Positions 1 through 64,000 of a stretch of DNA of 64,000 nt are shown here, piece by piece. Location: contig JAIQEW010000002.1 in NCBI GenBank assembly GCA_020073605.1, forward strand, positions 186,001-250,000, read 5' to 3'. The stretch's first letter is position 1. Every line of letters starts with the position of its first letter. The position numbers were made by a program, and so were the translations under genes. The notes under the pieces are model-generated. The model did no database searches, had not been told where the DNA came from, and worked only from the letters and a program-made list of their open reading frames with translations. Source of the DNA: Terriglobia bacterium. GTDB taxonomy: Bacteria > Acidobacteriota > Terriglobia > Acidiferrales > UBA7541.

Positions 1-56
1 GCGTCATCCGGGTGCCCGTCACGAAGCTGCTTGAGACATTCCTTGAAGTCGGTCAT
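1..56 (-). CDS. possible N-terminal fragment of an unknown protein
   Basis: An ATG at 56 on the minus strand opens a frame that runs off the left edge of the window (MTDFKECLKQLRDGHPDDA). No Shine-Dalgarno is evident and only 18 codons are visible, so neither function nor reality can be judged. The bases from 57 to 269 hold no convincing gene. Confidence 0.25.
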   Translation of the reverse strand, partial: MTDFKECLKQLRDGHPDD

Positions 57-269
57 ACCAGCGTCAGCAGGAGATGTGGTTCCTATCCAGTGGGACATAA
101 GCTCCTTCCTTGCCCCGCGGGGACCAAACCATCGCAGGGCCGTGAAAGAAAGGTAGCGCGGGAGTTTGCGCGGTGAAATAGAACGCGCGGCCAGATTTCG
201 TTCCAGTCCTCGCGCCTGTACGAAATGACAGGCGAAAAAACGTCCATCGAATCTCCGCGATGGCTGCTC

Positions 270-1415
270 CTAATGCGCGAGTTCGGAAGCGAAAACGAGC
301 CGGATGCCGCGGGCTTCGAGGCCGGGGACGCCTTCGGCGAGCGCGGCGATCGTGGCGGGATGAGGATGCCCGATGGCAATGGCGGAGCCGTCGCGGAGGG
401 CGTCGCGCGAGGCGAGTTCGAGCTGCGCGAGGATCGCCGCTCGTTCGGGCGTGTCGTCGAGAAAGACTTTTCGGGATGCGGCGCGCACTCCGGCGCGCGC
501 GGCGGAGTCGTAGGCGACGGTCGCGACAGTGGTGCGGCTGTCGATGAAGAATAGCCCGCGCGCTCGGAGAGCCGGCATCAGCGCTTCCATGAGCGCTGCA
601 TCAGCGGTGGCGCGCGAACCCTCGTGGTTGTTGACGCCCGCGGCATGCGGGACCGTATCGAGCATCCCCTGGAGAGTCGACTCCACCTGCGTGACACTCA
701 TTCCGACGCGCAGCTCGATTGCCTCGGGTTTCGCGCCCTCCGAGCCAGTGTCCTCCGACTCGGGCTCCATCGGGAGGTGCAGCATGATCTCGTCGCCGCG
801 GCGGAAGGCCTCTTCGGCGACCTGAGAGGAGAGCGGCAGGTGAGGCAGGATCGAGATGGTCAGCGGAAATGGCAGCGCGAGAAGAGAATCGGCGGCGGAG
901 CGATCGTGGCCCAGATCGTCCAGGATGATCGCAAGCTCCGGATTTCCCGGCGCGCGCCCGGCGGGGCGGCGCGAGCGGGCGGCCAGCGGCGTGACGACGA
1001 GAATCGAGTGCGTGCGATTTCCGCCGAACGAAAAATCGAGGCGCACCACGCCTCCCGTGGAGGCCTGCGCGACGGCAAGCTTGTGGCGGCGCGCGATTTC
1101 AGCGAGCGACTGTTTCAGCGCGGCCGTCTGCGACGGGTTTTCGAGCGATATATAGATGTCGTCCGCTGCGAGGTGTCCCGCGCCGGTGGCGGATGATTGG
1201 ATTTCCGGACGGATGGTGATTTCGGATTTATGCCCTGTAGCGGCCTGGGCGGCAGTGACGACTTCCGCGGTGACGGCCCGAAGCTCGGACTTGCGGAGGG
1301 TCTTCTTTACGCAGCCTGCGAGGGAGAATCCAAGTACGACTGCGAGCGCCGCGAGAGTCCACGGGGTGCAGAGGGAGGTGTGCGGCGCGGCCGATCTCCC
1401 GCGCGATGGGGTCAC
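270..1415 (-). CDS. divergent polysaccharide deacetylase (YibQ/DUF610 family) lipoprotein
   Basis: Starts at GTG, 6 nt after the stop of the upstream S41 gene, so the two are probably co-transcribed. The N-terminus has a hydrophobic stretch ending in a lipobox (SLAGC), predicting a lipoprotein. The C-terminal two thirds carry the YibQ/divergent polysaccharide deacetylase pattern: AIILDDLG, HLPMEP, GVNNHEGS, FFIDSRT and IGHPHP, a NodB-like metal-dependent carbohydrate esterase fold. YibQ genes often sit next to CtpA-type proteases in cell-envelope clusters, which fits here. The substrate is unknown; a role in peptidoglycan or surface glycan maintenance is inferred. Confidence 0.85.
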   Translation of the reverse strand: MTPSRGRSAAPHTSLCTPWTLAALAVVLGFSLAGCVKKTLRKSELRAVTAEVVTAAQAATGHKSEITIRPEIQSSATGAGHLAADDIYISLENPSQTAALKQSLAEIARRHKLAVAQASTGGVVRLDFSFGGNRTHSILVVTPLAARSRRPAGRAPGNPELAIILDDLGHDRSAADSLLALPFPLTISILPHLPLSSQVAEEAFRRGDEIMLHLPMEPESEDTGSEGAKPEAIELRVGMSVTQVESTLQGMLDTVPHAAGVNNHEGSRATADAALMEALMPALRARGLFFIDSRTTVATVAYDSAARAGVRAASRKVFLDDTPERAAILAQLELASRDALRDGSAIAIGHPHPATIAALAEGVPGLEARGIRLVFASELAH

Positions 1416-1421
1416 GATCGC

Positions 1422-2630
1422 CTAGGCGGCCTTCCGCACAGCGGCCGCGCCCTGCAACACTTCGATGGCTTTCTTGACCGCGGGGTCGCTGGGCGAGCTC
1501 GACGGGGCGGGCGGATTCGCGCTGCCCGCGGCCGCGAGATCCTCCGGCGAAGGCAGCACGGGCCGCGTGGGCGTCACGCCTTCGACCGGAATTTCCTTGC
1601 CGCCGGGCGTGTAGTAGTTCGCCAGAGTAAGAATCAGCGCGGAGCCGTCTTCAAGCTGAATCAGCTTTTGCATCGAGGCTATGCCGTAGGTGCGGTCGCC
1701 CACTGTCTCGCCACGATGATTGTCCGCAATGGCGCCCGCGACAATTTCAGCCGGGCCGGCCGTGCCGTTGCCGATCAGCACCGTGACGGGCTGCGTCCAG
1801 GCTACCTTCGAGGCGTCGGCGGAGGAAACCACCGGAGCGATCGTCTGCCCCTTGAGCGACGCGATGGTGCCGGAGGAGAGGAAGAGCTGCGCGGTGGAGA
1901 TTCCCTCCTGATCGTCGCCGAGGGAGCAATCGCGCAAGTCGAGAATCAGCTTATGCGCGCCCTGGCGCTCGAGCTGCACGAGCTCGTCGCGAATCTGCTT
2001 CGTTTCTCCCGCTTCGAATTCGGAAACCCGGACGTAGGCGATGTCGCCTTCAAGCCTGTCTTCCACGAGCTTCGGGGCCGGAAGCTTCGCGAGGGTGATC
2101 TCCATCTCCTGGGGCTCCGTCTTGCCGCGGCGGATCACGGAGAGCTTGACGACCGATCCGGGCTCGCCGCTTAGAAGGAGCTGGGCCTGCTCGATGGCCA
2201 TATCACCCGTGGTGAAACCGGCGATTTTTTCGAGCACGTCGCCCAGTTGCAAGCCGGCCTTCTGCGCCGGGCTATCGGGGAGAGCGGAAATCACGCTGAT
2301 GTATCCAAAGCGCTTCGTGAGCGCGAGACCCGCCTGCGCCTTGGCCGCTTTCGCGCTCTTTTCCTTATAGTCGGTGTATTCGAGCGGACTCATATAGCTC
2401 GACTGAGGATCGAGCGAATCGAGCAGGCCGTGAAGCGCGCCGGCGGTCACCTGATGCATGTTGGGCTCGTCCACGTATTCGCGCTGAACGTGTTCGAGCA
2501 CCTCGCTATAGACCGTGAGAGCGCGGAAGGCCTTGTCGTCCGAGGAGCGGCCGAGGACGTAGCCGGTGGTCACGTAGGCAAACACAACCACCGAGAGCAC
2601 GATGACGATCTTCTTTGTGAGAGAGCTCAT
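1422..2630 (-). CDS. S41 (CtpA-like) PDZ protease homologue lacking the catalytic dyad
   Basis: A 402-residue protein with an N-terminal signal anchor, a PDZ domain around residues 90-175 and an S41 peptidase domain. ATG at 2630 is chosen because it has GGAA upstream and starts directly at the signal sequence; the longer upstream frame is not protein-like. In CtpA/CtpB the nucleophile is the first Ser of the G-S/T-A-S-A-S-E-I motif and the general base is the Lys of FGKG, 25 residues later. Here the motif reads GTAGPAEI with Gly at residue 292, and the second reads TYGIAS with Ile at 317. The following Gln (321) is kept. The protein should therefore be proteolytically dead or mechanistically divergent, perhaps a PDZ scaffold for the YibQ-type lipoprotein encoded next. 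Confidence 0.85.
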   Translation of the reverse strand: MSSLTKKIVIVLSVVVFAYVTTGYVLGRSSDDKAFRALTVYSEVLEHVQREYVDEPNMHQVTAGALHGLLDSLDPQSSYMSPLEYTDYKEKSAKAAKAQAGLALTKRFGYISVISALPDSPAQKAGLQLGDVLEKIAGFTTGDMAIEQAQLLLSGEPGSVVKLSVIRRGKTEPQEMEITLAKLPAPKLVEDRLEGDIAYVRVSEFEAGETKQIRDELVQLERQGAHKLILDLRDCSLGDDQEGISTAQLFLSSGTIASLKGQTIAPVVSSADASKVAWTQPVTVLIGNGTAGPAEIVAGAIADNHRGETVGDRTYGIASMQKLIQLEDGSALILTLANYYTPGGKEIPVEGVTPTRPVLPSPEDLAAAGSANPPAPSSSPSDPAVKKAIEVLQGAAAVRKAA

Positions 2631-2678
2631 GTCTGGTTCCTTTTCCCGGCCGCGCGCCCCGCGCCAAGCGGAACCCCG

Positions 2679-2684
2679 ATTATA
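2679..2684 (-). promoter_or_regulatory. -10 box for the S41-yibQ operon
   Basis: A perfect TATAAT on the minus strand, about 48 nt upstream of the S41 start codon. No clear -35 hexamer is seen at 16-18 nt. Confidence 0.45.
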
Positions 2685-2785
2685 ACATCGGCCCGCCCGA
2701 TTCGCTGGATTTGGGAGGAACCCGCGCACCAACTAACATCGCCCGCAAGACAGCCGGATGCCGGCGGGGGCGCAAAGAGTATCTA

Positions 2786-2813
2786 TTGACTCTAGTATCT
2801 GAAATAGTACTAT
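2786..2813 (+). promoter_or_regulatory. promoter of the PLD-family gene
   Basis: TTGACT (2786-2791), a 16-nt spacer and TACTAT (2808-2813) in an AT-rich patch, about 30 nt upstream of the GTG start. Confidence 0.5.
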
Positions 2814-2843
2814 CTCGGCCTCAGATCTTTGAGGAGGCACGCC

Positions 2844-4535
2844 GTGGGAATCAAAAAGATACGCGCATTTGCCAACTGCGATGAAGCAACAATCGTGTGG
2901 CGGACCGACGCACCGATTCCGAACTGCCGTGGATTTGCGCTCGAGCGGCAAACGAAGGGGCAATCGTCCACGACGATTCTCCCGACCTGGGTCGGCTTCA
3001 AGGGTCAGAAACACAAGCAGGGCGAAAACCAGCCCAGCACGGTGTGGCCGATTCAGCGGTATATCTGGTCGGACTTCCTTGCGCCCGCCGGCAAGGAACT
3101 GAAGTACCGCGCGATTCCGATGATCGGGCCTGCGGCGAGCTTGACGAAGGCGCCCAGCACTCTCTGGAGCGACTGGACCGATTGGGTGGAGGTCGGCACG
3201 GGGCAGACGAAGAATTTCAGCGCCTATTTCAACCGCGGCATCGTGCCTTCGCAAGCGCTGGCCAAGCAGAAGCCCACCAAGAAGTCGCTCCAGACAGCCA
3301 TCGACACGCCGGGCGACAAGAACCGCAATTTCCTGAGCGGGGAGCTGCGCGTGGCGCTGCTGGATCTTCTGGCGCAGGCCAAGAAGGACGGTGTCCAGAT
3401 TTTTGCTGCTCTCTATGAGCTGAACGATCCGGAGCTGATCACCGCGCTCAAGGCGATCGGAGGCAATTGCAACCTGGTTCTGGGTTCGGGCGCCTACAAG
3501 GCGGCGGACAAGAAGAAAGGCACACCGGCCGAGCCCGACGAGAACAAGGACGTCCGCGAGGACCTCCATCTGCACAGCAGCATAAACGTGCACGACCGGC
3601 TGGTAACAAGCCCGCACTTCGCTCACAACAAGTTTGTGGTGTTCTGCGACAAGCAGGGTAAGCCATCGAAGCTCTGGACGGGCAGCACGAACTGGACGGT
3701 GACAGGCCTGTGCACGCAGGTGAACAACGGCATTTTGATCGAGAGCCCGCCACTGGCCGCCGCGTACCGTACCCGGTGGGAGGCGCTCAAGGATGCGGGC
3801 GCAACCTATCCGGCTTCGCTATCACAGGCGGGATCGACGCCAGCCAAGACAGCCATCGGCGGCGCGCAGGTCACGGCTTGGAACGCGCCAATGTTGAACC
3901 TTGTGGACCTTGCCGACGCAAAACAGCGCATTGCGGGTGCCAAGGACGGAGTCCTGTTCTTGATGTTCAACCCCGGCCCGAGAAACACCCTGCTGAATAC
4001 CATCCTCGCGCTCGATCCGGACAAGCTGTTCATACATGGCGTCGTGAACCAGGACCCCGGGGGATCGAAAACACCGCTCATCAAACTGACGCACAAGGGT
4101 CAACAATTGCCGCCCAAGCCTCTCTCCGTGATTCTGCCTGCGGCATTGCAGAAGGGCGGGAGTTGGTTCGACCAGGAGTTTACGTTCAATCGCGTGATGA
4201 TTCACAGCAAGGTGGTGGTTCTCGATCCATTCGGCAAGAAGCCTGTGGTGATGACCGGTTCCCACAATCTTGGACCCAAGGCGAGCGGGAAGAACGACGA
4301 CAACCTTGTCATTATTGAAAATGCTCCGGGCCTGGCCAGCGAGTACGCCATAAATATCCTGGGCGTGTACGGCCACTACAAGTGGTTGTACAACCTGTCC
4401 ATCAAGAACGCGAAGGGTCCCAAGACCGGCGCCAAATCCTCGCCGCAATACGACGGGAACTTTGACGACGACAAATGGCAGGATCGCTTCACCGCAGGCG
4501 TGAATAAGCGCGAGATTGAGTTCTGGCTCGGGTAG
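2844..4535 (+). CDS. phospholipase D-like (HKD) protein
   Basis: A 563-residue protein with two PLD catalytic motifs: HNKFVVFCDKQGKPSKLW followed by TGSTNW, and HSKVVVLDPFGKKPVVM followed by TGSHNLG. Each has the H-x-K and downstream Ser/Asn of the HKD family; the usual Asp is replaced by a variable loop. A start is possible at TTG 2829, but GAGGAGG at 2831-2837 lies ideally for GTG at 2844, so that start is taken. No signal peptide is seen. HKD enzymes include phospholipases, cardiolipin synthases and nucleases; the substrate cannot be told from sequence. It stands alone with its own promoter. Confidence 0.8.
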   Translation: MGIKKIRAFANCDEATIVWRTDAPIPNCRGFALERQTKGQSSTTILPTWVGFKGQKHKQGENQPSTVWPIQRYIWSDFLAPAGKELKYRAIPMIGPAASLTKAPSTLWSDWTDWVEVGTGQTKNFSAYFNRGIVPSQALAKQKPTKKSLQTAIDTPGDKNRNFLSGELRVALLDLLAQAKKDGVQIFAALYELNDPELITALKAIGGNCNLVLGSGAYKAADKKKGTPAEPDENKDVREDLHLHSSINVHDRLVTSPHFAHNKFVVFCDKQGKPSKLWTGSTNWTVTGLCTQVNNGILIESPPLAAAYRTRWEALKDAGATYPASLSQAGSTPAKTAIGGAQVTAWNAPMLNLVDLADAKQRIAGAKDGVLFLMFNPGPRNTLLNTILALDPDKLFIHGVVNQDPGGSKTPLIKLTHKGQQLPPKPLSVILPAALQKGGSWFDQEFTFNRVMIHSKVVVLDPFGKKPVVMTGSHNLGPKASGKNDDNLVIIENAPGLASEYAINILGVYGHYKWLYNLSIKNAKGPKTGAKSSPQYDGNFDDDKWQDRFTAGVNKREIEFWLG

Positions 4536-4600
4536 ACGCCAAGGATTCAGAACGTGCCGTTGCGTTCCACTCCGCGGGAGCGTCGAGAGAGCAATCAAGC

Positions 4601-5500
4601 CTACTTGTGCGCGAAGGTGTGATGGCGCGCGTGGATATCGAGCGCGTCGATTTCAGAAATCGGGACTGCGGCGGTGACATAGGTTTGCGAGATGCGGTCC
4701 TGCCACGTGAAGTGGTCCTCGTCCCAGAGCGCCCACAGAAATCCCAGCATCAGCGTCGCTCCGGAGAGTAGGTAGCCGAAATTGCGCCACAGGAGCTGCC
4801 GCGTGTCGGGCAGGCTGCCGTCGAGGCGGACCGCGATCAGGCCGCGGAGCTGCATCCCGGGAGTGGCGCCCGCCAGCGTCGTGAACAGGCAAAAGTACAG
4901 CCCATAGAAGAGGTACGCCACGGCGAGATAGACGATCGCATCGACCTTCTCGAGCGTGATCTGTCCGCCGAGCGACCGGAATAGCCCCAGAAATCCCGCG
5001 CAGGTGAGCCCCAGGAAGATTGCATCGAGCGCGCCGGCCCAGCGGCGCTCGACCAGCGGCGCGACCGGGACCAGGAGATTCTGCGGGTGCGCGCGATCGT
5101 CCGGGGCGCTTGAGAAATCGAGCTCCGGTTGAATGCAGATTTCGACGCGCTCGGCTTGACGCCCGGCTCGCCGTTCGGCGGGGCGCTGGCGCTGGGCGAA
5201 CCCGGGATGCCGGGGTTCGCGAAGCTCGTCATCGGCGAAGTGAACCGGCGGCGCTTCGTGAAAGGGAAGGCCCGACTGGGAGTCGTCGGGATTCAGCCGG
5301 TGGCGTCGCGCGCGGTACTGTTCCAGGCGCCGGGAGACTTCCAGGCGCCATTCCGGCTCAGGAGTTTCGCTCAAATTGGCCGCGCCGGCCGCTACGGGCT
5401 CGGGGACTTCACTCTTTTCGAAAGAAGCGACGTCACAGAAAGAACAGCTTTCCGTGTCGTCAAGCAAGAGGGCGCCACACTTCGAGCAGATGCGTATCAC
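4601..5500 (-). CDS. RDD-family membrane protein with N-terminal zinc ribbon
   Basis: A 299-residue protein starting at GTG. The first 22 residues form a zinc-ribbon knuckle (CSKC and CSFC). A charged low-complexity linker follows to about residue 145. The C-terminal half is an RDD domain with roughly three membrane helices, including RRWAGALDAIFLGL and the TPGMQLRGL motif. RDD proteins are poorly characterised inner-membrane proteins, sometimes implicated in ion transport. It is convergent with the PLD gene and divergent from lptD. Confidence 0.75.
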   Translation of the reverse strand: MIRICSKCGALLLDDTESCSFCDVASFEKSEVPEPVAAGAANLSETPEPEWRLEVSRRLEQYRARRHRLNPDDSQSGLPFHEAPPVHFADDELREPRHPGFAQRQRPAERRAGRQAERVEICIQPELDFSSAPDDRAHPQNLLVPVAPLVERRWAGALDAIFLGLTCAGFLGLFRSLGGQITLEKVDAIVYLAVAYLFYGLYFCLFTTLAGATPGMQLRGLIAVRLDGSLPDTRQLLWRNFGYLLSGATLMLGFLWALWDEDHFTWQDRISQTYVTAAVPISEIDALDIHARHHTFAHK

Positions 5501-5711
5501 TGGTCCGTTTTGCGCTGCGGAGGTTCCAGTGGAACGCGTGAATCATAGCACGCCGGAGCGGCGCCTGATACCGCCCGATCCTACCGCAATGTGGCCGATC
5601 AGGCAACAAGCGTCGCGGCCCGGCGACCCCGGCCGAATCGGCGGATGGCGCGATTGCGGGCGCGGGAGGCGCGTGTTAGGCTCAGTTCTCTTTTTTGCAT
5701 TTTCTCAGGCG

Positions 5712-8021
5712 ATGCCGAACGCCACTCTCTCACAGTCTGTCCGCCGACTCGCTCTCTGCGCAGCGTTGCTTCCGGTTGTACTGGGGGCGGGGCGGGCGAG
5801 CGAGGCGCAAAACGGTCCGCCGAAGCCGTTCCAAGGCCTGACCTCGGGCGGCGAAGCGACACTCGAAGCGGACCAGCAGCGGCAAGTCGGGAAGATCTTC
5901 TATGCCGACGGCCACGTGGACGTGCACTACCAGAACGCGCGCCTTCGCGCCGACCATGTCGAATACGACAGCGAAGCGCAAGTAATCCAGGCGCGCGGCC
6001 ACATTCAGCTCGATTACACAACGCAGCATGTGGAAGCCGACGATGCGCGGTACGAACTGCGCACGGGCCGCGGCACCTTCCATCACGTGAGCGGGACGTT
6101 CGCCGTGCAGCGGCGCCCCGCGCCGACGCTCCTGATCAGCCCCAACCCTCTCTATTTCGAAGCCGAAGTGGCGGAACGGCTGGACGACAACACGTATCGG
6201 GTTCGCGGGGCATGGCTGACGGTCTGCAAGCCGGACCGGCCGGCGTGGAAGTTCTACGCACCCGCCGCGACGATCCGGTTGCAAAGATCGGTGCATCTCG
6301 AGAACGGGAATTTCCGGCTGTTTTCGATCCCGGTTCTCTACTTGCCCTACGCCACGCTTCCGGCGGAAAAACGCCGCGATTCCGGATTCATGGTTCCCGA
6401 CTTCGGGCATACCTCACAAAAAGGGACCGTGGTGGGCGATGCGTTTTACTGGGCACCGCTGGACTGGATGGACGTGACGCTCGGGGCGGCTTATTACAGC
6501 AGTCGCGGCTGGAGCCAGAAGGGGCAACTGCGCGTGCGTCCATGGGAAGACGCGCAGCTTGAGGCGAGCTACTTCGGTGTGATCGACCGGGGTCTCGACC
6601 AGGAGGATGCGCCGCCGATCAAGCAGGGCGGGCACGAAGCGAAGCTGCTGTTCACGTCCCCGCTACCCGGAGGGTGGCGCGCCGTGGCGGATCTCGACCA
6701 GCTCACCTCGCTCACCTTCCGGCTCGCGTTCTCCGAGACGTTCAAGGAAGCGGTGAACTCCGAGGTGCGCAACACGGCGTTTCTGACGAACAATTTCGAC
6801 GGCTTCAGCCTGAACGTGGCCGCGATGAGCTACCGGAACTACGTGAGCGCCCCGGAGCAGAATTCGGTGATCCTGCGGACCGCCCCCGAAGCGCGATTCA
6901 GCTCGGTGGACCGGGCGATCTCGAGCCGCCTGCCATTCTACTTTTCCTTCGATGCGTTCACCGGGGCCGAGCATCGCGGCGAAAGCGTGACGCCGTTTGC
7001 GACGCCGGACTTCGTCGCGCGCAGTGAATTCGCACCGAGCGTGGCGATCCCGCTGCACTTCGGCGAATGGCTCAACGCCACGCCGAGCTTCACGTTCCGC
7101 TCGACGTATTACGGGGGGCAACTGCGCAACGGGGCGTTTGTCGATCAAAATTTCTTCCGCAATACCGAAGAGCTGTCGGTGGATATACGGCTTCCGGTGT
7201 TCGAGCGGGTGTGGGAGGGCGACACGAAGTGGAAACACGTGATCGAGCCGGGCCTCGTCTATCGCTACGTGAACGGCGTGAACAATTTCGGGCGATTCGT
7301 CCGATTCGACGAGGACGAAACCCTGACCGACACGAACGAAATTCAGTACGGAATCACGCAGCGCCTCTACCGCCGGCGCGGCTCCGGAGACGCCGAGGAA
7401 TTCATCACGTGGAGCGTCATGCAGAAGTACTTCTTTGATCCCACGTTCGGCGGCGCGCTCGTTCCCGGCCAGCCCAACGTCTTCCGGACGCTCGACGCGC
7501 TCACGCCCTTCGCCTTTGCCGATGTGGCGCGGCATTTTTCGCCGATCGTGAGCGACCTGCGGATCGAGCCGGGCAAGCACTTCGACACGCAATTCATCAT
7601 CAACTACGATCCGCAGCGCAACCGGCTGACCGCCATCGGGACGCTGCTGAAGCTCCGGCCCTACAAGGAATCGTTTCTCACGCTCGCGCACTTTTCCACG
7701 CTCAACCTCCCGCTGCACCCGGAAGTCCCGCCTTCGAACTTCGAGCAGCGGTCGAATCAGATCCGCGCGCTTCTGGGATACGGAGAGCAAAACGGCCACG
7801 GCTGGAATGTGATGGCGGGCACGAGCTACGACTTCACGCAGGAGGTGTTTCAAAACCAGATCGTGGAAGTCGGCTACAACGGCTCGTGCTGCGGCATCGG
7901 CTTCGAATTCCGCCGGTTTTCGTTCGGCACGATCCGCAACGAGAACCAATACAGCGTCGTATTCCGCATCGCGAATCTCGGGTCCGCCGGGAACCTGCGC
8001 AAGCAGGAGAAAATCTTCTGA
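5712..8021 (+). CDS. lptD: LPS-assembly protein LptD
   Basis: A 769-residue outer-membrane protein. ATG at 5712 opens directly into a signal peptide (VRRLALCAALLPVVLGA); a GTG at 5673 with GGGAGG upstream is a possible alternative. After the signal come an OstA/LptA-like beta-jellyroll (about residues 40-190) and a long LptD beta-barrel region rich in aromatic and acidic alternation. Near the C-terminus GSCCGIGFEFRR matches the conserved CC-x-G-x(n)-RR element of LptD. LptD with LptE inserts lipopolysaccharide into the outer leaflet, so this organism makes LPS or a similar glycolipid. The amidase gene starts 1 nt after its stop. Confidence 0.9.
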   Translation: MPNATLSQSVRRLALCAALLPVVLGAGRASEAQNGPPKPFQGLTSGGEATLEADQQRQVGKIFYADGHVDVHYQNARLRADHVEYDSEAQVIQARGHIQLDYTTQHVEADDARYELRTGRGTFHHVSGTFAVQRRPAPTLLISPNPLYFEAEVAERLDDNTYRVRGAWLTVCKPDRPAWKFYAPAATIRLQRSVHLENGNFRLFSIPVLYLPYATLPAEKRRDSGFMVPDFGHTSQKGTVVGDAFYWAPLDWMDVTLGAAYYSSRGWSQKGQLRVRPWEDAQLEASYFGVIDRGLDQEDAPPIKQGGHEAKLLFTSPLPGGWRAVADLDQLTSLTFRLAFSETFKEAVNSEVRNTAFLTNNFDGFSLNVAAMSYRNYVSAPEQNSVILRTAPEARFSSVDRAISSRLPFYFSFDAFTGAEHRGESVTPFATPDFVARSEFAPSVAIPLHFGEWLNATPSFTFRSTYYGGQLRNGAFVDQNFFRNTEELSVDIRLPVFERVWEGDTKWKHVIEPGLVYRYVNGVNNFGRFVRFDEDETLTDTNEIQYGITQRLYRRRGSGDAEEFITWSVMQKYFFDPTFGGALVPGQPNVFRTLDALTPFAFADVARHFSPIVSDLRIEPGKHFDTQFIINYDPQRNRLTAIGTLLKLRPYKESFLTLAHFSTLNLPLHPEVPPSNFEQRSNQIRALLGYGEQNGHGWNVMAGTSYDFTQEVFQNQIVEVGYNGSCCGIGFEFRRFSFGTIRNENQYSVVFRIANLGSAGNLRKQEKIF

Positions 8022-8022
8022 G

Positions 8023-9450
8023 ATGAATCTCGTGAACGGGCGTTCCGAATCCGAGCTGGCGTTTCTTTCGATCGAGCAGGCGGCGCGGCTGCTGAGGCGA
8101 AAAGAGATTTCGCCCGTCGATCTCGTGGAGGCGTCGCTGGCGCGGATCGAGCGGTGGAACCCCGATCTCCATTCCTTCCTCACGGTTCTCTCCGACCGGG
8201 CGCGACGCCAGGCGCGGGCCGCCGAGAAGGAATTGAAACGGGGCCGGGCCCGAAGCCCGATCCACGGCATTCCGATCTCGCTGAAGGACAATTTCTGGAC
8301 GCGCGGGATTCGCACGACCGCCGGCTCGAAGATTCTCGAAAATTTTGTGCCCCAAAGAGACAGCGCTGTAGCCGATTTGCTCGCGCGGGCCGGCGCGATT
8401 CTGATCGGCAAGACGAACATGCACGAGTTCGCCTACGGCATTACCGGCGAGAATCCCCATTACGGAAGCTCGCGCAACCCCTGGGCACGCGAGCGGGTTT
8501 CGGGAGGCTCGAGCGGCGGATCGGCGGTGGCCGTAGCGACGGGAATGAGCTTTGCTTCCGTGGGCACCGATACGGGAGGCTCGATTCGGGTTCCTTCCGC
8601 GCTGTGCGGGATCGTCGGACTGAAGCCGACGTTCGGGCTCGTCAGCGTGGAGGGCGTTGTGCCGCTCGCGCTGAGCTTTGACCATGTGGGGCCCATCGCG
8701 CGCAGCGTGACGGACGCGTGCATCGTGCTCGAAGCGATCGCCGGGAAATATCCGAGGGGTGAGACGCGGCCGAACCATCGGAATCTGCGCAAGAATCGCC
8801 CGCGGCGGTTCCGGCTGGGCTGGCCCAGGGACTTCTATTTCGAGCGGCTGAATCACAACGTGCGCAGCTCGGTCGAGGCAGCCGCGAAGACTCTCGAAGC
8901 TTTGGGCGCCCGCATCGAAGAGGTGCCGCTGCCCCGTGTGGCGGGCGCTATCGACCGCGCGAGCAACATGATTGTCGCGGAAGCGAGCCACTACCACGAA
9001 TCACAGGGATACTATCCGGCGCTTGCCGCGGCTTACGGCGACGATGTTCGCGGTCACCTCGCCTGGGGGCACGATTTGCGCGCGGTCGATTATCTGCGGG
9101 GCGCGGAAAGCAGGCGCGAGGTGGAAGAGGATTTTCGCGCGGCATTCGAGCACGTGGATGCCATCGTGACCCCCACTTCGCCGATTCCCGCGCCGCGCAT
9201 CGGGGAAAGTGAAGTCCACATCGCGGGAGAAAGAGAAACCAAGGTTCGGGCGGAATTGCTGCGGTTGACGCGGCCGGCGAATCTCACGGGAAATCCGGCA
9301 ATATCGGTGCCATGCGGATTCACGGCGGAAGGCTTGCCCGTCGGATTACAACTGATCGGGCCGCGATGGGGCGAGGCGCGGCTGCTGGCCATCGCGCTGG
9401 CCTATGAAGAAGCGACCGAGTGGCACAACCGGCATCCCGAATTGCACTGA
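8023..9450 (+). CDS. amidase (amidase signature family)
   Basis: A 475-residue amidase-signature enzyme with the full Ser-cisSer-Lys triad: Lys in ISLKDNF, cis-Ser in GGSSGGSA and nucleophile Ser in TDTGGSIR. It starts immediately downstream of lptD and is probably translated from the same transcript. Length and motifs resemble GatA, but no gatB or gatC is nearby and the EFAYGITGENPHYGS segment is more typical of general amidases. The substrate is unknown. It is convergent with the PAP2 gene, 9 nt away. Confidence 0.85.
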   Translation: MNLVNGRSESELAFLSIEQAARLLRRKEISPVDLVEASLARIERWNPDLHSFLTVLSDRARRQARAAEKELKRGRARSPIHGIPISLKDNFWTRGIRTTAGSKILENFVPQRDSAVADLLARAGAILIGKTNMHEFAYGITGENPHYGSSRNPWARERVSGGSSGGSAVAVATGMSFASVGTDTGGSIRVPSALCGIVGLKPTFGLVSVEGVVPLALSFDHVGPIARSVTDACIVLEAIAGKYPRGETRPNHRNLRKNRPRRFRLGWPRDFYFERLNHNVRSSVEAAAKTLEALGARIEEVPLPRVAGAIDRASNMIVAEASHYHESQGYYPALAAAYGDDVRGHLAWGHDLRAVDYLRGAESRREVEEDFRAAFEHVDAIVTPTSPIPAPRIGESEVHIAGERETKVRAELLRLTRPANLTGNPAISVPCGFTAEGLPVGLQLIGPRWGEARLLAIALAYEEATEWHNRHPELH

Positions 9451-9459
9451 AGCTCTGAC

Positions 9460-10449
9460 TTACTCTTCGACTTCCGGCAGCGCCCCTCTCCGTTTCACGA
9501 GGTAGGTTCCCACCGAAAATCCCATCGCGCCGACGGCGAGGCCGGCCAGCACGTCCGCGACGTAGTGGTAGCGGCCGTAGACCGTCGCGAGGCACATACT
9601 CGCGAAAAACGGCAGGCAAACCCAGAAGAGCCACCGCCGGTAACGCCATGAAGCAAGGATTGCCACCATCGAGCCGGCGACGTGCGCCGAGGGAAACGCC
9701 GCGCCGTGGACGCGGCCGAAGCGCTCGACAAGATCGATCACCGCGGTGCAATAACCGCCCGCGAGTGCTTTCGTCTGGATCGCGGCGAGCGAATAGTGCG
9801 GGCTCTCGATCGGGAGCAAGACGGAAACGACGTACACCGAATAGTGCGCGATCGCGGTGGACGTCATCACAGTCCAGAAAGCGAGATGCTCGCGGCGCGC
9901 GTAGAGAATCATCGGCAGGATGATGAGGTACAGGAAATAGGTCATGTAGGAGAACTGCATGAAATCGTTCAGCGCGGGGGATGCAAACTGCGCAAGCCAC
10001 ACCGAGGGATGGGTACGGGCGAGCGAGTAGTCGAACGCTATCAGCCAGCGGTCGAACCAGCCGGGGAACAGTGCGTGCACGAATCCTTGCAATTCCTCGA
10101 AAAGGAAGATGTAGAGCGGCAGGGGATACCAGTGTCGCGCGAGGCGCACAACCGCGCTGCGCGAGTGCGCGGCACACCACGCCAGACACGCAATTCCCGC
10201 CGCGATCGAAAGGTGCAGCGCGAGATCGGGCACGGCGTGGTGAATATTGCGATGGAAAATGGTGAGGATCGCAAGGAGCCATGTCAGGTAAGCGAACGTA
10301 ATCCACTCGAAGGCGCCGCAAGCGCGGCGGATTTCGTCGAGCCAGAGAGATAAAGGGCGGGACCCGGCGAGATCGATTTCGCCCGCATTCCACGTGATTG
10401 CTTCCTCGCTTGCAGCCTCCAGCGGAATGAAGCGGCGCAAAGATTTCAT
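9460..10449 (-). CDS. PAP2-superfamily membrane enzyme (Aur1/Ipt1-like)
   Basis: A 329-residue polytopic membrane protein whose C-terminal half has the PAP2 phosphatase signature: AAFPSAHVAGS, with the upstream RFGR segment, and YGRYHYVADVLAG. The N-terminal half adds several further helices, as in the PAP2_3 (inositolphosphotransferase/Aur1-like) subgroup. ATG at 10449 overlaps the stop of the upstream HAD gene (ATGA), which implies translational coupling. With a CDP-alcohol phosphotransferase and a HAD phosphatase upstream, a role in phospholipid or sphingolipid head-group exchange is plausible but inferred. Confidence 0.8.
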   Translation of the reverse strand: MKSLRRFIPLEAASEEAITWNAGEIDLAGSRPLSLWLDEIRRACGAFEWITFAYLTWLLAILTIFHRNIHHAVPDLALHLSIAAGIACLAWCAAHSRSAVVRLARHWYPLPLYIFLFEELQGFVHALFPGWFDRWLIAFDYSLARTHPSVWLAQFASPALNDFMQFSYMTYFLYLIILPMILYARREHLAFWTVMTSTAIAHYSVYVVSVLLPIESPHYSLAAIQTKALAGGYCTAVIDLVERFGRVHGAAFPSAHVAGSMVAILASWRYRRWLFWVCLPFFASMCLATVYGRYHYVADVLAGLAVGAMGFSVGTYLVKRRGALPEVEE

Positions 10450-11162
10450 CGCGCTTCTCTCGGCGAGAGATGTCGCGGGCGTGAGGCTGAAGCGGCGGAC
10501 CGATTCCCCCAATCGGCGCTTGGCCAGCCTTCGCTCCGCGCGATGCGGCGCAGCCTTGCAGGCGGATTCACGGCCACGGGATGTCCGACGGAATCGAGCA
10601 TCGGCAGATCGGAGACGGAGTTGCCGTATGCGTAGCTGTCCCAGAGCGAAAGGCCGAATCGCGCCGCCAGGCTGCGGACGGTGCGAGCTTTTGCTTCGCC
10701 GCTCATATGTTCGCCTGCGAGCCGGCCGGTCCAGCGGGCGTCGCGGACTTCGAGTTCGGTCGCGCAAACTTCGGCCGCTCCCGGAAGGCGGTGCGCCACC
10801 ACGCGCGCGAGACACGCCAGCGTTCCGCTGACGAGAAACACGCGATGCCCTTGCGCGATGTGCCAGGCGACGCGCTCGACTCCTCCGGCAAAAAGCTCCG
10901 GCGAGCCGGGCGCGAGCGAGTCTGCCCAGTTTGCGGCCAGCGATTCGCGCAGGCCGGCGAGATGAAGCTTATTGCCGAGGGTTGCGTCGCGCGGGTCGTG
11001 CCGCAGCGTCTTCGCGAAACGCGCAAGCCAGCGAGCGACGTCGGCGCCGCCGATTTCATCTTGCGCGAGGAGATGCCCGACGAAGCGCCACTCGAGCGAG
11101 GGCGCGGGCAGGAGCGTGCCATCGAGATCGAAGAAGGCGCCGATTCTTTGAGGAGAGCTCAT
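10446..11162 (-). CDS. HAD-IB family phosphatase
   Basis: A 238-residue HAD hydrolase. Motif I is FFDLDGTLL (nucleophile Asp and acid/base Asp), motif II is FLVSGT, and the motif IV region is AYGNSVSDLPML. The SerB-like HAD-IB layout fits dephosphorylation of small phosphomonoesters or phosphatidyl head groups. ATG at 11162 overlaps the TGA of the upstream CDP-alcohol gene, and its own TGA overlaps the next ATG, so all three form one coupled operon. Confidence 0.85.
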   Translation of the reverse strand: MSSPQRIGAFFDLDGTLLPAPSLEWRFVGHLLAQDEIGGADVARWLARFAKTLRHDPRDATLGNKLHLAGLRESLAANWADSLAPGSPELFAGGVERVAWHIAQGHRVFLVSGTLACLARVVAHRLPGAAEVCATELEVRDARWTGRLAGEHMSGEAKARTVRSLAARFGLSLWDSYAYGNSVSDLPMLDSVGHPVAVNPPARLRRIARSEGWPSADWGNRSAASASRPRHLSPREAR

Positions 11163-11802
11163 CGCGTCACCCCCGCGGCCATTCTTGACGGCGCTTTTTC
11201 CGCGGCGGCGAGATATCGCCGGCCTTCCCAGATCACGGGAATCGCCCGCACGAGACAGAAGAGGACGGTGGTTACCGTCAGCGCCTGGGCCGCGATCAGG
11301 AGCGAGTGACCGGCAAACGCGCCGAGCCAGGCGTTCGATTGTCCGCCGGGCAGATGGCGCAGCGGGAGCAACAGGCCGAGGCAGCAGAAGCAGACGCATT
11401 TCAGAGTGGCGTATGCCGCGCGGCTGGCGCGAGACGCAACGAGGCTTCGTCCCCACCACGTCTCCAGCATCGAGTTGCGTCCGAAGCCGCTGCGGCCGGA
11501 TCGCGCGGCCAGGCCGCGGAGGAAATCCGTGAGCGTCCCGCGCACGAAGAACAGAACCGGCACCCAGAGCGAAATCAGGCCGCTGACGGCGAAGAGCGTG
11601 AAGAAGAGATTTTCAACGACGCGATCGCCGAGAATATCCAGCTGCGCGCCAGGTAACCATCGACGCCGTCGAGCGCGATCGCCGCGACCGTCAGCAGGAC
11701 GGCCGCGAAATCGGCTGCCAGGGCGTCCGCGCCGAAGGTGAACAGCGCCACGGCTGCAAACGCCGCCGCCACGCGCGCAAGCGTCACTTGATTGGGCGTC
11801 AC
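11159..11802 (-). pseudogene. CDP-alcohol phosphatidyltransferase, frameshifted in the active-site motif
   Basis: GTG at 11802 has GAGGAGG five nt upstream and opens MTPNQVTLARVAAAF, a typical N-terminus of this family. The frame reads DGVDGYLAR, the first half of the D-G-x2-A-R-x8-G-x3-D-x3-D signature, then leaves the family. The second half, GAQLDILGD, and several membrane helices continue in another frame down to a stop overlapping the HAD start. The x8 spacer is missing. GGCGCGC ends the first half and begins the second, so a deletion of about 31 bp between two copies of this 7-mer would explain both the lost spacer and the shift. Either a real pseudogene or a sequencing/assembly error. 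Confidence 0.8.
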
Positions 11803-12153
11803 CGCGTGCCTCCTCACAGGAAGTTTTGCGGGCCCCCACCGCACGCGGCAAATCGTCTTGCCGTTTGCGGTTCCAGCAGGCGGGCCCGCGCATCGTGGAA
11901 AGGCACCCGGGGTGCCAATTTGCCGCCGCCGCGCGACTCTGCGTTTTCAGCGGCTTGGAGAATTGCGGCTGGGCGGCACGTCGCGGGCGAAGTCAGCTTC
12001 CGATGTCAGCTGGCGGGATTACCCGGCGGTCGCTGCGAGCGGCCAGAACCAAAAACCGGTGGCACGCGTCTAATTGTTGTGGTCAAATCGTGGTTTGGCC
12101 GTGTCCCTGTGGGAAGGCCGGTAGCGCCCTGTTGAGGGAGTGAGGGGAGTCGA
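11803..12153 (+). other. intergenic region between divergent operons
   Basis: A stretch of 351 nt without a convincing gene. It must hold the divergent promoters of the lipid cassette and of the ccdA-tlpA operon. The frames open here have no recognisable protein features. A GAGGGAGTGAGGGGAG run at the right end is the ribosome binding region of ccdA-tlpA. Confidence 0.5.
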
Positions 12154-13518
12154 ATGGTAGGCTTTGCGCTTTTGGTGTTTGCTGCAGGATTGCTTTCGTT
12201 CTTATCGCCGTGTGTTTTGCCGCTCGTTCCGGGATACGTGTCGATGATCTCGGGCGTGGGCGTTGATGAATTGAAGGAAGGCCAGGGCTCCGGCGGCAAG
12301 CTGTTCAGTTCGGCTCTCGCGTTCGTAATCGGTTTTTCGGCGGTCTTCATCACGATGGGTGCCACGGCAAGCGCAGTCGGTGCGTTCTTGCTGCGGAACC
12401 GTAACCTGCTCGCTCCGATCGCGGGGGCCTTAATCATTCTATTTGGTCTGCACCTCGTCGGCTGGCTGGTCAAGATCACGGTCCGTGCGGGACTGATCGT
12501 CGGAATCGTGCTTGTGGCGCTCGGGCTTCTTTTGACCCTCCGAACGGGCACCAACCTGATTCTCAAGCCGGTGCAATTCTATGCAGCGGCTATGATTTTC
12601 CTTCTTGGTCCCTCATTGACAAGGTGGCTGAATCGCGATGTTCACTTGCGCAATGTGGGCGGCAAGAGTCCCGGCGTTGTCAGCGGATTCCTGTTGGGAT
12701 TCGCGTTTGCCCTCGGATGGACACCCTGCATCGGGCCCATTCTCACGTTCGTGCTTGCGATTGCCGCGATGCGCGACACGGTGGGTCAGGGAGTCTTACT
12801 GCTGACATTCTATTCGCTGGGCCTGGCGATTCCCTTCCTGTTGACGGCGGTCCTCATCGGGCGGTTCCTGAAGTTCTATCAGAAGTTTCGCAAGCATCTA
12901 CACACCGTGGAAGTTTTGAGCGGAGTCCTACTGCTGGTAATCGGCGCACTAATATTCGTGAATGGACTGACGTACATTTCGGCCAGGATGCAAGCTTTTA
13001 ACCCTGAAATCATTATCGACAAGTTCTTCCATCCCACGACGGTGGGGAGCCCCACCTCCAACGCGCCTTCCGGCCCGGCGCTAGCGAGTGCGCCGGAGGT
13101 CACGTTCAAGAATCTTGAAGGTGCCGATGTTTCTCTGTCGAGCCTGAAGGGGAAGGTGGTGCTACTCAACTTCTGGGCCACGTGGTGCGAGCCCTGCCGC
13201 AGTGAAATTCCCGTGCTGATTGGACTGCAGGACAAGTACGCGAGCAAGGGCTTCACGATGCTGGGCGCCTCCATGGACGAAGACGGGAAGAAGGCGATCG
13301 ATCCCTTCATTCACACCACCCAATTCAACGTCGGCGGCCAGCAGAGGACGATGGACTATCCCATCGTGCTGGGCACCGACGCGATTACGGACCAGTTCGG
13401 CGGGCTGCTCGGCATGCCGACGAGCTATCTGATTTCGCGCGATGGCAAGATCGCGAAGAAGTATATCGGCGTGGTGAACGAAGCCCAGATCATAAAGGAC
13501 GTGGAGAGCCAGCTATGA
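12154..13518 (+). CDS. CcdA-TlpA fusion thiol-disulfide transporter/reductase
   Basis: A 454-residue membrane protein. Residues 1-285 are a CcdA/DsbD-type transmembrane domain with the two redox Cys motifs LSPCVLPLVPGY and GWTPCIGPIL. The segment between them carries an extra hydrophobic hairpin (about residues 105-155) not found in minimal CcdA. Residues 310-454 form a periplasmic TlpA/AhpC-TSA thioredoxin domain with active site WCEPCR. It should move electrons from cytoplasmic thioredoxin to the periplasm for cytochrome c maturation or disulfide isomerisation. The stop overlaps the next ATG (ATGA). Confidence 0.9.
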   Translation: MVGFALLVFAAGLLSFLSPCVLPLVPGYVSMISGVGVDELKEGQGSGGKLFSSALAFVIGFSAVFITMGATASAVGAFLLRNRNLLAPIAGALIILFGLHLVGWLVKITVRAGLIVGIVLVALGLLLTLRTGTNLILKPVQFYAAAMIFLLGPSLTRWLNRDVHLRNVGGKSPGVVSGFLLGFAFALGWTPCIGPILTFVLAIAAMRDTVGQGVLLLTFYSLGLAIPFLLTAVLIGRFLKFYQKFRKHLHTVEVLSGVLLLVIGALIFVNGLTYISARMQAFNPEIIIDKFFHPTTVGSPTSNAPSGPALASAPEVTFKNLEGADVSLSSLKGKVVLLNFWATWCEPCRSEIPVLIGLQDKYASKGFTMLGASMDEDGKKAIDPFIHTTQFNVGGQQRTMDYPIVLGTDAITDQFGGLLGMPTSYLISRDGKIAKKYIGVVNEAQIIKDVESQL

Positions 13519-14093
13519 ACATTCTTCTACGGTTCCGGCAGATTTCCGCGTTGTGCGCGCTGTTGCTGATTTCGGGCGGCACGGTTGCCCTGTCGCAAGA
13601 CGCCGCAGCCCCGAAGAGCGCCGCCGAGGTCGTGAAGACGCATGCGTACGTTTCGCTCGACCCCGTTCCTCGAGGGAAGGATTTCCAGGCCGCCATCGTG
13701 GTGGATATTGCCAACGGCTATCACATGAACTCCCATAAGCCTCTGGATTCGTATCTGATCCCGACCACGCTGATGCCGCAGCTCCCCGCGGGAATCACGC
13801 TCGCGGACACGATATATCCAAGCGGGCATAGCGAGAAGTTCCCCTTCTCACCGGACAAGCCCCTGAACGTCTACACGAAAAGCGTCACGCTGCGTTTGAA
13901 GCTCTCCGCGGATGCAAGCGCAAAGCTGGGCGCGACCGCAATCCCAGTGGTGCTCCGCTATCAGGCCTGCAACAACTCCGCCTGCCTGCCGCCGGTGAAG
14001 GTGCCGGTGAGCGTGCAACTGCAAATCGTAGCCGCCGGCGCAACCAGCAAAGCGATGCATCCGGAAATTTTCTCCGCAGGGACCTCGAAGTAG
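13515..14093 (+). CDS. exported DsbD N-terminal-domain-like protein
   Basis: A 192-residue protein with a signal peptide (about residues 1-28) and an immunoglobulin-like domain resembling the N-terminal domain of DsbD. The Cys pair in RYQACNNSACLPP corresponds to the nDsbD redox site (Cys-x4-Cys followed by PP). The start overlaps the ccdA-tlpA stop by ATGA. Together the two genes supply all three DsbD modules on two polypeptides. Confidence 0.8.
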   Translation: MNILLRFRQISALCALLLISGGTVALSQDAAAPKSAAEVVKTHAYVSLDPVPRGKDFQAAIVVDIANGYHMNSHKPLDSYLIPTTLMPQLPAGITLADTIYPSGHSEKFPFSPDKPLNVYTKSVTLRLKLSADASAKLGATAIPVVLRYQACNNSACLPPVKVPVSVQLQIVAAGATSKAMHPEIFSAGTSK

Positions 14094-14154
14094 CCGTCTC
14101 CGATTGAAAGCCGGGCGGAAGCCTTGCCCGGCCACGCGCATTCCACCAGCAGAA

Positions 14155-15636
14155 TCAGCGGGAAGAGAGAACGGGGAGGGCACGTCGCAGGCGTCCGACC
14201 ACGCGGTCCTTGCCGAGCACGGTCATCGTCTCAAACAGCGGCGGAGCCACGGCGCGGCCGACGATCGCGACGCGCGTGGCGTTGATGAGCAAGCCGGCTT
14301 TCACGCCCTCGGCCGTCGCAAGAGCGCGCAGCGCGGCGTCGCAGGCATCGTGGTTCCAGTCAGGCAGGGCGGCGAGTGCGGCGGCGAGTTTTTCAATCAT
14401 GGCCGCCAGGCGCTCGTCCTTCCAGAACTTTTCGCGCGCCTCGGCGTCATAGTCGAAATCGTCGGTGAAGAACGCGCGAGCCCACGAGGTGAAGTCGCCG
14501 AGCAGGCGTGTGCGCGATCGAATCAGATCGACTACGTGCGCGAACCAGGCGCGGTCGCGGCTCGCCTGTGATCCCTCCCACAATCCCGCGCGTTTCAGTT
14601 CGGCCTCCACATAAGGCAGAAGCTCCTCCACCGGCGGCTTCTGAAGGTATTGCGTGTTGAACCATTCGAGCTTCGGGCGATCGAAGACCGCGTTTGTGCG
14701 GCTCACGCCCGAAAGCGAAAAACGCTCGACGAGCTCGCTGGTACGGAGGAATTCCGAGTCGTCTCCCGGCGACCAACCCAGCAGCGCGAGGAAGTTGCGG
14801 AACGCTTCCGGCAAGAATCCTTCCTCAGCATAGGAGCCGACGCTGGTGGCGCCGTGACGTTTCGAGAGCCGAGTCCGGTCGGGCCCCAGAATCAGAGGCA
14901 CATGGGCGAAGATCGGAGGGGCCGCGCCCAGCGCCTGATAGAGAAGCACCTGTTTGGGCGTGTTCGACAAGTGGTCGGCGCCGCGGATGACGTGCGTGAT
15001 GCGCATGTCGATGTCGTCCACGACCACGCTGAGCTGGTAGGTCGGCAAGCCGCTGGAGCGGAGCAGGACGAAATCTTCGATCTCCTCGTTCTGCACCTCG
15101 CGCGGCCCGAAGACGGCATCTTCGAATTTCGTGGTGCCCGCGCGCGCGACGCGGAATCGGATGGCGCGGGGAACGCCGGATGTTTCCCGGGTGGCGCGCT
15201 CCGCATCGCTCAGATCGCGGCAGGGGCAAGCAACCTTCTTCTGCGTCTTGGGTCCCTCGTCGTCTCCTTCGCCTTCCTCCGCTTCGTCGGGTGCAGCGTC
15301 CGCGCCGGCGTAGGCGGCGGGCTTGCAATAGCAGGCGAAGGCCGCACCGCTCGCGAACAGGCGCTCCGCCGCTGCCCGGTATAGATCCAGCCGCTGCGAT
15401 TGAAAAAAGGGCCCTTCATCCCACTCGATCCCCAGCCACTTCAGCCCCTCGAGAATTCCATCCACGAGCTCGGGGCGATTGCGTTCGACGTCGGTATCCT
15501 CGATGCGCAGCAGGAGCGCGCCTCCTTCGTGGCGTGCGAACAGCCAGTTGAACAGGGCGGTCCGGGCGCCCCCCACATGGAGATAGCCCGTGGGTGACGG
15601 GGCGAAGCGAACGCGCGGCTTCTGTGCGGGAGCCAT
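14155..15636 (-). CDS. gltX: glutamyl-tRNA synthetase
   Basis: A 493-residue class I aminoacyl-tRNA synthetase. The HIGH-type motif appears as FAPSPTGYLHVGG and the KMSKS-type motif as RLSKRHG. The anticodon-binding domain follows in the C-terminal third. An acidic low-complexity insertion (about residues 108-135) sits in the acceptor-binding region between Cys-containing segments (CYC and CPC), which may form the zinc site seen in some GluRS. It is transcribed alone from a -10 box about 36 nt upstream of the ATG. Confidence 0.95.
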   Translation of the reverse strand: MAPAQKPRVRFAPSPTGYLHVGGARTALFNWLFARHEGGALLLRIEDTDVERNRPELVDGILEGLKWLGIEWDEGPFFQSQRLDLYRAAAERLFASGAAFACYCKPAAYAGADAAPDEAEEGEGDDEGPKTQKKVACPCRDLSDAERATRETSGVPRAIRFRVARAGTTKFEDAVFGPREVQNEEIEDFVLLRSSGLPTYQLSVVVDDIDMRITHVIRGADHLSNTPKQVLLYQALGAAPPIFAHVPLILGPDRTRLSKRHGATSVGSYAEEGFLPEAFRNFLALLGWSPGDDSEFLRTSELVERFSLSGVSRTNAVFDRPKLEWFNTQYLQKPPVEELLPYVEAELKRAGLWEGSQASRDRAWFAHVVDLIRSRTRLLGDFTSWARAFFTDDFDYDAEAREKFWKDERLAAMIEKLAAALAALPDWNHDACDAALRALATAEGVKAGLLINATRVAIVGRAVAPPLFETMTVLGKDRVVGRLRRALPVLSSR

Positions 15637-15671
15637 AAGGGACTTTTTCTCCTGATTTCGAAACGATTCAT

Positions 15672-15677
15672 ATTATA
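15672..15677 (-). promoter_or_regulatory. -10 box of gltX
   Basis: A perfect TATAAT on the minus strand 35 nt upstream of the gltX ATG. No convincing -35 hexamer is seen. Confidence 0.45.
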
Positions 15678-15926
15678 GGAACGAGCCGCCAAAATCGAGC
15701 AGCGTACGGGCGCAAGTCCATGAAGCCGCTTGAGTTGGTACCCGGGTACTGTTGACTCGAAGGCGCGCACAATACATAGTGGCCGGCGGGCCCCCGTCCG
15801 GACTTCCTCAGTGACGTCGCACGAGGTTGACCTCCACGAAACTTGGATGGACAGACGGCGGGGTGACACCTGATTTTCTGCTATTCTCGGCGGAAGCGTC
15901 CGCAGTGACAGACACGGGGTGTTGAG
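15678..15926 (+). other. intergenic region with a 12-bp palindrome upstream of the sensor gene
   Basis: No gene is evident. GTACCCGGGTAC at 15738-15749 is a perfect palindrome. TTGACT follows at 15752-15757 as a possible -35, but the best -10 candidate (TACATA at 15773) is only 15 nt downstream. The palindrome may be a regulator site for the sensor gene. Confidence 0.3.
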
Positions 15927-18900
15927 TTGGCGAGTTATCTCACCATCACTGGCGTTGTGCTCCAAGTTAGCGCGCTTCTGCTTGCCGGTTTCTTCTACTT
16001 CATGTACCGGTTAAAGCGCCAGGACTACCTTCTCGGGTGGTCGGCCGCGTGGTTGCTCGTCACGTTGCATTTCGTTACCGGCGCTCTAAGCGCCTGGATC
16101 GGCAGTGATCCCTGGGAACGCCGACTTCTCGAGTTGAGCGAGTTCACCATCGCCCTGGCGGCCTTGGCCTTCTATTCCGCCGCCCGGTTATATGCTGGTC
16201 TAAGAATTCCCGTTCGTACGCTCATCGTTGCAACCCTGGCTTTCGCCGCGTGGCCTGTAGTTCACCTGAACCAGATCTTTAATATTCCGCCGACAGTGCT
16301 GGCTGTAGGGCTCATCCATTTGGTGGTCGGATACACCTTCCTGCAGGAAGGGCGCAAGCAAGAAGCTCGGGCGGATGTGCTTCTGGCGGTCGCCTTCGCC
16401 GGTTGGGGCCTGCTCTACCTGGCAGGGGCGTTCCGATCATTCCTGCCATTCATGCAACGCTCCGGTCTGCTGCCCCTAATGACCTTGCCGCAGCTTTTCA
16501 CCTGCGTGTTGATGGTGATGGCTGTGTATGAGGAAGAGCGCCGGCGCGTCGAGCGGAACATGCTGGCGCTTTCCAGTCTGAACCTGGCGACCTCGGGTTT
16601 CGTCGGCGGCGAGATTCAAGAAATGCTGGGGCAGGCGCTCGAGCGCGTCCTGAACGTGGTGCGCATCCCGAGCGGCGCGCTGTGCCTGCAACACGGCGAA
16701 GCCAACGGGCCGAAGTCCGTGATTGTGAGGGGGCTGGGCGATTCATTCTGCACCTCCATGCAGGAATCGAATCTCGACGATTACTTCGTCAACTTGGTGG
16801 CGCGGCTCGGCGGATTGGTGGTGTTTCGCGACCTGACGCGCGACGCGAGCTGGGAAGCTCTCGAAAAGGAAGAGGCGTTCCGCCGCGTGCGCCAGGTGCT
16901 GCTCGCGCAGGGGCTGCGCACGGTGGTGGGCATCAGCCTGCAGGCGAAAGAGCGGGTTTTCGGCGTACTGCTGCTCGGGACGCCGGACAGCCACAGCTTC
17001 ACTCCCGCGGAGCGGCGGCTTCTGCTCGCGCTCGGCCAGCAGATCGGCATGGCGGTCGAGAATAGCTACTTGATCCAGCAGACATCGCGCCGCAGCGAAG
17101 AGCTGCACACCCTCAACGAAATCGGCCGGGCTTTGAGCTCGACGCTCGAACTGGATGCGTTGCTCGAGCGCATCTATTCGGAGATGCGCCGGGTGCTCGA
17201 TGTGACCAGCTTCTTCATCGCCTTCTACCAGCCGAAGGCCGGCGAAGTCCGATTTGAGATCGAGGTAAATGATGGAGAACGTTGCCCGAAACGCTCGCGT
17301 CCGTCGGGAAACCATCTGGTGGAGCACGTCGTGCGCACCGGGCAGCCGCTCTTGATCCGCGATCATTTCCAGGAGGAGACGGAGCGGCTTGGCATCGATT
17401 CCCTCCGGGCGGCGGGCTCGATCTGCGCCGTGCCAATGATTCGCTATGACCGCCCGGTCGGAGTGATGGCGGTGCACGGCCCGAAGGAACGCATGTTCGA
17501 CGAAGGGCACGTGGAGTTTCTGCGCGTCCTCGCAAGCGAGGCCGGCATCGCGATGGAAAACGCCAGGCTCTTCGCCGAGGAGCAGAAGAAGTCGCGCCAG
17601 CTCACGCTGATCAACAATGTCTCGAGCCACGCCATCACCACGCTCGATCCGGACGAGATGCTCGCGAAAATCGCGGCGGAGATGGAAAGGCACCTCGGCT
17701 ACGACCACATCGGGATCGCCATCCTCGACTACTCGGCCAAGGAGCTGGTGGTCCAGGCCGAGGCGGGAGCCCGGCGAGAAGCCGTGGGACGCCGGATCTT
17801 GCTGGGTGAAGGATTGATCGGACAGGTGGCTCGGAGCGGCCAGGTTGCGATTGTCCGCGAAGCGAGCGCCTCGACTCCCCGGCTCGTGCTGGCCGGTTCG
17901 GCGGCGTCCGTCGCCCTTCCGGTAACTTACGGCGAGCAGTTCCTCGGAGTGCTCTACGTGGAAACTTCGGAGCCCTGCGATTTCCCCGAACAGGATGTGC
18001 TGCTGCTCCGCACGCTGGCCGATCTGTTTGCCGGCGCGCTGCACAACGCGCTGACTTTCCAGAAGGCGCAGGAGCAGGCGATTACCGACGGTCTGACGGG
18101 CGTGAAGACGCACCGCTTCCTGATGGAAGCGCTCTCGGCGGAATGGAAGCGTTCGACGCGCGCGAACCGGCCGCTGGCGCTGGTGCTGATGGATCTCGAC
18201 CGCTTCAAATTCGTGAACGATTTTTACGGCCATCTCGAGGGCGACGTGGTGCTGCAACGCGTCGGCCACATCCTCGAGCAGAATTGCCGCCGTTCGGATG
18301 TCGTCGCGCGCTACGGCGGCGACGAGTTCGTGATTCTCATGCCGGAAACCACGGTCGAGCAGGCTCGCCAGCTCGCGAACAAGCTCCGCGGCTGGATCGC
18401 GTCCGACCCGCTGCTGCGCGACAAGAACATCACGGCCAGCTTCGGCATCGCCGCGTTTCCGGTGCACGGTTCCACGCCGCAGGAACTCATCCAGGTGGCG
18501 GATTCCTCGATGTACCTCTCCAAGCACCAGGGCGGGAATTCCGTTTCGAGCGCAGAGCAGGGCGATCCAAACGACCGGAAGCGGTGGAAGAAGGATGTGC
18601 TCGAGGCGTATCTCGGCGTAACCCTGAAGCGATTGTTCGCAACCGGCCCCGAGGCCTTCGAGGAAATCTACCGCCGCCTCGAGCAGTTCACGCGTTCGTT
18701 GCGCGAGCAAGGGGGCGAAGGGTCGGGTGACACGCTGCCTCCGGCGGTGGTCGAGACGGTCACGTCGCTTGCGTTCGCGATCGACGCGAAGGACCACTAC
18801 ACGCAGGGCCATTCGCAGAAAGTTTCCGCTTACGCCGTCATGATCGCGCAGGCTCTGGGGATAAGTTCCCCGGAGGTTGAGGAAATCCGCCTGGCAGGAC

Positions 18901-19358
18901 TGCTGCACGACATCGGGAAGGTGGGAATTCCCGAAGCGATCTTGAACAAGTCGGGCCCGCTCGATGCGTCCGAGTGGGAGACGATGAAGACGCACACCGA
19001 TCTTGGCGCCAGAATTCTCGAGCCGCTCAAGCCGATGGTCCGGATCCGGGAGATGGTGCGCCACCACCACGAATTCTATGACGGCACCGGTTATCCCCTC
19101 CGGTTGGAGGGCGCGAGCATTCCCCACGGAGCCCGCGTGATCGCCATCGCGGACGCCTACGATACGATCACTTCCGAACGCACGTACAAGAAAGCGCGGA
19201 CTCCGGAAGACGCGTTCGCGGAGCTGGAGCGCTGCGCCGCGAACCAGTTCGATCCGGAAATCGTCCGCGTATTCATTGATACGATGCGCCGCGCGCCTCG
19301 CCCCACCGTGGAAGCCGGCGTGGGCGCTTCCAGCCGCACGGCCGACTCCGACCTCTAG
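15927..19358 (+). CDS. membrane sensor with three GAF domains, GGDEF and HD-GYP
   Basis: A 1143-residue multidomain signalling protein. Residues 1-205 hold about seven membrane helices. Three GAF-like domains follow (about 225-375, 395-550 and 575-720). A GGDEF domain (about 725-885) has an intact active site RYGGDEF near 795. An HD-GYP domain (about 935-1115) has HDIGKVGIPEAIL near 993 and HHHEFYDGTGYP near 1045. Both a c-di-GMP synthase and a c-di-GMP phosphodiesterase thus look catalytically intact. TTG at 15927 is chosen because it keeps the first helix whole. The ligand is unknown. Confidence 0.85.
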   Translation: MASYLTITGVVLQVSALLLAGFFYFMYRLKRQDYLLGWSAAWLLVTLHFVTGALSAWIGSDPWERRLLELSEFTIALAALAFYSAARLYAGLRIPVRTLIVATLAFAAWPVVHLNQIFNIPPTVLAVGLIHLVVGYTFLQEGRKQEARADVLLAVAFAGWGLLYLAGAFRSFLPFMQRSGLLPLMTLPQLFTCVLMVMAVYEEERRRVERNMLALSSLNLATSGFVGGEIQEMLGQALERVLNVVRIPSGALCLQHGEANGPKSVIVRGLGDSFCTSMQESNLDDYFVNLVARLGGLVVFRDLTRDASWEALEKEEAFRRVRQVLLAQGLRTVVGISLQAKERVFGVLLLGTPDSHSFTPAERRLLLALGQQIGMAVENSYLIQQTSRRSEELHTLNEIGRALSSTLELDALLERIYSEMRRVLDVTSFFIAFYQPKAGEVRFEIEVNDGERCPKRSRPSGNHLVEHVVRTGQPLLIRDHFQEETERLGIDSLRAAGSICAVPMIRYDRPVGVMAVHGPKERMFDEGHVEFLRVLASEAGIAMENARLFAEEQKKSRQLTLINNVSSHAITTLDPDEMLAKIAAEMERHLGYDHIGIAILDYSAKELVVQAEAGARREAVGRRILLGEGLIGQVARSGQVAIVREASASTPRLVLAGSAASVALPVTYGEQFLGVLYVETSEPCDFPEQDVLLLRTLADLFAGALHNALTFQKAQEQAITDGLTGVKTHRFLMEALSAEWKRSTRANRPLALVLMDLDRFKFVNDFYGHLEGDVVLQRVGHILEQNCRRSDVVARYGGDEFVILMPETTVEQARQLANKLRGWIASDPLLRDKNITASFGIAAFPVHGSTPQELIQVADSSMYLSKHQGGNSVSSAEQGDPNDRKRWKKDVLEAYLGVTLKRLFATGPEAFEEIYRRLEQFTRSLREQGGEGSGDTLPPAVVETVTSLAFAIDAKDHYTQGHSQKVSAYAVMIAQALGISSPEVEEIRLAGLLHDIGKVGIPEAILNKSGPLDASEWETMKTHTDLGARILEPLKPMVRIREMVRHHHEFYDGTGYPLRLEGASIPHGARVIAIADAYDTITSERTYKKARTPEDAFAELERCAANQFDPEIVRVFIDTMRRAPRPTVEAGVGASSRTADSDL

Positions 19359-19389
19359 GCACGGAATTCCACTTCAGAGATTTTAAGAG

Positions 19390-19428
19390 ATTAAGAAAAG
19401 GGGCTGCGGCCTGTCAGGCGGCAGCCCC
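19390..19428 (-). terminator. rho-independent terminator of the microprotein transcript
   Basis: Hairpin with arms GGGGCTGC (19400-19407) and GCAGCCCC (19421-19428), extended inside by GCCT/AGGC. Read on the minus strand it is followed by TTTTCTTAATCTCTT. It lies about 70 nt beyond the stop of the 20-codon minus-strand ORF. There is no T-run on the plus side, so it serves the minus strand. Confidence 0.75.
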
Positions 19429-19497
19429 GGATGCATGGTTGGCTGATTTCTTCAGGGAGTGCGCTCATGGACGAAGCGCACCCGGTGGGTTACGGTT

Positions 19498-19560
19498 TCA
19501 CTTCGCGAGGGCCTTCGATCCTGCCTTGGCCGACTTCTTGGAGCCTTTCTTCTTGGCCAT
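19498..19560 (-). CDS. 20-residue lysine-rich microprotein
   Basis: A short ORF encoding MAKKKGSKKSAKAGSKALAK, with GGAGAG five nt upstream of the ATG, a TATAAG -10 candidate about 45 nt upstream and a strong terminator downstream. Eight of its twenty residues are Lys, and the rest are mostly Ala, Gly and Ser, resembling the basic tails of histone H1-like or nucleoid proteins. It is too short for ordinary gene callers. The dedicated expression signals argue that it is translated. The function is unknown; nucleic acid binding is inferred from charge alone. Confidence 0.55.
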   Translation of the reverse strand: MAKKKGSKKSAKAGSKALAK

Positions 19561-19604
19561 GTTTCTCTCCATCCGCGGATTTGCCCCGGAGGGCATTGCC
19601 TCAC

Positions 19605-19610
19605 CTTATA
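19605..19610 (-). promoter_or_regulatory. -10 candidate for the microprotein
   Basis: TATAAG on the minus strand, between the end of the ferritin/VIT gene and the microprotein start. The -35 is not clear, so read-through from the ferritin/VIT gene is also possible. Confidence 0.35.
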
Positions 19611-19657
19611 CGTAAACCAGGGGCCAAAGTCCACGGGGAAGGCGCGCGCCGCGGCTC

Positions 19658-20620
19658 TTACGAGCTGCCGATCAGGATTCCGATCGCGAAGACCAGCGAA
19701 CCTCCCACGATCACCTGGAATGCAGAGGAAAGAAGCGGTGTGTCCATGTATTTGTGGCGCACGTAGCTGATCACGGCGAGCTCGACAGCGACGACGAACA
19801 CCGCGACGGTGAATGCCGCGCGGAAATCCGCGATCAGAAAAGGCAGAGTGTGCCCGACTCCTCCAATCGCGGTCATGAGCCCGGTGACGGATCCGCGAAA
19901 CACGGGCTGGCCGCGCCCGGTCAGCGAGCCGTCGTCGGAGAGCGCCTCGGCGAAAGCCATGGAGATGCCGGCGCCGATCGAGGCGGCCAAGCCGACCAGA
20001 AAAGCGTCCCAGCTTTTGTGCGTGGCGAAGGCCGCCGCAAAGATCGGCGCGAGAGTCGAGACGGACCCGTCCATGAGACCCGCGAGCCCCGGCTGGATGA
20101 TCTGCAGCACGAAGAGGCGCCGCCGCGATTTTTCCTCCTCGGCCCGCGCGCCCGAGGTGACCTGCTTTTCTTCGAGCGTCTCCGCAAACTCGGAGTGCTG
20201 GCGCTCGATTTCCGCGAGGTCGCCGAGCAGCTTCCGCGTGGAGGCGTCCGACACCTTCTCGAGCGCGTGCTCGTAGAACCGCCGAGTCTCCAGCTCCATG
20301 ATCTCCACCTGCTTACGAACGGTGTGAATGCCGAGCGGGCGGATCAGCCACATGGGGCGGCGTTCGAGAAAGCCCTTTACGTCCTGGCGGCGGAGCAGCG
20401 GAATGTGCTCGCCAAACCTCTGGCGGTGCATGTCGATGAGCATCTGGCGATGGCGCGATTCCTCGGCGGCCATCTCTTCGAACGCCTTCGCCGTGGAGGG
20501 ATAGTTTTCCCGCAGCCCCTCGGCGAAGTCGCCGTACACGCGGCTGTCTTCTTCTTCCAGTTGGATGGCGAGCGCGAGGATTTCCCGCTCGGTGAGGTCC
20601 TTGAAATTCTTCTTGGCCAT
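19658..20620 (-). CDS. MbfA-like membrane-bound ferritin/VIT1-family iron exporter
   Basis: A 320-residue protein with an N-terminal ferritin-like/rubrerythrin domain (residues 1-150) and a C-terminal VIT1/CCC1 transporter domain with about five membrane helices (residues 165-320). Di-iron ligands are visible as [28 protein letters not shown] and the later ERQHSEFAE. This is the architecture of MbfA, an inner-membrane iron exporter that protects against iron and peroxide stress. The start has GAGGTG about 9 nt upstream. It is divergent from the gluconate-dehydrogenase-like pair. Confidence 0.85.
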
Positions 20621-20750
20621 GATCGGCGCACCTCAATTGCGCCCGCTTCCTGTCGGAAGTATAACCGCGGTGCGCAAGCGGTGGGAGGCGTTAGGGCTAG
20701 TCATCCGCAACGGGACGATTTATAGTGTGCGCGCGAGAGAGGATGCGACG

Positions 20751-21287
20751 ATGGGACTCTTCGATTGGGCCGGCAAACTTTCGCGGCGAGGTTTTCTTGC
20801 CGGAGGCGCGGCCACCATCGCCGCCGTCGCGGTGACGGGACCGACGATACTCGCGGACCCGCAAAACGGGGCGGCACCCGCGGGCTTGAATGCTGAGGAA
20901 TCGCGCGCGCTGCTGAAGTTCGTGCGCGATCTTTTCCCTCACGACCGCCTCGAAGATGTTTTCTACGCGAAAGCCATCGCGCCTCTCCAGGAAGAAGCTG
21001 TGAAGAATTCGTCCACACGGGAATTGCTCGCCGGCGGCATCGCGCGGCTCAACGCATCCACCTTGGCGTCCGCCGGCAAAGCGTACGCGGACGTCGCCGA
21101 TGAAAGCGTGCGCGTCGCGGCCATCAAGCAGATCGAGGGCGGCGCGTTCTTCACGAAGGTGCACGGCGACACGATCACTCCGCTCTACAACCAGCCCGAC
21201 CTCTGGCCGAAATTCGGTTACGAGGGCCCCTCATCCGCGCTGGGCGGTTACATTCACCGCGGCTTCAACGATCTCGATTGGTTGTGA
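20751..21287 (+). CDS. Tat-exported gluconate 2-dehydrogenase subunit 3-like protein
   Basis: A 178-residue protein with a Tat signal (LSRRGFLAGGAATIAAVAV) and the small-subunit fold of gluconate 2-dehydrogenase family 3; TPLYNQPDLWPKFGYEGPSS is typical of the family's end. ATG at 20751 places the twin Arg at residues 12-13. It lies 8 nt upstream of a GMC oxidoreductase gene and should be its export-escort and assembly subunit. Confidence 0.8.
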   Translation: MGLFDWAGKLSRRGFLAGGAATIAAVAVTGPTILADPQNGAAPAGLNAEESRALLKFVRDLFPHDRLEDVFYAKAIAPLQEEAVKNSSTRELLAGGIARLNASTLASAGKAYADVADESVRVAAIKQIEGGAFFTKVHGDTITPLYNQPDLWPKFGYEGPSSALGGYIHRGFNDLDWL

Positions 21288-21295
21288 GGACGCCA

Positions 21296-22867
21296 ATGGC
21301 GGCTAAATTTGACCTGAACGATTCATCGGTGGTCGTGATCATCGGCTCGGGCGCCGGCGGCGGGACGCTGGCGAACGAGCTGGCGCGAAAAGGGATTTCG
21401 GTCGTGGTCCTGGAAGCCGGAAGGCGTATGGAGATGGCCGAATTCAAGAACGACGAGATCGGCATGTTCGGCGCCTTCACGTGGCTCGACCCGCGCACCA
21501 CATCCGGCTCGTGGTACGTCACGAAGACGTCGCCGGATTTGCCTGTTTGGACTTGCAAACTCGTTGGCGGGACCACGGTCCATTGGGGCGCTTGTGCCCT
21601 GCGTTTCCAGGAACACGAATTCAAGACGCGAACTCGCTACGGCGCCATCGCCGGCGCGAATCTGCTCGATTGGCCCATCGATCTCAAGGAGCTTGCGCCT
21701 TACTACGACCGCGCCGAATTGAGAATGGGCGTCACGGGAACGCACGGGATTCCGCGCCTGCCCGCGAGCAATCACGGCAAGGTACTCTTCGCCGGAGCGA
21801 AGAAGCTCGGCTACACGAAGTATGAAACCACGAACATGGCGATCAATCCCGTGCCTCGCGATGGCCGCGCCGGGTGCCAGCAGACCGGATTCTGCGTGCA
21901 AGGCTGCACATTTGGCGCGAAATGGTCCACGCTCCACATCGATATTCCCCAGGCCGAGGCCACCGGAAAGGCCGAGGTCCGGCCCGAGTCGCAGGTTCTT
22001 CGCATCGAGCACGATGCGTCCGGGAAAGTGACCGGCGTCGTATACGCCGATGCCGCAGGCAACTTGCAGCGGCAGAAGGCGCGAATCGTGGCCCTCGCCG
22101 CGAATTCAATCGAGAGTCCTCGGCTGCTGCTCAACTCGTCTTCGAGCAAATTCCCGCAGGGCCTCGCAAACTCCTCGGGCCAGGTCGGCAAGAACTACAT
22201 GCGGCACATGACGTCCACCGTGTTTGCAATTTTCGACAAGCCCGTCCACATGTACCGCGGAACCGCGCAGTCCGGAATCGTGATGGACGAGGCGCGGCTC
22301 GACACGAAGCGCGGCTTCGTCGGCGGCTATCAGATGGAGCTGCTCCCGCAAGGCCTGCCCAGCTTCGCGACGAATCTCGTGCCGGGTGGATGGGGACGCG
22401 ATCGCGCCTCGATCATCGACAGCTATGCGAATATCGCCGGCGTGTGGCTGGTCGGCGAGGATTTGCCCCGGGAAACCAACCGGATCACGCTGCATCCCAA
22501 CCGAAAAGACAAGTTCGGAATGCCGATTCCCAACGTCCATTCCGATGACCACCCGAACGACCTCGCCATGCAAAAGCACGCGCTCGCGCAAGCCGACGCT
22601 CTCTACAAGTCGATCGGCGCCAAGAGGACCGTGCACCGCCTGCCCTTCCCCTCAACGCACAATATGGGCACGAACCGCATGTCCGAAAAGCCGGCGGACG
22701 GCGTCGTCAATCGCTTCGGCCAGACGCACGACATCAAGAACCTGTTCGTGTCCGATGGAAGCCAGTTCACATCGAGCGGCGGTGAGAATCCCACGCTGAC
22801 GATCGTCGCCCTGGCGATCCGGCAGGCCGAGCACATCGCCGGCCAGATGTCCAAAGGTGAGATTTAA
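21296..22867 (+). CDS. GMC-family oxidoreductase
   Basis: A 523-residue flavoprotein. The FAD Rossmann motif is IIGSGAGGGTLANELARKG at the N-terminus, GGTTVHWGACALRF is the GMC signature, and the C-terminus has the catalytic segment SDGSQFTSSGGENPTLT. ATG at 21296 follows GAGGA. It has no signal of its own, so export probably piggybacks on the Tat signal of the preceding subunit. The family oxidises sugars or alcohols such as gluconate or sorbitol; a cytochrome subunit is not seen here, and the substrate is unknown. Confidence 0.85.
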   Translation: MAAKFDLNDSSVVVIIGSGAGGGTLANELARKGISVVVLEAGRRMEMAEFKNDEIGMFGAFTWLDPRTTSGSWYVTKTSPDLPVWTCKLVGGTTVHWGACALRFQEHEFKTRTRYGAIAGANLLDWPIDLKELAPYYDRAELRMGVTGTHGIPRLPASNHGKVLFAGAKKLGYTKYETTNMAINPVPRDGRAGCQQTGFCVQGCTFGAKWSTLHIDIPQAEATGKAEVRPESQVLRIEHDASGKVTGVVYADAAGNLQRQKARIVALAANSIESPRLLLNSSSSKFPQGLANSSGQVGKNYMRHMTSTVFAIFDKPVHMYRGTAQSGIVMDEARLDTKRGFVGGYQMELLPQGLPSFATNLVPGGWGRDRASIIDSYANIAGVWLVGEDLPRETNRITLHPNRKDKFGMPIPNVHSDDHPNDLAMQKHALAQADALYKSIGAKRTVHRLPFPSTHNMGTNRMSEKPADGVVNRFGQTHDIKNLFVSDGSQFTSSGGENPTLTIVALAIRQAEHIAGQMSKGEI

Positions 22868-22884
22868 GGACGTATCAGGAAACG

Positions 22885-22901
22885 GGTAGTGGTGTCATTT
22901 G
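22885..22901 (+). repeat. solo IS1-type terminal repeat, identical to the left end of the 43-kb transposon
   Basis: GGTAGTGGTGTCATTTG is identical over 17 bases to the left terminus of the IS1-family element at 43127. It lies 17 nt after the GMC gene and just before two AT-richer genes. No matching right end or target duplication was found downstream; the nearest resemblance, GATTGACACC near 23960, is weak. Confidence 0.7.
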
Positions 22902-22944
22902 ACAGACTTGAACCTGCCCCTTCTTTGGCGCTAGTATCCTAGTC

Positions 22945-23358
22945 GTGGCAAACGGCAAGGCAGCTCCCGCCGGGCATTCCACCGCTACACCTCCCTTCAA
23001 AGGCTGGTTTTGGGGACAAGTGTTCGATCTCCTGCGATCTCAGGGAAGATACCTGATTGTTTCAGTAACGGTGATACTGTGTGTTTACTTTCTATCTTCG
23101 GCGATGCGTAGTTTTGCTGGTCAAGTAACCATAGCCAGTTTCACATTAAGGTTGCTGGCCGATATAATTGTTAAGTGGTCTTTGACGGTTGCTGTATCGG
23201 GACTTTCTTTGGCCATGTATGTCAGGGAAAAAAGGCAGCACGAAAAAACAAGAGAACGTCTATCGAAACGGATCACAGAATTGGAGCTACAAATTCATCC
23301 CGCTAGAACTTCGAGCCATTTGACCCCGAAAGGACGAACGCGAAAGGAGGACGAATAG
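22945..23358 (+). CDS. small membrane protein of unknown function (paired gene 1)
   Basis: A 137-residue protein from GTG with two predicted membrane helices (about residues 35-55 and 70-95) and a C-terminal charged coiled-coil-like segment (KRQHEKTRERLSKRITEL). TTGAAC (22908) and TAGTAT (22932) upstream could be a promoter placing the transcription start at the start codon, so a leaderless mRNA is possible. Base composition is clearly AT-richer than the neighbours, suggesting transfer, possibly linked to the adjacent IS end. I recognise no family. Confidence 0.65.
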   Translation: MANGKAAPAGHSTATPPFKGWFWGQVFDLLRSQGRYLIVSVTVILCVYFLSSAMRSFAGQVTIASFTLRLLADIIVKWSLTVAVSGLSLAMYVREKRQHEKTRERLSKRITELELQIHPARTSSHLTPKGRTRKEDE

Positions 23359-23362
23359 GCCT

Positions 23363-23926
23363 ATGGCCGCCACAGAACTGAGCATCATTATCCAATCCGC
23401 CCTTACCTTGATTCTTCTCGCGTTTATCATGCTTGCATGGTGGCCCGCGCAAAGAGTAGACCTCTTCCGTCAACAAATGTTTGCGCTTCGAGATGAGCTA
23501 TTCGATTTTGCGATGGAGGGAAGCATAAAGTTTGACGACCCTGCTTATTCGCGCCTGCGCGATTTAATGAATGGTTTCATTCGTTATGCCCACAATCTGA
23601 CGCCGTATCGAACGCTCATGTCATTTCTACGATGGAAGTACACGGCCGGGGAACCGATAAGCGCGTGGTCCATTTCGTGGGAACAGGCATTGAACAAAGT
23701 CTCGGACCAAGATACAAGAACTAAACTACAGGAATTCCACTCTAGAGCCACAATGCTGGTTGTAGGCCAGCTGGTATTAAGCCCTGGAATGCTGGTAACA
23801 CTTGTGCCTTTGCTGGTTCTCGTTGCTCTGTTCTATGAACAATGGACTAGTCTTCGAAACATCTACAATGATGTGAGCAGCAAAATTCCGATGACGTTAT
23901 TGGAAGAGGAGGCTGCCAATAGTTAG
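23363..23926 (+). CDS. membrane protein of unknown function (paired gene 2)
   Basis: A 187-residue protein with an N-terminal helix ([20 protein letters not shown]), a soluble helical middle and a C-terminal helix (about residues 130-155). It starts 4 nt after the previous gene, with AAAGGAGG upstream, so the two form a unit. The central part ([19 protein letters not shown], then [19 protein letters not shown]) resembles no family I can name. AT-rich relative to its surroundings, as is its partner. A membrane-bound two-component accessory module is plausible, but no function can be assigned. Confidence 0.65.
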
Positions 23927-24033
23927 GCAGCCAAAAGCTCTTTAATAACGAACGCACACGATTGACACCGCGCGCGGGCTGGTGCTACCGTGCTGGCCGT
24001 CAGCATACCCCTCATGTTTTCGGAGGTGACTTC

Positions 24034-24525
24034 ATGGCATTTAAACTAACCGTGAACGGCAAGCCCACCACGGTGGATGTCGTTCCGGAGACGCCGCTTT
24101 TGTGGGTAATCCGCGACATCCTCAACCTCAAGGGCACGAAGTACGGCTGCGGAATGGCCCTCTGCGGCTGCTGCACGGTTCACCTGGATGGGCAGGCCGT
24201 CCGCTCGTGCACCACGCCGATTTCGAAGGCGGCGGGCCGCCACGTCACGACGCTCGAGGGGCTTTCGGAAGACGGGACTCACCCCGTTCAGATCGCATGG
24301 CAGGATATCAACGTGCCGCAGTGCGGCTATTGCCAGGCCGGACAGATGATGTCCGCCTCCGCGCTGCTCGCGAAGAATCCGCATCCGACGGACGCAGACA
24401 TCGACGCCGCAATGGACGGCAACATCTGCCGCTGCGGCACGTATCTGCGCGTACGCAAGGCGATTCACAAGGCGGCGGCTATCGCCGCGGAACGTTCCAA
24501 GAAGCCCGCGCCCGTCGGTCTCTGA
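24034..24525 (+). CDS. 2Fe-2S subunit of a molybdenum hydroxylase (IorA-like)
   Basis: A 163-residue protein with two [2Fe-2S] sites: the plant-ferredoxin type Cys set in [16 protein letters not shown] and the C-terminal pair CGYCQAGQM and CRCGTY. This is the small subunit of xanthine dehydrogenase/isoquinoline 1-oxidoreductase enzymes. The ATG has GGAGGTGA upstream. It precedes the molybdopterin subunit by 29 nt. No FAD subunit is encoded, as in isoquinoline oxidoreductase and related aldehyde dehydrogenases that donate electrons to a cytochrome. Confidence 0.9.
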
Positions 24526-24554
24526 CGCGCCGGGAAAAGAATTTAGGAGGTCCT

Positions 24555-26774
24555 GTGGAAACCACACTTGTCAGCCGTCGTTCATTCCTTCGCGCCACCG
24601 CTATCGCCGGTGGGGGCATGATGCTGGCCCTGTACGTCGAGCCGGTTGAGAAAGTGTTTGCCCAATTTGGGCCGCCGGTTGCGCTTCTGCCCGCTTCGTT
24701 CATCAAGATCGCGCCGGATGGAATCGTCACGATCGTCGCCAAGAATCCCGAGATCGGGCAAGGCGTGAAGACCATGCTGCCCATGATGATCGCGGATGAG
24801 CTGGATATCGATTGGAAGGACGTTCGGATCGAGCAAGGCGATCTCGACCCCAAGTACGGCCTTCAGATCGCGGGCGGCAGCACTGCGACGCCGCTGAACT
24901 GGGAGCCGATGCGGCAGGTTGGCGCAGCTGGCCGGCAGATGCTCGTGACTGCCGCGGCGCAATCGTGGGGCGTTCCCGAGTCCGAGCTGACGACCGGTTC
25001 CGGGCGCGTGTATCACAAGGCATCGAATCGCTCGATCGGCTACGGCGAGCTCTCCGCGAAGGCCGCGCAATTGCCTCCCCCGGATGTCAAGACTCTGAAG
25101 ATGAAGGACCCGAAGGACTACAAGATCATCGGCAAGACGACGCAGGATCCCGACCTCCACAAGATCCTCACCGGCAAGCCGCTCTACGGGATTGATTTCA
25201 CGATGCCCGGCATGCTCTACGCCGTCTTCGAGAAGTGCCCGGTGTTCAGCGGTCAGGTGGTCAGCGCCAATCTCGATGAGATCAAGGCCATGCCCGGCGT
25301 GCGCCATGCTTTCGTGGTGCAGGGCCAGGCCGATACCAGCGCCCTCGTCGGGGGCGTTGCGATCGTCGCCGATACCTGGTGGCAGGCGCGCACGGCGAAA
25401 GACAAGCTCAAGGTCACTTGGGATGAAGGCGCAACCGCGCAGCAGAGCAGCGAAGGCTATGCAAGCACCGCTGCGGATCTGGCAAAGAAGCAGCCGGCGC
25501 AAACGCTCCGCAAGGATGGCGACGTCGATGCCGCCTTCGGCAGCGCCGCGAAGATCGTCGAGGCCGCGTACTCCTATCCGTTCCTTTCCCACGTACCGCT
25601 CGAGCCGCAAAACTGTTCCGCGCTTTTCAAGGACGGCAAGCTTGAGGTTTGGGCGCCCAGCCAAACGCCCGCGAGCGGCTTGGGACAGACGGCAAGGACG
25701 CTGGGCATCGATCCGAAAGACATCACCATTCATCTCATGCGCACGGGCGGCGGCTTCGGCCGGCGACTCACGAACGACTACATGGTCGAGGCCGCGGTGA
25801 TCGCCAAGCAGGTGGGCGTGCCGGTGAAACTGCTGTGGACCCGCGAGCAGGACATGGCGCACGATTTCTACCGTCCCGCGGGCTTCCACTTCCTGAAGGG
25901 CGCTGTGGACGCGAACGGCAAGCTGGTTGCCTGGCACAATCACTTCGTCACTTTTGGCGACAAGGGCCGCTTCGCGCAGAGCGCCAATATTTCGGGTGAA
26001 GAGTTCCCTTCCCGCTTCATTCCCAACTTCGCGCAGGAAGTTTCGATGATGCCGACCGGCGTTCCTACGGGCGCGATGCGCGCTCCGGGAAGCAACGCGA
26101 TCGCATTCGTGATGCAGTCCTTCATCGATGAGCTGGCGCACGCCGCGGGCAAGGATCCGGTGCAGTTCCGGCTCGATCTGCTGGCCGGTACTCCCCTGCC
26201 GACTAAGGCGCCTACCGGCCCACCTTCTCCCTTCGCTCCGCCAACGTTCAACGCGCCGCGCATGACCGGCGTGCTTCAGCGCGTGGCGGAGAAGTCGGGG
26301 TGGGGCAAGCGCACGCTGCCGAAAGGCACAGGGCTTGGCGTTGCCTTCCACTTCAGCCACCAGGGATACTTCGCGGAAGTTGCGGAGGTTCGCGTCACCA
26401 AAGGCACCCAGCTGAAAGTCAACAAGGTCTGGGTCGTTGCCGACATCGGCAGCCAGGTGATCAACCCCGGCGCTGCTGAGAACATCTCGCAGGGCGCCGT
26501 GATCGAAGGCATGAGCCACGTGATGGGCTACGAGATCACCATCAATGGCGGGCGTGCGGTGCAGAGCAATTTCCACCAGTACCCGCCGCTGCGGCTCACT
26601 CAGGCTCCGCCCGAAATCGACATCGAGTTCCTGAAGACACAGTACTCACCGACAGGCCTCGGCGAACCGGCGCTGCCGCCGGTCCTGCCGGCCATCACCA
26701 ACGCGATTTTCGCGGTGACCGGCAAGCGGGTTCGCGCGCTCCCGCTCTCGAGCCAGGGCTTCAGCTGGGCATAG
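24555..26774 (+). CDS. molybdopterin-binding subunit of a molybdenum hydroxylase (IorB-like), Tat-exported
   Basis: A 739-residue aldehyde oxidase/xanthine dehydrogenase-type large subunit. GTG at 24555 is fixed by TTAGGAGG and opens a Tat signal ([20 protein letters not shown]). MoCo-domain hallmarks include GGGFGRRL, a GAMRAPGSN segment and the C-terminal [17 protein letters not shown], whose Glu is the usual catalytic base. With the preceding Fe-S subunit it forms a periplasmic molybdenum hydroxylase. Substrate unknown; aldehydes or N-heterocycles are typical. Confidence 0.9.
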
Positions 26775-26946
26775 GCTCGGGCCGCGGAGGCTCGACGAGT
26801 CAGACGCGTTCGCAAGATCCCTGCACAAACCGGGGCGCTATTCTTTTGCGCTCAATCGTCCGAAGGGATCGTCCATGCGCCCGCGCGATTCGCGAGATTT
26901 CGTGGAACTGGCCGCCAGGCTCGCGTAGCGCGGCGAGGAGGCTCAG

Positions 26947-27741
26947 GTGACCACAAGTTCGCGCCGGGAGTTTTTGAAGGTCGCCTCTGCCGGAGCTGCT
27001 GCCGCGGCGCTGGGAACACCCGCCTTCGCCGCCGATCCCACGCTCGGCATGATCTTTCCTCCCGCGAACACTCCCGTTCCTCCTGAGGCGCACCTGATGT
27101 ATCCGTCCGGCGTGCGATTCCTCGCCACGGGCGTGGGCCTCGAGCGGATGACGCCGGAAGGCTATGACAAAGTTTTCGATCGCATCGTCCCCGCGGCGCA
27201 ACAGCTCGCCTCGCAAGGAGCGAACGCCATCTCGGTGATGGGAACGTCGCTCACTTTTTACAAGGGCGCCGCCTTCAATCAGCAATTGAAGGAGAGCATC
27301 ACGAAGGCCACCGGCCTGCCCTCGACCACTATGAGCACGGCGATCGTCGAAGGGCTCAAGGCCGTGGGCGGGCGCCGCCTTGCGGTCGCGACGGCGTACA
27401 ACGAAGAAGTGAGCCGCCGCCTGAAAGTGTTTTTGGAGGAATCTGGTTTCGAAGTGCTCGTCGTGAAGGGCATGGGCATCGAACGCTTTCAAGACCGAGC
27501 CCCCGTGACGCAGACCGAGTTGCTCGACTTCAGCGCGGGCGTGTGGCAGACGGCGCCAACCGCCGACGCGATCCTGATCTCTTGCGGCGCGCTCAAGACA
27601 TTGGAAATTCTCGCGCCGCTCGAGGAGCGCTGCAGAGTGCCCGTGGTTTCGAGCATGCCGCACGCGCTGTGGGCGAGCGTTCGCCTGCTTGGATTGAGCG
27701 GAAAAGCCCCCGGCTACGGCACGCTGCTCTCGAAGGGATAG
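26947..27741 (+). CDS. arylmalonate decarboxylase-like Asp/Glu racemase-family enzyme with Tat signal
   Basis: A 264-residue protein from GTG with GGAGG upstream and a Tat signal (SSRREFLKVASAGAAAAAL). The mature part resembles bacterial arylmalonate decarboxylase: SVMGTSLTFYKGAAFN (oxyanion-hole Thr-Ser), TTMSTAIVEGLKAVG, VATAYNEEVSRRL and ILISCGALKTLE. As in that enzyme the first racemase Cys is replaced (Gly in MGTS) while the second Cys (ISCG) is kept, which favours decarboxylation over racemisation. A periplasmic location would be unusual for this family. It follows the molybdenum hydroxylase, so the two may share a catabolic route (inference). Confidence 0.75.
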   Translation: MTTSSRREFLKVASAGAAAAALGTPAFAADPTLGMIFPPANTPVPPEAHLMYPSGVRFLATGVGLERMTPEGYDKVFDRIVPAAQQLASQGANAISVMGTSLTFYKGAAFNQQLKESITKATGLPSTTMSTAIVEGLKAVGGRRLAVATAYNEEVSRRLKVFLEESGFEVLVVKGMGIERFQDRAPVTQTELLDFSAGVWQTAPTADAILISCGALKTLEILAPLEERCRVPVVSSMPHALWASVRLLGLSGKAPGYGTLLSKG

Positions 27742-27752
27742 TTCCCGAATCG

Positions 27753-28154
27753 CTAGCTGGTCGGCACCAATGCGGGCTGAGGTGCGCCTTGAAGGAGCAC
27801 GAACTTCTGCGGCGCGCAGCAGACGGAACTCAGCCGGGCAATGTCCCGCTGCATCTCCGGCTTCCCACGCAGGTGCCCTAGCGTCTCGCGCAGAATCTTT
27901 GCAGCGACTTCGTCGCGCGGGACCGCAAGCCTGTAATGCATCCATTTCCCCTCGCGCCGGGCAGCCACAATTCCCGCCTTGCGCAGGTACGCCAGGTGGC
28001 GCGAAATCTTGGGCTGGCTCGTCTTAAGAATCTCCACGAAGTAGCAGACGCAAATCTCCCGGTCCGCGATCAGGTTGAGCAGCCGCAGCCGCGTGGGGTC
28101 CGCCAGCGCGCGGAAAAGCAGGTCGAGCGAAACGCCCGTGTGAGCCTTGGCCAT
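27753..28154 (-). CDS. arsR: ArsR-family arsenic-responsive repressor
   Basis: A 133-residue winged-helix repressor. The metal site ICVCYF lies in the DNA-recognition region as in ArsR; KISRHLAYLRKAGIVAARREGKW is the HTH and wing. A second Cys pair, SSVCCAPQ, is near the C-terminus. It is divergent from arsM, whose intergenic region it should repress until As(III) binds. A minus-strand TATACT at 28161-28166 sits only 6 nt from the ATG and no Shine-Dalgarno is visible, suggesting a leaderless transcript. Confidence 0.9.
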   Translation of the reverse strand: MAKAHTGVSLDLLFRALADPTRLRLLNLIADREICVCYFVEILKTSQPKISRHLAYLRKAGIVAARREGKWMHYRLAVPRDEVAAKILRETLGHLRGKPEMQRDIARLSSVCCAPQKFVLLQGAPQPALVPTS

Positions 28155-28251
28155 GAGGAGAGTATACATCATATCCGTCTTGACATATATGTGGGGTGGG
28201 GTTACCCTCAATCATATTTGGGCAGGCAGATATGTCGGCCGGGAGGCGCGT
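28155..28251. promoter_or_regulatory. divergent arsR/arsM promoter-operator region
   Basis: Plus strand: TTGACA (28180-28185), 17-nt spacer, TACCCT (28203-28208), for arsM. Minus strand: TATACT (28161-28166) for arsR. Between them CATAT and ATATG form an AT-rich dyad flanking the -35, a likely ArsR operator. Confidence 0.55.
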
Positions 28252-29067
28252 ATGGCAAGCAGCGAGATCAAGGAAGTGGTCAAGAGCAAGTACGGCGAAG
28301 CGGCCAGGCAGGTTGCCGCCGGCGGCACGGCCTGCTGCGGCGGCGCAGCCGACCTGAGCCTTTGCGATCCGATTACAAGCGATCTCTACACCGAGTCGCA
28401 GAAGTCGCTGCTTCCCGCGCAAGCGGTGGCGGCGTCGCTTGGCTGCGGCAATCCCACGGCGCTCGCGAAGCTTGAACCCGGAGAGATCGTCCTCGATCTC
28501 GGCTCGGGCGGCGGCATCGACGTGCTGCTTTCCGCGCGGCGCGTGGCCCCCACCGGCAAGGCCTATGGCCTCGACATGACGGACGAAATGCTCGCGCTCG
28601 CGCGTGAAAACCAGCGCAAAGCCGGTGTCCAGAACGTCGAGTTTCTGAAAGGCGAAATCGAGAATATTCCGCTTCCTGAAAACTCCGTCGATGTCGTGAT
28701 CTCGAATTGCGTGATCAACCTTTCGGCGGATAAAGACCGCGTTCTGCGAGAAGCATTCCGCGTGCTCCGGCCGGGCGGCCGGTTTGCCGTGTCCGATGTG
28801 GTCGTGCGCGGCCCCGTGCCCGCCGATATCCGCAGAAGCGTGGAGCTATGGGTCGGCTGCGTTGCCGGCGCGATGGACGAATCCGATTACCGCGCGAAGC
28901 TCGCCGCGGCGGGGTTCGCTGAAATCGAGATCGAGCCAACGCGCGTGTACACCGTCGAGGACGCGCGCCAGTTCCTCACGGCTAAAGGCGTTGACGTGGA
29001 CGCAATCGCGCCCCAGGTCGACGGCAAGTTCGCGAGCGCTTTCATTCGCGCCAGAAAACCCGCCTGA
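28252..29067 (+). CDS. arsM: arsenite S-adenosylmethionine methyltransferase
   Basis: A 271-residue class I methyltransferase. The SAM motif is VLDLGSGGGIDVL. The arsenic-binding Cys residues are recognisable: GTACCGGAAD near the N-terminus, VISNCVINL and LWVGCVAGA. ArsM methylates As(III) to volatile or less retained forms. The ATG at 28252 is preceded by GGGAGG. First gene of arsM-arsC-acr3. Confidence 0.9.
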   Translation: MASSEIKEVVKSKYGEAARQVAAGGTACCGGAADLSLCDPITSDLYTESQKSLLPAQAVAASLGCGNPTALAKLEPGEIVLDLGSGGGIDVLLSARRVAPTGKAYGLDMTDEMLALARENQRKAGVQNVEFLKGEIENIPLPENSVDVVISNCVINLSADKDRVLREAFRVLRPGGRFAVSDVVVRGPVPADIRRSVELWVGCVAGAMDESDYRAKLAAAGFAEIEIEPTRVYTVEDARQFLTAKGVDVDAIAPQVDGKFASAFIRARKPA

Positions 29068-29086
29068 ATCGAGAAGGGATACGACG

Positions 29087-29617
29087 ATGGAAAGCCGCTA
29101 CAACGTTCTCTTTCTCTGCACCGGCAACTCCGCGCGGTCGATCATGGCCGAGGCGATTCTGAATCGCAAGGGACGCCCGACATTCGCCGCCTACAGCGCG
29201 GGCAGCAATCCGGCCGGCATTGTCCGCCCGGAAGCGCTCCGCCAGATCGAGCTTGCGCACATGCCCACGACGGGGTTGCGAAGCAAGAGCTGGGAGGAGT
29301 TCGCGAAGCCGGACGCGCCGAAATTGCATTTCGTCTTCACCGTCTGCGACAACGCGGCGCGGGAAGTCTGCCCCGTTTGGCCCGGCCAGCCGATGACCGC
29401 CCACTGGGGCGTGCCGGACCCGGCGCTCGCCGAGGGGACGCCGGAACAGATAGAGCGCGCCTTTCGCGATACGTTCATGATGCTCGACCGCAGAATCGGT
29501 CTGTTTCTCTGCCTGCCTCTCGCCAGCCTCGATAAGCTGGCCATCCAGAAAGAAATCAACCGCATCGGCAAAGAAATGCTAACCGAATCCGCCAAGCGCG
29601 ATACTCCGCTCCACTGA
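29087..29617 (+). CDS. arsC: arsenate reductase, low-molecular-weight phosphatase type
   Basis: A 176-residue protein with the LMW-PTPase P-loop CTGNSARS near the N-terminus and a WGVPDP segment carrying the general acid Asp. Thioredoxin-linked ArsC enzymes of this class reduce As(V) to As(III); further Cys residues ([15 protein letters not shown]) match the redox relay. It lies 19 nt after arsM and 7 nt before the efflux gene. Confidence 0.9.
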
Positions 29618-29624
29618 GGCAGCC

Positions 29625-30710
29625 GTGTCGACGACCCCGCACATACAAGGACAAGTCTGCGTTCCAATTCCACGCGCCCGTCTCTCGTTCTTGGATCGCT
29701 ATTTGACTCTTTGGATCTTCCTCTCCATGGCCGTTGGTGTGGCGCTCGGACATTTCATTCCGGGCACGGCCGATTTCGTCCAGCGCTTTCAAGCCGGCAC
29801 GACGAATATTCCCATCGCCGTCGGGTTAATCATCATGATGTATCCCCCGTTGGCAAAGGTCCGCTACGAAAAGTTGTCCGAAGTGTTTCGAAACCGCCGC
29901 GTCCTTGCGCTTTCCCTGGTGCAGAACTGGGTGATCGGACCGATGTTGATGTTCTTTCTCGCAATCGCCTTTCTTCACGGGCGACCGGCATATATGCGCG
30001 GGCTTATCTTGATCGGCCTGGCACGCTGTATCGCGATGGTCATCGTATGGAACGAATTGGCGGCCGGGGATACGGATTACGCAGCCGGGCTGGTTGCATT
30101 TAACAGCGTCTTCCAGGTGCTCTTTTATAGCGTCTACGCTTGGGTGTTTGTCACGGTCCTTCCCGGAAGATTCGGCCTCAAAGGCGCCGTCGTGAATGTA
30201 GGAATTGGTCCAATCGCGGAGAGCGTGTTCATCTACCTCGGCGTGCCGTTCCTCGCTGGAATGCTCACTCGCTTCGTCCTGTTGCGCGCAAAGGGGGAGG
30301 AGTGGTATCGGACGAAATTCATTCCGCGGATCAGTCCGCTTACCCTGGTGGCCCTCCTGTTTACGATCCTGGTGATGTTCAGCCTGAAAGGCGATCTCAT
30401 TGTCCGGCTGCCATTCGACGTGCTGCGCATCGCACTGCCTCTTCTCATCTATTTTGTTCTGATGTTTCTCGTAAGCTTCTGGATGGGGCGTAAGCTCGGC
30501 GCTGATTATTCGAAAACGGCGACGCTTTCCTTTACCGCTGCAAGCAACAATTTCGAGCTGGCCATCGCCGTGGCGATTGCAGTCTTTGGGCTCAATTCGG
30601 GTGAGGCGTTCGTCGGCGTCATCGGGCCTCTGGTGGAAGTGCCCGCGCTCATCGGACTTGTGAATGTTTCTCTATGGTTTCAGCGGCGCTATTTTACGGC
30701 TCGGGGTTAG
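29625..30710 (+). CDS. acr3: ACR3-family arsenite efflux permease
   Basis: A 361-residue, ten-helix inner-membrane transporter. The conserved Cys-containing segment [19 protein letters not shown] and [16 protein letters not shown] are ACR3 signatures. It starts at GTG just after arsC and exports the As(III) made by ArsC. The operon thus offers both methylation and efflux routes. Confidence 0.92.
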
Positions 30711-30787
30711 CACAAACACCGTCTGAAGCTCTCGTAGGCGGAATTGCCGGGAAGTTCATCCTGCCAATTGTATTCTCTTCGCCTCGC

Positions 30788-31711
30788 CTATCCGTTCAAC
30801 CACGGCAGCTGCCCTTTGTGGGCCAGCGCCAGTAGGTCCATCGTCGCGGCCACGGCGCAGTGAACGCACACGCCTCCCCAAATCGATTTCGTCTTCCACG
30901 CCAGCCATCCCAGCACGAAGCCCGCGACAATCGAAGCCGTCGCCTCGGGCCAGGGCTTGGTGAAATGGATCATCATGTACGGGATCACGGACACAGGCAC
31001 GGCCAGCGCTCCGATGTGTCTTGATAATCCTCCCACCAGGAATCCGCGGAAGAAAAACTCCAGCGCGATGAATTGGCCGGCGTACATCCCCTCCCACATC
31101 AGCAGATCGAACCAGGAGCGGCCCGCCTGCGGGTACATTGGATAGAACGTGTAGAAGGCGGGCGTCTGCGAGACTAGCCAGATCACGGGAAGCACCGCTC
31201 CGTACAAACCCACATAAAGCCAATAGTGCTGCGCGAAGCCGCGCCACGAAAGATGGCAATCGCGCAGCCGCTTGCCGGGCAGCAGAGACATCACAATCGC
31301 GGGCAGCGCCATATAGCCCACCAGGATCGACGCCACCCACCACGCCTTTACTCGCAGCACCCAGTAGGAATCGAGCCCATTGCCATAGGCGGGAAAGATG
31401 GATAGGAACGCGTCCGGGCTGCCGGCAAACTCCACAAGCAGAAGCGAAAGGCACGCGGTCACGCAGATCGCGGCTACCGGCCAAAGGCCGGGTGCCGCCG
31501 TGGCGTCCGGAAGGAGCCCTCCCGCGTACGATGCCGGGTTCCCCGGCTGTGCCTGAGCGCCTTGAGGAAGCTCGCGAACCTCTCCTGTTCTCTGGCGACG
31601 ATTGCGTCCCTTTCTTGAAATTCTTGGGAAAGTTGCGCCCGGGCTGGGCGAGTTTTGCCTCGCTCCGTGCGCGTGCGGCGAAAAAAACCTCATCAAGATC
31701 CGTGGCGGCAT
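30788..31711 (-). CDS. CPBP-family intramembrane metalloprotease
   Basis: Up to 307 residues. The C-terminal part has the CPBP motifs FIALEFFFRGFLVGG, HFTKPWPEATASIVAGFVLGWLAWKT and GGVCVH. The first motif has ALE where EE is usual. Several membrane helices are present from about residue 75. The first 65 residues in this frame look non-native and an overlapping frame starting at 31736 reads equally well, so the true start is uncertain and a frameshift near the N-terminus is possible. CPBP proteins process prenylated or peptide substrates; the target here is unknown. Confidence 0.75.
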   Translation of the reverse strand: MPPRILMRFFSPHAHGARQNSPSPGATFPRISRKGRNRRQRTGEVRELPQGAQAQPGNPASYAGGLLPDATAAPGLWPVAAICVTACLSLLLVEFAGSPDAFLSIFPAYGNGLDSYWVLRVKAWWVASILVGYMALPAIVMSLLPGKRLRDCHLSWRGFAQHYWLYVGLYGAVLPVIWLVSQTPAFYTFYPMYPQAGRSWFDLLMWEGMYAGQFIALEFFFRGFLVGGLSRHIGALAVPVSVIPYMMIHFTKPWPEATASIVAGFVLGWLAWKTKSIWGGVCVHCAVAATMDLLALAHKGQLPWLNG

Positions 31712-31875
31712 TGGCGAATGGGGGAGTGTACATCACAGCCCGAAAGCCGCGCAGTTCTTTGCCCCATGGATCATCTGCATCCTGTGGTAGCGTAAATCGG
31801 GCGCTTGCACGTCACGGATTTGAGAGGTCGAGCACTGTTCGCCGAGAGAAACTTTCGAGGCAGTGAGGCATCAGA

Positions 31876-32877
31876 ATGAAGGCGTGCCTGCTGCGTTCGC
31901 CCGCGCCGGTCGAGACGAACCCGCTCGATTTCACGGACGTGCCGGACCCACAGCCCGGCAAGGGCGAGGTTTTGGTCCGCGTGCAGATGTGCGGCGTCTG
32001 CCGGACCGATCTGCACGTGGTCGAGGGCGAGCTCGCGCCGCGTAAATCCCCGGTGATTCCGGGGCATCAAATCGTGGGAATCGTCGAGAAGCTCGGCGAG
32101 GGCGCGCGGCGATTCAAGATCGGCGCCCGCGTCGGAATCGCGTGGCTGCACAGCACGGACCAGACTTGCGAGTACTGCCGCGCGGGGATGGAAAATCTCT
32201 GCGACCATCCCACGTTCACCGGCTACACCGTGGACGGTGGATACGCCGAATACGCGATAGCGCCCGAAAGCTTCGTGTATCCGATCCCCGAAAAGTTTCC
32301 GGACGATCAGGCCGCGCCGCTGCTCTGCGCGGGGATTATCGGGTTCCGCTCGCTGCGGCTTTCGGGAATCCAGCGAGGCGGACGCCTCGCGTTTTATGGA
32401 TTCGGAGCGGCGGCGCACGTGGCCATTCAGGTGGCGCGCCATTGGGGCGTGGAAGTGTACGCTTGCACCCGCGGAGCGAAGCACCAGCAGCTTGCGCTGC
32501 AGCTCGGCGCCGTATGGGCGGGCGAAGCCGCGGCCGAGCCTCCCGAAAAGCTCGATGCGGCGATTATTTTCGCGCCCGCCGGGGAACTCGTGCCGCCGGC
32601 GCTGAAGGCTCTGAAAAAGGGAGGCGTCCTCGTGCTCGGCGGGATCCACATGAGCCCGATCCCGTCCTTCGATTACAATCTGCTGTATCAGGAGCGCGTG
32701 ATCCGCAGCGTGGCCAATAACACGCGCCAGGATGGCGAGGATTTTCTGCGCGTCGCCGCCGAAATTCCCGTTCGCACGCAGGTGACGCTTTTCCCGCTGC
32801 GCGAAGCGAATCGCGCGCTGAACGAGCTGAAGGGTGACCGGATCAACGGCGCCGCGGTCCTGGATTGCACACGGTGA
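31876..32877 (+). CDS. zinc-dependent alcohol dehydrogenase family protein
   Basis: A 333-residue MDR-family enzyme. Catalytic zinc ligands appear as [13 protein letters not shown] and PGHQIVGIV. The structural zinc lobe, [16 protein letters not shown], has three Cys, with Asp where the first Cys is usual. The nucleotide fold is represented by [18 protein letters not shown]. The AdhA-like subgroup oxidises or reduces small alcohols and aldehydes. It lies 4 nt upstream of the MOSC gene and is probably co-transcribed with it. Confidence 0.85.
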
Positions 32878-32881
32878 ACAC

Positions 32882-33529
32882 ATGAGAGTCATCTCGCTCA
32901 ACGTCGGGAAGCCGCGCACGGTGCATTTCGTGAATCGCGATGTGACGACCGGCATTTTCAAATCGCCGGTGCCCGGCCCGCTCCTACTCCGCCGGCTGAA
33001 TCTCGATGGCGATCATCAGGTGGACCTCGAAAACCACGGCGGACGCAACAAGGCCGTGTACGCCTATCCGTCGGAGCACTACGAATTCTGGCGCAAGGAA
33101 CTTCCGGATATGGAACTGCCGTGGGCCATCTTCGGCGAGAATTTGACCACCGAAGGCCTCACGGAGGAAGGCGCGTGCATCGGCGACCATTTTCGGATCG
33201 GCCAAGCCGTCGTCAAAGTCACCCAGCCGCGCATCCCCTGCTACAAGCTCGCAATTCGTTTCGGGCGGCCGGACATCGTAAAGAGATTTCTCGCGAGCAG
33301 GCGCTCCGGAATCTACTTTTCGGTCGTGGAAGAAGGCCTGGTGAACACCGGCGACTCGATCGAGCGGATCCAGGAAGACAAGAACCGAATCAGCGTGGCG
33401 GACATCAACCGCGCCTACGCAAAGGGCAGCGACGATATCGAGTTGCTGCGCCGCATCGTGAGCCTGGAAATCCTGCCGCGCGGCCTGCACGACGAATTCG
33501 CCGAAGAGCTTGCCGCGCTCGAACGCTGA
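32882..33529 (+). CDS. MOSC-domain protein (YiiM-like)
   Basis: A 215-residue protein with a MOSC domain: HGGRNKAVYAYPSEHYEFW, FGENLTTEGL and the conserved Cys in TQPRIPCYKLAIRFG, the putative sulfur/molybdenum-cofactor site. A C-terminal three-helix 3-alpha domain follows. YiiM-like proteins reduce N-hydroxylated compounds using a sulfurated Mo cofactor. It is directly downstream of the alcohol dehydrogenase. Confidence 0.85.
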   Translation: MRVISLNVGKPRTVHFVNRDVTTGIFKSPVPGPLLLRRLNLDGDHQVDLENHGGRNKAVYAYPSEHYEFWRKELPDMELPWAIFGENLTTEGLTEEGACIGDHFRIGQAVVKVTQPRIPCYKLAIRFGRPDIVKRFLASRRSGIYFSVVEEGLVNTGDSIERIQEDKNRISVADINRAYAKGSDDIELLRRIVSLEILPRGLHDEFAEELAALER

Positions 33530-33544
33530 CCCCGAACAATCCCG

Positions 33545-34585
33545 CTATTTTGTATAGGTTTTGTGGAAATTGTTTCGCGAGTTCACCACGGTGAACGTGG
33601 AGTTGAGCTCTGCCGAGACCTTGATGTAGTTGCCCTCGTCCTTGTCACCGGGGTTGGCGATGAACCCCTCGGCGGAGTTGTGATCCTTGCCGGCATCGAG
33701 CGCTTCGTGCAATTGCCACAGATCCTCGAGGCCGGGCGAATCATGAACGATTTGCCACGCCTCCGGCCGGCCGCCCTTGTGCGGGCCATTGTTCATCACC
33801 GCAACACGCGGGTGGAGCACGTCCACAATCGCCCGGGCGTTCGACGAATCGCCGCTCCCCGGATGCGCGGTTCCGTGATGCGTCGTCAAGTATAGGTCCA
33901 CGGTGCCGATCAAGTTCCTGGGGCACGCAAGCCCCAGTTCCTTTTGGTTGGTTAGGTCGCCGAGGTCGATGAACCGGAACTTGCCGTATGTAATCAGCAT
34001 CCCGACCGACCGGGCATTCTCGCTGGGATCGGCGGGCGCCGCCGGCTCGGACGCGCACAGCGGATTCGGCTGGCCCGCGCCGGGCAGAGCGTCGCGTATC
34101 TCCTCGCCCGCGGCGGCGAGGACTTGGACGCGCATTCCCTTGAACGGGATCTGGTCTCCCGGCTTCAGCGTGATGCGTTTCGCCTGCTCGGCCACTTTTT
34201 CGTAAACGCCGTAGACCGTCCGGGTGGAGTCGGAATTCTCCATGTTCGGGCCGTGGTCCGCGAATGTGCCGACCTTCATCCGGCTGGCGAGCTGGGCCAC
34301 TCCGCCCGCGTGGTCGAGGTGGTAGTGAGTGATCACGACGTAATCGATGTGGTCGATTCCAGCGGCCTTGGCCGCGGCTTCGATGCGGTTCGCGTCGCGG
34401 CCCTCGAAGTCGGGCCAGCCGGTGTCGATCAGCAAGGATTCACCCTGCGGATCGACAATCAGGGTGGATTGTCCGCCTTCCACGTCGATGAAGTAGACCT
34501 CCAGTGACTTTGGAGCGCCCGCAAGGGGCGAAAGCGAGAGGCAGAAACCAAGAATCCCAGCGAGAATCAGGGCAGTGCGGCGCAT
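33545..34585 (-). CDS. exported metallo-beta-lactamase-fold hydrolase
   Basis: A 346-residue protein with a signal peptide and an MBL fold: YVVITHYHLDHAGGVAQL, LLIDTGW and TTHHGTAHPGSGDS. The pattern resembles the soluble ComEC/Rec2-like MBL group. A longer open frame extends to 35671, but it runs antisense to the phosphofructokinase gene and is rejected. The substrate is unknown. Confidence 0.8.
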   Translation of the reverse strand: MRRTALILAGILGFCLSLSPLAGAPKSLEVYFIDVEGGQSTLIVDPQGESLLIDTGWPDFEGRDANRIEAAAKAAGIDHIDYVVITHYHLDHAGGVAQLASRMKVGTFADHGPNMENSDSTRTVYGVYEKVAEQAKRITLKPGDQIPFKGMRVQVLAAAGEEIRDALPGAGQPNPLCASEPAAPADPSENARSVGMLITYGKFRFIDLGDLTNQKELGLACPRNLIGTVDLYLTTHHGTAHPGSGDSSNARAIVDVLHPRVAVMNNGPHKGGRPEAWQIVHDSPGLEDLWQLHEALDAGKDHNSAEGFIANPGDKDEGNYIKVSAELNSTFTVVNSRNNFHKTYTK

Positions 34586-34822
34586 TCGGGGCTCCCGTCG
34601 TGCGGGCCGGAGAAGATGGTCCTCCCGGCCCACGCTATTGTACCGGAAGCCGCGGCAGGGCAAGATGCATCCATCGGCCTTTGTGATGCGTTCGATTGGA
34701 ACAGTTACTCGCAGGGTGACCGGTTCTCCCCTTATCATGATTGTGTATTTGCGTTGTGGCGCAAGGCGCGCGCACAATTCCCTTGTGCAGGGCGCGGATG
34801 AATTCAGCGGGAGAGCGCATCG

Positions 34823-35992
34823 GTGGCTGAGAAAAACAAGATCGGAATCCTGACCGGCGGCGGAGACGTCCCCGGCTTGAACCCCGTGATTAAGTCCGTC
34901 GTGTACGGGGCCAGTGAAACCGGGCGGCAGGTAATCGGAATTCGCAAGGGCTGGGAAGGCCTCACCCACATGATCGGCCCGCGCGACGCTACCTACATCC
35001 GTGAACTCACCCGCGAGAACACGCGGACCATCGACCGGTCCGGCGGAACGGTGCTCCATACGTCGCGAACCAATCCCCGGCGCGTGGCCGACGCCAATGT
35101 GCCCAAGCACGTGCCCGCCAAGAAATTGAAGGAGCTTGCCTTCGACGGCAAGTACTACGATTTCACGCCGATCGTCATCGAGAACCTCGAACAGCTGGGA
35201 ATCGGCTGCCTGGTTGCCATCGGAGGCGACGATACGCTCAGCTTCGCATCCGTTCTTTCGGCAGCGGGATTTCCTGTACTTGCGATCCCGAAGACGATGG
35301 ACAACGATGTCCCGGGCACCGAGTACTGCATCGGTTTTTCCACGGCCGTTACGCGCGCCAAGCAATCGATCTCGCGGCAGCGCACCACCATCGGCTCCCA
35401 CGAGCGCATCGGCATCTTTCGAATCTTCGGCCGCGATGCCGGTTTCACGGCTCTTTACACCGCGTACGTTACTTCGGAGCGCTGCCTGATTCCCGAAGTT
35501 CCGTTCGACGTCGATCGCCTCTGCCGCCTCCTGATGGAGGACAAGGCCAACAATCCGAGCAACTACGCGCTGATCATTGTTTCCGAAGGAGCCATCTGGA
35601 CCGAAGGGGAAGTGCAAGAACTCGGCGAAGCCGACGCGTACGGCCACCGCAAGAAGGCCGACATCGGCCACGCGCTTGCCGAAGAAGTGCGCCGGCGCAC
35701 GGGACAGGAGACGATGGTCAGCGACTTGACGTACGACTTGCGCAGCGGCGAGCCGGATTCCATCGATCAGCTCGTGAGCATCACTTTTGCCAACATCGCC
35801 GTGGACCTGATCCGCAACGGCATCAGTGGGCGGATGATCGGGATCCAGAACGGTTGCTATGCCGAAGTGCCGCTGCCCGACGTGTCCCTCGGCGCCCGCA
35901 AGGTCAATGTGGAGAAGCTCTACAACACCGAACGCTACCGTCCCAACTACAGATCGAAGCTCGGCGCGCCGCTATTGTTCAGCGGTTCGTGA
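34823..35992 (+). CDS. pfp: pyrophosphate-type 6-phosphofructokinase
   Basis: A 389-residue phosphofructokinase. The nucleotide-site residues that separate donors read GGDDT (Asp where ATP enzymes have Gly) and PKTMDND (Lys where ATP enzymes have Gly); both mark PPi-dependent enzymes. GTG at 34823 follows GGGAGAG. The enzyme makes glycolysis at this step reversible and ATP-sparing. It is transcribed alone. Confidence 0.85.
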   Translation: MAEKNKIGILTGGGDVPGLNPVIKSVVYGASETGRQVIGIRKGWEGLTHMIGPRDATYIRELTRENTRTIDRSGGTVLHTSRTNPRRVADANVPKHVPAKKLKELAFDGKYYDFTPIVIENLEQLGIGCLVAIGGDDTLSFASVLSAAGFPVLAIPKTMDNDVPGTEYCIGFSTAVTRAKQSISRQRTTIGSHERIGIFRIFGRDAGFTALYTAYVTSERCLIPEVPFDVDRLCRLLMEDKANNPSNYALIIVSEGAIWTEGEVQELGEADAYGHRKKADIGHALAEEVRRRTGQETMVSDLTYDLRSGEPDSIDQLVSITFANIAVDLIRNGISGRMIGIQNGCYAEVPLPDVSLGARKVNVEKLYNTERYRPNYRSKLGAPLLFSGS

Positions 35993-36071
35993 GGCCCGCT
36001 GGGGCTACAACAGTTTTCCCGCATCCAATTGTGTCTAAAGGACGCCTGTAGGCATCCGCGCGAGTTTCGAG

Positions 36072-36077
36072 TATAAT
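36072..36077 (+). promoter_or_regulatory. -10 box of rpmE
   Basis: A perfect TATAAT, 84 nt upstream of the rpmE ATG. The -35 region is degenerate. Confidence 0.45.
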
Positions 36078-36161
36078 CAACTTTCCCCGCTGGCCTAGCG
36101 ACGCGAATGTGTGGCCAAGCTTTCCCTTCGCGCAGACCGGCCGGCAGACAGGAGCTTTTCC

Positions 36162-36389
36162 ATGAAAGAGGGCATTCATCCCGACTACCACGCCGTGACC
36201 GTGCACTGCGCCTGCGGCAGCACGTTCGAAACGCGGTCCACGATCAAGGGCAACATGATCCGCGTGGAAATCTGCTCGAGCTGCCACCCGTTCTTCACCG
36301 GCAAGCAGAAGCTGCTCGATACGGCCGGGCGCGTCGAGCGCTTCCAGAAGAAGTACGCGGATAAAGCCGCCGCAACCGCCAAGAAGTAG
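36162..36389 (+). CDS. rpmE: 50S ribosomal protein bL31
   Basis: A 75-residue protein of the zinc-binding (C+) form: [12 protein letters not shown] and [16 protein letters not shown] at 36162 gives the canonical length; an upstream in-frame GTG would add 17 unusual residues. The C-terminal tail is Lys/Ala rich. Confidence 0.95.
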
Positions 36390-36431
36390 CGGCCGCGCGC
36401 GCCTCGCGGTGAATCAATCGCTCGCCCGGTG

Positions 36432-36437
36432 TACAAT
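36432..36437 (+). promoter_or_regulatory. -10 box of thyX, suggesting a leaderless mRNA
   Basis: TGTACAAT gives an extended -10 (TACAAT at 36432-36437) that ends only 9 nt before the ATG at 36447. No Shine-Dalgarno precedes that ATG, so transcription would start at or next to the start codon. Confidence 0.4.
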
Positions 36438-36446
36438 GCCGGGCAG

Positions 36447-38027
36447 ATGGCCACGCAATTGTCTCCCGCGCCGGACTCCACGCCCAATTCGCAGGTAGAG
36501 ACCGCCGCGCCGCGCGTGACTCTGCGCAATTCCTTTGCTCATCCTTTTGATTCGGCAATCGCGGCGGCGCGCACCTGTTATTCTCCGCATCTCGTCGGCC
36601 CCGAAGAGGTCACCGAAAAGCAGCGCGTGAACATCGGCGCGGGTACCTACTTCGGTGGGCATCACACCGTCTACCAGCACGCGCACTTTGAATTCGGGCT
36701 CGAAAATGTGAGCCGACAGTTCGTCTGGTCGTTCCTCCACGCACATCCGTTCTACAACTCCGAGCAGCAGAGCCAGCGATATGTTCGGCTCGACCGCGCG
36801 CAGGCGTACGTCCCCGCGCAGAGCGCGCAGTTCGGTTCGGCCGAGCGGGCCATCTACGAAAAGGCGGTCACGCGCGCGTGGGAGCATTACCGCGAGCTGA
36901 CGCGCGTGCTTGAGCCAGCGGCTCGCGCCATTTTAGGCGACATCTGGCACGTGAACGCTGCGTCGCACGCCAAGCGCGTGCAGAAGGTCGAGCGGCAATC
37001 GGGAAAGCGCGCGATCGAAGTGGCGCGTTACGTCCTGCCCGTGGCGGCGTTCACCACGATGGTGCATACGCTTTCGGGCATCGTGCTTCACCGGCTCTGG
37101 CGCATGTCCGCGGCGAACGACACGCCCTCCGAGGCTCGCCACGTGATCGGCGAGATGGTCGCACGCGTCCGCGAAGTCGATCCCCAATTTTTCGACCGAT
37201 TCGCGAACGAGCCGATGGAAGAAGTGCCGGAATTCCAGCAGCCGCCGAGCGACGGCGAGGCGTTTGCCCGCGAATTCGACGCGCGCCTCGCGGGACTTAC
37301 GTCGCGGCTCATCGATTTCTCGCCCGGAGCCGTGGGCTCGATGGCGGCGGCGTATCGGGCGGTCGTGGGGCTCACCGAGGCGGAATGCCCCGACGCCGAA
37401 GCGCTCGACCGCATGCTCAATCCGGCGCGCAATCCGTATCGCCGCGAGACGCTCAACATCGGCATGCACGCGCCGATGATGCGCCCGCTCGATCACGCGA
37501 ATTTCACGTTCGCGAAGAAAATCAGCCACACGGCCGATAGTCAAGATCAGCGGCATCGCATGGTCCCCGGGTCGCGGCCGCTATTGACGCTGGCGGACAC
37601 GCGCTCGCCCGACTACATGACGCCGATGCTGATCCGCGACAATCCGCGCGCGCTCGAAATCTATCAACAAGCGATGGAAGAGGCGTGGGCGGCGAAGAAT
37701 GAACTGCTCGACCGCGGCGTGCCGCGCGAGTTCGCGCTCTACCTGCTGCCCAATGCGAAGTCGATTCGCCTGGTCGAATCGGGCTCGCTGCTGCACCTGC
37801 TGCACAAATGGACCATGCGGACCTGCTTCAACGCGCAGGAAGAGATCTATCAGGCTTCGATCGAGGAGGTCGAGCAGGTGCGCGACGCGCTGCCCGAACT
37901 CGGGCGCTACATCGGCCCGCCGTGCTACCTCCGCGCCGGAATTTCGACTCCCATCTGCACCGAAGGCTCGCACTTCTGCGGCGTGAAAGTCTGGCTCAAT
38001 TTCCCCAATATCGAGCGGCGCATTTGA
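36447..38027 (+). CDS. thyX: double-domain ThyX-family (FAD-dependent thymidylate synthase) protein
   Basis: A 526-residue protein about twice the usual ThyX length, made of two ThyX-like halves (about 15-250 and 290-526). The ThyX signature RHR-x2-S-x-N-x2-S-x-RY is divided. The first half has HPFYNSEQQSQRY, ending in S-x-RY but lacking RHR. The second half has DQRHRMVPGSRPLL, with RHR but no S-x-RY. ThyX methylates dUMP using methylene-THF, FAD and NADPH, normally as a homotetramer. The two halves may pair to build complete sites within one chain. No thyA is seen in the window. Confidence 0.8.
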   Translation: MATQLSPAPDSTPNSQVETAAPRVTLRNSFAHPFDSAIAAARTCYSPHLVGPEEVTEKQRVNIGAGTYFGGHHTVYQHAHFEFGLENVSRQFVWSFLHAHPFYNSEQQSQRYVRLDRAQAYVPAQSAQFGSAERAIYEKAVTRAWEHYRELTRVLEPAARAILGDIWHVNAASHAKRVQKVERQSGKRAIEVARYVLPVAAFTTMVHTLSGIVLHRLWRMSAANDTPSEARHVIGEMVARVREVDPQFFDRFANEPMEEVPEFQQPPSDGEAFAREFDARLAGLTSRLIDFSPGAVGSMAAAYRAVVGLTEAECPDAEALDRMLNPARNPYRRETLNIGMHAPMMRPLDHANFTFAKKISHTADSQDQRHRMVPGSRPLLTLADTRSPDYMTPMLIRDNPRALEIYQQAMEEAWAAKNELLDRGVPREFALYLLPNAKSIRLVESGSLLHLLHKWTMRTCFNAQEEIYQASIEEVEQVRDALPELGRYIGPPCYLRAGISTPICTEGSHFCGVKVWLNFPNIERRI

Positions 38028-38776
38028 CGCCGAACGTGCGCGGCTACAGGGAAGATCTCGCCTACATCCATGACGCTGGCTACAGCGACTACGCACTCGG
38101 CGCCGCGCCGGGACTGCTAAAGATTCTGAAGAAAGCCGGGATCACCGACGGCCTTGTGGTCGATCTCGGCTGCGGCAGCGGGCGCTGGGCGCGCGAGTTG
38201 AATCGAGCCGGTTACCGGGTTCTCGGCATCGATCAGTCGCGCGCGATGATCGGGCTGGCGCGCAGGATCGCGCCAGGCTCGTGCTTCAAGATCGCATCAC
38301 TTTGGAGCGTCCGCCTGCCGCCATGCAAAGCGATTACCTCGATCGGCGAGTGCCTCAACTACAGCTTCGATCGTGCGAGCGGCAGAGGCGCCCTCACGCG
38401 CTTGTTCAGGCGTGCGTATCGCGCGCTCAAGCCGGGAGCAATCCTGATCTGCGATTTCGCCGGGCCGGAACGCCGGCCCAGGCGGGGCGCGCGCATCCAC
38501 GAATCAGTCGGGCGCGATTGGTCGGTGGCGGCGAAAACGACGGCCCGCGGGCCCCGCGTGATTTGCCGGCGCATTGTGGCGTTACGCCGGTTCGGCAAGA
38601 AATGGAGACGGAGCGAGGAAGTACACTACCTGCGCCTCTACAGCGTTGCGGAAGTCGCGGGATGCCTCGCACGGTGCGGCTTTCGGGTTCGCGTTGTTCG
38701 CGGCTACGGCAAGTTTCGGTTCCCGAGAGGCATCGATGGAGTGGTCGCCCTGAAGCCGAAGTCCCGTGGTAACTAG
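38024..38776 (+). CDS. class I SAM-dependent methyltransferase
   Basis: About 250 residues with SAM motif I LVVDLGCGSGRWARELNRAGY, an acidic residue in GIDQSRAMI and the post-motif RALKPGAILICDFAG. The start is uncertain: TTG at 38024 overlaps the thyX stop and GTG at 38036 is an alternative. It is likely coupled to thyX. The substrate is unknown. Its stop overlaps the convergent ABC gene by 3 nt. Confidence 0.75.
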   Translation: MTPNVRGYREDLAYIHDAGYSDYALGAAPGLLKILKKAGITDGLVVDLGCGSGRWARELNRAGYRVLGIDQSRAMIGLARRIAPGSCFKIASLWSVRLPPCKAITSIGECLNYSFDRASGRGALTRLFRRAYRALKPGAILICDFAGPERRPRRGARIHESVGRDWSVAAKTTARGPRVICRRIVALRRFGKKWRRSEEVHYLRLYSVAEVAGCLARCGFRVRVVRGYGKFRFPRGIDGVVALKPKSRGN

Positions 38777-39573
38777 GCCGGGATTTCAGGGACAGCGGCG
38801 ATCAAGGCTTGCGTGTAAGCGTTCTGAGGTGCCTGAAGAACCTGCTCCGCCGGACCGAATTCCACGAAGCGTCCGGCCTGCATCACGGCGACGCGCGTCG
38901 CGAGCTGCGCGACCACCGGAAGGCTGTGCGAGATCAAAATCAGCGTGAGAGAAAGCTCGCGCCGCAGGCGGTCGAGCAGCTCCAGAATCTGCGCACCCAC
39001 CGAGACATCCAGCGCCGAGACGGGCTCGTCCGCGACCACAAGCTCCGGCCGCAGAATCAGCGCTCGCGCGATTCCAATGCGCTGGCGCTGGCCGCCGGAG
39101 AATTCGTGCGGGTAGCGGCCCAGCGCATCGCCGCCGAGTCCGACAGCTTCGAGCATCGCGGCCACGCGCGCGCGGCGCTCGGCGCGCGAAAGCTGCGGCT
39201 CGTGGATCGCCAGGGGCTCGCCGACAATCGTGCCCACGCGCATGCGCGCGTTGAGTGACGCAATCGGGTCCTGAAATACCATCTGGATTCGACGACGCAA
39301 CGCGCGCAGCTCGCCGCCGTGTGCGCCGAGCCAGTCCTGCCCGCGGAATCGCATTTCGCCGGAGTCCGGCTCGATCAGGCGCAAGAGCATCCGCGCGAGC
39401 GTCGTCTTGCCGCAACCCGATTCGCCGACAATGCCGAGCGTCTCGCCACGCTCGAGCGAAAAGCTCACGCTATCGACGGCGACACCGCGGCCCGAAGAGT
39501 GCGTGAACGCCCCGGTTGAGACCGGGAACGATTTTCGCAGATCGCGTACTTCGAGGATGTGTGCGTCGCTCAT
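38773..39573 (-). CDS. OppF-like ABC transporter ATP-binding protein
   Basis: A 266-residue ATPase with Walker A GESGCGKTT, signature FSGGQRQR, Walker B LVVADEPVSALD and an H-loop LISHS. The layout is that of the DppF/OppF subunit. It is 12 nt downstream of the OppD-like gene. No permease or solute-binding protein is adjacent, so the partner genes lie elsewhere. Confidence 0.85.
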   Translation of the reverse strand: MSDAHILEVRDLRKSFPVSTGAFTHSSGRGVAVDSVSFSLERGETLGIVGESGCGKTTLARMLLRLIEPDSGEMRFRGQDWLGAHGGELRALRRRIQMVFQDPIASLNARMRVGTIVGEPLAIHEPQLSRAERRARVAAMLEAVGLGGDALGRYPHEFSGGQRQRIGIARALILRPELVVADEPVSALDVSVGAQILELLDRLRRELSLTLILISHSLPVVAQLATRVAVMQAGRFVEFGPAEQVLQAPQNAYTQALIAAVPEIPA

Positions 39574-39585
39574 TGCGCAGCGCCG

Positions 39586-40596
39586 TCAGCGGGCGAGGAT
39601 ACACCTCGTGCGATGATTTTCACTCGCGCCGCTCGCGTGAATGAGTTCCGGCACGGCCACGTCGCATTCCGCCACGTGGCGCGAGCAGCGCGGAGCAAAC
39701 GCGCAGCCCGTTGGCAGCGCGTCGAGCGCGGGAACCGCTCCGGGGATGGACGCCAGCCTCTCGCGCACCAGTCGCGGAGCCGCGCGCAGCAGGCCCTCGG
39801 TGTAAGGATGTCTCGGATGGCGCAAGACCTCGGCGGCGGGACCTTCCTCGACGACGCGGCCCGCATACATCACGGCGACCCGGTCGGCGATCTGTGAGAC
39901 TACGCCGAAATCATGCGTGATAAAGAGAAGCGAGAGCCGGAGTTCGCGCCGCAGCGCGGCAAGCAATTCGAGAATCTGTTTTTGCACGGTCACATCAAGC
40001 GCCGTCGTCGGCTCGTCCGCGATCAGCACGCCCGGGCCGGCTGCGAGCGCCATCGCGATCATCGCACGCTGGCGCAGCCCGCCCGAAAGCTGGTGAGGAT
40101 ATTGCCTCGCACGCCGCTCCGGCTCCGGAACAGCTGCGCGCGTAAGCGCGTCGAGCGTGCGGCGGTGAATCTCGCTGACGTTGAGACTGGGTTCGTGGAC
40201 GCGGATCGCTTCTTCGACTTGCGCGCCGACGCGCAGGACGGGATTGAGCGCCGTCATCGGCTCCTGAAAAACCATCGCGATTTCGCGGCCGCGCACCGCG
40301 CGCATCTCGGAGGGCCCTGCAGCGAGCATATCTTCCCGTTTCGAAGAGCCTGCCCCCGCGCCGTTTCCGTTTGCTGTGGCGCGCTGCAGCCAGGCTTCAC
40401 CCTTGCGGCGCGCGCCCGGCGGCTCGAGTCCCATCAGTGCGAGCGCCAGCATCGTCTTGCCGGACCCGGACTCACCGACGATGCCGAGCGTCTCACCCTC
40501 GCCGAGCGTGAGCGACACGTCGTTCACCGGCCGGATCCAGCCGGATCGCGTCGGCAGTTCGACCGTCAGCCCGCGCACTTCGAGCCTCATCGCCAT
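39586..40596 (-). CDS. OppD-like ABC transporter ATP-binding protein
   Basis: A 336-residue ATPase: Walker A GESGSGKTM, signature LSGGLRQR, Walker B LIADEPTTALD, and the C-terminal Cys-rich oligopeptide-permease extension (CAFAPRCSRHVAECD), which in DppD/OppD binds an Fe-S cluster or zinc. ATG at 40596 is preferred; the longer frame has no protein-like N-terminus. It pairs with the OppF-like gene downstream. Confidence 0.85.
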   Translation of the reverse strand: MAMRLEVRGLTVELPTRSGWIRPVNDVSLTLGEGETLGIVGESGSGKTMLALALMGLEPPGARRKGEAWLQRATANGNGAGAGSSKREDMLAAGPSEMRAVRGREIAMVFQEPMTALNPVLRVGAQVEEAIRVHEPSLNVSEIHRRTLDALTRAAVPEPERRARQYPHQLSGGLRQRAMIAMALAAGPGVLIADEPTTALDVTVQKQILELLAALRRELRLSLLFITHDFGVVSQIADRVAVMYAGRVVEEGPAAEVLRHPRHPYTEGLLRAAPRLVRERLASIPGAVPALDALPTGCAFAPRCSRHVAECDVAVPELIHASGASENHRTRCILAR

Positions 40597-40682
40597 GGAC
40601 ACATGATATGTCTGGCGGGAAGCTGTCCGGCGAAGTTTTGCAGCGGGAATTTCGTGGCGCACGCTTGGCGAGCAGCAGCGCG

Positions 40683-41108
40683 CTAGCGGCGGGCGATCGG
40701 GATCACGAAGCGGAGCGCGGTATGGGTATCGGAGAAGCGGCAAACTTTGTTGTCGGTGAGGCCCGCAGACTTGCCGGCCGCCATCACGTCCGCCTCACGG
40801 ATGTGTTTTTGCCCCTTCGGATAGACGACCCAGACGGCGCCGCTGCGGTTCATTTGGGGCTCGATCGATTTGAGTCGCGCGAGGGCTTTCAGGTCTTCGG
40901 CGCCGAGGAAGATCAGGTCAGATTCTTTCTGCGGTTTTCCGCGCGCGGCGTCCGGCGCAATCGCGGCGAGATCCTTTAGGAACGCAGCGTCTTCGACACC
41001 GAGAACATTGATTCGCAGGCCCGGCTTGACGCCCAGCTTGTCGAGCAGCGCGCGATGCGAATAGTCGCGTTCCGGCGCGCGAGGTTTCTTGGCGTTCTTG
41101 TGCGGCAC
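40683..41108 (-). CDS. DUF3052-like protein of unknown function
   Basis: A 141-residue soluble protein from GTG. It contains LLDKLGVKPGLRINVLGV, SDLIFLGAEDLKALARL and GAVWVVYPKGQKHIREADV, a pattern I associate with DUF3052. It lies 15 nt downstream of rpoD and may be in the same transcript. No catalytic motif is visible. Confidence 0.65.
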   Translation of the reverse strand: MPHKNAKKPRAPERDYSHRALLDKLGVKPGLRINVLGVEDAAFLKDLAAIAPDAARGKPQKESDLIFLGAEDLKALARLKSIEPQMNRSGAVWVVYPKGQKHIREADVMAAGKSAGLTDNKVCRFSDTHTALRFVIPIARR

Positions 41109-41123
41109 GGGGAGGCCGTAAAC

Positions 41124-42848
<1,725 letters not shown>

Positions 42849-43080
42849 TATGTCTCTCCCTTACGAGGCCAATCGGCACGCCGATATGAGTTCCCAAGTA
42901 CAGAAAGCCGGGATAGACACCCCGGCGCCCCACTAGATTATTTACGTATGGACGGATGAATAAGACGATCCCCTGAACCCGCTGCCGTTCTTTGCCGCTC
43001 GCGCCCAACTTGCCCCGCGCCCTATGAATACAGTTATATGATGCTCCGCGCGCCCCGGCCGTTTCCTCCGAAACCCTACA

Positions 43081-43110
43081 ATACTACATTAGCCGTTGAT
43101 CGAGCGTCAA
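43081..43110 (-). promoter_or_regulatory. rpoD promoter
   Basis: Minus strand: TTGACG (43110-43105), 18-nt spacer, TAGTAT (43086-43081), about 230 nt upstream of the rpoD GTG. The region from 42849 to 43080 holds no gene, only this leader. The transposon target site begins 7 nt upstream of the -35. Confidence 0.5.
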
Positions 43111-43117
43111 CGAAGTG

Positions 43118-43126
43118 CTGTAAATG
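43118..43126 (+). repeat. 9-bp target site duplication, left copy
   Basis: CTGTAAATG, repeated exactly at 45949-45957 on the other side of the element. A 9-bp duplication is within the range made by IS1-family transposases. Confidence 0.9.
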
Positions 43127-43143
43127 GGTAGTGGTGTCATTTG
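43127..43143 (+). repeat. left terminal inverted repeat
   Basis: GGTAGTGGTGTCATTTG, paired with 45932-45948 on the opposite strand (15 of 17 identical). The same 17-mer occurs at 22885. Confidence 0.9.
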
Positions 43144-43214
43144 GATTATAAGGTGTTGGTGGCGGCCTTGCCAAGGTGAGCGGCCACCGGATCGTCATAC
43201 TGGATTGGATGCCC

Positions 43215-43661
43215 TCACTGGATTTTTTCGATCTTGGTTATTTCCATCTCCTGAGGCTTGGTGGAGTGGTCGAAGCGGACACAGAAGTTATCGAAGAAAC
43301 CGTTCCTACCGAGTATCCCAGTAACCGAAAGCTTTTTGCAGAACCCGGCCATAACGTCGATTATCCAATCTGTCTCAACGAATATCCTGACCTTATGGAA
43401 ATAAACCGGTTCAGGAGTCGTCTGGGTGATGCCGCCAATCATGTCCTCAATCCCACTCTGGTAGTCAATCCCGAGGTAAGCCGCTACATCAGCCTTGAAA
43501 AGGCACCACGGTGAACCGGAATCTACCACAGCAGGGAATCTCGGAGATTGCCTATGGTCATGGCCGACACGTATATTCACGAGAGGCATCCATAGGCCTG
43601 TCTCGTTCTTGAAAGCCGCTGCTGGTTTGTCCAACGGCAAACGCATGTATTTCTTCTTCAT
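43215..43661 (-). CDS. retropepsin-like aspartyl protease, transposon passenger
   Basis: A 148-residue protein with an aspartyl-protease active site (FPAVVDSGSPWCLFKADVA; D-S-G in place of D-T-G), the flap-like middle and the second conserved element TGILGRNGFFDNFCVRFD. It is the size of a single-domain, dimerising retropepsin. It is encoded 10 nt after the DUF5678 gene, so the two form a unit. Such pairs are common in mobile and toxin-antitoxin-like settings; their joint function is unknown. Confidence 0.7.
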   Translation of the reverse strand: MKKKYMRLPLDKPAAAFKNETGLWMPLVNIRVGHDHRQSPRFPAVVDSGSPWCLFKADVAAYLGIDYQSGIEDMIGGITQTTPEPVYFHKVRIFVETDWIIDVMAGFCKKLSVTGILGRNGFFDNFCVRFDHSTKPQEMEITKIEKIQ

Positions 43662-43671
43662 GTCGGAGTCC

Positions 43672-43866
43672 TTAGTAAACAGCGGGCGACCAACTTTTGG
43701 GCGCCCAAATCACAATAGGGTCCTGGACTCCGTTTTTCTTGGCCTCTTCGACGGCCTCTGTCATTGTTTCGCCTCTTCCTACGACTTCGGTCTCTTTTTC
43801 GTTCAGAGCAAGCCAGCAGTTTCTCGGTGCCTCCCTCAGTACCGTAGTCAGATCATCGTGCGCCAT
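43672..43866 (-). CDS. DUF5678-like small protein, transposon passenger
   Basis: A 64-residue protein. ATG at 43866 is chosen because GGGAGGAA lies about 7 nt upstream; a longer frame to 44007 has no ribosome site. The sequence (CWLALNEKETEVVGRGETM, then TEAVEEAKKNGVQDPIVIW) matches the DUF5678 pattern, a HicB-like small domain often found beside aspartyl-protease-like genes. A partner or antitoxin role is inferred. Confidence 0.65.
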   Translation of the reverse strand: MAHDDLTTVLREAPRNCWLALNEKETEVVGRGETMTEAVEEAKKNGVQDPIVIWAPKSWSPAVY

Positions 43867-43970
43867 TTGCGTTCCTCCCCTTGCTGTGACGATACCACCG
43901 CAGTTTTCCGCTCTTTTCGCATTGTTATGTGTATGTCGCGGAATCAACATTACGCAACCGAATTTTCCTG

Positions 43971-43999
43971 TTGACATCACCTGTATCACATGATACAAG
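43971..43999 (+). promoter_or_regulatory. promoter and palindromic operator of the RHH gene
   Basis: TTGACA (43971-43976), 17-nt spacer, TACAAG (43994-43999). Inside lies the perfect palindrome TGTATCACATGATACA (43982-43997), overlapping the spacer and -10. The predicted start point falls at the ATG (44006), and no Shine-Dalgarno is present, so a leaderless message is likely. The palindrome suits a ribbon-helix-helix dimer, implying autorepression. Confidence 0.65.
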
Positions 44000-44005
44000 A
44001 AATAC

Positions 44006-44212
44006 ATGGAAACGAAAACAATTAATTTGCGTGACCTTCCAGAGGACCTGGTCCGACGAGCGAAAGCGTGTGCGGCACTTCACGGGCTGACGTTAAAAGA
44101 CTTTGTCGCCCGCGCAATAGACGTTGCAACTCAAAAGGATGTACCAGCAATGGCGGCTACTGCTGCGTTCCTTGGACGGGAAGCTCGCAAAAAGAGGTCA
44201 AAGGCCAAGTAG
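44006..44212 (+). CDS. ribbon-helix-helix DNA-binding protein, transposon passenger
   Basis: A 68-residue protein of the Arc/MetJ-type fold: TINLRDLPEDLVRRAKACAA is the beta strand and first helix, and HGLTLKDFVARAIDVA the second helix. The C-terminus is basic. It resembles plasmid-stability and antitoxin regulators. It is divergent from the DUF5678-protease pair and overlies a palindromic operator, so it may control both directions. No toxin is directly adjacent; the NYN nuclease in the same element is the nearest candidate. Confidence 0.75.
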   Translation: METKTINLRDLPEDLVRRAKACAALHGLTLKDFVARAIDVATQKDVPAMAATAAFLGREARKKRSKAK

Positions 44213-44213
44213 G

Positions 44214-44253
44214 AAACAAAAGCCCCGCCTCAGCAGCGAACTGAGAACGGGGC
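44214..44253 (-). terminator. strong hairpin, terminator-like on the minus strand
   Basis: Arms GCCCCG (44222-44227) and CGGGGC (44248-44253) with inner arms CTCAG and CTGAG. On the minus strand it is followed by TTTTGTTT. No minus-strand gene lies upstream within the element, so it may block antisense read-through into the RHH promoter, or act as a plus-strand hairpin insulating the transposase. Confidence 0.5.
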
Positions 44254-44331
44254 CAAATCCAGCAAGCGGGGTTAGCCGCATGCCGAACCCTAAACGGATT
44301 ATCGGCTCTGCCCCGCAGAAAGGCAAGAGCC

Positions 44332-45135
44332 GTGAACGTCCTACCGATTGAGAAGCAAATCCAAATAGTGAGTGCTTTGGTTGAGGGTAACTCCGTACGT
44401 GCAACCGCTCGTATGGTTGGCGTCGAGCACAAGACCGTTCTGCGCGTCCTGCTTCGCGTGGGAGATCGGTGCGCCCTGCTATTGAATGAGCGAATGCGCC
44501 GACTCCCTTGCAAGATCGTTCAGGTGGACGAAATATGGACCTATGTAGGCAAGCATGAACGCTTCTTACAACCCGGCGAGAACGCAGTAGAACTAGGCGA
44601 TCAATACGTCTTTGTGGCGATGGATTCGGAATCAAAGCTCATCCCGTGCTTCCGCGTGGGTAAGCGAAACTCAGCCAATGCTTGGTACTTCATGCAGGAA
44701 CTAGAGACGCGCCTTGCGAACCGAGTGCAACTCACAACCGACGGTTTTAGGCCCTATGGTCCGGCGGTTGAGGATGCGTTTGGCGAGCGCATAGATTACG
44801 CGATGCTCGTCAAAATGTACGAAAACGACTCACGCGCCGCGTATAGCGCCGGTGAACTAGTGGATGCGAGACCTATCCCAGTCAGCGGAAACCCGAAGCC
44901 GTATCTAATTTCTACGTCACACATTGAGAGACAGAACTTAACGATCAGGATGCAGCTGCGAAGATTTACGAGACTAACCAACGCTTTTAGTAAGAAACTT
45001 GTTAACTTGAAAGCAGCCCTCGCGATACACTTTGCGCATTACAACTTTTGTCGCATTCATCAGTCTCTGAGGGCTACACCTGCGATGGCCGCGGGAATAA
45101 CTGAATCTCTATGGGACTTGAAAATGTTGCTCTAA
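44332..45135 (+). CDS. IS1-family transposase
   Basis: A 267-residue single-ORF transposase. The N-terminal HTH (IVSALVEGNSVRATARMVG) corresponds to InsA. The catalytic core has Asp in QVDEIWTYVG, Asp in TTDGF and Glu in HIERQNLTIRM. The tail HFAHYNFCRIHQSLRATPAM is typical of the IS1 group that needs no programmed frameshift. It starts at GTG. It looks intact and should act on the 17-bp ends. Confidence 0.9.
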   Translation: MNVLPIEKQIQIVSALVEGNSVRATARMVGVEHKTVLRVLLRVGDRCALLLNERMRRLPCKIVQVDEIWTYVGKHERFLQPGENAVELGDQYVFVAMDSESKLIPCFRVGKRNSANAWYFMQELETRLANRVQLTTDGFRPYGPAVEDAFGERIDYAMLVKMYENDSRAAYSAGELVDARPIPVSGNPKPYLISTSHIERQNLTIRMQLRRFTRLTNAFSKKLVNLKAALAIHFAHYNFCRIHQSLRATPAMAAGITESLWDLKMLL

Positions 45136-45145
45136 AAGCGCGAAC

Positions 45146-45165
45146 GGCCCACGGTTAGGTGGGCC
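45146..45165 (+). other. hairpin after the transposase gene
   Basis: GGCCCAC (45146-45152) and GTGGGCC (45159-45165) pair around a 6-nt loop, 10 nt after the transposase stop. No U-run follows, so it is a weak terminator or an mRNA end-stabiliser. Confidence 0.4.
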
Positions 45166-45263
45166 ATTCGACCCAGCGATGCTATCACTGGGGCTGTTGA
45201 AATCCACACGTATTTTGGCAGTTAAAGTAAATAGCCGTCAAGCGAAAATAAGGCGAAGGTGCC

Positions 45264-45893
45264 ATGGCATCAGGCAAAAGAAGAACCATAGTCTACATAG
45301 ACGGATTCAATTTGTTTCACGGCCTGAAGAAAATGGGCTGGAAAAGGTTTTATTGGTTGGATGTTCATGCCTTGTCTCGTCGGCTTCTTTCTGATTTTCA
45401 AGTCTTGGTAATTGTAAAGTATTTCACGTCCCGAGTAACTAGCGACCCGCACGAACAGAAACGTCAAAACACATATCTAGAAGCCCTAGAAACTCTACCA
45501 GACATCGAAATCGAATATGGCAAGTTCACTTCAGATCAATGGGAGTGTTTCAAGTGTCACAAGATTTACCCGATTTACCATGAGAAACAGACCGACGTTA
45601 ATATCGCCGTCAGTCTTTTGGTAGACGCGCAAGAAGATCATTTCGATGACGCCATCCTGATAACTGCCGATAGTGACCTAGTGCGCCCCGTGAGCTACGT
45701 CAAAAACTCATATCCCGATAAACGCGTCATAGTCGGATTTCCACCAGGGCGTCATACGAACGATTTAGAGCCACCTATTGCAAACAAGAATGTTCACTTG
45801 AATCACAGCGGATTCTTCTCGACCTGCCAACTTCCCGAAGAAGTGAAATCTAAGAGCGGGTTCCCGCTTACGCGACCTAAGAGTTGGGTGTGA
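45264..45893 (+). CDS. NYN-domain (PIN-like) nuclease, transposon passenger
   Basis: A 209-residue NYN/LabA-like protein. The first acidic site is in VYIDGFNLFHGLKK, the second in KQTDVNIAVSLLVDA and the third in ILITADSDLVRPV, giving the PIN-type metal cluster. CFKC in the middle may bind zinc. NYN proteins are usually single-strand RNases; several are toxins or defence effectors. It is the last gene in the transposon, with GGCGAAGG before its ATG. Confidence 0.8.
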   Translation: MASGKRRTIVYIDGFNLFHGLKKMGWKRFYWLDVHALSRRLLSDFQVLVIVKYFTSRVTSDPHEQKRQNTYLEALETLPDIEIEYGKFTSDQWECFKCHKIYPIYHEKQTDVNIAVSLLVDAQEDHFDDAILITADSDLVRPVSYVKNSYPDKRVIVGFPPGRHTNDLEPPIANKNVHLNHSGFFSTCQLPEEVKSKSGFPLTRPKSWV

Positions 45894-45931
45894 GGATGAT
45901 TTCGGTTGCCAAACTTACATGCCTAGAATTT

Positions 45932-45948
45932 CAAATGACACCAGCACC
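45932..45948 (-). repeat. right terminal inverted repeat
   Basis: Reads GGTGCTGGTGTCATTTG on the minus strand and pairs with the left end at 43127-43143. Confidence 0.9.
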
Positions 45949-45957
45949 CTGTAAATG
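45949..45957 (+). repeat. 9-bp target site duplication, right copy
   Basis: CTGTAAATG, identical to 43118-43126. Confidence 0.9.
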
Positions 45958-45971
45958 AAACAGCCTTCGAT

Positions 45972-46445
45972 CTAGGGAAGGTGGCAGGCCCGAATCCCTT
46001 GCTTCTCGAAATACTGCTGGTGGTATTCCTCTGCGCGATAGAAATCCGTCGCGGGAACAATCTGCGTCACAATCGGGCCCTTGAAGATGCCCGCCTTTTC
46101 GAGCGCCGCTTGTGAGTCCCGCGCGGCCGCTTCCTGTTCGGCGTCGTGAAAGAAGATCGACGAGCGATACTGCGAGCCGTAATCGGGGCCTTGCCGGTTG
46201 AGCTGCGTGGGATCGTGGCTCTGAAAAAAGACGGCGAGAAGCTCGCGATAAGAAACCTGATCGGGATTGAATTCGACTTCGACAGCCTCGGCGTGCCCCG
46301 TTCGATCCGTGCACACTTCCTTGTACGTCGGATTCTTCGTGTGGCCGCCCGTGTAACCGACAGCCGTGGAGGTCACGCCTTTGACCTGCCGGAACGCGTC
46401 CTCTACACCCCAAAAGCATCCTGCCGCAAAAGTCGCCTTAGCCAT
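45972..46445 (-). CDS. msrA: peptide-methionine (S)-S-oxide reductase
   Basis: A 157-residue MsrA with active site [37 protein letters not shown] and the aromatic QYRSSIFF. The resolving Cys is near the C-terminus (GIRACHLP). ATG with AAGGAG upstream. It repairs oxidised methionine. The transposon lies 14 nt past its stop. The gap from 46446 to 46685 holds no gene. Confidence 0.92.
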
Positions 46446-46685
46446 GGCCGCATGCTCCTTACAAAAGGTCCCTCTACCCTATGTGTGCCTGCGATGTTGC
46501 CACAAGGGGAGACCCGGGTCGAGAGTAGGGACAGACTTACCCCCTGTCTTGGACCTAAACCTCATGTAATCAATAGAACCACAGGAGATGTGCCTACATC
46601 TCGATTAGACGGGATTACAGCTATTTGGTCGCAGAAATCTTCGGTAACAGACGTCCCCCCCTGAAAACCCAGCCTACCGGCCCAA

Positions 46686-47888
46686 TCAGGCCAGTTTTTC
46701 CGCCAGTTGCGCAGGGGTATCGGCGGCCGATCCGCACTTTGATTGCTCGAAGATCTTTTCGAGGATTCCGGGGATTTCGAAGATGGCGCGATTCTGGAGC
46801 GCAGCGGCGTTGGCGCGATAACGGGCCAGCGCTGAGGGCTCGATCAACTGCGCGACCGCCTTGTCGATCTCGCGGAATCCGCGCAGCACCAATCCCACCT
46901 GTTTCTCGAGGATCCATTCGGCGTTGTACCGCTCTTGCGGCAGCGTCCACGCATTGCATTCGACGATCACGGGAAGCCGCATCGCCAGTGCTTCGCTCAC
47001 GCTGCCCGGTCCGGGCTTGCCGATGAAGAAGTCGGAAAGCTGCATGTAGTAATTCACTCGCGTCGTAAAACCTTCGACGAAACGCGGAAGGCGCGATTTC
47101 TGCGCACGCAGTGCGCTGGCGAGCTCTTCGTTTTTCCCGCAGATGAAGATCAACTGAAGCTCGAGCTGCGACCGATCCAGCCGCTCGGCGATTTCGAGCA
47201 TCACCTGCGAGCCGTGGCCGCCGAAAAGCACGAGCCCCGTGGGCAGGTCGGGCCGCAGTCCCAGCTGCTCTCGCTCGGCGGTGCGATTTTCGACCGGCGC
47301 TTCATAGAACCGCGGATGCAGCACCATTCCCGATGCGCGAAAGATTCGGTCGTCCGAATGCCCCATCGAGCGCGCCTGCGCGACGGCGCGGTCCGAACCG
47401 CACACCAGATACTGCTGCCTGCCCGCCGTGGCGGGCTGGCGCTCGATCCAGAAATGCGGCGGGTAGTCCGCGATGTCCGTCAGCACCGTAACGAATGGGC
47501 GTCCCGGAAACGCGCGTGAAAAGCTTTCCCCGAGCGCGCGATTGAAGTGCGGCACCACGGAGACGACCATATCCGGCTTCGTCTCCTTCCAATGCGCATC
47601 GAGCAAGCGGACCGTCGGTCGATGATAGGTCCAGATCGCGAACTGCAGAATTTTCAAGAGCTGCGGACTGCCGAGCGTCCAGCCGTTGCGCAGCAACGTG
47701 TTGTACATGTCCTGGATGCGAATTCGGCCGTACTTCTTGAGGATGTCGAGTGGATCGAGCAGCTCCTGAAGATTCGTGAGGCGGACTTCCCAGGGACGCC
47801 CCTGCGCCTGGATCGCCATCTGTAGGGCGGTGGCAGCAGCGCGATGGCCGCCGCCGCCGTCGTGGAAGACGAACTCGACCCGCTCCAC
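46686..47888 (-). CDS. GT28/MGDG-synthase-like glycosyltransferase
   Basis: A 400-residue GT-B enzyme. DGGGGHRAAATAL near the N-terminus is the acceptor-side Gly-rich loop of MurG/MGDG synthases; VLFGGHGSQVML and FIGKPGPGSVSEALA are the C-terminal donor-site motifs. MGDG-synthase relatives glycosylate diacylglycerol or related lipids. It starts at GTG 47888. A surface or membrane glycolipid role fits the neighbouring PAP2 gene, but the acceptor is unknown. Confidence 0.8.
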   Translation of the reverse strand: MERVEFVFHDGGGGHRAAATALQMAIQAQGRPWEVRLTNLQELLDPLDILKKYGRIRIQDMYNTLLRNGWTLGSPQLLKILQFAIWTYHRPTVRLLDAHWKETKPDMVVSVVPHFNRALGESFSRAFPGRPFVTVLTDIADYPPHFWIERQPATAGRQQYLVCGSDRAVAQARSMGHSDDRIFRASGMVLHPRFYEAPVENRTAEREQLGLRPDLPTGLVLFGGHGSQVMLEIAERLDRSQLELQLIFICGKNEELASALRAQKSRLPRFVEGFTTRVNYYMQLSDFFIGKPGPGSVSEALAMRLPVIVECNAWTLPQERYNAEWILEKQVGLVLRGFREIDKAVAQLIEPSALARYRANAAALQNRAIFEIPGILEKIFEQSKCGSAADTPAQLAEKLA

Positions 47889-48054
47889 CTAAAAGTGCTC
47901 CATAACTGCCGCATTCTGGCACTGGAAGGGCCACCGAATGCTACAGGACTGTTAAAATGCCCGATCTTGTGTCGAATCAGTTAAATACCTATGTTTTCAG
48001 AATCTTAGCAGGGATGTCATCTGTCCGTAACCCTGTGAATTTACTGTGGAAATC

Positions 48055-48942
48055 ATGAAATGCGATTTGCATGTCCACTCGTACTTCTCTGGACCGTGCA
48101 CCACTCCGTTTGTGGGGCGTTTCTGCCGCGAAAGCTATAGCGATCCCGAGCAGGTTTACTCGCTCCTGGGGCGGCGCGGCATGAACCTGTTCACTCTGAC
48201 GGACCACGACTCGATCGAAGGCTCCGAAAAGCTTCGCCGGCATCCCGATTTCTTCCTGAGCGAGGAGCTGACGTGCCGGATGCCCAGCGGTACGGAAGTC
48301 CACATCGGCGTGTACGACTTCCATGAGCGCCAGCACGCCCAGCTCCAGCAGCGGCGCAACGACCTGGTCGCGCTGCTGATGTACCTCACCGAGCGGCGGC
48401 TTTTCTTCAGCGTCAATCACATTTTTTCCAGCGTCACCGGGCGCCGCGAGCGCGAGGATTTCGCGTGGTTCGAGGAGTATTTCCCGGCGGTCGAAACGCA
48501 CAACAGCCACATGCTCCAGAGCACGAACGCGCACGCCGCCACGCTCGCCCGGCAATGGGACAAGATCGCCATCGGCGGAAGCGATGCGCACGCCCTGGCG
48601 TCCGTCGGGACGGCTTTCACGGAAGTTCCCGGCGCGCGCGATAAAGAAGAGTTCTTCGCCGGCTTGAAGGCCGGGATAGGCCGCGTAGGGGGCGAATACG
48701 GCTCGTTTGCGAGGCTCACGCGGGACGTCTTCCTGATCGCCTTTGAAATGATGCGCGAGAAATCCTGGACCACGCTTCTCTCGCCGCTGGCCGTGCTGGT
48801 TCCTGCCGTCACGTATCTGAACTATCGCGCCGACCACTCTTTCGGTCGGCTTTGGGCGGCGCAGGTGCTTCAGCAGGCCGAATCACGCAAGCGTTCCCGC
48901 TGGATCGCCATGCCGCGACCTGCGGCGGAGGAATGGGTATGA
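48055..48942 (+). CDS. PHP-domain metallohydrolase
   Basis: A 295-residue protein beginning MKCDLHVHSYFSG, the first PHP metal motif. LTDHDSIEG, FFSVNHIFSS, VETHNSH and GGSDAHAL follow, covering the usual metal ligands. GTG at 48046 is an alternative start, but ATG at 48055 leaves the usual short N-terminus. PHP enzymes hydrolyse phosphoesters. A C-terminal hydrophobic stretch near LLSPLAVLVPAVTYL may contact the membrane. Its stop overlaps the next ATG. Confidence 0.75.
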   Translation: MKCDLHVHSYFSGPCTTPFVGRFCRESYSDPEQVYSLLGRRGMNLFTLTDHDSIEGSEKLRRHPDFFLSEELTCRMPSGTEVHIGVYDFHERQHAQLQQRRNDLVALLMYLTERRLFFSVNHIFSSVTGRREREDFAWFEEYFPAVETHNSHMLQSTNAHAATLARQWDKIAIGGSDAHALASVGTAFTEVPGARDKEEFFAGLKAGIGRVGGEYGSFARLTRDVFLIAFEMMREKSWTTLLSPLAVLVPAVTYLNYRADHSFGRLWAAQVLQQAESRKRSRWIAMPRPAAEEWV

Positions 48943-49481
48943 TCGTAGCCAGAGCGGTATGGGAACAGATTCAGTCCAACGATTACCGGTTGATGCGCCG
49001 CGTGCACCGCTGGCGCGCGCCGCGGTGGTTCCGCATTCTGATGATTGTGGCGACGCGGGGAGGCGACGGATGGCTCTGGTACGCGCTAGGCCTGATTCTG
49101 TTGCTGTTCGGTGGAGAGCATCGCTTCGCCGCCATCGGGGCGGGCGCTTCCAGCGCCGTGGCGGGGATCTTCTTGTTCCGCGCGCTCAAGAGCACAAGCC
49201 GTCGCAAAAGACCGTGCGAAATTGAGCCGCACTGCTGGTCTTCAATTCTGCCTCCGGACAAATATTCCTTTCCCTCGGGCCATTCGATCACGGCTTTCGC
49301 GGTGGCGATTACGCTGGGGCTCTTCTATCCCTACCTGCTGACGTGCTTGCTGGCCGTGGCTTTCCTGATTGCGGTATCGCGCATCGTTCTCGGCATGCAC
49401 TTTCTGAGCGACGTGCTCGCGGGCTCCGCGATCGGAATCGCGCTGGGTCTGGCGAGCTCCCACATCTTCGCGGCGTTCTAG
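48939..49481 (+). CDS. PAP2-family phosphatase
   Basis: A 180-residue polytopic enzyme with the three PAP2 motifs: KSTSRRKRPCE, YSFPSGHSITAFA and SRIVLGMHFLSDVLAG. ATG at 48939 lies 7 nt after GGAGG and overlaps the PHP stop (ATGA). It is likely to dephosphorylate phosphatidic acid or undecaprenyl pyrophosphate in the inner membrane. Confidence 0.85.
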   Translation: MIVARAVWEQIQSNDYRLMRRVHRWRAPRWFRILMIVATRGGDGWLWYALGLILLLFGGEHRFAAIGAGASSAVAGIFLFRALKSTSRRKRPCEIEPHCWSSILPPDKYSFPSGHSITAFAVAITLGLFYPYLLTCLLAVAFLIAVSRIVLGMHFLSDVLAGSAIGIALGLASSHIFAAF

Positions 49482-49546
49482 CGGACTGACTCTTCTGGGA
49501 ATTACGTGCGTCCCGGAGTGCTCGCGGGAGTCGCCGGTTCGGGGAT

Positions 49547-51328
49547 TCATCTCTTGTGCAGCAGCTCGACGATGGCGTGGTACAGGCGCGCGCGGACTTC
49601 ATGGCGTTCGTTCGCGCGTGTGAGGTAGCGCAGCACCACATTCACGCCGGTTGCGGTCGGCCGGACGCTCATCGACGGCGCCGCCGAGAAAGAGCGCTTT
49701 GCATACGACGGCGTCACGCGATTCCATTCCGTCTCCGCGAGATTCGCGTTGGCCGACGTCTCGTCCGCGGCGATTTTCCGAATGGCCTCGGCGGTGGCGT
49801 ATGGCTCGGCGGTGCTGGGCAGCAGAACTTCGATTTCGTCCCATAGCCACTGGCCCGACGTCGAAAAATTGAAGTAGTGGCCCTCGATTGCGAAGCTGTT
49901 TACGAACGACACCTTGCGGCCCGTCGGATGTCCCGCATCGCTCCAGTTTCCGGTTTCGAGGATTACGGTGTGCAGCAGCCCGATCTTGAGCACTTCTCCG
50001 CCGACGCCGTTGATCTCGACCCAGTCGCCGGGGCGGATTCCGTCCTTGCCCATCAGCACGAACCAGCCGAAGAATCCGACGATGAAATCCTTCAAGGCCA
50101 CGGTCAGCCCGGCGCCCGCCAGCGCCAGGACCGTCGCGAAATTGCTCGGGATACCCAAAATCACGACGAGCACCAATATCAGGCCCAGCGCCTGCATCGC
50201 GAACAGCAGAATGGCGCGCATTGTGTGCATTTGGCGGCGCTCGAGTGAGATGCCTTCGAAGAAGCGCCGCACCCAGTAGTTCGCCAGCAACACCAGCAGC
50301 AGGATCGTGAGGATGGAAAACACGGACACGAGAATCTCGTGCAGAAAGCCCTTTTCGCGCGCGTTTACGAGCTCGATCCAGTTTCCATAGACGGCCGCGA
50401 GCTGCTTTTCCGTCTCGATGTGCTTATCGAACTCGGCGAGATTCTTTTTGGCTTCTGTCTGCTGCCGGAGGCGAGCGAGCGGAGAGTCCGCCTCGGGCCG
50501 AGCGGCCGCGCCGGGCGCGTTTTCCTTTTGCGGCTTTCCTTCGGCGAGCTCCGCTTCGAGCGCGTCATGCGCGGCTGAGAGTTTTGCGGCGCGCGCGCTG
50601 GCTTCCTGCTGGGCTTGCACCAGCAGCGCCTCTTTCGAGCGAAGTGACGACCACGCCCGCACTTCGGCGACAGTGTTTCGCGCTTTCGTGAGCTCAATCG
50701 AGGGCGCCGCACCTGCAGGGGCAGGCGGTGGCATGAGAGCACTTGGTGCCGACGAGGCCTTGCGCTGGTCGAGCAGCTGCTGGATCGTGGCCTTTCTATT
50801 CCCGCCGGCGCGGATCATGTCCTGCTGGGCGTCCTCGAGATCGTCCTGATCGAGCGCGATCTGGGCCTGCGCGATGCCGATCAACTGCTGGAGATCATCC
50901 TTGGCGCTTCCGTTCGCTGCGGCGAGCGCCGCGGTGAACTGCGTGATGCGGTTCTGATCCGCGGCGACGGCGGCTTCCCCGTCTCTGATTCGGGCCGCGA
51001 GCTGGTTCATTTCCGGAGTCAGCGGCGGCGGATTCTCCGCCGCATCGTACATCGCCGCCGCAAACGCGAGATCGACCGAGTGATCCGCCAGGCGCAGGGC
51101 CTGCTGGGCGTAGTCCTGCTCGGTGTGAGTGACGGCAAGCTGCGCGAGCTGTTGCGCCGAGTCGAGCGCGCGCGTGTCAATCAGGTCCGCCGGGCGCTTC
51201 AGCGCCAGGCGCAGCGCCCTCACTCGCTCGCGGTAGTTCGCCCAGTTGTTTGTGAAGATCACGGCGCCCAGCGCGATCGCCACAAGCGCGGCCAGGCACC
51301 AGAGAATCAGTTTTTCAAGGCGCTTCAT
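49547..51328 (-). CDS. mechanosensitive (MscS-family) ion channel with long coiled-coil region
   Basis: A 593-residue protein. An N-terminal membrane anchor (residues 8-26) is followed by about 280 residues of Ala/Gln/Glu-rich helical, coiled-coil-like sequence. Several membrane helices (about 315-430) and the MscS beta domain then follow (GIRPGDWVEINGVGGEVLKIG). This extended form resembles MscK/YnaI-type channels that release solutes on osmotic downshock. It lies near the Kdp potassium uptake system. Confidence 0.85.
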   Translation of the reverse strand: MKRLEKLILWCLAALVAIALGAVIFTNNWANYRERVRALRLALKRPADLIDTRALDSAQQLAQLAVTHTEQDYAQQALRLADHSVDLAFAAAMYDAAENPPPLTPEMNQLAARIRDGEAAVAADQNRITQFTAALAAANGSAKDDLQQLIGIAQAQIALDQDDLEDAQQDMIRAGGNRKATIQQLLDQRKASSAPSALMPPPAPAGAAPSIELTKARNTVAEVRAWSSLRSKEALLVQAQQEASARAAKLSAAHDALEAELAEGKPQKENAPGAAARPEADSPLARLRQQTEAKKNLAEFDKHIETEKQLAAVYGNWIELVNAREKGFLHEILVSVFSILTILLLVLLANYWVRRFFEGISLERRQMHTMRAILLFAMQALGLILVLVVILGIPSNFATVLALAGAGLTVALKDFIVGFFGWFVLMGKDGIRPGDWVEINGVGGEVLKIGLLHTVILETGNWSDAGHPTGRKVSFVNSFAIEGHYFNFSTSGQWLWDEIEVLLPSTAEPYATAEAIRKIAADETSANANLAETEWNRVTPSYAKRSFSAAPSMSVRPTATGVNVVLRYLTRANERHEVRARLYHAIVELLHKR

Positions 51329-51365
51329 GAGTTCCCGCCCACGCTGTGATAATACGCCGGCCCGC

Positions 51366-52652
51366 TCATAAGTCGAGCGGCAGCGGATTCTTTCCCGTGA
51401 TCAGGCGCGCCGAGCGGTCGTAGGAGAAATAGAACCACGCCCACTGCACCAGCACGAGCATGCGATTCTGAAACTCGATGATGTAGACAAGGTGAATGAA
51501 GATCCACATCAGCCACGCCGGCCAGCCCGAGAGCCGCAGCCAGTTCAAGTCGGCGACGGCGGCGGCCCGGCCGATCGTCGCAAGATTTCCTTTGTCCCGG
51601 TAGCGGAAGGGCGGAATCTTTTCCCCTCGCAGGCGGCGTTGGATGGTTTCGGCAACGTACTGTCCCTCCTGAATGGCCGGTTGCGCCACGCCAGGAAGGG
51701 GTTTTCCAGTCTGGTGGCTGAAGTTTGCGAGGTCGCCGATGACGAAAATCTCGGGGTGGCCGGGGACGGTCAGTTCCGGCTCGACAATCACGCGGCCCGC
51801 ATTGTCGAGCGTGGCGCCTGTTTCGGCGGACAACATGCGTCCGAGCGGCGACCCCAGCACTCCCGCGGCCCACAAAACCGTACGCGTGGGAATCGTCTCT
51901 GTACGATCTCCTTCCCGGAGGGTCACCGACTCCTTCTGGATGTCCGTCACGAGCGCGCCGGTGCGCACCGTGACTCCCAGCCGCTCGAGCATCCTGCGGG
52001 CCGCGGCAGAGAGCGGTTGCGGATATACCGGCAGCACGCGGTCGGCGCCTTCGACAAGGATGATCTGCGCCTTGGAGGGATCAATGACGCGGAAATCCCG
52101 CCGCAGCGTGTCGTTGGCAATTTCGCCGAGCGCCCCCGCAAGCTCGACGCCGGTCGGACCACCCCCGACGATCACGAACGTCATCCACGCGCGCAGTTTT
52201 TCCGGATCCTGCTCGCGCTCGGCGGCTTCAAAGGCCAGCAGAATGCGCCGGCGCATGTCGGTGGCGTCCTCGATCGTTTTCAGGCCCGGCGCGAATTGCT
52301 CCCAGGCCTCGTGGCCGAAGTACTGGTGGCTCGCGCCCGTGGACACGATGAGCGTGTCGTACTCGACGCTGCCGTCACTCAGTATCACGCGCTTGTTCGC
52401 GGCATCGATGCGTGTCGCCTCGGCGAGAAGCACGCGCGTGTTTTTCTGTTTCTTCAGGATATTGCGAAGCGGCGAGGCGATGTTCGCGGGCGAGAGCGCG
52501 CCCGTGGCGACCTGGTAGAGCAGCGGCTGGAAGAGATGATAGTTGCAGCGATCGATCAGCGTCACCTGAACCGGCGCGCGCTTCAGTTTCAGCGCCGCGC
52601 TCAGGCCGCCGAATCCCCCGCCGATGATCACCACCCGATGCGGGCCTGCCAT
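51366..52652 (-). CDS. ndh: type II NADH dehydrogenase-like oxidoreductase
   Basis: A 428-residue flavoprotein with two dinucleotide motifs: VVIIGGGFGGLSAALKL (FAD) and FVIVGGGPTGVELAGALGE (NADH). IFVIGDLA is the second FAD motif, and AQPAIQEGQYVA is the NDH-2 quinone-site region. A C-terminal amphipathic segment (LMWIFIHLVYIIEFQNRMLV) anchors it to the membrane. It passes electrons from NADH to quinone without proton pumping. Confidence 0.88.
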   Translation of the reverse strand: MAGPHRVVIIGGGFGGLSAALKLKRAPVQVTLIDRCNYHLFQPLLYQVATGALSPANIASPLRNILKKQKNTRVLLAEATRIDAANKRVILSDGSVEYDTLIVSTGASHQYFGHEAWEQFAPGLKTIEDATDMRRRILLAFEAAEREQDPEKLRAWMTFVIVGGGPTGVELAGALGEIANDTLRRDFRVIDPSKAQIILVEGADRVLPVYPQPLSAAARRMLERLGVTVRTGALVTDIQKESVTLREGDRTETIPTRTVLWAAGVLGSPLGRMLSAETGATLDNAGRVIVEPELTVPGHPEIFVIGDLANFSHQTGKPLPGVAQPAIQEGQYVAETIQRRLRGEKIPPFRYRDKGNLATIGRAAAVADLNWLRLSGWPAWLMWIFIHLVYIIEFQNRMLVLVQWAWFYFSYDRSARLITGKNPLPLDL

Positions 52653-52770
52653 GCGTCACCATCCGCGAGCAACAGCGGTATCGTACCTCAATCTTCCTCG
52701 CCGAATATGCCGATCAGGTCCAAGGGGCCCGGCCCCAGCTAAACGATCCGGTTTGAGGCGGTTCCAGGAG

Positions 52771-52808
52771 CTTACGAAATCCTTACAGCTCTCTTATTCC
52801 TTCCTGAT
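52771..52808 (+). promoter_or_regulatory. candidate KdpE operator, four half-sites 11 bp apart
   Basis: CTTAC (52771), CTTAC (52782), CTTAT (52793) and the weaker CTGAT (52804) start exactly 11 bp apart, one helical turn, in the only sizeable gap before the kdp genes. Direct repeats at 10-11 bp spacing are the usual site of OmpR-family regulators, and KdpE is encoded nearby. Confidence 0.55.
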
Positions 52809-52888
52809 GCCCCAGGAGTAGCCTGCACTCGGCTTCAGCACGTGCGGGCACGTTGGCCGCTCGGTGGAGCTTGTGAAGGAGTACGGCA

Positions 52889-53164
52889 ATGTTTATTTTC
52901 CTGGCAATCGTGATGGGCCCCGGAGTCTGGTTCATGCTATATGCGCTCAGCCAATTCTGGCGCGAGGCAATGCGTCTTAGGCGCCGCCCGGAGGCGAAGT
53001 TGCCCCGGAGCGTGACCCCGGTCACATCGTTCCGGGCCGACCAATGTGACTATCCCGCGCACCGCGCCGCCGGCTCTGGAGGTGACAGGGGAGCTGGTGA
53101 GCGCAGCGTCGTTGTCATCAATCAACCGCTGTCTCGCCGCTCGATCGAGCGGGACGTGGCGTAG
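52889..53164 (+). CDS. hypothetical membrane-anchored protein at the head of the kdp operon
   Basis: A 91-residue ORF with GAAGGAG upstream of its ATG. One N-terminal membrane helix (MFIFLAIVMGPGVWFMLYAL) is followed by a basic, low-complexity tail. Its TAG stop lies just upstream of, and overlaps, the GGAG that serves the next micro-ORF, a compact arrangement supporting real translation. No family recognised. Confidence 0.5.
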   Translation: MFIFLAIVMGPGVWFMLYALSQFWREAMRLRRRPEAKLPRSVTPVTSFRADQCDYPAHRAAGSGGDRGAGERSVVVINQPLSRRSIERDVA

Positions 53165-53175
53165 GAGCGATTCGA

Positions 53176-53262
53176 ATGCTGGATCTTATTTTTGTTGTTT
53201 GCACGGTCGGTTTCTTCATTGTGGCGATCGCATATGTATGGGCGTGCGACCGCCTGAAATAA
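53176..53262 (+). CDS. 28-residue single-helix micro-ORF upstream of kdpF
   Basis: ATG with GGAGCG upstream. Encodes a short hydrophobic helix (MLDLIFVVCTVGFFIVAIAY then VWACDRLK). It ends 12 nt before kdpF. Too short for most gene callers. Its size and topology match KdpF, so it may be a second KdpF-like stabilising subunit or an accessory. Confidence 0.6.
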   Translation: MLDLIFVVCTVGFFIVAIAYVWACDRLK

Positions 53263-53274
53263 GGAGCGACATCC

Positions 53275-53361
53275 ATGCTCGGTAACATTGTGCTGCTGGG
53301 AATCTGCGTTCTCACGGGCGTGTATCTGCTGGCGGCCTTGCTCTGGCCGGAGAGGTTTTGA
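53275..53361 (+). CDS. kdpF: KdpF subunit of the potassium-transporting ATPase
   Basis: A 28-residue single-helix peptide (MLGNIVLLGICVLTGVYLLA then ALLWPERF) immediately before kdpA, with GGAGCG upstream. YLLxALLxPERF is the conserved KdpF ending. KdpF stabilises the KdpABC complex. Confidence 0.85.
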   Translation: MLGNIVLLGICVLTGVYLLAALLWPERF

Positions 53362-53363
53362 CG

Positions 53364-55136
53364 ATGACTGCGAACGGTTGGCTGCAGATCGGGCTGTTCT
53401 TCGTTGTGCTCTTGGCGGTCACGAAGCCGCTCGGTGTCTTCATGGCTCGCGTGTTTTCGGGCGAGAAGACCTTTCTCGATCCCGTCCTTCGCCCCATCGA
53501 GCGCCTGATTTACCGCTCCTGTGGGATCGACGATAAGCGCGAGATGGATTGGAAGGAATACACCGTCGCGATGCTTCTTTTCAGCGTCGTCTCGATGCTC
53601 CTGCTGTACTTGATCGAGCGCGTGCAGCAGTGGCTGCCCTGGAATCCACAGCATTTCGCCGCTGTGGAGGCGCATCTCGCGTTCAATACCGCTGCATCTT
53701 TCACGACGAACACCAACTGGCAAAACTACGGCGGCGAATCGACCATGAGCTACTTCACGCAGATGGCCGGGCTCGCGTATCACAATTTCGCGTCCGCTGC
53801 CGTCGGCATCGCGCTCGCCATCGCCGTGATTCGCGGCATCGCGCGGAAGGAATCCAAGACGATCGGCAACTTTTGGGTCGATGTCACGCGGTGCATGCTG
53901 TGGGTCCTGCTTCCCGCATGTCTGATAATCGCGCTGATCTTTGTTTCTCAGGGCATGGTTCAGAACCTGAGGCCCTATGACACGGCGAAGTTCCTAAACC
54001 CGCAGACCGTGCAGACGACAGGCGCGGACGGCAAGACAACGACTCAGACGGTCACCGACCAGGTGATTGCCCAGGGGCCGTTCGCCTCTCAGGAAGCCAT
54101 CAAGATCTTCGGGACGAATGGCGGTGGCCCCTTCAACGCCAATAGCGCCCACCCCTTCGAGAACCCCAACCCCCTGACCGATTTCATGCAGATTGTGATG
54201 ATGCTCGCGCTCGGGTCGGGTCTTACGTACACGCTCGGCCGGATGACGGGCTCGCAGCGCCACGGCTGGGCCGTGTGGGCTGCTATGGCGATTTTGTGCC
54301 TGGCGGGCGTTACGGTCGCATATGCGATGGAAGCTCACGGCAATCCGCTGCTGCACGGCATCGATCAGCACACGAGCGCCATGCAGCCGGGCGGCAATAT
54401 GGAAGGCAAGGAAGTCCGCTTCGGAATCGCGCCCACCGCTCTCTTCGCTACCACAACGACTGACGCGAGCTGTGGCGCCGTAAACGGCATGCACGACTCG
54501 TTCACTCCGCTTGGCGGCATGATTCCGCTGGTCAACATCATGATCGGCGAAGTCATTTTCGGTGGTGTCGGCGCGGGCCTTTACGGCATTGTCGTCTTCA
54601 TTATCCTGTCGGTTTTCATCGCCGGCTTGATGGTGGGCCGCACTCCGGAATATCTCGGCAAAAAGATCGAAGCCTATGACGTAAAAATGGCGATGCTAGT
54701 GGTCCTCATTTTTTGTCTGATTGTTCTTGGCCTTACTGCCGTTGCGATAGTCTCGCCCTTCGGCACGTCGTCCATCTCGAATCCCGGTCCTCACGGTCTG
54801 TCGCAGATTTTGTACGCCTACACGTCTCAGGCCGGCAACAACGGCTCGGCGTTCGCCGGGCTGACTGGGAATACGCCCTGGTACAACGTCAGCGGCGCTT
54901 TCGACATGCTGCTGGGGCGTTTCTTCATGGTGATTCCGGTCCTCGCGATCGCGGGCAATCTGGCGCGGAAGAAGATCGTCCCCGAATCCGTCGGCACCTT
55001 TCCGGTGACAACACCGCTCTTCACGTTCTTGCTGATCTCCGTAATTTTGATCGTTAGTGCACTTACATTCTTCCCGGCGCTCAGCCTGGGCCCGATTCTC
55101 GAGCACCTGCTGATGCACGCCGGAAAGGTTTTCTGA
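53364..55136 (+). CDS. kdpA: potassium-transporting ATPase subunit KdpA
   Basis: A 590-residue, ten-helix potassium channel-like subunit. Selectivity-loop segments include [17 protein letters not shown] and [22 protein letters not shown] at 53364 lies 2 nt after kdpF, using GGAGAG. It forms the potassium pathway of the high-affinity Kdp pump. Confidence 0.95.
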
Positions 55137-55143
55137 GGCCGCC

Positions 55144-57186
55144 ATGAGCACACGAGAAACAAGAAAATCACTCTGGACCGGAGGCATCGTCGCTGGTGCC
55201 GTGCGGGATTCTCTGCTGAAGCTGAACCCGCGGACGCTCGCGAAGAACCCCGTGATGTTGGTGGTCGAAATCGGCTCGGTGATCACCACGTACGAGCTCG
55301 TCCACCATCAGTTGCTGCACGTGGCTGGTTTCCGCTTCGAGCTTCAGATCACTCTCTGGCTCTGGTTCACGGTGCTCTTCGCGAATTTTGCGGAAGCGAT
55401 GGCTGAAGGCCGCGGCAAAGCGCAAGCCGACACTCTACGCAAGGCTCGCGCGGAGACCATCGCCCACCGCATCAAGAACGGCGGAACCATCGAAGACGTG
55501 CCCGGCTCGAAGCTCCGCGCCGGGGATCTCGTCAAGGTCGCCGCAGGTGAGTTCATCCCGGGCGACGGCGAGGTCGTGGAAGGCGTCGCTTCCGTGGACG
55601 AATCCGCCATCACCGGCGAATCCGCGCCAGTCATTCGCGAATCGGGCGGCGACCGTTCGGCGGTCACAGGCGGCACGCGCGTGCTCTCCGACGAAATCAT
55701 CATCAAGATCACTTCGAATCCCGGCGAGACGTTCCTCGATCGCATGATCAAACTCGTCGAGGGTGCCGAGCGCCAGAAGACGCCCAACGAGATCGCGCTC
55801 AATATTTTGCTTTCCGGCCTGACGATCATCTTCCTGCTTGCCGTGGTCACGCTTCAGCCCATGGCGATTTACTCCGGCTCGCCGCAGTCCATCTTCGTGC
55901 TCATTTCGCTGCTCGTCTGCCTGATTCCCACGACGATCGGCGGCCTGCTCTCGGCCATCGGCATCGCCGGAATGGACCGCGTCGTGCAGCGCAACGTGCT
56001 GGCGATGTCCGGACGCGCCGTGGAAGCCGCGGGCGATGTGGATACGCTCCTGCTCGATAAGACCGGCACGATCACGCTCGGCAACCGCCGCGCGACGGAA
56101 TTCATCCCCGCGCCCAACATCACCGAAGCGGAACTCGCCGACGCGGCGCAGCTTGCGTCGCTCTCGGATGAAACGCCGGAAGGGCGCTCGATCGTGGTGC
56201 TCGCGAAGGAGAAGTACAACTTGCGCGGCCGGGAGCTCTCAGCCTACGCAGCGACCTTCATTCCCTTCACCGCCGTGACGCGGATGTCGGGTGTGGACCT
56301 CGATGGCCGCCAGATCCGCAAAGGCGCGTTTGACGCCATCGTGGGCTATTGCAAGGAAAAGGGGAATTCCGTCCCGCCGGAGGTCGAGGAGTCCGTGAAG
56401 ACGATCGCGAACGCCGGTGGGACGCCCCTGCTCGTCGCCGAGGATGGCAAGGTGCTCGGCACGATCCATCTGAAAGACATCATCAAGGGCGGCATGCGCG
56501 AGCGGTTCGATCAGTTGCGCGCCATGGGCATCCGCACCGTGATGATTACCGGCGACAATCCGCTCACGGCGGCCGCGATTGCGCGGGAAGCCGGCCTCGA
56601 CGATTTTCTCGCTCAGGCCAAGCCCGAGGACAAGCTTGCGCTGATCCGCGCGGAACAGGCAAAGGGAAAACTCGTCGCCATGACTGGCGACGGAACGAAC
56701 GACGCGCCCGCTCTGGCGCAAGCCGACGTGGGTCTCGCCATGAACGCGGGCACCCAGGCCGCGAAAGAGGCCGGCAACATGGTGGACCTCGACTCGAATC
56801 CGACGAAGCTCATCGAGGTCGTGGAAATCGGAAAGCAGCTGCTGATCACGCGCGGCGCGCTCACCACATTCTCGGTGGCCAACGACGTGGCGAAGTATTT
56901 CGCGATCATTCCGGCGATGTTCGCGGGCGCCTTTCCGGTATTGAACGTTCTGAACATCATGGCGCTGAAGACGCCGGAGTCGGCGATTCTATCGGCCGTG
57001 ATTTTCAACGCGCTGATCATTATCGCGCTCGTTCCGCTGGCTCTGCGCGGCGTCCGCTACCGTCCGCTCGGGGCTTCGGCACTGCTGCGGTGGAATCTGC
57101 TCGTGTACGGCGTGGGCGGCATCATCGCGCCGTTCATCGGAATCAAGCTGATCGATCTGATCATTACCCACATCGGCTGGGCGTGA
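55144..57186 (+). CDS. kdpB: potassium-transporting ATPase ATP-binding subunit KdpB
   Basis: A 680-residue P-type ATPase. Phosphorylation motif DKTGTITLG, actuator loop with [10 protein letters not shown], and hinge [12 protein letters not shown] are intact. Membrane helices match KdpB. It starts 7 nt after kdpA and energises potassium uptake. Confidence 0.96.
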
Positions 57187-57225
57187 TGTGGAAAGGCGGG
57201 GCTACGACCCCGCCGCGAGGTAACC

Positions 57226-57801
57226 ATGAAGAAGAATCTCCTGATCTCGGTTTTGTTCACGCTGGTGACGACGGTGTTGCTCGGAATCATCTACCCGCTC
57301 GTCGTCACCGGCATCGCGCAGGTGGTGTTTCCGAAGCAGGCGAACGGGGAACTAATCAAAGTGGGCGACAAGCTCGTTGGCTCGCATCTGATCGGCCAAC
57401 CGTTCACCGCGCCGGGATATTTCTGGTCGCGGCCTTCAGCGGCGGGCACGGCGGGATACGATCCCACCGGATCCAGTGGCTCGAATCTCGGTCCGACGAA
57501 CAAGGCCTTGATCGACCGCGTGAATGCGAGCGTCCAGCAGCTTCAGCCGACGAATCCCGGCACCCCGATTCCCGCGGACCTTGTCACCACGTCCGGCTCG
57601 GGCCTTGATCCGCATATTTCCCCCGCGTCGGCAGAGTTTCAAGTCCCGCGCGTGGCCAAGGAGCGCGGCATGAGTGAACAGGACGTTCGCGCGCTCGTTG
57701 CGAAACACACGCTCGGCCGCCAGTTCGGCTTTCTCGGCGAGGCCCGCGTGAATGTGCTCGATCTGAACCTCGATCTCGACGCCCTTCATCCGATGCGCTG
57801 A
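57226..57801 (+). CDS. kdpC: potassium-transporting ATPase subunit KdpC
   Basis: A 191-residue protein with one N-terminal helix and the periplasmic KdpC domain: [30 protein letters not shown] and [25 protein letters not shown] precedes the ATG. Confidence 0.95.
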
Positions 57802-57837
57802 CGTTCCTTGTGTTAAACTAGGACATAGAGGAAGTTC

Positions 57838-58056
57838 ATGCAGCGCGAATTCACCGCCGTAATCGAGAAAAAAGGGCGTTGGTACGTAGGCACGGTAGAA
57901 GAGATTCCCGGCGTCAACACTCAGGGCCGCACCCTCGCGGAAGTCCGCCGGAATCTGAAGGAAGCGGTCACTCTGATTCTGGAGGCGAACCGCTCTCTCG
58001 TAGCGAGGCAACACACCCCTCAAGCCAAGCGCGAGTTGATCTCCGTCCGCATCTGA
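57838..58056 (+). CDS. hicB: HicB-family antitoxin
   Basis: A 72-residue protein with the HicB partial RNase-H fold: TAVIEKKGRWYVGTVEEIPG, NTQGRTLAEVRRNLKEAVTL. GAGGAAG precedes the ATG. It is the short HicB form with no visible C-terminal HTH or RHH domain. It lies 10 nt before hicA. Confidence 0.85.
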   Translation: MQREFTAVIEKKGRWYVGTVEEIPGVNTQGRTLAEVRRNLKEAVTLILEANRSLVARQHTPQAKRELISVRI

Positions 58057-58066
58057 GCCCGCCTCA

Positions 58067-58258
58067 GTGAAACGTCGCGACTTGGTCGGTCACCTCACCC
58101 GGCATGGTTGTGAGCTTTTGCGTGAAGGCGGCAGTCACTCAGTATTCTGGAATCCCGCGACGAGAACCACCTCAACCGTTCCTCGCCATCGGGAGATTAA
58201 TGACTTTCTCGCGCGAAAGATTTGCCGCGATCTCGGCGTTCCAGCGCCGAATAGCTAA
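58067..58258 (+). CDS. hicA: HicA-family mRNA interferase toxin
   Basis: A 63-residue dsRBD-like toxin with the catalytic His region [10 protein letters not shown], preceded by [17 protein letters not shown] start. The order antitoxin-toxin differs from the E. coli hicAB order. Its stop overlaps the stop of the convergent DUF1348 gene. Confidence 0.85.
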
Positions 58259-58668
58259 AGAATCTTCCGGTCGCTTTCCGCGATGGGCACGTCGTTGATG
58301 CTCGCGATTCGCCGGCGCATCAGCCCCTGGTCGTCGAATTCCCAGAGTTCATTCCCGTACGACCGGAACCAGTGGCCCACCGGGTTGTGCCATTCGTATT
58401 GAAACGTCACGGCGATGCGGTTTTCTGTGTAGCACCACAGCTCCTTGCGCAGTCGGTAGTCCAGTTCCTTGGCCCACTTGCGCCGCAGGAATGCCTTGAT
58501 CGCTTCGCGGCCCTGCAAGAACTCATCGCGGTTCCGCCAATCGGAGTCTTCCGTGTACGCCAGCGCCACTCGCTCGGGATCGCGGGAATTCCACGCGTCC
58601 TGCGCCGCCTGCACTTTGGCCTTCGCAGTTTCCAGAGTAAACGGAGGTTTGATCACAGGTGGTGCCAT
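58255..58668 (-). CDS. DUF1348 / SnoaL-like (NTF2-fold) protein
   Basis: A 137-residue NTF2-like protein: [36 protein letters not shown] and [25 protein letters not shown] match DUF1348. AGGAC lies upstream of the ATG. It is 31 nt downstream of kdpE on the same strand. Function unknown. Confidence 0.8.
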
Positions 58669-58699
58669 CGGTCTGTCCTCTCTTCGAAAAATCCCGCCC

Positions 58700-59416
58700 C
58701 TACTTCTCCGAGCGGTGGCCGCGAAGCTTTTCCTTGGGCGGCTCGAAGCGGTAGCCGACCCAGGGTTCGGTGTGGATGTAGCGTGGATGCCGCGGATCGG
58801 GCTCGATTTTCTTGCGTAGCTGGTTGATGAACACGCGCAGGTACTCGGTCTCTTCCCCGTAGTCCGGCCCCCACACGGCCTGCAGCAGCCGGCGGTGGCC
58901 CTGCGCCTTTCCTTGGTTCGAGATCAGGTGGCGCAGCAACTCGAATTCCTTCGGCGTGAGCCGCACCGGCTGCCCCTTCACCTCGACGTGGCGCCTTTCA
59001 AAGTCGATTTTCAGATCGCTCGAAACAAACGGCGGCATGGCTTCGGCGGGCGCCGCGCGGCGCAGCGCGGCCCGTATGCGCGCCATCAGCTCTTCGGAGC
59101 CGAACGGTTTCACCACGTAGTCGTCCGCACCCGCATCGAGCGCCATCACCTTGTCCTTTTCCGTGTTGCGGACGGTCAGCATGATGATGGGCACGTCGCT
59201 CGTGCTGCGGATTTCGCGGCACGTCTCGAGCCCGGACCGCCCCGGCATGTTGACGTCCAGCAGGATCAGGTCAGGTCGCTCGCTGCGGACCTGTTCGAGC
59301 GCCTCGTCGCCGCTGCGCGCTTCGGCCACGGTATATCCGTGAGAGGTCAAAGTGGTGAGCAGCACGCGGCGGATCTGGGGCTCGTCATCGGCGATCAGGA
59401 TTTTTGCAGTGCTCAT
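58700..59416 (-). CDS. kdpE: KdpE-type response regulator
   Basis: A 238-residue OmpR-family regulator. Receiver domain: acidic pair in IADDEPQ, phospho-acceptor Asp in [10 protein letters not shown], Lys in YVVKPFG. The C-terminal winged helix includes [12 protein letters not shown] and [25 protein letters not shown], characteristic of KdpE. Its ATG overlaps the histidine-kinase stop (ATGA). It should bind the 11-bp-spaced repeats upstream of kdp. Confidence 0.92.
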
Positions 59417-60885
59417 GGTTGCGCAGGGGTTTGCAATGGACGGCCGCGGTCGATGGGCAGCGTAAACGAGAATACGGAGCCTTGCCCGCGCTGGCTGGTC
59501 AGGTGAATCGATCCGCCGTGCGCCTCGACGATCGCCTTCGCGATGGGCAATCCCATCCCCGTGCCCTCGACACTATATCGCTGATCCTTGCCGCGATAGA
59601 ATTTTTCGAAGATGAGCGTCTGCTCGGGATCGTCGATTCCCGCGCCGCGATCGGCCACGCTCGTCACCACGAAATTTCCGTCCGCCTCGGCGGTGATCGT
59701 GATGGGCTGATCGGGCGGCGAATACTGGTTGGCATTCTCGATCAGGTGGACCAGCACTTCCCGCGCGCGCGCCACGTCCGCCTTCACTCGCGGCAGGCCC
59801 GGGGCGATCTTCACGTTTACGGTGCGGTTCGCGAGCGAGTTCCGGCAGTGCTCCAGCGCGGCGGTAATCACGTGGTCGATGGGATTGGGCTCGACGTTCA
59901 GTTCCACCTCGCCGGCGTCGAGCCGCGCCATTTCCGCCGCTTCACCCACCAGCCGGTTCAGGCGGTCGCTCTCTTCGTTGATGATCGTCAGAAGCTCCTG
60001 CCGTTGGTCTCCCGCCAGATTGGGATTCGAAATCAGGTTCGTCACCGATGCTTTGATGGAAGTCAGCGGCGTCCGCAGCGCGTGCGTCACCGCGTCGAGC
60101 AGCGCCGTGCGCAGCTTTTCCGCTTCGCGCGCGGCTTCCGTCTGCCCAAGTTGCTCGAGCGCCCGCGCGTGCTCCATGGCGATGGCGACGAGCGTGCCGA
60201 TCGCCTCGAGCGTCTGCCGCGAAAGCATCGTGCCGGAAATCCCCAGCGTGCCCACCGGCTGCACTCCCAGCCGCACCGAAAGAAAGCAGACGCTGTTCGC
60301 CAGGTCGATCACCGGCTCCTCGCGCGTCATGTAGGCCTTCAAGCTTTCGGTATCGAGTTGCGGGACCACCGGGCCCGAGCGGTACACCTTCTGCTTTTCC
60401 GCGAGGTAAAGCGCCGCGGCTCCCACCTCGAACACGTCCACGATCTGCCTGGGAATGCGATTCACCAGCTCCATCACGTTGCGCGATTCCAGCAATCCCT
60501 GGCTGAACGAGTACAGCTTCCCGATGTCGCGCTGCCGCGCGAGCGCGTCGGCCGCCCTCTGGCGCGCCGTGGTCGATAGCTGGCTCGCGATCACGGCCAC
60601 CACGAGAAATGCGACCAGAGCCACCCAGTTCTGCGGATCGCGGACCGTCAGAGCTCCCACAGGCGGGAGAAAGTAGTAGTTGAACGCCAGCATGGCGGCG
60701 ACGGACATCGCCACCGACACGGCCATGCCCCAGAACGTGGAAACGGCTAAAATAGCGAGTAGCAGCGTGAGCGCGACCGTCGTGGCGTTGACCGGAAGCA
60801 CCCTGCGGTACACAAGTACGATCGCGAGTACAATGGCGAAGGCGGCCGCGAAATGCAGGATTCGTTTCAAGATGGGCGAGCGCAC
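59413..60885 (-). CDS. kdpD: C-terminal half of a split KdpD: membrane sensor histidine kinase
   Basis: A 490-residue kinase with a four-helix DUF4118 membrane domain (residues 10-110), a GAF-like domain (about 135-260), HisKA with phospho-acceptor His in DAVTHALRTPLTS, and HATPase motifs ENANQYSPP, DRGAGIDD and GTGMGLPIAKAI. It lacks the N-terminal KdpD/USP cytoplasmic region, which is encoded separately on the other strand. GTG start. Coupled to kdpE. Confidence 0.9.
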   Translation of the reverse strand: MRSPILKRILHFAAAFAIVLAIVLVYRRVLPVNATTVALTLLLAILAVSTFWGMAVSVAMSVAAMLAFNYYFLPPVGALTVRDPQNWVALVAFLVVAVIASQLSTTARQRAADALARQRDIGKLYSFSQGLLESRNVMELVNRIPRQIVDVFEVGAAALYLAEKQKVYRSGPVVPQLDTESLKAYMTREEPVIDLANSVCFLSVRLGVQPVGTLGISGTMLSRQTLEAIGTLVAIAMEHARALEQLGQTEAAREAEKLRTALLDAVTHALRTPLTSIKASVTNLISNPNLAGDQRQELLTIINEESDRLNRLVGEAAEMARLDAGEVELNVEPNPIDHVITAALEHCRNSLANRTVNVKIAPGLPRVKADVARAREVLVHLIENANQYSPPDQPITITAEADGNFVVTSVADRGAGIDDPEQTLIFEKFYRGKDQRYSVEGTGMGLPIAKAIVEAHGGSIHLTSQRGQGSVFSFTLPIDRGRPLQTPAQP

Positions 60886-60935
60886 CGCGCCATTCTATCG
60901 TAGCTTTCCGAGGGTCCGTCTAAGAGAATACTTCC

Positions 60936-62060
60936 GTGCCGAAGACTCCTGAAGAGTGGCTGGCAGTCACCACGCCTCCCGAGAAAACGAAGGGCGTATT
61001 AAAGCTGTTCCTCGGCTACGCCCCCGGCGTCGGCAAGACCTACGGCATGCTCACCGAGGCGATTCGCCGCCACAGCCGCGGCGAAGACGTCGTCATCGGC
61101 TTCGTGGAGACCCACGGGCGCAAAGGCATCGCCGAACTCATTCCCCAGCTCGAAGTCGTCCCACGCAAGAAAATGGACTACAAGGGCACGCTCTTCGAGG
61201 AGATGGACGTGGACGCCGTGATCGCGCGGCGCCCGGCCGTCGCCCTGGTTGATGAGCTGGCCCACACCAACGTTCCCGGCAGCAAGCACCGCAAGCGGTA
61301 CGAAGACGTCCTCCAAATCCTCGAAGCCAAAATCGACGTCCTCTCCACCGTCAACATCCAGCACATCGAAAGCGTCGCTCCCACCGTTCAGGCCATCACC
61401 GGCGTGATCGTCCGCGAAACCGTGCCGGATTGGGTGCTCACGATCTCCGATGAAACCGTGATGGTCGATCTCACGCCGGAAGCTCTCGCCAACCGGATGA
61501 AGCGCGGCGACGTGTACGGCAAGGAAAAGGTCGAGCAGTCGCTGAAGAATTTCTTCCGCCGCGGCAATTTGATCGCCCTGCGCGAGCTTGCCCTTCGGCA
61601 GGTGGCCGAGCAGGTGGACCGCAGCCTTTCCTCCTACATGGACGAAAAGGAAATCCAGGAAAACTGGGCGGTCCGCGAGCGCATCGCCGTGTGCATCAGC
61701 GCCAATCCGCGGGCGCAATATCTGCTCGCGCGCGCCGCGCGCATGGCCCGGCGCATGGATGCCGAGCTATTCGCCGTCCACGTGGACATCGGCAACGGCA
61801 CCGATACGCGCGACGAAAAAGCGCTCGCCGCCAACCTGAAATTCGCCGAAAGCCTGGGCGCCACGGCCGTGCGCCTGAAGGGCAAGAGTGTCCCCGACGC
61901 CGCGGCCCAGTTCGTGCGCGAAAAGCACGTCACGCAGATGATCTTCGGCAGGACGGCCACCGAAGGCTGGCACAAGCTCCTCTACATGAACGCCATCAAC
62001 CGCTTCCTCCGCGACGCCCCCGCCGTCGACGTCCACATCGTCACCCAGGAACCCGACTGA
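60936..62060 (+). CDS. kdpD: N-terminal half of a split KdpD: KdpD ATP-binding plus USP domains
   Basis: A 374-residue soluble protein. Residues 15-230 are the KdpD domain with Walker A GYAPGVGKT, FVETHGRKG and VDELAHTNVPGSKHRKRYED. Residues 250-374 form a universal-stress-protein domain that in KdpD binds c-di-AMP or ATP. It ends where KdpD membrane helices would begin. GTG at 60936 is 50 nt from the divergent kinase start, so a shared control region is implied. Confidence 0.9.
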   Translation: MPKTPEEWLAVTTPPEKTKGVLKLFLGYAPGVGKTYGMLTEAIRRHSRGEDVVIGFVETHGRKGIAELIPQLEVVPRKKMDYKGTLFEEMDVDAVIARRPAVALVDELAHTNVPGSKHRKRYEDVLQILEAKIDVLSTVNIQHIESVAPTVQAITGVIVRETVPDWVLTISDETVMVDLTPEALANRMKRGDVYGKEKVEQSLKNFFRRGNLIALRELALRQVAEQVDRSLSSYMDEKEIQENWAVRERIAVCISANPRAQYLLARAARMARRMDAELFAVHVDIGNGTDTRDEKALAANLKFAESLGATAVRLKGKSVPDAAAQFVREKHVTQMIFGRTATEGWHKLLYMNAINRFLRDAPAVDVHIVTQEPD

Positions 62061-62522
62061 CAATCCGCGTTCTTCGCGTCCCGGATGCCTCTGCGGGACG
62101 ATAAGGATTGTCATCCCGCCTGCCCTGAGTGCCTTGGCGAAGGGAGCGAGGCCGGTTTTTGGCCGACGAGGGATCTGCTCTTGCCTTCGTAGCGGCGGCC
62201 TTAAGGCCGGCGATTTGTATTGTGGGTCGGAGCTGAACTTGTCCCGAGTGCAGCCGAGGGAGCTCCGACATAAACATATCGTCGCGGAACGTCTTCCGAT
62301 GCGCTGCACCTATCGCAGCAAGTACTGCCGCCACCGTCGATGGCTGCGCTCTCGACGACTTCGTCGCTTGAATCGTCATCGACATCCGATAGTTGATTCC
62401 CGGTGTCCACAAACCATCACACTTGACACACTTGCGGCCCAAGCATACGCTTCTCTGCGGATTAGCGGAGATACGTATTTGCACTATGGACAACCACTAA
62501 ACGATGTGAGGAAGAAAACGAA
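62061..62522 (+). other. intergenic region with repeat-like remnants
   Basis: No credible gene in 462 nt. It contains CCTGAGTGCCTTGGCGAAGG and GGGATCTGCTCTT segments, an inverted GGCGGCCTTAAGGCCGGC near 62193-62210, and GTCGGAGCTGAACTTGTCCC with a later GGGAGCTCCGAC. These resemble dispersed intergenic repeats of Acidobacteria-like genomes (recall, not searched). The right end holds the xre promoter. Confidence 0.4.
62423..62471 (+). promoter_or_regulatory. xre promoter with adjacent operator
   Basis: TTGACA (62423-62428), 17-nt spacer, TACGCT (62446-62451). Directly downstream is an imperfect dyad, TCTCTGC (62452) and GCGGAGA (62465). CTGCGGATTAGCGGA (62455-62469), read in reverse, matches 12 of 15 bases of the dyad in front of the ubiquitin-like gene. 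It lies where a repressor would block the start of transcription. Confidence 0.55.
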
Positions 62523-62828
62523 ATGACAAAATCGCTTGGTCAGACCATCAGGGAGGCCCGTGTGGCCGCCGGGATGACTCAGAGAGAACTGGCTGCCAAG
62601 ATCAAAAAGCAAGACGGCCAACCCATCACTCCCCAGTATCTAAATGACATCGAGTTTGACCGACGAACACCGACCGAGTTCATATCAGATCAGATCGCAA
62701 AAGTGTTAGGTTTGCATGCTGGCCATCTCGTCATGATGGCCGGCTCTCTTCCAGCCGGAATAGTTCGCGAAGGGATATCCGAGGAAAAGGCGAAGGAAGC
62801 GCTAAAGGCGTTCCGAAAACCGAAGTAG
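62523..62828 (+). CDS. XRE-family helix-turn-helix repressor
   Basis: A 101-residue regulator whose N-terminal HTH_3 domain includes TIREARVAAGMTQRELAAKI and PITPQYLNDIEFDRRTP. A short helical tail follows. GAGGAAG lies upstream. It is 9 nt before an ImmA/IrrE protease, the classic repressor/anti-repressor-protease pair. The likely targets are its own promoter and that of the ubiquitin-like gene. Confidence 0.88.
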   Translation: MTKSLGQTIREARVAAGMTQRELAAKIKKQDGQPITPQYLNDIEFDRRTPTEFISDQIAKVLGLHAGHLVMMAGSLPAGIVREGISEEKAKEALKAFRKPK

Positions 62829-62837
62829 GTAAAGCTT

Positions 62838-63554
62838 ATGAAATGGGTTCCCGACAGATCTCGCCGATTTGAGAGTCGTCCGCACTATGCGCCGGGCGAG
62901 CTGGATGCGGAGTGCGAACAAATCGTGGAGTCCGTGTTGATGAAGAGGCACGGAAGTGTCATGTATCCGATCGGCACCGAGGATCTCCTTTTTATGCTGG
63001 AGCGCGAAGCTTCGGTAGACCTGTATGCCGACTTGGATTCCGCAACGGGCGAGGTGTGGGGAGAGACGGAATTCCTTCCGGGCGATAAGCCCTATGTGAG
63101 GATCCTGAGGCGCCTTGCCGAGAACGACTCATATTCCAATCCTCTCCGCACTACGATCACACACGAGTTTGGCCACGTCCATTACCACGGCTTCATGTTT
63201 GCGGCATCGCAGTCGTCTGGCAATTTGTTTGGCTTGGGAGAACACGCCACGAAGACCTGTAAGAGGGAGCACATGGAAAGACCCAAGGTTTCGGACTGGA
63301 TGGAATGGCAGGCAAATTACTGCTCAGGCGCGCTGCTGATTCCGCAGAGCGCCGCGCGCAGAGTCGTTACGGATTTCCTCCGGGCAAACGACATCGCTGC
63401 CGCTAAGCATGGGCCAGCGTCTCCAGCCGGACTGCGCCTTACATCCAGCGTCGCCAAGACCTTCAGCGTTTCAGAGGCAGCGGCACGGGTTCGCCTATCC
63501 CAACTGGGCTATCTGAATGAAGGGAGCGAAAATCAAAAGATTCTCTTGACGTGA
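62838..63554 (+). CDS. ImmA/IrrE-family metallo-endopeptidase
   Basis: A 238-residue protein with a zinc-protease motif, THEFGHVHYH (His109, Glu110, His113), and the downstream acidic helix WMEWQANYCSGALLIP that supplies the third ligand. The C-terminal part (SVAKTFSVSEAAARVRLSQL) looks like a small helical DNA- or protein-binding tail. ImmA/IrrE proteases cleave XRE repressors when activated by stress, de-repressing target genes. Confidence 0.88.
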   Translation: MKWVPDRSRRFESRPHYAPGELDAECEQIVESVLMKRHGSVMYPIGTEDLLFMLEREASVDLYADLDSATGEVWGETEFLPGDKPYVRILRRLAENDSYSNPLRTTITHEFGHVHYHGFMFAASQSSGNLFGLGEHATKTCKREHMERPKVSDWMEWQANYCSGALLIPQSAARRVVTDFLRANDIAAAKHGPASPAGLRLTSSVAKTFSVSEAAARVRLSQLGYLNEGSENQKILLT

Positions 63555-63590
63555 CATTTTTTTGGCCTGATAATCCGCTTATCAGCGGAT
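63546..63590 (+). promoter_or_regulatory. promoter and perfect dyad operator of the ubiquitin-like operon
   Basis: TTGACG (63546-63551), 17-nt spacer, GATAAT (63569-63574), the best-spaced strong promoter in this region. ATCCGCT (63573-63579) and AGCGGAT (63584-63590) form a perfect 7-bp dyad overlapping the -10 and start point. A related site lies at the xre promoter. Repression by the XRE protein and release by ImmA are inferred. Confidence 0.65.
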
Positions 63591-63623
63591 CAGCAGTACA
63601 TAGAACTGCCCGGGAGGGCCGAC

Positions 63624-63866
63624 ATGAACGTGATCACCAAAGCTATTCACATTCTCTTGGAGATTGACAGGCACACGACGAAGAGACTCGAGTTCAGCAG
63701 CGACGACGTGACGGGGCGGCAGATCAAGGAAGCGGGCGGCGTTCCGTTAACCGATGACCTGGCGATCCGCCACGGTGATCATCTCGAGCTCGTCACGAAC
63801 GATCAGCAGATCGAGATTCACGACGGGGAGCGTTTTGTTGCCCTCCCTCCCGGCACGATCAGCTAG
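63624..63866 (+). CDS. ubiquitin-like small protein (multiubiquitin-family resemblance)
   Basis: An 80-residue protein with GGGAGG upstream of its ATG. The order matches single repeats of the bacterial multiubiquitin family: an opening beta strand, LEFSSDDVTGRQIKEAGG (helix after a TGR turn), HGDHLELVTNDQQIEIHDGE and a closing RFVALPPGTIS. It contains no Cys. It ends in PPGTIS rather than a free diglycine, so processing or a non-canonical linkage would be needed. It is followed 12 nt later by a probable E2-like gene. Confidence 0.6.
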   Translation: MNVITKAIHILLEIDRHTTKRLEFSSDDVTGRQIKEAGGVPLTDDLAIRHGDHLELVTNDQQIEIHDGERFVALPPGTIS

Positions 63867-63878
63867 GGAGAACATGCC

Positions 63879-64000
63879 ATGTCACCCGATACCATCAGCC
63901 GATTTGTGTCCGAAATACAACGGGAGCATCCCGGGATGCTCTACACAGAGGACGGCGGAAGGATTTTGTTAAAGCTGGGGGGTGTGGAGTTTCCGCGCGG
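63879..64000 (+). CDS. probable E2/UBC-like protein, truncated by the window end
   Basis: The first 40 codons are present. ATG at 63879 is chosen because GGGAG lies 8 nt upstream and the frame stays open to the edge; the ATG at 63874 stops early. The visible part (TISRFVSEIQREHPGMLYTE, DGGRILLKLGGVEFPRG) matches the N-terminal helix and first strands of prokaryotic E2-like proteins, ending in the F-P-x-G turn expected before a proline-rich loop. The catalytic region lies outside the window, so this is tentative. Confidence 0.45.
   Translation, partial: MSPDTISRFVSEIQREHPGMLYTEDGGRILLKLGGVEFPR

Follow-up and report, generated by a model that had tools for sequence, protein, structure and literature searches.

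A probable mobile Bub-type (type 6e) ubiquitin-like conjugation operon with a CapH/CapP-like regulator pair in a Terriglobia bacterium

A five-gene insertion beside kdpD

The window analysed here is a 64,000-nucleotide stretch of a Terriglobia bacterium contig (JAIQEW010000002.1), at the right edge of which an earlier note, made from the letters alone, had placed the first four genes of an inducible ubiquitin-like conjugation operon. All four reading frames are confirmed at the positions given there, and the contig extends beyond the window to complete a cassette of five genes, which encode an XRE repressor, an M78 (ImmA/IrrE) peptidase, an 80-residue ubiquitin-like protein (Ubl), a 120-residue E2-like protein, and a 460-residue fusion of JAB and ThiF/E1 domains (Table 1). 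Positions past 64000 are extrapolated, a window coordinate being the coordinate in the extended locus, L002, plus 61000. The five frames are all open and tightly spaced, and an Rfam search of the cassette returned no match.

The cassette lies within an insertion flanked by kdpD (which ends at 62060) on one side and an amino-acid permease gene on the other. In blastn comparisons with same-genus loci, homology to L077 ends at L002:1071 and restarts at L002:4678. At the site where the cassette sits, a congener has a split gene for an Mrr-type nuclease. Two Acidobacteria MAGs and one Nitrospira MAG share the order of the Ubl, E2-like and fused E1 genes, with an E1 identity of 41-46%. Since this order is kept in three MAGs, and the Ubl and an E2 ortholog have the folds expected of them, the grouping of these genes goes beyond chance.

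Table 1 Features of the insertion and its cassette, in window coordinates
Feature	Position	Strand	Remarks
Insertion, left part in window	62072..64000	.	~3.6 kb total (62072 to extrapolated 65677); all five cassette genes inside
Candidate promoter of regulator genes	62423..62451	+	TTGACA, 17-nt spacer, TACGCT; sequence inspection only
Candidate operator 1	62445..62470	.	Two overlapping registers, over -10 element
XRE repressor, CapH-like, 101 aa	62523..62828	+	Pfam HTH_3 E 1.6e-11; PADLOC capH 1.1e-5
M78 (ImmA/IrrE) metallopeptidase, CapP-like, 238 aa	62838..63554	+	Peptidase_M78 5.7e-5; PADLOC capP 5.7e-8 (best match)
Candidate promoter of conjugation genes	63546..63574	+	TTGACG, 17-nt spacer, GATAAT (10/12); over M78 gene end
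Candidate operator 2	63573..63590	.	ATCCGC-TTATCA-GCGGAT, perfect 6-bp arms, over -10 element
Single-domain ubiquitin-like protein, 80 aa, C-terminus PPGTIS	63624..63866	+	Multi_ubiq E 0.0092, below curated cut-off
E2-like protein, BubB-like, no conserved Cys in family	63879..64000 (first 122 bases)	+	Gene ends 64241, 120 aa; L002:2879-3241
JAB (JAMM) + ThiF/E1 fusion, BubCD-like, 460 aa	Extrapolated 64234-65616 (L002:3234-4616)	+	ThiF 4.7e-24

The conjugation proteins and their known relatives

The Ubl was read in the earlier note as multiubiquitin-like, and structure prediction bears this out. Its AlphaFold2 model (mean pLDDT 87.3) has its elements in beta-grasp order, and the top Foldseek matches are multi-ubiquitin proteins of Citrobacter and Methylobacterium, that of Citrobacter being the best match in the PDB. 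Moreover, Multi_ubiq matches all seven aligned Ubls (E <= 0.1), and the beta-grasp model together with the multi-ubiquitin match provides the one to three Ubl (Multi_ubiq) domains of a type 6e operon. The absence of a C-terminal diglycine, likewise pointed out earlier, is real, yet the pre-processing offered to explain it is not needed, because a non-Gly-Gly C-terminus is a feature of the family: 19 of 23 Ubls terminate in Ser, and 18 of the 23 have a Gly-x-x-Ser end (the alignment holds the window's Ubl and those of 14 of the 22 other loci, the ends of the remaining loci having been added separately). Among the exceptions are L043 and L046, with one or two residues beyond GGSS, L058, which ends in GGSA, and L059, where an end of this type is absent.

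None of the libraries searched named the 120-residue protein itself, and the evidence for its identity comes from its relatives. An E2-family homolog lies upstream of E1 in all 22 loci; the training alignment included eight of these, and L045 by way of its copy L005, while the other 13 match at <=4.2e-9. The fold evidence is that of the ortholog in L038 rather than of the window's own protein: the predicted fold (pLDDT 92.6) has Citrobacter BubB (9eae) as its best PDB match, with a probability of 1.00, a TM of 0.65 and an E of 2.8e-3, which is above 0.001, and human E2s stand lower in the list at an E of about 0.4. The family has no conserved cysteine among 23 E2-like proteins (C42 of the window's protein is Cys in 11/23, and the other Cys-rich column in 10/23), whereas S93, in a W-x3-S motif, is invariant (23/23) at identities to the window's protein down to 14%. 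The family having no conserved cysteine, the probable E2-like protein of the earlier note is not a standard E2, and we reject a cysteine-dependent enzyme of that kind. An E2-fold protein without a catalytic cysteine, placed between Ubl and E1, is in turn what type 6e operons contain, with the fold here taken from the L038 ortholog. Cysteine-less E2-like domains were recognised in 2006, and the section concerned predicted that, as with RWD domains, they have no activity (Iyer et al. 2006, PMC1779556). The distribution of the E2-like gene is patchy, as it was found in one of 61 genomes, the window's own.

Of the partners expected past 64000, JAB and ThiF/E1 are both present, as a single fused protein, whereas a search of the 93.6%-complete genome for DUF6527 found nothing, and it is rejected as a partner. 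The best PDB match of the fusion is Citrobacter BubCD (E 5.4e-18, residues 51-347). While Pfam gave no JAB match on this protein, the JAMM residues E27, H91, H93, S101 and D104 occur in 10/10 proteins chosen as fused, and the JAB/JAMM domain sits at the N-terminus of E1, as in type 6e. The E1 domain is also as type 6e predicts, the ATP-site residues G199, G202, G204, D223, N231, K249 and R298 being present in all 23 members of a set built from the best single frame per locus, a choice that leaves JAB residues gapped or misaligned in split-gene loci. In the ThiF D-x4-R motif, the first residue is Asp in 21/23 and Asn in the window's E1 (position 293) and in L038, a change that, judged from sequence, could lower adenylation. 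The only near-invariant cysteines in the 23 E1 domains are those resembling zinc ligands. In NCBIfam, the best generic names for the domain are ThiF/MoeB, with all listed scores far under the cut-off.

Missing E1, E2 or JAB genes, or a Ubl without a beta-grasp fold, had been named in advance as grounds against the earlier note; both points were examined, the genes are there and the predicted fold is a beta-grasp. Our analysis therefore supports its observation as real and its interpretation as mostly right.

The closest known systems are the Bub operons of Citrobacter (PDB 9d59, 9eae, 9ea4), which likewise encode a Ubl, an E2-like protein and a fused JAB and E1, and which provide the best PDB matches for all three; residues 33-112 of BubB also lack Cys. 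The cassette differs in its single 80-residue Ubl domain, where the Citrobacter multi-ubiquitin chain (9d59) has 247 residues, and in its low identity (67.8 bits for E1 in phmmer, and 13% between BubB and the L038 E2 ortholog in the structural match). Phage protection has not been demonstrated for Bub, according to the section cited here (PMC13373217). Type 6e, as described in the relevant section of Iyer et al. 2006 (PMC1779556), shares the N-terminal JAB fused to E1, the one to three Ubl repeats and, in some operons, a Cys-less E2/RWD-like protein between Ubl and E1. However, that section covers proteobacteria, cyanobacteria and actinobacteria, whereas the host here is an acidobacterium, and it does not mention an XRE/M78 pair.

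A phylum-wide search (E <= 1e-5) returned matches in 182 of 396 genomes, a figure that is no count of Bub because most of the matches listed span only residues ~190-314 and resemble generic ThiF/MoeB. A single-sequence scan of genome contigs gave none among 22 candidate stretches, and a scan of viral contigs found a relative encoded in 0/53. The 93.6%-complete genome holds nothing that matches the SMODS nucleotidyltransferase model PF18144; given this absence of a CD-NTase, and with E2-like and E1 as separate genes, we reject type II CBASS (Cap2/Cap3). PADLOC E1-E2 matches on the cassette span the E1 part only.

The regulator pair and its candidate operators

An XRE repressor followed by an ImmA/IrrE protease was also correctly recognised beforehand. 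The M78 protein carries HEFGH and E-x-Q-A-N motifs and scores 23.4 bits against Peptidase_M78, barely over the 22-bit cut-off; the family model run against the organism's own genome gave no match, though the window protein narrowly passes in Pfam. CapH and CapP in CBASS and Bub are arranged likewise, as a small HTH repressor gene with the M78 peptidase gene following it, ahead of an immune-type operon, although the sequence match is moderate and PADLOC places HTH_VI (9.9e-10) over capH for the XRE protein. The pairing of CapH/CapP with Bub is not new, having already been published: CapW or CapH+CapP lie beside 219 of 544 Bub operons, as given in the section cited (EMBO J 2026, PMC13373217). 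PprI/IrrE-DdrO of Deinococcus follows the same protease-repressor logic, described in the cited part of PMC10904395 as triggered by ssDNA, but governs the DNA-damage response and not a conjugation operon.

An M78-like gene lies upstream of the core in at least 13 of 22 loci by regex, a lower bound because L043, recovered with phmmer, was missed, and downstream in 0/22, contig ends shortening the view in some. HTH/XRE neighbours were identified by eye only in L041, L043, L052, L053 and L054, and by Pfam in L059. Among four plasmid copies, HTH+ImmA genes are annotated beside three and an XRE regulator beside the fourth. The closest three relatives have no XRE+M78 pair, which counts against our main reading: L038 and L040 have a different M78 module, and in L039 none was seen. 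The control module before the same core is swapped between close relatives, so that regulation seems to be exchanged as a block.

Candidate promoters precede both gene sets, each overlapped by a palindrome. That of the regulator genes is not among the results of a consensus scan, and for that of the conjugation genes the scan found 1 against 0.7 expected in shuffles. Operator 1 can be read in the register 62445-62462 (ATACGCTTCTCTGCGGAT), which is 15/18 identical to operator 2, or 62453-62470 (CTCTGCGGATTAGCGGAG), which is 12/18 identical. On a score combining similarity and symmetry, devised after the sites were seen, these registers reach 26 and 23 respectively, against <=20 in 500 shuffles. 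The genome holds two exact sites in the register 62453, rather than in the better-scoring 62445, and this count is not independent because the palindromes were spotted by eye first and the search pattern then fitted to them.

Proposed mechanism and competing readings

We consider it likely, at a probability of roughly 80%, that the cassette is a mobile five-gene Bub (Iyer type 6e) operon under CapH/CapP-like repressor-protease control. Gene content, predicted folds, conserved residues, palindromes and the insertion are results of this analysis, and by analogy with the named relatives the products would carry out adenylation, conjugation and deconjugation. At rest, the XRE protein would sit on the palindromes of both promoters and hold down expression of the regulator genes and the Ubl-E2-JAB/E1 genes alike. 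Single-stranded DNA arising from DNA damage or phage replication would lead to activation of the M78 peptidase, cutting of the repressor and expression of the conjugation genes; sensing of ssDNA and repressor cleavage are modelled on CapP and PprI, and by the same analogy the pair probably turns the cassette on after DNA damage. The E1 domain would then adenylate the free Ubl C-terminus (Gly-Thr-Ile-Ser), the E2-like protein would help to transfer the Ubl to targets without a conserved-cysteine thioester relay, perhaps via the invariant serine, and the JAB domain would take the Ubl off again.

For the transfer step, a tentative proposal is a cysteine-free relay, in which E1 adenylates the Ser-ended Ubl and the W-x3-S serine of the E2-like protein holds the Ubl as an oxygen ester. 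Alternatively, and quite possibly though short of an even chance, the E2-like protein is only an RWD-like scaffold with a structural serine, and E1 hands the adenylated Ubl directly to a target protein or to the Ubl itself. The lack of conserved cysteines in the E2-like proteins, the zinc-ligand-like character of those in E1 and the inactivity predicted in 2006 all favour a scaffold, whereas retention of the serine at such divergence seems to exceed the needs of a mere scaffold, and a paper on Bub announces in its title protein conjugation by a diverged pathway. Both the scaffold reading and the best explanation can hold, as the latter does not fix a role for the serine.

Other readings fare less well. 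A decayed, now inactive remnant of a Bub operon is unlikely: the Asp-to-Asn change in E1 and the weak scores of the Ubl and M78 proteins against their families would fit decay, but all five genes have open frames and lie close together, the ATP-site residues and JAMM ligands remain in place, and the L038 operon, likewise with open frames, carries that Asn as well. Similar regulator pairs do govern mobile elements such as TnSmu1 (as stated in the cited part of PMC10233336), yet that the XRE/M78 pair here serves the mobile element or a neighbour instead of the conjugation genes is improbable, given the matching palindromes at both promoters, the M78 genes near Bub cores and the regulators beside plasmid copies. 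A sulfur-carrier or cofactor pathway (ThiS/ThiF or MoaD/MoeB-like) in place of protein conjugation is very improbable and was rejected; the ThiF/MoeB names that recommend it come with scores below cut-off, the Ubl ends in Ser and not Gly-Gly, and the E2-like gene, the fused JAMM domain with all its ligands and the patchy distribution speak against such a pathway.

The cassette is consequently another, somewhat unusual, instance of already known systems, a compact bacterial conjugation system with five genes, one Ubl domain and one small E2-like protein. It is of moderate interest for the question of how an E2 could function without cysteine. If the cysteine-free relay holds, its bond chemistry would be unlike that of thioester-based ubiquitin systems, and the Gly-x-x-Ser end of the Ubl would be the recognition mark of that chemistry. 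The family pattern, with no conserved Cys and an invariant Ser in the E2-like proteins and this end on most Ubls, makes the enzyme-or-not question of 2006 a single-residue test.

Composition of the cassette

The cassette entering the right edge of the window encodes an XRE repressor, an M78 (ImmA/IrrE) peptidase, an 80-residue ubiquitin-like protein (Ubl), a 120-residue E2-like protein and a 460-residue fusion of JAB and ThiF/E1 domains, and is a bacterial ubiquitin-like (Bub) operon of type 6e with CapH/CapP-like control, both of which have already been described. The window spans positions 186001-250000 of a contig of 262,846 bases (draft genome of 3.66 Mb, 93.6% complete), which extends 12.8 kb further. 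An ORF check placed all reading frames of an earlier note where it had put them, and past 64000, where it proposed seeking ThiF/E1, JAB or DUF6527 genes, the E2-like gene runs on and the JAB-ThiF/E1 gene follows. The next recognised gene, by eye, encodes an amino-acid permease on the opposite strand.

As the earlier note had suggested, the 80-residue protein resembles multi-ubiquitin proteins: its model (pLDDT 87.3) has the predicted beta-grasp order of elements, and its six best PDB chains in Foldseek are multi-ubiquitin proteins of Citrobacter and Methylobacterium (E 2.9e-4 to 1.9e-3), 8u38 among them. In the 460-residue protein, Pfam recognises a ThiF/E1 domain (4.7e-24) and no JAB domain, and the best solved relative in a PDB search is Citrobacter BubCD (5.4e-18, residues 51-347). 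The JAMM metal and catalytic set lies towards its N-terminus as E27 and H91-x-H93-x7-S101-x2-D104, and all 10 proteins aligned conserve these residues.

For the 120-residue protein, searches of Pfam, NCBIfam and PADLOC found nothing, and the PDB gave chance matches only. With a profile of 16 relatives, Citrobacter BubB was the sole PDB match, represented by two different sequences with E values of 0.26 and 0.27 (alone not significant); four of the 16 members match Prok-E2_E (best 6.7e-18). The model of an ortholog 43% identical to the window's protein (locus L038, mean pLDDT 92.6) has BubB as its first-ranked Foldseek match (E 2.8e-3, probability 1.00, TM 0.65), with human UBE2L6 second and UbcH7 fourth (E about 0.4) among unrelated weak matches.

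Features of the cassette, its site and related loci (L numbers denote loci of relatives or congeners; window positions beyond 64000 are extrapolated along the contig)
Feature	Sequence	Coordinates	Strand	Remark
Fourth gene (E2-like, 120 aa)	window	end 64241	+	ends beyond the window; frame on continued contig
Fifth gene (460 aa)	window	64234-65616	+	8-nt overlap with fourth gene
Palindrome, conjugation-gene promoter	window	63573-63590		ATCCGCTTATCAGCGGAT; overlaps TTGACG-17-GATAAT
Palindrome before XRE gene, register 1	window	62445-62462		ATACGCTTCTCTGCGGAT; 15/18 identical to 63573-63590
Palindrome before XRE gene, register 2	window	62453-62470		CTCTGCGGATTAGCGGAG; 12/18 identical to 63573-63590
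Insertion (~3.6 kb)	window	62072-65677		right end extrapolated
Dispersed repeat DNA	window	62090-62290		left end of insertion
Mrr-type gene insert	L060	2629-3758		1.1 kb
IS3-type-transposase-like frame	L043	2605-3480		by eye
Ubl with tail past GGSS	L043	3471-4148
Ubl with tail past GGSS	L046	3705-4184
DUF2188 gene	L039	6343-6627		1.5e-21
ATP-binding/S8 peptidase stretch	L033	6546-9925
ATP-binding/S8 peptidase stretch	L034	6484-9851
ATP-binding/S8 peptidase stretch	L052	6339-9805
ATP-binding/S8 peptidase stretch	L054	6118-9815
ATP-binding/S8 peptidase stretch	L057	6512-9870
Alternative control module	L038	2124-4117	-
Alternative control module	L040	1849-3614	-
Alternative control module	L042	3-1813	-
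Alternative control module	L059	1705-3959	-

Relatives and control genes

Scanning genome contigs with a three-protein alignment as query gave 22 loci. In three of them (Acidobacteria DBS2-1.bin74, Nitrospira CR1.3 and Acidobacteria palsa_351) the fused JAB-E1 gene recurs at 41-46% identity, and the arrangement of the Ubl and E2-like genes is that of the window. All 22 have an E2-family gene upstream of E1 (nine belonged to the training set, directly or via a copy); a Ubl was matched in 21 loci (six of them in training), L059 being the miss. Upstream M78-like genes occur at 13 of the 22 loci, and by phmmer also at L043, but downstream ones at none. L043, from another acidobacterium, has XRE (1.4e-6) and M78 (8.6e-15) genes of the same kind and orientation, 35% and 30% identical to the window's, and a transposase-like frame stands between this regulator pair and the conjugation genes. 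E1 also matches in 126 plasmid records, of which four were inspected. In three, the annotation lists ImmA/IrrE, multiubiquitin and ThiF genes together with one for a helix-turn-helix regulator; in the remaining record it lists genes for multiubiquitin, E2/UBC, ThiF, DUF6527 and an XRE regulator.

PADLOC identifies the M78 protein as capP (5.7e-8), and the XRE protein matches capH (1.1e-5), ranked below HTH_VI (9.9e-10). An excerpt of PMC13373217 reports that ssDNA activates CapP, leading to cutting of CapH, and that 219 of 544 Bub operons have CapW or CapH and CapP. Palindromes lie at both candidate promoters of the window's cassette, with two overlapping registers at and after TTGACA-17-TACGCT before the XRE gene. 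The joint pattern, with register 2 as first site, has just two exact matches in the genome, both being the sites to which it was fitted; similarity-plus-symmetry scores are 26 (register 1) and 23 (register 2), and none of 500 shuffles scored above 20. We read these palindromes as candidate operators of the XRE protein.

At four loci an alternative control module precedes the same conjugation core and is transcribed away from the Ubl gene. It encodes an M78 peptidase and a sigma-factor-like protein with a small protein between them, which in L059 is of HTH type; the module could supply a sigma factor released by proteolysis. Its sigma part matches Pfam weakly, below cut-off, in three (Sigma70_r2, 7.2e-5 in L059 and 0.0088 in L042; Sigma70_r4_2, 9.4e-4 in L040), with no Pfam match in L038. 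Beyond the core, a DUF2188 gene follows E1 in the Nitrospira relative, and rhizobial and related loci have ATP-binding protein and S8 peptidase genes after the Bub genes (annotation, and similar frames by eye). This protease pair, not seen at the window's cassette, may be an effector of some Bub operons.

The insertion site

The E2 gene was found in one of 61 genomes searched, the window's own, and none of the 19 congeners (completeness 55-96%) yielded it. We compared 19 kdpD loci from 17 of these congeners: the permease gene directly follows kdpD in seven (L061, L063-L066, L076, L077) and after a gap of ~680 bases in L069; past kdpD, L062 and L068 continue with sequence that in the window's genome is located further to the right; a different insert occupies L060; and eight show beyond kdpD only short scattered matches. 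Given this adjacency, and since homology with L077 stops at position 1071 of the continued contig sequence (L002) and restarts at 4678, the intervening stretch is an insertion. The L060 insert is an Mrr-type nuclease gene split into two overlapping frames (Mrr_N 3.8e-28, Mrr_cat 2.6e-30), and thus the same site acquires different defence-type genes. The repeat DNA has 29 matches in its own genome including the query, mostly of 30-75 bases.

Serine and cysteine across the family

In an alignment of 23 E2-like proteins (those of the 22 loci and the window's own), the W-x3-S motif has an invariant serine, S93 in the window's protein, and 22 sequences retain W89. The two columns richest in cysteine have it in 11 and 10 of the 23 sequences. 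In an excerpt of Iyer et al. 2006 (PMC1779556), the E2-like domain of type 6e operons is described as without Cys and judged probably inactive.

Among 23 E1 domains, C348 and C351 (22/23) and C434 (23/23) are near-invariant and look like zinc ligands, and the next Cys-rich columns vary (285, Cys in 17 and Ala in the window's E1; 291, Cys in 13 including the window's), so that no invariant catalytic-Cys candidate remains. At the Asp position of the D-x4-R motif of ThiF, the window's E1 and that of L038 have Asn, and the other 21 have Asp. Ser is also the last residue of 19 of 23 Ubls, 18 of which end in Gly-x-x-Ser; deviating ends are SSAS (L050), GGSA (L058) and one without resemblance (L059). 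Ubls of L043 and L046 carry one or two residues past GGSS, possibly a precursor end that JAB could trim. Literature searches, apart from the core Bub papers, turned up no paper on this family-wide serine pattern, and it is this pattern that may be useful here.
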